Shown piece by piece: positions 1 through 27,062 of a stretch of 27,062 nt of DNA (its first letter is position 1; every line of letters begins with the position of its first letter). The notes beneath the pieces were generated by a model that saw nothing but the letters and a program-made list of their open reading frames with translations, was not told the origin of the DNA and made no database searches. This stretch comes from a virus. The translations under genes and the position numbers were made by a program. The stretch lies in the IMG/VR virus record IMGVR_UViG_3300022540_000268, positions 1 through 27,062 of that record. One strand, given 5' to 3'.

Positions 1-834
1 CATGAGAATATACATGGATCTGTTGCTCCTGTAGACAGAGAGAAGCAAACTCTCCAGGGCGATCTGATTCCAATCGACAGGTATTATACTCTTACAGACG
101 GCTCCTTGCATCCCCGAATGGCAGCAATAGATGATCTCAACAGGTTGGGAGATATATACAAAACAGATTGGGCTTTATTATGTGGAGTCGATAGAGCTGA
201 TCCTCTGAAGATCAATAAGATGGCCGGAGCGAGAACAATCGTCACTATCGTAGCAAAAGGTCTTCCGAACAGCAAAAACAATCCTGATATGTACCTTGAA
301 GAAGGAATGGTTAAAAATTATATCTACTTCATGCTGCATCTAACCCATATTGAATCAAATGAGCTTGAACACATCAAGAATACAATCAAAGAAGCAGCTG
401 ATGTGTTCGATGGGGTAGATACCTTATGTGCAGAGCGTTGGGGCATGTGGGACATTGCAGGATGGTGTGAAGAGCAGGAAATCATCTTTGAAGCTATCTC
501 TCCTACATACGAGCGCCAACGTAATGCATTCACTGAGTTGTACACCTTGTATAAAACAGGACTGTTCAAGACCCCTATAATTAGAGTGCCTGGATCAAAG
601 GAATCAGATGTTCTTGCAGAGGAAGCAGCTCTGTTTGATAGTAATCCTTTCAAGAAGTGGTATGGTTCTCCTGAGAAGAATGAAAAGTACGGTACTCAAG
701 ATGATAGCATGTTTGCTCTTGCTTGGAGCATCTATGGTGGAAGGAACTTAGGTGTTCAGGAGTTCAGGGAAAGAAAGAACGATTTTGTCTTCGCTGAGAT
801 GTTCCCAAACAAAGCCTTGATTGGAAAGTATTAA
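1..834 (+). CDS. terL: Terminase large subunit, C-terminal (nuclease) part; 5' end outside window
   Basis: Large terminase subunit, the motor and nuclease that cuts phage DNA and pumps it through the portal. The frame is open from base 1 with no credible start, so the gene enters from upstream; only the last 277 codons are here. The TTG at 106 lies inside this frame and is not taken as the start. The ATPase domain is missing. What remains looks like the RNase H-fold nuclease: an early acidic strand motif CGVDRADP (the Asp codon is at 190-192), a middle segment around AERWGMWDIAGW, and a late KWYGSPEK...YGTQDD motif (the Asp pair is at 700-705) followed by an ALAWSIYGG helix, as in lambda gpA-type and related terminases. 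It lies just ahead of the portal gene. The family call is firm; the subgroup is from memory of motifs. Confidence 0.88.
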   Translation, partial: HENIHGSVAPVDREKQTLQGDLIPIDRYYTLTDGSLHPRMAAIDDLNRLGDIYKTDWALLCGVDRADPLKINKMAGARTIVTIVAKGLPNSKNNPDMYLEEGMVKNYIYFMLHLTHIESNELEHIKNTIKEAADVFDGVDTLCAERWGMWDIAGWCEEQEIIFEAISPTYERQRNAFTELYTLYKTGLFKTPIIRVPGSKESDVLAEEAALFDSNPFKKWYGSPEKNEKYGTQDDSMFALAWSIYGGRNLGVQEFRERKNDFVFAEMFPNKALIGKY

Positions 835-846
835 ATAGTGTATAAT
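817..846 (+). promoter_or_regulatory. Predicted sigma70-type promoter ahead of the portal gene
   Basis: TTGATT at 817-822 and TATAAT at 841-846 are separated by 18 nt. The -35 box overlaps the terminase 3' end and the -10 box lies just after its stop. Initiation would be expected near 853, leaving a short leader before the portal ribosome-binding site at 872. The hexamers are directly visible; activity is inferred. Chance matches are possible in AT-rich DNA, but the position in one of the few intergenic gaps supports it. Confidence 0.45.
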
Positions 847-871
847 AAATTGGATTGGATTATTAATTAAT

Positions 872-875
872 GGAG
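872..875 (+). promoter_or_regulatory. Ribosome-binding site that decides the portal start
   Basis: GGAG lies 6 nt before the ATG at 882. The earlier in-frame ATG at 870 has no purine-rich site upstream, only TTATTAATTA, and would overlap this GGAG. The ATG at 882 is therefore preferred. Confidence 0.6.
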
Positions 876-881
876 ACAAAG

Positions 882-2486
882 ATGGAAAGGGATCAGAAGG
901 TAGTAGAGAAAATGGTAGATGAGATGCCTGATGATGTGTTACAATATGTGGCACAATCGTCTATGCCTTGGTCATCTCCTTACACAGGTGCAGAAACGGT
1001 AAAGGATGAAGACGGTTTTATTGTAAGTCCACTCACAGACTTTGCAGGATTCTCAAAACTGCAAATGGAATGTTGGAATAAGTTTATTGATAATCCTCAG
1101 ATCAATTCTCATGTACGTGATTTCATGGGAAGTCTCACGGGACATGGATTTGAAACAATCACAAGCGTTCCTGAGATTCAGGAAGTCATAGAGGAGATTG
1201 AGGAAGATCCTCGCAATGCTCTCTATGTGAATATGACAAAATACGTTGCAAGATCAGAGATTGAAGGAGAGCTTTTTCTTTGTCTTACTCTTCATCCCAA
1301 AGGTTTTATAGAAGTAGATTTTATGGATCCATCTTCTCTGAAAGGAGGAGGAGATAATAATTCAGGTATCTATTTTCATCCAAAAAAGCAAACAATGCCA
1401 CTTATGTATCGTTTTGAGGACGATAATAAGGAAGTAAATCACATTCCATCGATTAATTTAGCATATTATCCTGATATGTACAAAATTCTGAAGGAATCGA
1501 AGGGATATACAGCCAAAAAGGAAGGAAATTCACGTTATAGAGGCAAAAAGTTTAAGAAAATAGGAGGTTTCAATCGATTTATTGTTACCTGGGATAGAGG
1601 CTTTTTGACGAAACGGAACATTTCTCATATCAGAACTACTATCATTTGGATCAATCATTATGAGAATTTGAAGAAATGGGAGATAGATCATAAGAAATCA
1701 AGTGGATCTTATCTTTGGGTAGCTTCTATTACAGATTCAAAGGCATATAGAACATGGTTGAAGCTTACTCCTGAACAAAAGGCAGAAACAGGACTATTTG
1801 CGAAGAAGACCCCAGGTGGGACTCTTGTATTGCCTCCAGGTATTACACTTGAATGCAAGAATCCTAATCTTCCTAAGATTAGTGAGGCTGATACGGATAT
1901 CATGCATATGGTGACTTCAGGACTGAATACGCCTGAAGATATGGTTACTGGTGTAACAAAAGGCAGTACTTTTTCAGGAGTCAAGGCATCACGTGGGCCT
2001 CAATCTGACAGGGTACATGATAATATCGCATATTTTGAACGGTTCTTGCGTTTTGAGTTTTGGAGAGCTATCTTTTTTCTCAGATCAACTGTAACTAGTT
2101 TTCCAACAACATTTAAAGCAAAGGAAGTGATAGAGTTCAAGAACAAGGAACCTATCACTCGCAATGTGGTTCATCCTGCCCACAAGATGATTGATTTTGA
2201 ATTTCCAACTTCTGAAGTATCAGATGCAGAAGCTAAAGCAAAAGCTTATCTAGGAGTAAAACATCCATCCGTTGTTGAGGCTCTTGGTATTCCTAGATCA
2301 GTAGTGGCGAAGAAACTGGGATTCAATGGATACAGGAAGAAACGTCTTCTATATGCAACAGAGGATGAAATCTATCCTGAGTTGCCTCTTACAGTAGATT
2401 TAGAATCAATGCAAGAAGGGGGACAGGATCCTAAGAAATCGAACGGTGAGGAGATAAATACCCCTCCTCCTGATAAGAAGGAATGA
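882..2486 (+). CDS. Portal protein
   Basis: Portal protein, the dodecameric ring at one capsid vertex through which terminase pumps DNA and onto which the neck is built. From the ATG at 882 it has 534 residues, close to lambda gpB. Recognisable portal features are the early SMPWSSPYTGAET segment, an alpha/beta core with ARSEIEGELFLCL and VDFMDPSSL (roughly residues 125-155), and the later helical stretch TSGLNTPEDMVTGVTKGSTF, followed by an amphipathic helix rich in Phe and Arg where the crown and tunnel are usually built. The C terminus is hydrophilic and Pro/Lys-rich. Position between terminase and protease fits. An alternative start at 870 adds four residues but lacks a ribosome-binding site. 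Sequence identity to any named portal cannot be judged here. Confidence 0.85.
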   Translation: MERDQKVVEKMVDEMPDDVLQYVAQSSMPWSSPYTGAETVKDEDGFIVSPLTDFAGFSKLQMECWNKFIDNPQINSHVRDFMGSLTGHGFETITSVPEIQEVIEEIEEDPRNALYVNMTKYVARSEIEGELFLCLTLHPKGFIEVDFMDPSSLKGGGDNNSGIYFHPKKQTMPLMYRFEDDNKEVNHIPSINLAYYPDMYKILKESKGYTAKKEGNSRYRGKKFKKIGGFNRFIVTWDRGFLTKRNISHIRTTIIWINHYENLKKWEIDHKKSSGSYLWVASITDSKAYRTWLKLTPEQKAETGLFAKKTPGGTLVLPPGITLECKNPNLPKISEADTDIMHMVTSGLNTPEDMVTGVTKGSTFSGVKASRGPQSDRVHDNIAYFERFLRFEFWRAIFFLRSTVTSFPTTFKAKEVIEFKNKEPITRNVVHPAHKMIDFEFPTSEVSDAEAKAKAYLGVKHPSVVEALGIPRSVVAKKLGFNGYRKKRLLYATEDEIYPELPLTVDLESMQEGGQDPKKSNGEEINTPPPDKKE

Positions 2487-2505
2487 CAAGGTGTGCAGAT
2501 ATTCC

Positions 2506-2534
2506 TTGACTTTATTGTTACCAGACTATATTAT
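2506..2534 (+). promoter_or_regulatory. Predicted sigma70-type promoter ahead of protease/scaffold/capsid genes
   Basis: TTGACT at 2506-2511, a 17-nt spacer and TATTAT at 2529-2534 form a near-consensus promoter in the gap between portal and protease genes. Initiation near 2541 leaves room for the GGAGG at 2553 but almost none for the in-frame ATG at 2547. It would boost the protease, scaffold, decoration and capsid genes, which are needed in many copies. Activity is inferred from sequence only. Confidence 0.5.
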
Positions 2535-2552
2535 TAATTAAACTATATGGAC

Positions 2553-2557
2553 GGAGG
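2553..2557 (+). promoter_or_regulatory. Ribosome-binding site that decides the protease start
   Basis: GGAGG lies 4 nt before the ATG at 2562. The alternative in-frame ATG at 2547 precedes this site and has no purine-rich sequence of its own. Confidence 0.6.
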
Positions 2558-2561
2558 ACAT

Positions 2562-3935
2562 ATGCCGAAAACATACGAACGGATATTCGCTCAGTTGTTC
2601 AACACACCTTGGTTGATTACTGAAGACTGGATGAAAACGATCATTGAGATCGCCCGTCGAGAAGGAGATATTGAAGCAGTAAGATCCAAAATGTCTCAAC
2701 CACTTGATGAGACCAGAACAGCTTTCGTGAGAGATGGTGTTGCTCACATTCCAATCGCTGGTCCTATTTTTCCTAAAGCAAATCTAATGACAGAATTCAG
2801 TGGAGCGACTTCTATTGCAGCTCTTGCAAGAGATTTTGATGTAGCCCTGGATGATGATGACATTCACAGAATTGTCCTTGATATTGATTCTCCTGGAGGA
2901 GCAGTAACAGGGGTGAATGAAATGGCAAATATTATTAAACAGGCTAATGCCCATAAGGAAGTGATTTCTTATGTAAGTGGTACAGGAGCTTCAGCAGCCT
3001 ACTGGTTGGCATCTGCGGCGAATGAGGTAGTACTTGATGCTACTGCTCGTGTTGGTAGTATCGGTGTTGTTGTGGCGTATCCTTCTTCGAAGAATGAAGA
3101 CAGGATTGAAATTGTCAACACTGCAAGCCCGAATAAACGTATTGACCCAAGTACAGATAAGGGCAAAGAAGTTGTTACAGAGGAATTGGACGCTCTTGCC
3201 GATGTGTTCATTGCTACTGTAGCTGAAAATATGGGTGTCTCGGAGAAGGTTGTTCGTTCAGACTTTGGCCGAGGAGGAATACTGGTTGGTAAGAATGCTG
3301 TTGAGGTAGGAATGGCTGACCGGTTGGGATCATTTGAAACGCTCTTAACTGAAACAAGTAACTACGGAGGAAGTGTAATGACACAAAAAAGTACCAAAAC
3401 TACTGTAGTGACTGCTGAGTCTTTGAAGAAAGACCATCCGGAAGCCTACGAAGATGTTTTCAAGGCCGGTGCAGCTACTACGTTGTCTGAAAATGACAAG
3501 TCCATGAAGGATAAAGACGACCAGATTGCTAATCTGAAAGCTGATCTTGAGAAAGAAAAAGGTGCCAATGAAAAATTGAATGGTCGTGTTGATTCTTTGG
3601 AGAAAAATGAGATGATTCGATCTGCAAAAGAGATTGGAACATCTGCAACTGCAATTATGGACGCTAAACTGTCTGCAAGTGACATCCCTTCTAGCATGCA
3701 TGTTAAAGTAGCCAAAATGGTAGACCATAAGTCCTTTATGAAGGAAGGCATTTTTGATGCAACAGCATATTCTGCCGCTATTGATGCAGAAGTTGCTGAT
3801 TGGGAAAGTAAATTGGGTGATAATGACTCAGTTCTTGGTTTCAGTACTTCAGTTAAAGAAACATCTGAAGAAGAAAATGCTGAGACTGACTCCATCGTTG
3901 ATCGTATGATTGGTCACGTTAACATTGTTCAATAA
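2562..3935 (+). CDS. S49-family capsid (pro)head protease with C-terminal scaffold region
   Basis: Capsid maturation protease of the SppA/ClpP-like serine-lysine family S49, equivalent to lambda gpC. From the ATG at 2562 it has 457 residues. The protease domain occupies about the first 265: VLDIDSPGGAV (oxyanion-side strand and glycine loop), GTGASAAYWLAS with the likely nucleophile Ser144, then SPNKRIDP with the likely general base Lys192, 48 residues later, close to the spacing in bacterial SppA. FGRGGILVGKNAVEVGMAD closes the fold. The last 185 residues are hydrophilic and include a predicted coiled coil around DKDDQIANLKADLEKEKG; this part can also be made alone as scaffold (separate entry). 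In lambda-type phages this protein processes the scaffold and portal complex inside the prohead. Neighbours (portal, decoration, capsid) agree. Catalytic residues are assigned by motif, not by structure. Confidence 0.9.
   Translation: MPKTYERIFAQLFNTPWLITEDWMKTIIEIARREGDIEAVRSKMSQPLDETRTAFVRDGVAHIPIAGPIFPKANLMTEFSGATSIAALARDFDVALDDDDIHRIVLDIDSPGGAVTGVNEMANIIKQANAHKEVISYVSGTGASAAYWLASAANEVVLDATARVGSIGVVVAYPSSKNEDRIEIVNTASPNKRIDPSTDKGKEVVTEELDALADVFIATVAENMGVSEKVVRSDFGRGGILVGKNAVEVGMADRLGSFETLLTETSNYGGSVMTQKSTKTTVVTAESLKKDHPEAYEDVFKAGAATTLSENDKSMKDKDDQIANLKADLEKEKGANEKLNGRVDSLEKNEMIRSAKEIGTSATAIMDAKLSASDIPSSMHVKVAKMVDHKSFMKEGIFDATAYSAAIDAEVADWESKLGDNDSVLGFSTSVKETSEEENAETDSIVDRMIGHVNIVQ
3366..3370 (+). 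promoter_or_regulatory. Internal ribosome-binding site for the nested scaffold
   Basis: GGAGG inside the protease gene lies 7 nt before an in-frame ATG at 3378, an ideal spacing. In the longer protein it encodes part of the linker between the protease and scaffold regions. Confidence 0.7.
3378..3935 (+). CDS. Nested scaffolding protein (in-frame start inside the protease gene)
   Basis: A 185-residue scaffold identical to the C-terminal part of the protease, begun at an internal ATG at 3378 with its own GGAGG. The product is hydrophilic and acidic, with a heptad-like segment rich in Lys, Glu, Asp and Leu (about residues 45-75), and ends in an acidic stretch and VDRMIGHVNIVQ, as expected for a capsid-binding C-terminal helix. 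Lambda makes Nu3 in the same way from the 3' part of gene C, and many phages with S49 proteases share that design. Excess scaffold would shape the prohead around the capsid protein and then be digested by the protease. The start and ribosome-binding site are seen directly; the role is inferred by analogy. Confidence 0.72.
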   Translation: MTQKSTKTTVVTAESLKKDHPEAYEDVFKAGAATTLSENDKSMKDKDDQIANLKADLEKEKGANEKLNGRVDSLEKNEMIRSAKEIGTSATAIMDAKLSASDIPSSMHVKVAKMVDHKSFMKEGIFDATAYSAAIDAEVADWESKLGDNDSVLGFSTSVKETSEEENAETDSIVDRMIGHVNIVQ

Positions 3936-3949
3936 GGAGGACAGCTAAT

Positions 3950-4630
3950 ATGGCAACTGTAGGATTAGGCGGAAGCATTCCGCAAATGAATCGTTCAGGC
4001 ATTACCCCTGGCTCAAGAGCACTGTTTCACAGTGTCCGGGACATTGCCCTTATTATCGACAAGACTGTTAAAGCTGGTTATGGCTATTTGAAGGCTGGTA
4101 CTGTTATGGCCATCAGTGCTTATGACAGTGATCTTGTTCCCTATCCAGAAGCTGCATTTGCAACAAACCTTGCAAATGCGAAAGCTTTTCTTGTTGCAGA
4201 TAGTGGAGCAGCTTCTAATACTATAGAGGTTCTCAATGATGAAGCATATAAGTTTGGAGTTGGTGCCTCACTTATAGTTGTTGATGACACTACTGCCGCA
4301 GAAGATCTCGGAGCTATTACTGATATCACTCGTGGTGCAAATGGTATTGCAGTTATTACTGTCACTACCAATACTGGTGCAACATCATTCACTGTTGTTC
4401 GAACTGCAAGCGTAGTTCTGAAATCTGATACATCTGCCGGGTTCACTAAAGCCGCTTATGTTTTAGATCAGGACATTAATACCGGCTATGGTGCTGATGC
4501 ACTTGGCGCCAATACATCTGTAGTGATCAGTAATGCTGTATTGTATTCTGCTCCTATGGTAAACCTTGATGCGGCAGCAATTACTGACTTAGGTGTAGTC
4601 AGTGATGGTCGTTTCGCTATCCTCAAGTAA
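3950..4630 (+). CDS. Head decoration (capsid-stabilising) protein, lambda gpD-like, with inserted domain
   Basis: Probable decoration protein that sits on the outer capsid surface and stabilises the expanded shell. It starts at the ATG at 3950 behind AGGAGG (3935-3940) and has 226 residues, about twice lambda gpD. The N-terminal VKAGYGYLKAGTVMAI and C-terminal GFTKAAYVLDQDI...NAVLYSAPMVN segments resemble the gpD-type fold, in which a short beta-rich core is preceded by a flexible arm. Between them, residues about 78-155 form a Thr/Val-rich, beta-predicted insert that resembles a segment of the neighbouring capsid protein. Position directly before the capsid gene, as D precedes E in lambda, is the strongest evidence. 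The alternative is a head fibre or other accessory capsid protein. Confidence 0.68.
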   Translation: MATVGLGGSIPQMNRSGITPGSRALFHSVRDIALIIDKTVKAGYGYLKAGTVMAISAYDSDLVPYPEAAFATNLANAKAFLVADSGAASNTIEVLNDEAYKFGVGASLIVVDDTTAAEDLGAITDITRGANGIAVITVTTNTGATSFTVVRTASVVLKSDTSAGFTKAAYVLDQDINTGYGADALGANTSVVISNAVLYSAPMVNLDAAAITDLGVVSDGRFAILK

Positions 4631-4645
4631 GGGAGAAATGACATT

Positions 4646-5872
4646 ATGAAAGGTTCTGCCGGAATCCCGGCCTTACAATTAGAGGTACTGAATAAACTTA
4701 TCACTAAGTTTGATCGGGCACCCTCCATGTTCTTCACCGGACTCTTCCCTGCTGTGCAGGCTGAGTCTGATACTATTAAATGGGAAATCGAATACGGCTC
4801 TGCCGGAATGACTCCTTTCGTAGCTCCTGGTTCTGTTGCTCCTGCTATCGGACTTGACGGAATTGGTGAGGGTTCTGCGAAAGCAGCATTCTATAAAGAG
4901 AAAATGTATTTTGATGAAGTATTTCTCAACAACATGCGTGAACCAGGCACATACGCCACTTACCAGACTGCTGAACGCAAACTGGCAAAAGGTGTTCGTA
5001 AGCTTCGTTTCCGCATTGATCGTCGCCGTGAATGGATGATGTCTCAGATGCTTCTCAATGGTACTTTGAGTTACACCATGAAAGGTGGTACCAAGTTTTC
5101 CGTTTCTTATGGTATCCCTGCATCTCATCTCATCACTCTTGCAACTGATGATAAGTGGGGCACAGGTTCTACTCGTAATCCTGTACGTGATATTTACGAT
5201 GCCAAGTCCCTCCTTGCTGATGACGCTGGAGTTACTCCATCTTATGCAATTTTGAATAGTGAGCTTCTGAAGACTCTTATCCTTGATTCGAATATTCAGT
5301 CTCTCCTTAGTAAGAGTGCATTTGGTGATGGTTCTCTCTTTACAAATCCCGCACAGGTTATTGGTGAGTTGCTTGGCGTAGGCAAACTGATGATCTACGA
5401 TGAGCTTTACGAAGTAACTGGTTGGTTGACTGGCGCTGTTACAGGTGGAGCTACAACTGCTATTCCGGTGGATGATACCTCTGATTTTGAAGCTGGTGCT
5501 AAGTTGCGCTTTATTGATGTATCTGAGCCTAATACCTGGGAAGACTGTACAATTGCCAGTGTTGATCATACAGCTGGAACTGTGACTGTTGCTGTGGCTC
5601 CTGTAGCCAGTTACGTTGCTGGTGAAGATAAAGTTATCATGCGGAAGAAATTCATTGATGACAATACCTTCATGCTTTTCTCTACTATATCGGCTGATGG
5701 AGATTCTATTGCAGAATTTATGGAAGCTCCTTATGGTATCGGAAGACGTTGGGGAACCTACGCAGATACTAAAGACGAGTGGGATCCAGAAGGTCTATGG
5801 ATGCGTATTCAGGATAAAGGTCTTCCAGTAATGTATCATCCTGATACTACCGTTCGTATTACAGTTCGATAA
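4646..5872 (+). CDS. Major capsid protein, lambda gpE-like, with inserted surface domain
   Basis: Major capsid protein that builds the icosahedral shell. It has 408 residues, about 67 more than lambda gpE. Family features: an N-terminal segment around LNKLITKFDRAPSMF, the FDEVFLNNMREPGTYATY stretch, long basic helices RKLRFRIDRRREWMMSQML (the spine-helix region of the HK97 fold) and a C-terminal RRWGTYADTKDEWDPEGLW...KGLPVMYHPD block typical of gpE-type proteins. Residues about 255-336 form a Thr/Val/Ala-rich beta insert with the VDDTSDFEAGAKLRFID motif, which accounts for the extra length and is probably exposed on the capsid surface. The start at 4646 has GGGAG at 4631-4635; an ATG at 4638 is out of frame and stops after three codons. 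The absence of a long cleaved leader suggests the protein itself need not be processed. Confidence 0.9.
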   Translation: MKGSAGIPALQLEVLNKLITKFDRAPSMFFTGLFPAVQAESDTIKWEIEYGSAGMTPFVAPGSVAPAIGLDGIGEGSAKAAFYKEKMYFDEVFLNNMREPGTYATYQTAERKLAKGVRKLRFRIDRRREWMMSQMLLNGTLSYTMKGGTKFSVSYGIPASHLITLATDDKWGTGSTRNPVRDIYDAKSLLADDAGVTPSYAILNSELLKTLILDSNIQSLLSKSAFGDGSLFTNPAQVIGELLGVGKLMIYDELYEVTGWLTGAVTGGATTAIPVDDTSDFEAGAKLRFIDVSEPNTWEDCTIASVDHTAGTVTVAVAPVASYVAGEDKVIMRKKFIDDNTFMLFSTISADGDSIAEFMEAPYGIGRRWGTYADTKDEWDPEGLWMRIQDKGLPVMYHPDTTVRITVR

Positions 5873-5913
5873 TGGCAGATAAAGGAAGTTCAATTTAACT
5901 GGAGCACAATCTG

Positions 5914-6240
5914 ATGAAAGTACGATTAAAAGGGTACTTTTCAGTCGGAGGAACAATGATCCCTAAAGGCACCGAGTATCATGGTGCCTTTGAGGATCTT
6001 CCCGATTGGATACAAAAAGAAGTCAAGGGCAAAAGTCCTATGATTGAGATTACAGATACACCTAAGGCAGAAAAGGTGTCTACCCCTTCTAAAGTTGAAA
6101 TCAAAGCACAGGAAGAGCTTAAGAAGGCTGAAGAGCTTAAGAAGGCTGAAGAGCTTAAGAAGGATAAGGCCAAAGATCCTAAAGCCAAAGAGGCTGAGAA
6201 GACCTCAAGACTGAAGCCTCGTAAATCTGGAGACAAGTAA
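5914..6240 (+). CDS. Small Lys/Glu-repeat protein between capsid and connector genes
   Basis: A 108-residue protein of unknown role. The first 45 residues form a small folded-looking segment (MKVRLKGYFSVGGTMIPKGTEYHG) followed by an amphipathic stretch. From residue about 65 it becomes low-complexity, with three copies of an EELKKA unit and a strongly basic Lys/Arg-rich tail, likely a charged single helix or a disordered DNA- or capsid-binding tail. Ribosome-binding GGAG lies about 9 nt before the start. It overlaps the next gene by one base (TAATG). Genes at this position in other phages often encode a head-tail joining or minor head protein (lambda FI also has a repetitive charged tail). 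That comparison is positional, not based on sequence. Confidence 0.6.
   Translation: MKVRLKGYFSVGGTMIPKGTEYHGAFEDLPDWIQKEVKGKSPMIEITDTPKAEKVSTPSKVEIKAQEELKKAEELKKAEELKKDKAKDPKAKEAEKTSRLKPRKSGDK
6112..6165 (+). repeat. Three 18-bp tandem repeats (GAAGAGCTTAAGAAGGCT unit)
   Basis: Units lie at 6112-6129, 6130-6147 and 6148-6165; the first two are identical and the third ends GGAT instead of GGCT. They encode EELKKA, EELKKA and EELKKD in the gene at 5914. The near-perfect identity at DNA level suggests recent expansion by slippage. Confidence 0.95.
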
Positions 6241-6668
6241 TGCCTCTTGGAGATCAAGACGAACTCATTATTTCAGTTCAGACTTTAATGGGGGGATCTA
6301 GTTCTAAGCTATCTGGAGACGGTTTTATAAGTGCCGCAGGGCAAGCAGAAGCGGAATTGGGATGGTCTTATCCCTTATCTGATGCTCGAAAATGCTACTG
6401 GCTTGTTGAACGAGCTAGAAGACATGGCATTTACGTCTTAATGGTAGAATCTGCTCACAAGTTCCAATTTAAACAAATACACCTTGAGCACAGGTTTAAA
6501 CACTATATCCAGTTAGTTGAGAATTTAGATATTGCGTTTGTTAAGGCTCTTGAAGATTTCCCAGAGCTGTTTGATATGATTGACGGTGGCTATGATGATT
6601 TCGCCACAATGATCAACCCTGGTTTTGTTTATGATTCCCTTGGAAGAGATATAACTTACGTGGAGTGA
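6240..6668 (+). CDS. Putative head-tail connector/adaptor protein
   Basis: A 142-residue protein translated with a one-base overlap with the previous gene (TAATG), with GGAG a few bases upstream. It appears mainly helical: AAGQAEAELGW, ARKCYWLVERARRHGIYVLMV, and IHLEHRFKHYIQLVENLDIAFVKALEDFPEL. The N-terminal region with a helical bundle and an AEAELGW...LSDARKCYWLVERARRH segment is reminiscent of phage adaptor proteins that dock on the portal's outer face. No catalytic motif is visible. The call rests on size, helicity and position after the capsid gene; it could instead be another minor neck protein. Confidence 0.5.
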   Translation: MPLGDQDELIISVQTLMGGSSSKLSGDGFISAAGQAEAELGWSYPLSDARKCYWLVERARRHGIYVLMVESAHKFQFKQIHLEHRFKHYIQLVENLDIAFVKALEDFPELFDMIDGGYDDFATMINPGFVYDSLGRDITYVE

Positions 6669-6672
6669 TTTT

Positions 6673-7302
6673 ATGGCTGGCATAGGGGAAGATATTAAGG
6701 ATGTGCTTGTGGAACTCGGCACATCCATTCTTATTTATAAGTATCCAGGTCCGACTACAATTACAGAGGCTTGTGATCATGAATTCTATTCTACTCATTC
6801 TTCTGAGTTCCTGAGACAGTTCTTTTCAGGTGTCTCCCTTGTATATGACTCTCAAGTTGTGTCAGGGGATGTCGTTGACGCTATGGGAATGTCATTCATT
6901 GTTACAAGCATTTCTCCTACCTATTTCGAAAATGAGATTGTTGATCTTACTGCGGTGTTTTATCGGTGTAACTGTGTAGGTAAGATTCAACGGTATTTAC
7001 AAAAGTCATCATGGGATGGTGATTACAAAAAGGTTCGTGCATGGCAAGACATCTATACAGGTGCCAAGGCCTTGCAGTACGAAAATAAGTTTGATCAGAA
7101 ACAAATCATTGAGGCAGATATATTAGCTTTGACTATTGATGGAAATATCCTATTTCTTCCATCATACATTACAGTAAAAGAAGGTGATCGTTGGTTTCCT
7201 GATGAAACAGATCTTACTGTATTTCACAGAATTGCCTCAATAGACACAAAGAGACTTGATAATGTTTCCGTTTGCATTCTAAAGGATGATAAGAGGGAAT
7301 AA
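6673..7302 (+). CDS. Putative head closure (stopper) / neck protein
   Basis: A 209-residue protein with GGAG 7 nt before the ATG at 6673. The N-terminal half (MAGIGEDIKDVLVELGTSI..., YSTHSSEFLRQFF) is followed by two beta-rich segments, one around VVSGDVVDAMGMSFIVTSI and one around GNILFLPSYITVKEGDRWF...FHRIASIDTKRLDNVSVCIL. Short beta-barrel domains with a VxxGDxV/EGDRW loop and a following strand are typical of head-closure (stopper) proteins. The double occurrence suggests an internal duplication or a two-domain stopper. Position between the adaptor and the gp10-like connector agrees. No family can be named with certainty. Confidence 0.45.
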   Translation: MAGIGEDIKDVLVELGTSILIYKYPGPTTITEACDHEFYSTHSSEFLRQFFSGVSLVYDSQVVSGDVVDAMGMSFIVTSISPTYFENEIVDLTAVFYRCNCVGKIQRYLQKSSWDGDYKKVRAWQDIYTGAKALQYENKFDQKQIIEADILALTIDGNILFLPSYITVKEGDRWFPDETDLTVFHRIASIDTKRLDNVSVCILKDDKRE

Positions 7303-8213
7303 TGACCAGTCCGCACCATAAGGCTACTGTTAATCTTTTATCAAATGCTCATGAATTCATGGAGCAATTGGGAAATCTGAATGTATACTCCCTCACCCTT
7401 GCCCAAGTTATGGGATCATGGGCAGGTGGAAATAGGTCGATGTTCACGAGATTATTGGCTGCTAAGACCATTGGTGTGGTAAAAACTACCATTGACACTC
7501 AGGGTAGTGGAGAAGGTTCCGCTAATGTTCGTTGGGATGTTTTAGATACTCGTTATCAGGCTTGGAAAAATGAAAAGTATGGTGCAAGTGGGCCTGAATT
7601 CTGGAAGATGACAAACAAAGTACGAAGCAATATTGTTGCAAGGAGAAGTTCTGAGGGATTCGTTGTTGGACTTGATCGAAGAGTCAGAGTACCAAGGATA
7701 CAGTATGGAAGAGTCGGAGGCAATGTAGGAAGAGGAGCTAGTATTGGGCTCGAAGAGTATGCTTCTGCGATTGAATATGGTGCAGGAGGAAGGATGCCTA
7801 AACCAAGACCTCTATTCGCCCCTTCTATTGCAAAAGTACTCCAAGAAGATTTTCCTGAAATGACAAGAATGGTGCATGAGTCATTTGTCGATGCTGTCAA
7901 AATCTTGATGCCTAAAGGTCCAAGTTTTGGAGCTGCTGTATCTGCCGATCCTAAAGATGTAATAGGTCAGGCAACACTTGAGATGTCAGAAGGATTGACC
8001 AAATTCCACATCAATGACATTTTGACTGGAATGAAGACAAACGGTGGCTTTCAGATTGACAGTAAGTATAAGAAAAACAATGATTCTGTGGATAAGTTTA
8101 TCAGAAGACAAGAAGCAAAGGGCAAAAAGTACCTTGCTCATATCAGGAATCCTGTTGATAGAGAAAGATTATTCAAATGGGCATTAGGCAGAGAAGAGGA
8201 ATTCAATGGGTGA
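7302..8213 (+). CDS. HK97 gp10-like neck/tail-completion protein
   Basis: A 303-residue protein beginning in a one-base overlap (TAATG) with its neighbour. Its middle resembles the HK97 gp10/tail-completion group: an N-terminal helix, RWDVLDTRYQAWK, a VGLDRRVRVPRIQYG strand, and the EYASAIEYGAGGRMPKPRPLFAPSI block, where the Tyr-x-x-x-(V/I)-E-x-G and PRPxF motif is the family's hallmark. The extension after about residue 205 (PKGPSFGAAV... to a basic, helical end) has no parallel I recognise and makes it about twice the usual length. Proteins of this group sit between head stopper and tail terminator. The core family call is moderately strong; the extension's role is unknown. Confidence 0.6.
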   Translation: MTSPHHKATVNLLSNAHEFMEQLGNLNVYSLTLAQVMGSWAGGNRSMFTRLLAAKTIGVVKTTIDTQGSGEGSANVRWDVLDTRYQAWKNEKYGASGPEFWKMTNKVRSNIVARRSSEGFVVGLDRRVRVPRIQYGRVGGNVGRGASIGLEEYASAIEYGAGGRMPKPRPLFAPSIAKVLQEDFPEMTRMVHESFVDAVKILMPKGPSFGAAVSADPKDVIGQATLEMSEGLTKFHINDILTGMKTNGGFQIDSKYKKNNDSVDKFIRRQEAKGKKYLAHIRNPVDRERLFKWALGREEEFNG

Positions 8214-8424
8214 GCCAAGAGTATTAGGAGTTCTTGCAAGAGATATTCAGGTAACAGTTGAGCTTGATCTTGATTTCTTCAAGAAGCTTGCAAAGGTGAT
8301 TGAGATGTCTGAATTCAAATATGACTCTACTAAGCCTGAGGAAGTGGAGATTTATGATTTCCTTAATGGTGAGCTTTATCCATTTATAAAAGGCACGATT
8401 GAAGGAGTAGAAAATGGTACTTGA
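8206..8424 (+). CDS. Small acidic protein of unknown function
   Basis: A 72-residue product starting 8 nt before the end of the upstream gene and ending 11 nt into the next, so it appears to be translationally coupled to both. It carries an amphipathic helix DLDFFKKLAKVIEMSEF and an acidic stretch KPEEVEIYDFLNGELYPF. The upstream GAGGA lies a few bases before ATG. I recognise no family. The overlaps on both sides and the helical, non-random composition support it being a real gene in the neck operon. Confidence 0.55.
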   Translation: MGEPRVLGVLARDIQVTVELDLDFFKKLAKVIEMSEFKYDSTKPEEVEIYDFLNGELYPFIKGTIEGVENGT

Positions 8425-8872
8425 TCCCACTCTCAGTGAATCCTGTTTCAAGAACTCCATTAAGAAGTTCTTTGTCGATAACATATTTACTGCTGAAGGT
8501 ATTGATATCAATTTTGATGTTCAGTATGTGCAGCCTGAGGATACAGGAATAGAGGCTTCTAAATGGATATCGATTAAATTCGGTAAGATTATAGGTGGAA
8601 CGCTTTCTTCTGCTCACATCATTGTATATCTCTTTTCGAGAGAAGATACAGAAGGAGTTGACTTATCTATTCTACGTGATACAATTATGGATAAGATAAT
8701 TGATCTTAATGCCACTGACGGGAAGGTAAGAATTCCACTTTATGACTTAAGTTGGAATGAAGTGGGAGGGATGATTCCCTTTCTTACTTTAGAGTCAGAT
8801 GAGCCAGGAGTCACAAAAGATGATACGAAATTCAAATGGATGCGAATTGATTTGAAGTGGGGATCGAAATGA
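8414..8872 (+). CDS. Putative tail terminator protein
   Basis: A 152-residue protein with GGAG 6 nt before ATG 8414, overlapping the preceding gene by 11 nt. It shows an alpha-beta pattern (N-terminal helix SESCFKNSIKKFFVDNIF, strands INFDVQYV, KWISIKFGKI and SSAHIIVYLFSR, then a helix VDLSILRDTIMDKIIDL, and C-terminal strands ending FKWMRIDLKWG), which is the order expected in lambda gpU-type tail terminators. Position just before the tube gene agrees. No diagnostic motif exists for this fast-changing family, so the call is by fold pattern, size and synteny. Confidence 0.5.
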   Translation: MVLDPTLSESCFKNSIKKFFVDNIFTAEGIDINFDVQYVQPEDTGIEASKWISIKFGKIIGGTLSSAHIIVYLFSREDTEGVDLSILRDTIMDKIIDLNATDGKVRIPLYDLSWNEVGGMIPFLTLESDEPGVTKDDTKFKWMRIDLKWGSK

Positions 8873-9072
8873 GCTTTGTTGTTTGTGAGAAATGTGGCAA
8901 AAAGCTTATTGAACGGCTCCCTAATGGAGTATGGGTATTCAAGTTTGGCAAACGGGAAGGCAATAAACCAGTAGTTGATTTGCAAATACATGGTTCAATA
9001 CGAATGAAGTGTATTCGTAGAAGCTGTGCTCATGTAAATCAACTTAATTACTTTCCTGACACTCAATCCTGA
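8869..9072 (+). CDS. Com-like small zinc-ribbon protein
   Basis: A 67-residue product with an ATG overlapping the previous stop as ATGA and a GGGGAT purine run just upstream; a GTG at 8857 in the same frame is less likely. It has a CEKCGKKL knuckle at residues about 6-13 and a C-terminal MKCIRRSCAHVNQLNY pair, so four cysteines in a CxxC...CxxxxC pattern that probably bind zinc. The layout resembles the Mu Com family, a translational activator of the mom DNA-modification gene, which has CxxCxKLL near its start and a second cysteine pair followed by a polar N-rich motif. Here it sits between the tail terminator and tail tube genes, not beside a modification gene, so its role may differ. It could regulate translation of a neighbour. 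Homology to Com is an inference from a short pattern. Confidence 0.6.
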   Translation: MSFVVCEKCGKKLIERLPNGVWVFKFGKREGNKPVVDLQIHGSIRMKCIRRSCAHVNQLNYFPDTQS

Positions 9073-9113
9073 AAAAGGAATAAATAAGAACTTTTAATTA
9101 AGGAGATTTAATT

Positions 9114-10013
9114 ATGCCAAGAACTGGTCCAGTAACGAGAGACACAAGTACAGTCGCACTTGGTCTAGCACAAATTAGAATTGGTGACTCATCTACCAAT
9201 ATTACCGATACGAGTGCTGCACTTTTAAGCACAGACTCAATTGGTGCGCTTGCAAGTACCAAATATACTGGTAATGTTGACTATTGGAAACTTGAATCAG
9301 GTTTCCCTCTTCTGGAAGATTTTACTATTCCTTTGCGTGAAAGCTCTATGCTTGAATGTGAATTTAAGGAAATCTCTTCATACAACCTTGCTATTGCTCG
9401 TGGTATTGATCCAGGTGCAGCAGCAGCTTCCGCTACTATCAATTATATCAGCAAAGTTACTACTCTTGGTACCACTACTGGAGTTATGGCAGTAACTGAT
9501 ACTGCTGGTCCAGTGACAGATACCTGGACTGTTTTCTTTATTACTGCAACTACTGGTCACATTACTGGACAGAATACTGGTCATGTTCACGATTTTATAA
9601 ACTTGACAAGTGCAATGGAGCCTGATAACGGTGGTAATCCTTACTTCTCCCTTCCTGCTGATTACTTCTCAGGAACATGGGATATAGATGAAACCTATGT
9701 CTTCAAGACGACTGAGTATGTGTCTACAGGTGGAGTATATGGTGATCCCCATGCTGGAGAAGTGAAGCTTGGTGCCCTTGTTGCTCCGGCGTTTGTTCGC
9801 ATGGAAGCGGTGTATACTTATCCGGATGGATCAAGTACGATGACTATTATTTTTCCTCGTGCTAATGCAACTTCTTCTGTTGAGCTTGATATGCAAGCAG
9901 AAGACAATGCTAACGTTCCACTTACTTTCGAGGCTAAGAGAGCTGATAGTGATGTTGCAGGGGGAAATACTGTGTGGAACGATATGCCGCTTGGGCGGAT
10001 TGTTTTCGGCTAA
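9114..10013 (+). CDS. Major tail tube protein with inserted domain
   Basis: The tail tube subunit, expected in hundreds of copies stacked as hexamer rings to form the non-contractile tail. The ATG at 9114 has AGGAG with an 8-nt spacer. It has 299 residues. The first hundred (TVALGLAQIRIGDS... and TKYTGNVDYWKLESGFPLLEDFTIPLRESSMLECEF, a strand-loop-strand run) and the last ninety (VKLGALVAPAFVRMEAVYTYPDGSSTMTIIFPRAN... to the end) form a typical tube-fold split by a Thr/Gly-rich beta insert at residues about 105-208. The insert is presumably exposed on the tail surface. The frameshifted chaperone and tape measure follow directly, which is the conserved order. The tube call rests on fold pattern and position; no ancient signature is unmistakable. 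Confidence 0.72.
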   Translation: MPRTGPVTRDTSTVALGLAQIRIGDSSTNITDTSAALLSTDSIGALASTKYTGNVDYWKLESGFPLLEDFTIPLRESSMLECEFKEISSYNLAIARGIDPGAAAASATINYISKVTTLGTTTGVMAVTDTAGPVTDTWTVFFITATTGHITGQNTGHVHDFINLTSAMEPDNGGNPYFSLPADYFSGTWDIDETYVFKTTEYVSTGGVYGDPHAGEVKLGALVAPAFVRMEAVYTYPDGSSTMTIIFPRANATSSVELDMQAEDNANVPLTFEAKRADSDVAGGNTVWNDMPLGRIVFG

Positions 10014-10033
10014 GAACTAATTAAAAGTTAATA

Positions 10034-10061
10034 TGGGAGGGATCAATTTAGATCCCTCCCA
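10034..10061 (+). terminator. Perfect 11-bp hairpin after the tail tube gene (attenuator or mRNA-stability element)
   Basis: TGGGAGGGATC at 10034-10044 pairs perfectly with GATCCCTCCCA at 10051-10061 around a 6-nt AATTTA loop. The stem is GC-rich in AT-rich surroundings and lies in a 71-nt intergenic gap. No T-run follows (AACCAATCTC), so it is not a standard intrinsic terminator. It may slow polymerase partly or protect the 3' end of the tube mRNA, lowering the amount of chaperone and tape measure made relative to tube. Confidence 0.6.
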
Positions 10062-10084
10062 ACCAATCTCTCAGGAGAAGTAAA

Positions 10085-10597
10085 ATGAGTAATAAATTAA
10101 ATCCACAAATCCAGACTTTGGAAATAGGGGTAAAATCCCTCAAAGAAGTAACCATCTATCCCCTTTCTATGGCAGATCAGTTCCATTTATCTGACATCAT
10201 ATCTAAAGCAGTATCTAAATATTCAAAACCCGATGAGCCTCAAAAAGATGCTGATGAGCCGTCACAGGATGAACAGCAAGATAACACCCCTAAGACTGAA
10301 GTAGAGGTGTTTCGTGCGATCATGACCCTTGTAGAGGAGAATTTGATTACTATTCTTGATCTTGTTACAGACGATGAGGTTCAAATCAGTTTAAATGATC
10401 TTACCAATCCCCAGTTTGCTGATCTTTGTACCATTATATACGAGGAGAATTTTGACAATGCCGCGGGAAAGCTTCTGAGTCTCTTCAACAAAACCAAGAC
10501 ACTCTTAAAGTCGAAGAGGCTGCAACAGAAATCATCCTTAAAACCAGCTATAAATACGAACACTTCTTCCGACTCTCATTCAGAGATGGAGGAATAA
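10085..10597 (+). CDS. Tail assembly chaperone, short form (gpG-like)
   Basis: A 170-residue hydrophilic protein with AGGAG 7 nt before its ATG. It starts after the tail tube and hairpin. The N-terminal half reads like the short form of siphovirus tail chaperones (IQTLEIGVKSLKEVTIYPLSMADQFHLSDII), followed by an acidic Gln/Glu/Asp-rich linker (EPQKDADEPSQDEQQDN) and a helical part (VEVFRAIMTLVEENLITILDLVT, FADLCTIIYEENFDN). About 40 codons before its stop is the heptamer GGGAAAG. A minority of ribosomes should slip there to make the longer form. As in lambda gpG, this form is believed to coat the tape measure during tail assembly. Function is inferred from position and the slippery signal. 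Confidence 0.7.
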   Translation: MSNKLNPQIQTLEIGVKSLKEVTIYPLSMADQFHLSDIISKAVSKYSKPDEPQKDADEPSQDEQQDNTPKTEVEVFRAIMTLVEENLITILDLVTDDEVQISLNDLTNPQFADLCTIIYEENFDNAAGKLLSLFNKTKTLLKSKRLQQKSSLKPAINTNTSSDSHSEMEE

Positions 10598-10878
10598 CCA
10601 AAAATCAATTTAATTCTTTGTTTGAAGGGATTCAGAAAGAAAAAATAAGTGAATGGGAATTTCAAGCAGCATTGCAAGGGGTGGACTTAGAGAATAAGAA
10701 TAAAAATACTTCATCTCATTCTTCATCTCCTCCTGCTAATACAGTTGATCCAGAGATTCCTCTCTTTGGTGATCCTGCTGATTATCAATCCATGACAATG
10801 GAAGAGAAAAAAGAAAAGACTACATCAATGAAGAACAGGCATAGAGCCTGGTCTAATAGGTCGTTTATGGAAGGATAA
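10085..10878 (+). CDS. Tail assembly chaperone, frameshift-extended form (gpGT-like)
   Basis: The fused product made by -1 slippage at 10465-10471: 129 codons in the first frame (10085-10471), then bases 10471-10878 in the -1 frame, giving about 264 residues. The -1 frame is open from 10456, just 9 nt ahead of the slip site, right through to TAA at 10876-10878. The TTG at 10618 in that frame has no ribosome-binding site, so a separate gene is less likely. The added part has a helical KVEEAATEIILK...FRLSFRDGG... stretch and a Lys/Glu-rich end. In lambda the GT form recruits tube subunits to the tape measure. The tape-measure gene starts 4 nt after its stop. The site and frames are seen; slippage efficiency cannot be seen. 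Confidence 0.8.
10465..10471 (+). promoter_or_regulatory. Programmed -1 ribosomal frameshift site (GGGAAAG)
   Basis: The heptamer GGGAAAG sits in the phase G-GGA-AAG relative to the upstream gene, the pattern that lets both tRNAs slip back one base. It is the same heptamer used by lambda between G and T. The nearest upstream stop in the -1 frame is at 10453-10455, and none follows until 10876. Confidence 0.85.
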
Positions 10879-10882
10879 GAAG

Positions 10883-13800
10883 ATGCCTAATGCTACTGCC
10901 ACTCTAGCTCTTGGTGCTGTTCTCTCGAAGGGCACCAAGGCTACTTTCAATGCCATTTCTGCTGGCCTCAAAGATATAGGAAAAGAACTCACTAAAACGG
11001 CCAAAGATATGGTCAAGATGGGCAAAGTAGATGCTGCTGATGCAGTAGGCCACGTTGCTAAGGCCTTTGAACGTCTTGATAGTCAAATCCAGAAGTACAA
11101 TAAAGAAGGAAAGAAAGCTACTGATACAGCAAAGAGGATGATTGCTCCTTTTAAGGATATGGGAGACAAAGTTACTGCTGTAAAAGATGCTTGGAAACAT
11201 TATCAAAAAACATCAAATAAAACAGCTACTTCAACTGCTGCAAATATTAAAAGAGTCAAGAGCCTTGATAGTGCTTTAGGGATACTGAGTAGACAGTTAG
11301 GAGATGCAGGAGTAAACCAGGATAAATGGTTAAAAGGTCTAAAATGGTCTAATATCCAGCAAGGGCTTAACAATGGCTCTTTGAAACTTACTGGTTCAAG
11401 AATGGATGTTCTTAGTAATCAGGGGAAAAAGCTTTTAGGTATTACTGGAAAAACAGCCAAAGCGTTTGATACTATCACAAAAACCCAATCAATATACAAT
11501 AGAGAACTTAAGAGATCTGTTACTGAAGGATTTCGTTATCAGAAAGCTGTAGAGTCTTTAGGAAAGTCTACTGGATACAATAATCAGCATGCAAAGATTT
11601 GGTCAAAATCCTTGCACAATGTTCAAACTGCTCTTAATGCTACAGAAATAGCAACAAGGAAAGCTAGTACAAGTTCAAAAGTTTGGATAAGACAGATGGA
11701 TATGGCTTCTGTTACTCAGCAAGTCATGACTGGTAATATTAAGGCAACAGCAAAAGGTTTCCAGATCCTGAATGAGAAAGGTCTAAAAGCTTTTAAAGGA
11801 TTATCGTATGAGGCTGCTAAGACAGGTTCTCTTCTCACAGGCAGCTTTGCAGGTCTTTCAGTAAAAGAAGGTACAGCGAAGCTCACAGCCTACGGGAAGG
11901 CTACGGAAGAAGCCTCTGTCAGAAGTGCGAAGTTCAGAAAACAATTAGATGGCCTTGTAAAAGATGGTGTAGGAGTTTCTAAAGCATTTGAAACTCGTTA
12001 TCAATCAATGAAGAAAACTGATGATCTGTGGAGAAAACACACAGATTCTTTGCATCAAGCAGGTAAAATTACTACCGCAACAATGCATAAAATGAATGCT
12101 GCATTTAATGCCAATGCCGTTGCGAGTAAAAGTGGACTTACAGGACATGCTGCACTTACTGAAGTTTTAGGAAAAGAAACTAAGAGATTCCAATCCTTAC
12201 AAAAAACTATTGCTACAGTTTCTTCTGAAACAGGTATATCTGAAAAAGCCTTGATTAAACAAGCAAATGTGATGAAGAAGGCTGGCAAGTCTACTGAATT
12301 CCAACAAGCTGAATTGCGGAAACATATCAAGACAAGCAGGGATCTTATTAAGGCCACTTCTGAATTACAGGCAGTAGAGAAGAAAAGAGCAAGTCTAACT
12401 GGAAAATCAGTTGAATCTATTCAGAAAATGTCCAGAGCAAGAATGGACAGCGTCACGAACCAACAAGCCCTCCTGCATGAAACAAAGAAGTCCATCATTG
12501 CTCAAAAAGAAGTAATATCTTCTGATAAAAGAGTCATTAAGTCAAAAAGAGATGCAGGAAATGCCATTAAGAAGTTAAATGTGGCATATTCTGATCAACT
12601 CAAAACAAACAAAAATTATGTAGATGGCTTGAAATATATCAGAGAAGCCTATACAAAATCCAATACAGCTGGAAAAATTGCAACGAGTAGAGTCAAGGCT
12701 CTTGCTTCTGGCTATGCCCAAGCGAGTACTTCTACGGGATTATTTAGAGGAGCGGTAGATAGAGTTACTAAATCTCTCAAATCTTTTGCATCATATGCCA
12801 CTGCTGCTTCTGCTATTGCTGGATTTATCCAAATAATGAGATCTGGGGTATCTGCAATTGTAGCTTATGATCAGGCTTTAAAAGATTTACAAGCAATTAC
12901 AGGTGCCACAGATCATCAAATTACTTTGATGGGTCAGAAGATGAAAACCGTTGCTTCTGATACTAAGTTTTCCACTACTGAAGTTGCAGATGGTATGAAA
13001 GTTCTTGGACAGGCTGGTCTTGATGCTGGTGAAGCAATTCAGACTATTGCAGCAGTAGCGAACCTTGCTACAGGAACTCTTACTGATATGAACGTATCAG
13101 TGGATCTTATTACTACAGCAATGCGTGTATTCAATATCAGATCTATTGAATCTGCCGATATTGCAGATATATTTGCCAATGCAGTCAATAAATCAAAATT
13201 AACGGTAGATAAACTTCGCACTGCTTTAAATTATGTTGGCCCTGTTGCTCATTCTTCAGGCACTTCTCTTGAAGAAACAGCCGCAGCAATGATGACCCTG
13301 GCAAATTCAGGACAAAAAGCAAGTAAGATTGGTACTGGTCTCCGTAGAATCTTTTCTGAACTTGTTAAGCCTTCTAAGAAACTTAAAGTGGCAGCAGAAA
13401 GAGTAGGTGTTTCTATTGAAGCACTTAGTCCTACTATGAATTCTTTTGGAGATGTTCTTTCAAACCTCCAGGTTGTACTCACTGATACTGAGGTAGCTTT
13501 CGAGTTATTTGGTAAACGAGGAGCATCAGCAGCTCTCGCACTTGTTCAAAATATGGATAGTGGATATGATAAGATGCTTAAAAGTACCAAACAATTTGGT
13601 ACTGCTGCTTCAATGGCTGCAAAACAGATGGAAGGTTTAGGGGTATCTTGGAAGAACTTTAGCGATAAGATGGGTCTTGTTGCTGTGGCATTAGGCGAAG
13701 CGGGATTAATTAATGTTCTTAAAGTTACTGTTGATGTGGCTAGAGATTTAGCAGACTCTCTTATATATGTGGTTGATAATGGAGTAAAACCATTATTTGG

Positions 13801-16800
13801 TGCATTAGGAAAACTTTTAAATATATTTGGTGATTTGACCCCATATATATTTAAGTCAGTCGCAGCTATTGTTGCTTTAACTCTCGCTTATAAAGCATTT
13901 ATCAAAACTGTTTTGATATTAGGAAGTCTTAAACTTACTGCTTTTTTTACAAGCTCCTCTATTGCTGCTGTGTCTCTTACTGGAATAATAGTGAAATTGA
14001 GAGTAGCATTTCAATCTTTCTTTTTAATAATAAGTACTAATCCTATTGCTGCTTTTGTTACTGTATTAGCTGGCGCAACTGTTGCTATTATTGCCATGAC
14101 TAAATCAGCAAGTGACCAAATAGAGGAATATGAAAAACTGAAAGGAAAAGTAGAAACCACTATAAGTTCTATTGGTGATTTTATTGAAGAGTTAGAAAGA
14201 TTACAGAAAGCTGGAGCACAACCTGATGATATTGAAAAATTCATTGATAAACTTTTGATAAAGTTTCCTGAATTAGCTGCTGAAGTAATAGGAGCAAAAG
14301 GGAATATATATTCCATCATTGAAGAATTGAAAAAGTTTAAAGGAGAGAAAAGATCTATAATTACAGTAGCAGCTTTAACGACTGGAATTACTGGACTTGG
14401 TAAATCTGCTGTAGAAGCTGCTTTGAATTTGAATAGATTATCTATGGGTTTTAATTTTAGCACTATGTTTATTGATGTTGATGAGGAAAAACTCAGATAT
14501 AGACAAAGTGAAAAAGATTTAAAAGATCATACATTTAGAATGGCTAAAATCATTGTAGATACAGGAACAGATATTGAAGCTCTTGATTGGTCTCGTATTT
14601 TGGGAGTTGGTTTTGATCCTGAGTTTTCTGAATATGGTAGACAAATTAGAGAACAAGTAGCAACAATAGTAAAAGATCTAAAAAAAGATGCAGAAGATGT
14701 TGAGGATGTTGATACTCTTTCTTTATACGGAATAAGCAGAACTTGGTCAAGAGAATTGGAAGATGTAGGTAGAGAAGGAAAAACCATTTATAATGATTAC
14801 TTAAAAGAAATACATGAGACAACTGGCAAATATGCCGTTCTTAATGGAAAAATTAATGATGATTCAATCAAGAAGTTTTTGCAAAATCTTCGTGATATGG
14901 TAGAAGAAGCCAGAAAAATAGAAGAGGGCTATACAGGAGAAGAACTTCTTCAAAAACGCATGGACTTTGCTAAAAAGTGGAGTACATTTCTACAAAAGAG
15001 TTTTGATAAAGAGTCTAAAGATGCGAGTGTGTATTATGTTTCTAAATTAATGCGCTTAAAAGAGAGGATTGTAAAAGAGGAGGCAGCTCTTAAAAAAGGT
15101 GTAACAAATTTAGCAGAGATACAAAGAATTGAACAAATGATGCATGTTAAAGCAGTTAAAGAAATTAATAAGATTCTCCGAAAGCAGTATGATGATGATG
15201 AGCTTCTACAGAATGCAAAGGCCTATGCAGAAAAACAAAAAACTGTTAATGCAGAAATGCATACTGCAATAGAAGCAGAAGTTGCAAAAGGAGTGATTAC
15301 TCAGGCTGAAGGAAATCGAAGAAAACTAATATCTACGAAGACAACAAATAAAGCTATCTTGAAGAATTATCAAGACACTACAAAGGCAATTCAAGATAAT
15401 TTTAAACATGATAAAGAAATTCTTAGAAAGTCTGAGAAAAAAGAACAGGAAACCAAACGAGCAATAGCAAAGACAGAACTTGATAGATTACGATTTGAAG
15501 CGAAAGATAAAGTCAAAATTGTTAAAGATGCAAATCAAGATATCCAAAATGATACAAAAGACAAAATCCTTGCAATAGGAACAGAACTTGCGAATCAAGC
15601 CATAACTGCAACATCAGCAGCTTCACGACAAAGAGTTGCTGAGATTGCTGGAATAGATGCTCAGATTGTTAAATGGGAAGAATATATTGAAACGCTTGGT
15701 GATGTTACTGGAGCAAATGAACTTCTTGCAGTAGCGAATGATCATATTAATGAATTAATGAGAAAAAGAACTACTCTTATTAATGGGGAAATTACTCAAA
15801 CAAAAGAATTAATAGATGCTAAACGGGAACTTACAGATGCTACTCGTAGACAAAACCTTGAATACAAAGCTGGACTAATTGACCTGGCCCCTCAGAAAGG
15901 CATTGGCATTGAGAGAGAATTATCAGATGCAAAAGCATTGGCTAAAATTAGAGAGCAAATGGCAACAGATAGAGTCAGGATTGCTGCCCTTGCAACTGCC
16001 CAAGAAGATTTAGTTCCAGGTTCTGAGGAAAGTTTGAAAGCTGAGTACAAATTTACAAAAGCTCTTTATGTGCAACGAACTATAAGATATGAGAATAAAA
16101 AGAGCATCATTGCCCAAGAACTTGCTCTTGAAGAATACTATTGGGAAAGAGGCAGAGGCAATATAGAACGGTATACTGAATTAATCAATCAAGCTGTGGA
16201 ACATAAAGTCATTACTTGGGAAGAAGGTAATAGACGGTTGATGCATTCTACTGACAATATGCATGCTGCTTTTAAGTATGGATGGGATGAATTCATGGCA
16301 AATATGGACACTGTTGCTGATGAAATGGCCAATCTTGCTCAGTATATGGGAGATGCCTTGACAGATGGTCTTGCTGATACTTTGATGGAAATAGTTGATG
16401 GAACAAAAACTGCTAAAGAAGCCTTTACAGATTTCGCCATAAGTGTAATAAGAGATATTACAAGAATGGCTATTAAAATGGCTATTCTTCAAGCTATAAG
16501 TGGTATATTTGGTGCAGGAGGAGGTGCTGCCGCAGGTGGTGTTATCCCAGGAAGAATGGCAGAAGGAGGAGAAATACAAGGGCATTCTCCAACTTCTACT
16601 TCTGATAATATTCCTATATGGGCTACTGCAAAGGAATACATGCAGCCAGTAGATGCTGTTAAGTATTACGGGTTAGAAGTAATGGAAGGAATCAGAAAGA
16701 AGCTTTTCCCCAAGGAGATGTTTGCAGGAATAAAGAATGGAGCGAATCTGATTTCAGTTTCTAATGCTCGAACAAATACAGGTAGGGCTAAATATGCTTC

Positions 16801-16954
16801 GGGAGGAGCTATAGGAGGCTCAGGAGGCTCACCTTTTTCAGTTTATGTGCCTGTAAGTGTTTCAGGAGTAACAGACGTTGACAACATTGCAGGACAGTTG
16901 CAGGAAGGGATTGAAGAAACAGTAATAACAATTCTAAAAAGAGAGTTCACCTAA
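10883..16954 (+). CDS. Tape measure protein
   Basis: Tape measure protein, which sets tail length and is later ejected to help DNA cross the cell envelope. It has 2023 residues, predicting a tail near 300 nm. AAGGA lies 7 nt before ATG. Order: residues 1-610 are basic, helical and coiled-coil-like, with a divergent duplication at about 149-187 and 268-306. Residues about 635-870 are the TP901-1/PhageMin-type core (FSTTEVADGMKVLGQAGLDA, SLEETAAAMMTLANSGQKAS, RIFSELVKP). Residues about 987-1074 hold several strongly hydrophobic helices that could span a membrane. From 1080 to about 1860 it is again long, charged coiled coil. The Gly-rich end (about 1874 on: GGGAAAGGVIPG, AEGGEIQGHSPTSTSDNIP) matches the usual tape-measure C terminus. 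I see no lysozyme or peptidase motif. It ends in a one-base overlap with the next gene. Confidence 0.93.
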   Translation: MPNATATLALGAVLSKGTKATFNAISAGLKDIGKELTKTAKDMVKMGKVDAADAVGHVAKAFERLDSQIQKYNKEGKKATDTAKRMIAPFKDMGDKVTAVKDAWKHYQKTSNKTATSTAANIKRVKSLDSALGILSRQLGDAGVNQDKWLKGLKWSNIQQGLNNGSLKLTGSRMDVLSNQGKKLLGITGKTAKAFDTITKTQSIYNRELKRSVTEGFRYQKAVESLGKSTGYNNQHAKIWSKSLHNVQTALNATEIATRKASTSSKVWIRQMDMASVTQQVMTGNIKATAKGFQILNEKGLKAFKGLSYEAAKTGSLLTGSFAGLSVKEGTAKLTAYGKATEEASVRSAKFRKQLDGLVKDGVGVSKAFETRYQSMKKTDDLWRKHTDSLHQAGKITTATMHKMNAAFNANAVASKSGLTGHAALTEVLGKETKRFQSLQKTIATVSSETGISEKALIKQANVMKKAGKSTEFQQAELRKHIKTSRDLIKATSELQAVEKKRASLTGKSVESIQKMSRARMDSVTNQQALLHETKKSIIAQKEVISSDKRVIKSKRDAGNAIKKLNVAYSDQLKTNKNYVDGLKYIREAYTKSNTAGKIATSRVKALASGYAQASTSTGLFRGAVDRVTKSLKSFASYATAASAIAGFIQIMRSGVSAIVAYDQALKDLQAITGATDHQITLMGQKMKTVASDTKFSTTEVADGMKVLGQAGLDAGEAIQTIAAVANLATGTLTDMNVSVDLITTAMRVFNIRSIESADIADIFANAVNKSKLTVDKLRTALNYVGPVAHSSGTSLEETAAAMMTLANSGQKASKIGTGLRRIFSELVKPSKKLKVAAERVGVSIEALSPTMNSFGDVLSNLQVVLTDTEVAFELFGKRGASAALALVQNMDSGYDKMLKSTKQFGTAASMAAKQMEGLGVSWKNFSDKMGLVAVALGEAGLINVLKVTVDVARDLADSLIYVVDNGVKPLFGALGKLLNIFGDLTPYIFKSVAAIVALTLAYKAFIKTVLILGSLKLTAFFTSSSIAAVSLTGIIVKLRVAFQSFFLIISTNPIAAFVTVLAGATVAIIAMTKSASDQIEEYEKLKGKVETTISSIGDFIEELERLQKAGAQPDDIEKFIDKLLIKFPELAAEVIGAKGNIYSIIEELKKFKGEKRSIITVAALTTGITGLGKSAVEAALNLNRLSMGFNFSTMFIDVDEEKLRYRQSEKDLKDHTFRMAKIIVDTGTDIEALDWSRILGVGFDPEFSEYGRQIREQVATIVKDLKKDAEDVEDVDTLSLYGISRTWSRELEDVGREGKTIYNDYLKEIHETTGKYAVLNGKINDDSIKKFLQNLRDMVEEARKIEEGYTGEELLQKRMDFAKKWSTFLQKSFDKESKDASVYYVSKLMRLKERIVKEEAALKKGVTNLAEIQRIEQMMHVKAVKEINKILRKQYDDDELLQNAKAYAEKQKTVNAEMHTAIEAEVAKGVITQAEGNRRKLISTKTTNKAILKNYQDTTKAIQDNFKHDKEILRKSEKKEQETKRAIAKTELDRLRFEAKDKVKIVKDANQDIQNDTKDKILAIGTELANQAITATSAASRQRVAEIAGIDAQIVKWEEYIETLGDVTGANELLAVANDHINELMRKRTTLINGEITQTKELIDAKRELTDATRRQNLEYKAGLIDLAPQKGIGIERELSDAKALAKIREQMATDRVRIAALATAQEDLVPGSEESLKAEYKFTKALYVQRTIRYENKKSIIAQELALEEYYWERGRGNIERYTELINQAVEHKVITWEEGNRRLMHSTDNMHAAFKYGWDEFMANMDTVADEMANLAQYMGDALTDGLADTLMEIVDGTKTAKEAFTDFAISVIRDITRMAIKMAILQAISGIFGAGGGAAAGGVIPGRMAEGGEIQGHSPTSTSDNIPIWATAKEYMQPVDAVKYYGLEVMEGIRKKLFPKEMFAGIKNGANLISVSNARTNTGRAKYASGGAIGGSGGSPFSVYVPVSVSGVTDVDNIAGQLQEGIEETVITILKREFT

Positions 16955-17316
16955 TGTCACATCAAATATTAGATGGTTATGAGTTTCTAAGAAACCCTCT
17001 GACCATGACAATACCTGAAAGTAAGAAAACTGTATCTATAGTTGATACTTATAGTGGATCTGCTATTTTCCAATGGACTACTCTTTTACAAGGAAGTATT
17101 GTCATCTTAAAATGGAAATGGATGTATCTCTCTATGTACGATGCATTGCGAACAAAATATCAATCTATGGATGAGGCGGTGTGGGATACTGATGCTTCAG
17201 CAACTTATAATGTAATTGTTACGAATCTTAAAGGAGAATACTTTGAAGCAGCCTTAGACAAAGTGGCGTATAGGGCAAATGTAGAACTCACTTTGAACAT
17301 TAGGAGCGAAGTATAA
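16954..17316 (+). CDS. Small distal tail protein (minor tail protein, gpM-like position)
   Basis: A 120-residue protein translated in TAATG overlap with both neighbours, with GGTG-poor but purine-containing leader. It has strands LTMTIPESKKTVSIVDTYSG, AIFQWTTLLQGSIVILKWKWM and a final YRANVELTLNIRSEV, plus a helix YDALRTKYQSM. The position immediately after the tape measure is where siphoviruses encode a distal tail (lambda gpM-like) protein that opens the baseplate. The beta pattern with an intervening helix fits this group. Family membership is by synteny and pattern only. Confidence 0.5.
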   Translation: MSHQILDGYEFLRNPLTMTIPESKKTVSIVDTYSGSAIFQWTTLLQGSIVILKWKWMYLSMYDALRTKYQSMDEAVWDTDASATYNVIVTNLKGEYFEAALDKVAYRANVELTLNIRSEV

Positions 17317-20300
17317 TGGCACTTGTACTCAATTCAACATTATCAGAAGCACAAGACAGTATGGAAAGAACCCCACTTGTCAAAATGCTTGCAACACAAA
17401 ATCCTGAATCAATGCCTTTTGATGGTCAGTATTTTAATAATTATGATCCTAGAGAACATAATACCACTCTCATTACTTTATCAGATGGTAGACTATTTGG
17501 AGCATACAATGAATATAAAGCGTTTAATGAAGATTGGATCACCTTTGTTTGGACAGATACCGCGAGAACTTTTTGGTCTACAGCAAAGATTGAATTGGCT
17601 GGTATTCAACCCGAAAGCATTTGTGTTGTTGAATTATTGAATAATAATATTGGAGTTATCTTTGTTCAAGACAAAAGGTATGCCCATGCAGGAGCAACAA
17701 ATTCTTTGTATTATATGGTGGTGACTCCATTAGGAGTTCAAGTCATTGCTCCTACTATTATAGAAACATGGGCTATAAGTGGAGAGCATCCTAATGGTGT
17801 ATCAGTAATATTACTGGATGACGATACTTACTTCATGTCCTATTGTTTAGATTTAATGGAGGAAGATCCAGATCCTTTATATGAGCTGCATACTCGAACT
17901 TCATCTAATTTCACTACTTGGTCAGATGAATCCATCGAATCTCTTTCCCCTCTTCTCACTACAAGAGATATAAACAATACTTCTTTAGTTCAGCCTTCTA
18001 CAACGGAAATCCTTTTGTTCTTTGATTATGTAGATTATTCAAAAGACGATGGAGATACGGTTGTTAGAAATATTTACTTTATTTTATCTGATGACTATGG
18101 ATTAACTTGGGCAGCTCCAGTAAAGATTACAAATTATACTGAATGGGGAACAACAGGAAGTAATCCATATGCAGCAGAAAGAACAAATGGAGATCTTGCT
18201 CTTGCCTTTACGGATGAACAATCTGTTTTGTTTGCAAATGAAGATTCACTTCTTTGGGAAAATCCATGTACTGAATTTAACAACACTAATGCGTCAAATA
18301 TTCATTTTAATCCAGTTACTGAAAGATTATATGTATGCCAAATATACGCATATGTAGGTACTAAATCAATATGTGGGGTTGTTGTTATTGATACAACAAC
18401 TTGGGAAGTGATAGGGAATTACAATACACAAAGCTCTCCTGATTATCATGATATTTTCAAAGACAGTCATGTATGGATAGGAAAAGATCATGGAGAAGGA
18501 GAATTCATTTGTTTCAGTACCTATAGTTCATCTAAACATTTATGCATAATTGATGATAGTATTGAATCTGTGACCCAATATCATTTTAATGATAATGTTG
18601 AATATGAAATAGATTGTAATGTGGATATTTCTTGGCCACAACATGAGTATATGTCCATGGAAGATAGTGCTTTTATTCGAGCTACATGGGTAGATTCTAT
18701 ATCAAGGAGAGTTTACGTAGTTTTTGCCTATAGTTATGTTTATTGGCGTGGTTTCCTTCTGGGATATATTGAACTTGATGATATAGTTGATCCTGCTACA
18801 GGGAAGTATCTATTTCATACACTTAACAGTACAGCTAATATATTTTCAGAAGCACAAGTGATGGGAATGAAGGGAATGTTAGTTATTCCAGAATTAAATC
18901 TTATTGCTTTAACTGGCAATTCTGCTCTTCCTACTCATTCTCAATATCCCGGTAAACTCATTTTAGTAGATCTCAACAGTGGCGCTATTGTCAAAACTTT
19001 CACTACTGTTTCTCATAATTCTTTTCCTCATGGAGGATTAAATTGGGTTACTTATTATGATGGATACATATTTGGATCATTTGATTACACAACTGTTGAC
19101 GATCAAGAAAATCATCGAGGTATGTGTAAGATTCATATAGATTCGGAAATTATTACTTACCATGAGCCTACATGGGCAACTATGGATGATTATGGGTTAA
19201 GACAGAAAGTACCAACAGGAGATGGCAGAATCCTTGTAGCAGTTCAGTGGGGACCAGGCGGAGTTGCTGAGTTCAACATAGCAAGTGGATCTTGGAAAAT
19301 GCATAGTGGAGAAACTATTCAGGGATTTGAGCCTTCTGGTGAAGATACTTCTGTAGTTTCTGTAGCCTATGATGCTTCAAATGATCAAATAATGTGTGGT
19401 AGCATTGATCCTATCACTGCCTCATCATTTATTGGTGTTAGAATGTTTAATGAGATTGGATCATATGAAAAAGGAACTTTAATTCCAGCAATAAAGTCAG
19501 TAACTTGGCAATGGGGGAATGAGGAAGAAATAACAATCGAGCATTCTGAAACAGATTCAGCTATTGCAATTGCTCCTGATAATATTTTATGGACAATATG
19601 GGTTCGCAAAGATGCAGAAGAATATTCTATAAAATGGGATCGTGATATAAAAGAGAAAATGTTAGCTGACCATCTTGTAGCTGGAAGGTCTGTATCTGTA
19701 AAATGGTCTGTAGAGAGTACTGGTACATTGTCATTTTCAGTATCTCATGGTCATTTATTTGATCCAAATAATCTTATGTCTACATGGAATAACTTCTTAA
19801 AGAAAGGAAAGATAATTGAACTTTCCTTTGGAGAATTAATAGAAGGGGTTCCTTATTGGCAGACTCAAGGCAAATTTATTATCGATACAATCAGATTAGA
19901 GTATATCAGAGGACAATATCCAGTCATGAGTGTGACTTGTGTTAGTCCTGATTTTATATGGGGAGAAGTTCATGTAGAAGCTTCTGAAAGATATGATACT
20001 AATGATCCGGAGGATATGGCTACGAATTTATTAATAGATTTAACGGGAATGTCTTCAGAAGAAATCAATATGCCATTATTTCCCATTAGTCATGAAATAC
20101 ATCATCAATGGATTGATACAAATTTTCAATCTATCATAATGGAGATCCTTGATCATTTTCAATGCATCCCTTACTTTGATATGGATGGTAAATTCTCTCC
20201 TAAAGTCATTTCAATTGATGGAGATGTGGATCATACCTATACAGGGGCAGAATTAATTAAATTCACCCCTGATGACAATTATTCGTCCTATACGAACAGA

Positions 20301-21116
20301 GTTACAGTAACAGGTGAAGGATTGTACTTCCTTGAAGTAACGTACCCTGAAGAGCTTATAGACGCTATTATGGGAACAGGAGGATGGTGGGAAAGTGAAG
20401 AAAAGATTATTAGAGTGAATTATTCAAATGATCTTGATCTAGTTTGTTATGATCCAAGAATGGTAGTGATTACATCAATTAAAGATTTTAAGATTCTATG
20501 GTCAAGAAGTGGTGGAGATGAATGGATTTCTGCTGTAGATACTGAGAATCGTTGGTTAGAAATAACTGTCAAGTTTCCAGGCATTATGGATGTTCTTATT
20601 TTCATGATAGGATTTATGATATTAGTAGGCTATAAGGCAATGGGATGCAAAGTTAATTGTGGTTGGTGGATTTATCTACTCTCCCTTGTATCTTCTGTTT
20701 GTTCTTGGATTCTTGGACAGGTAGCAACATATGAATATGAAATTTATGCCAAACCAACAGGAGAAGAAAAACAAATAGTTTCTTCTTATGTTGATGATTT
20801 GGACTTCCAAAGAGAGTTGGGTGGATTAGTAGTGAATGAGGAGTTTGAAGACCCCTTTTGCTACACTACCCAATCTTGCAATGAAGTCGCTACTCATGAG
20901 ATGAATATAGTTCGAGCGCAAAGGAGTAGAGTTCATTTTGAAAAATTAGCTCACCTACAGGATGAAATTTGTGATAGAATACAAATTAAGCATCCGTATG
21001 CAGGAACTCCGATTGATGTTTATATAACTGATTTGGAACGATCATATACCCGTCCTAAAAAAGGTGCTCCAGGAATGGGTGCATTTATTGACAAAATAAC
21101 AGGTTGGAGATTATGA
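17316..21116 (+). CDS. Tail hub protein fused to a sialidase-like beta-propeller
   Basis: A 1266-residue tail-tip protein. The first 25 residues (LNSTLSEAQDSMERTPLVKM) and 727 to the end look like a siphovirus tail hub: TWQWGNEEEITIEHS, VKWSVESTGTLSFSVSH, a two-lobed beta hub region (KGKIIELSFGELIEGV, FIIDTIRLEYIRGQYPVMSV), DHFQCIPYFDMDGKFSPKV and a conserved-looking C-terminal IKHPYAGTPIDVYITDLERSY block. Inserted between are about 700 residues of repeated strands typical of beta-propellers. One exact Asp-box, SDDYGLTW (Ser258-Trp265), is characteristic of sialidases and related propellers. Residues 1090-1106 and 1116-1137 form two hydrophobic segments inside the hub. It overlaps its neighbours by one and four bases. 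Enzyme activity cannot be inferred from one Asp-box; a carbohydrate-binding propeller is equally possible. Confidence 0.75.
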   Translation: MALVLNSTLSEAQDSMERTPLVKMLATQNPESMPFDGQYFNNYDPREHNTTLITLSDGRLFGAYNEYKAFNEDWITFVWTDTARTFWSTAKIELAGIQPESICVVELLNNNIGVIFVQDKRYAHAGATNSLYYMVVTPLGVQVIAPTIIETWAISGEHPNGVSVILLDDDTYFMSYCLDLMEEDPDPLYELHTRTSSNFTTWSDESIESLSPLLTTRDINNTSLVQPSTTEILLFFDYVDYSKDDGDTVVRNIYFILSDDYGLTWAAPVKITNYTEWGTTGSNPYAAERTNGDLALAFTDEQSVLFANEDSLLWENPCTEFNNTNASNIHFNPVTERLYVCQIYAYVGTKSICGVVVIDTTTWEVIGNYNTQSSPDYHDIFKDSHVWIGKDHGEGEFICFSTYSSSKHLCIIDDSIESVTQYHFNDNVEYEIDCNVDISWPQHEYMSMEDSAFIRATWVDSISRRVYVVFAYSYVYWRGFLLGYIELDDIVDPATGKYLFHTLNSTANIFSEAQVMGMKGMLVIPELNLIALTGNSALPTHSQYPGKLILVDLNSGAIVKTFTTVSHNSFPHGGLNWVTYYDGYIFGSFDYTTVDDQENHRGMCKIHIDSEIITYHEPTWATMDDYGLRQKVPTGDGRILVAVQWGPGGVAEFNIASGSWKMHSGETIQGFEPSGEDTSVVSVAYDASNDQIMCGSIDPITASSFIGVRMFNEIGSYEKGTLIPAIKSVTWQWGNEEEITIEHSETDSAIAIAPDNILWTIWVRKDAEEYSIKWDRDIKEKMLADHLVAGRSVSVKWSVESTGTLSFSVSHGHLFDPNNLMSTWNNFLKKGKIIELSFGELIEGVPYWQTQGKFIIDTIRLEYIRGQYPVMSVTCVSPDFIWGEVHVEASERYDTNDPEDMATNLLIDLTGMSSEEINMPLFPISHEIHHQWIDTNFQSIIMEILDHFQCIPYFDMDGKFSPKVISIDGDVDHTYTGAELIKFTPDDNYSSYTNRVTVTGEGLYFLEVTYPEELIDAIMGTGGWWESEEKIIRVNYSNDLDLVCYDPRMVVITSIKDFKILWSRSGGDEWISAVDTENRWLEITVKFPGIMDVLIFMIGFMILVGYKAMGCKVNCGWWIYLLSLVSSVCSWILGQVATYEYEIYAKPTGEEKQIVSSYVDDLDFQRELGGLVVNEEFEDPFCYTTQSCNEVATHEMNIVRAQRSRVHFEKLAHLQDEICDRIQIKHPYAGTPIDVYITDLERSYTRPKKGAPGMGAFIDKITGWRL

Positions 21117-22216
21117 GAACTTATCGTAGAAATTTCATTAAGAAAGCCCTAAATGATTCTACTAAAAGGAGTAAAGAATCTCGTGATGGGGTTATTTGGT
21201 ATGTAGATTCAGACAGTAGTTGCAGAGTCAAGATACAAGGGACTGATAATCTTGTAACCGCTCATTTTCCTAGAAATCAAAAAGCAAGGCCATCTTGGAT
21301 GAGGCCAGGCAACGCTGTTAGGATAATTCACAGAGGAGGAACACGAGGATACATTGAAGTAGCTGGACAAGGTAGGGCAATACCTCAACCCTCTTTAGGC
21401 AACGCATTGCCTAATCCAGGAATCACAGGAGATGGCATCATTGAAGGAATGCTAACTACAGCAACTGAACCACCAGGCAATTCTGTTACTATCACAAATG
21501 GGTCATATCGTATAAATGGTATTATCTATTATTTCACTGGTACAGGTTTAGGATATGTTTTAATGAAAGATCCTGCCACTATGACAATGGGGGATTATCC
21601 TGTTACTAAAATGGGAATATCTCTTTATTATTTAGACCCTGCTCCTGCTGTAGGATATTTCAGATACGATATCCTTGTAATTGGCAATGATCAAATGATA
21701 GACTATATCAAAGGAGGTGAAGTAACAAGTAATCCAGTTATGCCTGATGTCCCAACGAATCATATTTTGATTTGTTCAATATTACGAATAGGAGCCGACA
21801 CAGTAGTAGAGAATTCAAGAATAGGGATGAAATGGACTACTCCCAAGGTAACACAAGTTGAGTTGGTTTATGATCCAGATTTCTATTGGGATTTTGGAGA
21901 TGATACTCCTGAGATGGATATTCAGATAAAAATCAAAGATCAATATGGGCATTCTATATCAACTGTAGTTTATACAAGGATTTCTTTGCAAAAGTTATTC
22001 GGAACTGGTAAGGTATGGTCAGAATCAACAGGGTATCATGATACCTATGTGCAGCAAATAATTACAGGCAGTTCTTACACTTTTAAGTACGAAAGGAATC
22101 AATTGGCATCACCAGAGATTTATCCACATCTTTTGTTTACATTAGATTCGTCACCTGAATTGTATGCAGAAGCTAGTGATATTGTACTCTACGATGATCA
22201 AGGCGATCCTATTTAG
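21113..22216 (+). CDS. Tail tip protein with OB-fold, likely baseplate/fibre attachment
   Basis: A 367-residue protein starting at ATG 21113, which overlaps the hub stop as ATGA and has TTGGAG just upstream; an in-frame TTG at 21104 is possible. After a basic N terminus, residues about 20-90 look like an OB fold (VIWYVDSDSSCRVKIQG, VTAHFPRN, MRPGNAVRIIHRGGTRGYIEVAG), as in the needle/hub proteins of tail tips. Residues 95-240 include NGSYRINGIIYYF and FRYDILVIGNDQMIDYIKGGE followed by VMPDVPTNHILICSILR, a pattern common in phage structural proteins that anchor fibres. The final part (EMDIQIKIKDQYGHSISTVVYTRISL) is beta-rich. It probably links the hub to the side fibres encoded downstream. Confidence 0.55.
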   Translation: MRTYRRNFIKKALNDSTKRSKESRDGVIWYVDSDSSCRVKIQGTDNLVTAHFPRNQKARPSWMRPGNAVRIIHRGGTRGYIEVAGQGRAIPQPSLGNALPNPGITGDGIIEGMLTTATEPPGNSVTITNGSYRINGIIYYFTGTGLGYVLMKDPATMTMGDYPVTKMGISLYYLDPAPAVGYFRYDILVIGNDQMIDYIKGGEVTSNPVMPDVPTNHILICSILRIGADTVVENSRIGMKWTTPKVTQVELVYDPDFYWDFGDDTPEMDIQIKIKDQYGHSISTVVYTRISLQKLFGTGKVWSESTGYHDTYVQQIITGSSYTFKYERNQLASPEIYPHLLFTLDSSPELYAEASDIVLYDDQGDPI

Positions 22217-22244
22217 CAAAACAATCTCAATTTAGGAGAAAAAC

Positions 22245-22493
22245 ATGGACAACGCAAAAGCAATTCAACAATTAATGATACAAATTCAAACTTTAACTGA
22301 TAAAGTGAACTACATCACCACTTTACTTGAAGATGTTGCTATGGAGAATTCTCCATGTAATCAGAAGAAAAGACAAAATAAAGATATGGAAACGATCTTA
22401 AACATGGTGAAGAATTCGCCTCTCAAAAAACATCCTATGTTTGCTGAGATGTTGAAGCCTCTTGAAGATATAATTGGGAAACAAATGGGGTAA
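22245..22493 (+). CDS. Small coiled-coil protein of unknown function
   Basis: An 82-residue protein with TTAGGAG upstream and ATG at 22245. Residues 1-30 make a heptad-like helix (IQQLMIQIQTLTDKVNYITTLLEDV) fit for trimer or dimer formation; the end is basic then hydrophobic (KKHPMFAEMLKPLEDIIGKQMG). It lies between the OB-fold tip protein and the fibre-base protein and may be a fibre or baseplate chaperone or linker. I recognise no family. Confidence 0.55.
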   Translation: MDNAKAIQQLMIQIQTLTDKVNYITTLLEDVAMENSPCNQKKRQNKDMETILNMVKNSPLKKHPMFAEMLKPLEDIIGKQMG

Positions 22494-22496
22494 ATT

Positions 22497-22961
22497 ATGA
22501 CTACAGATTATCACGATCCATGGGTAGATAATTCTACTAATTATTCAGCAGCAAGTATGAATCCGCCTTTAAGTCAGCTAGATACTCAAATTCAGAATTT
22601 AGCTACTTCTATTTATGATATAGGTGGAACATTTGAGGATAAGCCAATTACTCTAGAAACTATTTTGAGATTTCCTGTACCCAGAACAATCAATTTTGTC
22701 ATTGATTTAGTAGGTTCTCAAATGGTAGCAGGAATAGCAGCTACAGCACTGGCAGTCTTCAGTATACAGAAGAATGGAACTGAGTTTGCTACCGCCACAT
22801 TTGCTGTTTCTGGAACCACAGCCACTTTTATTGCTGGAACTGCCACTGAATTTGTGGCAGGAGATGTGCTTACTATTGTGTCTCCAGCTTCTCCTGATGC
22901 TACATTAGAAAACTTAGGATGGGGATTAGTAGCAAGTAGAACTGTCCTTATTCCAATTTAA
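22497..22961 (+). CDS. Fibre-base / tail-fibre N-terminal-type structural protein
   Basis: A 154-residue protein 3 nt after the previous stop. It begins DPWVDNSTNYSAASMNPPLSQLDTQIQNLA, an arrangement of a short linker, a small-residue loop and a helix often seen at the N termini of phage fibre or receptor-binding proteins. Then come alternate strands: ITLETILRFPVPRTINFVIDLVGSQ, TALAVFSIQKNGTEFATATFAVSG and EFVAGDVLTIVSPASPDATLENLGWGLVASR, a beta-sandwich with the KNGTxFxTxxF and FxxGDVLTI motifs that I have seen in small phage structural proteins near tail fibres. Role is unclear; attaching the lectin-like proteins that follow is a reasonable guess. Confidence 0.5.
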   Translation: MTTDYHDPWVDNSTNYSAASMNPPLSQLDTQIQNLATSIYDIGGTFEDKPITLETILRFPVPRTINFVIDLVGSQMVAGIAATALAVFSIQKNGTEFATATFAVSGTTATFIAGTATEFVAGDVLTIVSPASPDATLENLGWGLVASRTVLIPI

Positions 22962-22971
22962 GGAGAGTATT

Positions 22972-23979
22972 ATGGCTTTACTATTTATGGATGGATTTGA
23001 TCACATTGATGATGGATATGAACTTACTAAATGGGATTCTGCGATTGATATCACTTGTGCATCTGGATTAGGGAGAACAGGAGGGTTTGGAATAAATTTA
23101 TATGGAGGTGGAAAATTAAAAAAGTACTTTTCTCATAATCCAACAACTCTGATAACAGGGATGGCTTGTAAATTTGAATCATTTTCCACTTCTACTCCAT
23201 TTTTATCTTTCCATGCAAATGAAGTGACACAGGTTAGTTTGTATCGATACAGTGACGGCTCTCTTGTAGTAAAGAGATATACTACAGTTATTGGTACTTC
23301 TGCTGTTGGTGTAATTCCTGCCCAAACATGGGGTTATATAGAATTTAAAGTACTCTTTTCAAACACAGTAGGCACAATAGATGTAAAGGTTGATGGTGTC
23401 AGTGTTATAAGTGAAACAGGATTAGATACCTGTTATGAAGGGTCTGAATATGCAAATCGATTAACTATAAATACTACTTATGTTATTCATGATGTCTATT
23501 TTGACGATTTGTATGTATGCGATGGTGCAGGAACAATAAATAATGATTTTCTTGGAGATGTTACTATTTCTCCACTATACCCAACTTCTGATGGAACCTA
23601 TTCTGATTTTACTCCTTCAGCAGGAGTAGATCACTACGCTCTTGTTGATGATCCTCAGTTATCAGATGATATAGACCATATAGAAAGTGGCACTGTTGGT
23701 CATAAAGATACATTTGGAGTAACTACTTTTCCTGGTTCAGATGTAATTCATGGTGTACAGATTAATGTTGCAACAAGGAATACAGATGTTGGATCATTAG
23801 GAATATCTACTTTGTTGATTTCAGGAATCACTCCAACTGAAACAGATGGAAGTACTCATATGATTTCTCAAACTCCTTCTGGAACTACTTCTGTGTATGA
23901 AAAAGAACCCATAGATGATGCAGTATGGACAGCCACTACAATAGGGAATGCTGAGTTTGGGGTTAAAGTTAAATCATAA
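22972..23979 (+). CDS. Lectin-like (concanavalin-type) tail protein, first of a tandem pair
   Basis: A 335-residue protein with AGGAG before ATG. It opens LLFMDGFDHIDDGYELTKWD and continues with a beta-sandwich pattern typical of laminin-G/concanavalin-like domains: FGINLYGGGKLKKYF, TLITGMACKFESF, WGYIEFKVLFSNTVGTIDVKVDGVSVISETG, then VYFDDLYVCDGAGTINNDFLGDV. The second half (PTSDGTYSDFTPSAGVDHYALVDD and beyond) is shared almost throughout with the next gene. The domain fold suggests binding to a sugar or surface receptor. The DGFDH start and IEFKVxFSxTxGTxxVxVDG core occur in other phage tail proteins from memory. Whether it is part of the virion cannot be told from sequence, but its position in the fibre cassette favours it. 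Confidence 0.6.
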   Translation: MALLFMDGFDHIDDGYELTKWDSAIDITCASGLGRTGGFGINLYGGGKLKKYFSHNPTTLITGMACKFESFSTSTPFLSFHANEVTQVSLYRYSDGSLVVKRYTTVIGTSAVGVIPAQTWGYIEFKVLFSNTVGTIDVKVDGVSVISETGLDTCYEGSEYANRLTINTTYVIHDVYFDDLYVCDGAGTINNDFLGDVTISPLYPTSDGTYSDFTPSAGVDHYALVDDPQLSDDIDHIESGTVGHKDTFGVTTFPGSDVIHGVQINVATRNTDVGSLGISTLLISGITPTETDGSTHMISQTPSGTTSVYEKEPIDDAVWTATTIGNAEFGVKVKS

Positions 23980-23991
23980 TGGGAGAAGAAA

Positions 23992-25017
23992 ATGTCTTTA
24001 TTATTTTGTGATAGTTTTGGTCATACAGAAGATGGATATGAACTTACTAAGTGGGATAATGTTAATCAAGAAAATTATATACTGTATTTAAGTACTGTTG
24101 GATCACTTGGTGGATATGGTTTACGTATGTATATTAATGAAGCTGCGAGATTGTTCAAATCATTGCTTACTAATCCAACTACTGTAATCGTTGGATTTAG
24201 ACATAAGGGAGATCTTTATCATAGTTCTGGCACATACTCTTCTCTTGCATTCAGAGTAAATGGAACAACTCAGTGTTGGTTCGGAATGCTTCGTGGAGGA
24301 CGAATAGGATTTTATAGAGGTTCTACCTTATTGTTTTCATCAAGTCGATGTTATGAACTTCAAGCATGGAGTTATTTTGAATTTAAAGTAACTTTTTCTT
24401 TAACCGTAGGGACAGTAGATGTAAAGGTTGATGGAGTTAGTGTTATAAGTGAGACAGGAGTAAATACCTGTTATGAAGGAACTAATGAATACACAGATCA
24501 ATTTTATATAGGAAATGGAACATCCGAATACGTCTATTTTGACGATTTGTATGTATGTGATGCTACTGGATTATATAATAATGATTTCCTTGGAGATGTG
24601 AAAGTAGATTTATTATACCCAACTTCTGATGGAACCTATACTGATTTTACTCCCTCTACAGGAATAGACCACTTTGCTCTTGTTGATGATCCTCAGTTAT
24701 TAAGCGATACAGATCATAATGAATCATCTACAATTGGTCATAAAGACAATTATGGAATGACTACATACAGTTCAGGGGCTACTATCTTTGGACTTCAGAT
24801 ATCAGCAGCAGTAAAGAATACTGATGTTGGTACAATGAATGTTAGGACTTTATTAAGAAGTGGCGGAACTCCAGCTGATACTGAAGGATCTTCTGTTGTA
24901 CTTAGTCAGACTATGACTGGAATACAAACAACGTATGATCGTGAACCAATTGATTCCGTAGCTTGGACTACTACGAATATTAATAATGCTGAATTTGGTA
25001 TTAAGGTGCAAAGCTAA
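23992..25017 (+). CDS. Lectin-like tail protein, second of a tandem pair
   Basis: A 341-residue paralogue of the previous gene, with GGGAGAAG just upstream. The opening (SLLFCDSFGHTEDGYELTKWD), the centre (FKVTFSLTVGTVDVKVDGVSV...YFDDLYVCDATG) and the C-terminal half (PTSDGTYTDFTPSTGIDHFALVDD, GHKDNYGMTTY, NTDVGTMNVRTLLRSGG) match the first copy closely, while residues about 22-130 differ greatly. That is the pattern of a conserved scaffold with an exchanged recognition region. The gene ends in TAATG with the start of the next reading frame. The two copies may give the phage alternative receptors or form mixed fibres. Confidence 0.6.
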   Translation: MSLLFCDSFGHTEDGYELTKWDNVNQENYILYLSTVGSLGGYGLRMYINEAARLFKSLLTNPTTVIVGFRHKGDLYHSSGTYSSLAFRVNGTTQCWFGMLRGGRIGFYRGSTLLFSSSRCYELQAWSYFEFKVTFSLTVGTVDVKVDGVSVISETGVNTCYEGTNEYTDQFYIGNGTSEYVYFDDLYVCDATGLYNNDFLGDVKVDLLYPTSDGTYTDFTPSTGIDHFALVDDPQLLSDTDHNESSTIGHKDNYGMTTYSSGATIFGLQISAAVKNTDVGTMNVRTLLRSGGTPADTEGSSVVLSQTMTGIQTTYDREPIDSVAWTTTNINNAEFGIKVQS

Positions 25018-25160
25018 TGGCTGACACTACTACAAAATCTCAATAAGTCACTGAGGCAGTAAAATCAGGTGAACCAAACACAAGGCTTTCCCAATTAGTC
25101 ACTGAGGCAGTAACCTCAGGTGAGCCTAAGGCAAGGATACCCCAAGTCGTTGCTGAGGTA
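25017..25160 (+). pseudogene. N-terminal part of the repeat-bearing gene, interrupted by in-frame TAA
   Basis: ATG 25017 overlaps the stop of the previous gene (TAATG), as other starts in this operon do. Only MADTTTKSQ is read before TAA at 25044-25046. The same frame is then open, without another stop, through to 26434. The neighbouring repeat unit has TTA at the position of this TAA, so one base change makes the stop. Without it, the gene would run 25017-26432 as one protein of 471 residues. See the findings. Confidence 0.7.
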
Positions 25161-25232
25161 ATGTCAGATCCTTCCCCTGTTGCTCGAATTCCCCAAGTCG
25201 TTGCTGAGGTAATGTATTCTACTGAAGCAGGT
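25035..25232 (+). repeat. Four tandem 51-bp (17-codon) coding repeats
   Basis: Units run 25035-25085, 25086-25136, 25137-25187 and 25188-25232 (the last shortened by two codons), with a partial fifth from 25233. Each encodes (L/I)(S/P)Q(L/V)V(T/A)E(A/V)(V/M)...; units 1 and 2 (CTGAGGCAGTAA) and units 3 and 4 (CCCCAAGTCGTTGCTGAGG) pair as close copies. Similar 'ARxSQ' type repeats occur between domains of some phage tail proteins as I remember them. Confidence 0.9.
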
Positions 25233-26432
25233 CTTTCCCAGTATGTCACTGACTTTTCAGAATATACCCTTACTGAGACTCTAAATGATTGGTCTGACTT
25301 CTATAGTACAGGAGATTTTACTTACACAGCAGAAAGCAATTTAGGATTAGATCATCCAGTAGGATCTAAGTATGTAGAATTCATTACATCAGCAACAGAT
25401 TCTAATTACATTACATGGGATCCACTTCCTAATATCAAACATTCAAGTATCCTTTGTGGATTTCACAAGACTCCATCTTCTTCAGGATTCCAAATTGCCT
25501 CAAGATTGTATGGATCTATAGGAGATGAATATGCTTATTTTTTCCAGATCACAAGTACTACCATTTCAATTCGTAAAATTATAGCAGGATTAGAATCCAC
25601 CCTTGTGTCAGAAACTTTTACTCAAACATCTGATGAATACTGGGTAAGATTTCATACAGAAGGAACTGCATTAAAAGCTAGAATATGGCCTAAGAATGCA
25701 ATTGAGCCTACAACTTGGTCGATATCTACAACTGATTTGGATCTTACTACAGGTCAAATTGCTATTGGATTACCTATAGGATCTGAAACAGTATATATTG
25801 ATTATTTCGGAGTTAATTCAAAATACCTCCCTGAGCCTGTTCCTGAAGGTCAATTTCCTCCTTCAGGGTTGACCCCTGAAATTTTGTCTACAACGATTGT
25901 ACCTACAACTACAAGCTCCTCTGTTGCAGGAGCTTGGTCACATTCTATGATGAATTCAGGAGTCAGAAGACACATGACAGGTGCAAATATTTATTGTACC
26001 AATCATTCAGATCAAATCAGACTCGCTCTGTATTATGGTGGCTCTCTTACAGATCCTTCAGGAGCAATTCTATTGAAAGACTTCGGTTTAACATCTGGAT
26101 CAGTTATAAATGATTTTATCTTCATTGCTTGTAGTCCAGAAGTCGCAATTCCAGCAAATTGTGTATTATGGTTTGTATTTAAAGGAGATAATCCAGCAGG
26201 GTTTTATGTGCCCAGAACTGCTAGTCTTGCTCATCATGGAAATACTTCTTCAGATGCAGGAGCATATACTCTTAATAATCACATAGACAGTGATCCTGAT
26301 GTTGCATTTGAAAGAACTTTGCCTGTTGCTTCAGCCACAACAGGGTCTAATTATTATAAATTTAAAATAGATTTAATCAATGCACCAGCAAAGGTAGATA
26401 TTAAACCTCTTGTATTTAAGCTTGAATCTTAG
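25161..26432 (+). CDS. Repeat-bearing receptor-binding candidate with lectin-like domain; likely main product after an upstream stop
   Basis: A 423-residue protein if translation begins at ATG 25161, which has only a weak GAGG 2 nt upstream; 25212 is another poorly placed start. The natural start is more likely 25017 (see the interrupted part). After the repeats, residues about 30-215 look like a concanavalin-type domain (YTLTETLNDWSDFY, SKYVEFITSA, SSILCGFHKTP, EYWVRFHTEGTALKARIWP, GQIAIGLPIGSETVYIDYFGV), often found in phage adhesins. A Pro/Thr linker (QFPPSGLTPEILSTTIVPTTTSSS) joins a second, unfamiliar beta-rich domain (QIRLALYYGGSL, VLWFVFKGDNPAGFYVP). Two DNA hairpins lie in the linker. 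Role in receptor binding is inferred from fold and context. Confidence 0.6.
   Translation: MSDPSPVARIPQVVAEVMYSTEAGLSQYVTDFSEYTLTETLNDWSDFYSTGDFTYTAESNLGLDHPVGSKYVEFITSATDSNYITWDPLPNIKHSSILCGFHKTPSSSGFQIASRLYGSIGDEYAYFFQITSTTISIRKIIAGLESTLVSETFTQTSDEYWVRFHTEGTALKARIWPKNAIEPTTWSISTTDLDLTTGQIAIGLPIGSETVYIDYFGVNSKYLPEPVPEGQFPPSGLTPEILSTTIVPTTTSSSVAGAWSHSMMNSGVRRHMTGANIYCTNHSDQIRLALYYGGSLTDPSGAILLKDFGLTSGSVINDFIFIACSPEVAIPANCVLWFVFKGDNPAGFYVPRTASLAHHGNTSSDAGAYTLNNHIDSDPDVAFERTLPVASATTGSNYYKFKIDLINAPAKVDIKPLVFKLES
25862..25936 (+). other. Two adjacent hairpins in the domain linker of the repeat-bearing gene
   Basis: TTCAGGG at 25862-25868 pairs with CCCTGAA at 25874-25880 (5-nt loop). CAAGCTCCT at 25912-25920 pairs with AGGAGCTTG at 25928-25936 (7-nt loop). 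Both stems are perfect and fall inside the linker between the lectin-like domain and the C-terminal domain. Neither is followed by a T-run. Confidence 0.7.
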
Positions 26433-26450
26433 CCGTAGTTAGATTTACAT

Positions 26451-26479
26451 TTGATTTTATAGATAAAAAGCTGTATAAT
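26451..26479 (+). promoter_or_regulatory. Predicted sigma70-type promoter before the last small genes
   Basis: TTGATT at 26451-26456, a 17-nt spacer and a consensus TATAAT at 26474-26479 lie in an 81-nt gap, one of the longest non-coding gaps in the window. Initiation near 26486 leaves about 28 nt before ATG 26514, whose AGGAG is at 26503. Separate transcription of the last fibre genes is suggested; activity is not shown. Confidence 0.55.
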
Positions 26480-26513
26480 TATAGAAATCCAATTATAGCC
26501 ACAGGAGAAAACA

Positions 26514-26762
26514 ATGAATAGAATGCCAAAAGATGAATCAGGAACAATTGCCCAGGTATTCCCTCTCACTAAAGGCAAGACAGCTTTGTCATCTGGTACC
26601 TACAATAATGTTGCAGTAATTCATTGTGCTGTAGATGGTGATATTACTTTAAATTGGAAGGAAGGAGGATCTACCACTTTACCTTGTATTTCTGGTACAC
26701 ACTTTGGCACTACTGCTTGTACTTCTGTTACAATAGTCAGTGGTATATGGAATATGACCTAG
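26514..26762 (+). CDS. Small beta-rich protein of unknown function
   Basis: An 82-residue protein with AGGAG well placed before ATG 26514, just after a predicted promoter. It reads as a small beta-sandwich: FPLTKGKTALSSGTYNNVAVIHC, AVDGDITLNWKEGGSTTLPC, ISGTHFGTTACTSVTIVSG. The pattern of a value of a physical quantity ('VIHCAVDGDITLNW' with short beta strands around a Thr/Gly-rich loop) is one I associate with small phage structural proteins, but I cannot name a family. Three cysteines could be structural. It lies between the fibre-region genes and another lectin-like gene. Confidence 0.6.
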   Translation: MNRMPKDESGTIAQVFPLTKGKTALSSGTYNNVAVIHCAVDGDITLNWKEGGSTTLPCISGTHFGTTACTSVTIVSGIWNMT

Positions 26763-26771
26763 GGAGAAATA

Positions 26772-27062
26772 ATGAAATTTGGATTCAATTTCGGATGTTA
26801 TCAAGGAGAATATGGAGGTCTTCCATGTGCTTCGAATGCTGTTTCATTGCATAAGGGCATTGTTGAAAATGATCTTTATTTTAGGGATTCTACAAGGAGT
26901 ATTGGGGACTTTCCTCTACAGCTGGTTGACGGGTCTTGTCTTACTTTTAATGGTGTTGATGAGTACGGTGATTGTGGTGTAATATCTGATCCAAATAATG
27001 TATCGATTAAGGCATCTTTTTGGTTGGATGAGTTGCCTACAGCAGTAACAGGGTATATTGTC
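26772..27062 (+). CDS. Laminin-G/concanavalin-like protein, 3' end outside window
   Basis: From ATG 26772, with GGGAG about 6 nt upstream, the frame is open for 97 codons to the window end, so it is cut there. It encodes MKFGFNFGCYQGEYGG, then LVDGSCLTFNGVDEYGDCGV and IKASFWLDELPT. The 'L(S/T)FNGVDxYxD...xxSIKAxFWLD' pattern is the standard opening of laminin-G-3/concanavalin domains used for carbohydrate binding. It is probably another adhesin or tail fibre in this cassette. Cysteines near 19 and 80 may be structural. Full length and remaining domains are unknown. Confidence 0.65.
   Translation, partial: MKFGFNFGCYQGEYGGLPCASNAVSLHKGIVENDLYFRDSTRSIGDFPLQLVDGSCLTFNGVDEYGDCGVISDPNNVSIKASFWLDELPTAVTGYIV

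Follow-up and report, generated by a model that had tools for sequence, protein, structure and literature searches.

Lesions in the stf gene were found in 19 of 21 independent clones of lambda mutants selected in soft agar, and the side tail fibre is dispensable (PMC2762979). In Brevundimonas phage vB_BpoS-Leszy, the gene LESZY_00110, annotated as a "putative lectin-like domain protein", encodes repeats similar to those described here (34% identity over 64 aa, with a weak E value of 0.1) and has a phrog_2448-like gene two genes upstream, but its array is C-terminal and the rest of the protein is different. The window analysed here, a 27-kb fragment (27,062 nucleotides) from an IMG/VR virus record, contains a gene with such an array that is interrupted near its beginning by a stop codon. 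All of the features discussed below are on the plus strand.

Besides one weak match to a portal protein, the window contains genes for a head maturation protease, a 2,023-residue tape measure protein, and tail proteins. It also contains a terminase-like fragment, which has no library match and was named from its position and relatives, and a probable major capsid protein, assigned without a family scan. Immediately ahead of the tape measure gene, positions 10085 to 10878 probably encode a G/GT pair of tail chaperones that involves a −1 frameshift. The heptamer GGGAAAG at 10465 to 10471, which is the lambda G-GT slip site, is in the correct register for a −1 slip (G GGA AAG). Positions 10456 to 10878 are open in the second frame, which makes TTG 10618 an improbable start.

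The interrupted gene begins with an ATG at 25017 to 25019 that is in frame with a TAG at 26430 to 26432. As a preliminary description of this sequence had stated, only one stop codon, the TAA at 25044 to 25046, separates this ATG from the end of the frame at 26432. The TAA is codon 10 of the gene, preceded by nine codons (MADTTTKSQ-stop-VTEAV). The whole frame comprises 472 codons with no second internal stop, and the part beyond the TAA (25047 to 26432) stays open for 461 codons with normal codon usage.

The stop lies within an array of about four tandem 17-residue repeats with the pattern [AR][VI][ST]Qx3E[VA]. Unit 1 (25038 to 25088; 17 codons) carries the TAA as its third codon and is followed by unit 2 (25089 to 25139), unit 3 (25140 to 25190), and unit 4 with a degenerate partial unit 5 (25191 to 25253). 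Four copies of the motif CARNNNGTNRCNGARGY are present in the window, against a chance expectation of 0.02, and all of them are in the array, at a 51-nt spacing. Units 1 and 2 are 80% identical over 51 nt, and comparison of unit 1 (TCT CAA TAA GTC ACT GAG GCA GTA) with unit 2 (TCC CAA TTA GTC ACT GAG GCA GTA) bears out the earlier observation that CAA-TAA in the first corresponds to CAA-TTA in the second, leaving the stop one base from a sense codon. The TAA is at a variable position after SQ in the family repeats, so the broken codon does not point to a residue of special importance.

We searched for related arrays with two DNA patterns. Two successive repeat units recovered 12 viral contig stretches, and Met followed by a repeat recovered nine more. 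The 17-residue repeat is present in many uncultured phages, often directly behind the start codon. In ten distinct IMG/VR gene groups, with near-duplicates counted once, at most a few residues separate the array from the initiator Met; the Met-plus-repeat pattern produces this N-terminal position partly by construction, but it played no part in the recovery of L013, L014, and L023. The N-termini of these relatives are MADARVSQEALEVL, MADGRVTQAVVEVL, MANPRVSQTAIEVL, MAGDRISQYPIEVL, MANDRISQEPVEVL, MAGQRVTQTPAEVL, MAEARISQEALEVL, MTASRVSQEVTEVL, MAENASQIVAEIL, and MSIIRVTQEVLESL, and MADTTTKSQ in the window is matched by MADARVSQ and similar beginnings. In other loci recovered with the two-unit pattern (L012, L016, L017, L018, and L021), the array is internal or C-terminal. 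Inspection of the locus in related phages had been proposed as a check on the stop, and none of the ten gene groups that we examined has an in-frame stop in its array. The window frame thus has one premature stop, at codon 10, where its relatives stay open. Because its array is not open, we class it as a disrupted gene of the repeat-array kind and not as an intact member.

The sequence beyond the stop belongs to the same array. Residues 1 to 65 and 1 to 69 past the TAA align with the repeats of other phages (E of about 2e-7), and the codons between the TAA and the ATG at 25161 are included in this protein match (L021 and L023). Repeat number differs between relatives, as does what follows the array: a baseplate-hub region (PF09931/PF09356) in L014, DUF2460 in L013, and a phosphoesterase in L055. 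In L023, L048, L050, and L056, the array is joined to almost nothing else.

Gene order provides a second point of comparison. Two tandem paralogues of the phrog_2448 family, 53% identical to each other, precede the repeat gene in the window: a tail-region protein of 335 aa (22972 to 23979; hmmscan E of 7.7e-43) and a second protein of 341 aa (23992 to 25017; hmmscan E of 2.5e-33). The stop codon of the latter (TAA, 25015 to 25017) shares one base with the ATG at 25017. Eight of the ten gene groups likewise lie 0 to 34 nt behind a phrog_2448-family gene. The Met-plus-repeat scan yielded seven distinct genes; the six with a visible flank (L048, L049, L050, L053, L054, and L056) all have a phrog_2448 gene ending 0 to 24 nt upstream, and the contig of the seventh, L055, lacks an upstream flank. 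The array genes of L014 and L023 start 9 and about 30 nt, respectively, past a phrog_2448 gene, which in L023 was recognised both by profile and by similarity to the two copies in the window; none was recognised ahead of the L013 array gene. As in the window, two adjacent phrog_2448 genes are present in the L053 genome. The eight phrog_2448-linked loci (L014, L023, L048, L049, L050, L053, L054, and L056) thus share with the window the gene order, the spacing, and an array directly after Met. They differ from it in that their arrays are open and in what follows them: L014 has the baseplate-hub domain, and others have unassigned domains or nothing. Since the arrays of these relatives come right after Met and behind a phrog_2448 gene, position 25017 is the family start and the TAA is a disruption. 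More generally, a phrog_2448 gene followed by a gene for a 17-residue-repeat protein is a recurrent and apparently unnamed pair in uncultured phages (L014, L021, L023, L048, L049, L050, L053, L054, and L056).

Translation signals were compared among the candidate starts. An in-frame stop at 25002 to 25004 leaves 25017 as the sole upstream candidate, and a frame scan found no in-frame ATG, GTG, or TTG between the TAA and the ATG at 25161 to 25163, which lies within repeat unit 3. A weak Shine-Dalgarno sequence, AAGG (25003 to 25006), is located 10 nt before ATG 25017 and pairs with the anti-Shine-Dalgarno sequence at −4.0 kcal/mol; for many window genes, this value is −5.5 to −11.9 kcal/mol. 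The pairing is −0.2 kcal/mol at both 25161 and 25212, and the GAGG ahead of 25161 is just 2 nt from the ATG, in agreement with the earlier remark that 25161 lacks a good ribosome-binding site. We also looked among the relatives for genes beginning at the equivalent of 25161, which the preliminary description had named as one of the findings that would overturn its reading, and there were none: the array-first relatives begin before unit 1 and none begins inside the array, which rules out 25161 as the true start. Elsewhere in the window, the gene at 21104 to 22216 is listed with a TTG start at 21104 that has no Shine-Dalgarno sequence; ATG 21113, which follows a GGAG and forms an ATGA with the stop codon of the upstream gene, is the likelier start.

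Downstream of the repeats, the frame encodes a lectin-like (LamG-type) domain with approximate limits of 25233 to 25830 (phrog_24476, E of 6e-8), followed by a further region. The domain is 25% identical over 265 aa to the L021 protein (E of 3e-17). The L021 gene (6394 to 7281) is also behind a phrog_2448 gene and encodes the same lectin-like domain and the same repeats, but in reversed order, with the lectin first and the repeats C-terminal. This reversal indicates module shuffling. The repeats, the lectin-like domain, and the location in a tail-gene cluster suggest that the product is probably a tail adhesin or fibre. The domains to which the repeats are joined in other phages make a position in the virion tail likely. 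The predicted structure had a mean pLDDT of 32, too low to be of use.

Searches with the whole protein against viral contigs and against bacterial and archaeal genomes found no relative, nor did a DNA search of phage records; the only matches in phage records were weak ones to the lectin domain. The tail-tip protein and the gene at 23992 had no relatives in viral contigs, an exact-sequence search around the TAA gave no match, and the matches to the repeat pattern that we inspected in bacterial genomes appeared chance-like. Positions 1 to 5872 have relatives in L057, L058, L061, and others, in which no match to the phrog_2448/repeat module was found. Contigs related by terminase and major capsid protein, with identities of up to 88%, had no match to the repeat gene or to phrog_2448; many are short, and although the phrog_2448 search was positive in five of five control contigs, absence is informative only if a contig reaches the tail genes. 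These comparisons suggest that tail-adhesin cassettes are exchanged on a conserved head, and such modular exchange would account for the missing close comparison.

Taken together, we judge it probable, with considerable room for doubt, that this locus represents a recent or polymorphic single-base nonsense loss of a probable tail adhesin gene starting at 25017. The gene would encode N-terminal 17-residue repeats, then the lectin-like domain, and then the further region; a single-base change would have turned codon 10 into TAA; and translation would end after nine residues, so that little or no adhesin would be made from this copy. The undecayed downstream frame would place the change recently or make it polymorphic in the phage population. 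We computed that the frame from 25017 to 26432 would gain about 68 stops for each substitution per site, and the finding of zero further stops bounds neutral divergence at less than about 4 to 5% by our own calculation, with P = 0.05 and neutrality assumed. An intact remainder of the frame means that the change is recent, polymorphic, or an assembly error; it would fit continued expression, or a single wrong base in the sequence of an intact gene, equally well. Of the several possibilities raised in the preliminary description, nonsense mutation and error are the two that our results favour, with the family start at 25017 and a variable codon in the first repeat.

A base-call or assembly error, with the TAA confined to the metagenomic contig and the phage itself carrying an intact gene, is unlikely but deserves serious consideration. 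Unit 1 is one base from a sense codon in an otherwise perfect frame, the stop is absent from relatives, and the window is a fragment from an IMG/VR virus record, all of which fits an error. Against this, no other broken gene caught our attention across the 27 kb, which argues that errors are infrequent. Moreover, substitution errors outside homopolymer runs are uncommon in well-covered short-read assemblies; the change in unit 1 is such a substitution, a point that weighs against error only with good coverage.

Alternatively, ribosomes might re-initiate at ATG 25161 or 25212 to give a truncated lectin-like protein with fewer repeats. The open downstream frame and its normal codon usage would allow this, and the varying repeat number among relatives suggests that loss of units may be tolerated. 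Nevertheless, we consider re-initiation improbable, given the pairing of −0.2 kcal/mol at both starts, the GAGG only 2 nt from its ATG, a distance of at least 114 nt between the stop and these sites, and the absence of any relative with a start inside the array.

Programmed readthrough of the TAA, producing a small amount of full-length adhesin, is highly improbable. The intact downstream frame is its sole support. Of the three stop codons, UAA generally allows the least readthrough in bacteria, and here it is the stop in question; RNA structure 3′ of the TAA was not significantly above that of shuffled sequences (z of −0.91); no tRNA was found in the window; the stop is conserved in none of the ten gene groups; and, nine codons into the gene, it would yield no useful short form. 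With no signal and no conservation of the stop, we rejected readthrough. It would be just as surprising if the TAA were a deliberate switch that leaves most virions without the adhesin, with rare readthrough, or repeat recombination removing the stop unit, providing it to a minority. Finally, reassignment of TAA to an amino acid, which has nothing in its favour and which the preliminary description had already doubted, is ruled out by gene ends to the point of being negligible: TAA ends 15 of the 26 tabulated frames (among the 15 is the 9-codon ORF of the interrupted gene itself), the terminase fragment and the probable major capsid protein, both ending in TAA, stop where relatives that are 51 to 88% identical stop, and most TAA-terminated frames reach another stop within 16 codons.

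We therefore regard an ordinary loss-of-function change or a sequencing error, and no new kind of gene expression, as the most likely account of this locus. The more useful result is the recurrent pairing of phrog_2448 with a repeat gene, which fixes starts that annotation tools would place inside the repeats. If the stop is real, the locus would be another natural loss of an accessory phage tail adhesin, comparable to the loss of side tail fibres in laboratory mutants of lambda. There, too, the lesion is in an accessory tail-adhesin gene with the rest of the phage intact, and such variants arise fast and are selectable (PMC2762979). The likeness is one of consequence only, and the proteins are not known to be related. 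Most of the lambda stf lesions are indels within homonucleotide runs (PMC2762979), whereas the change in the window is one substitution.
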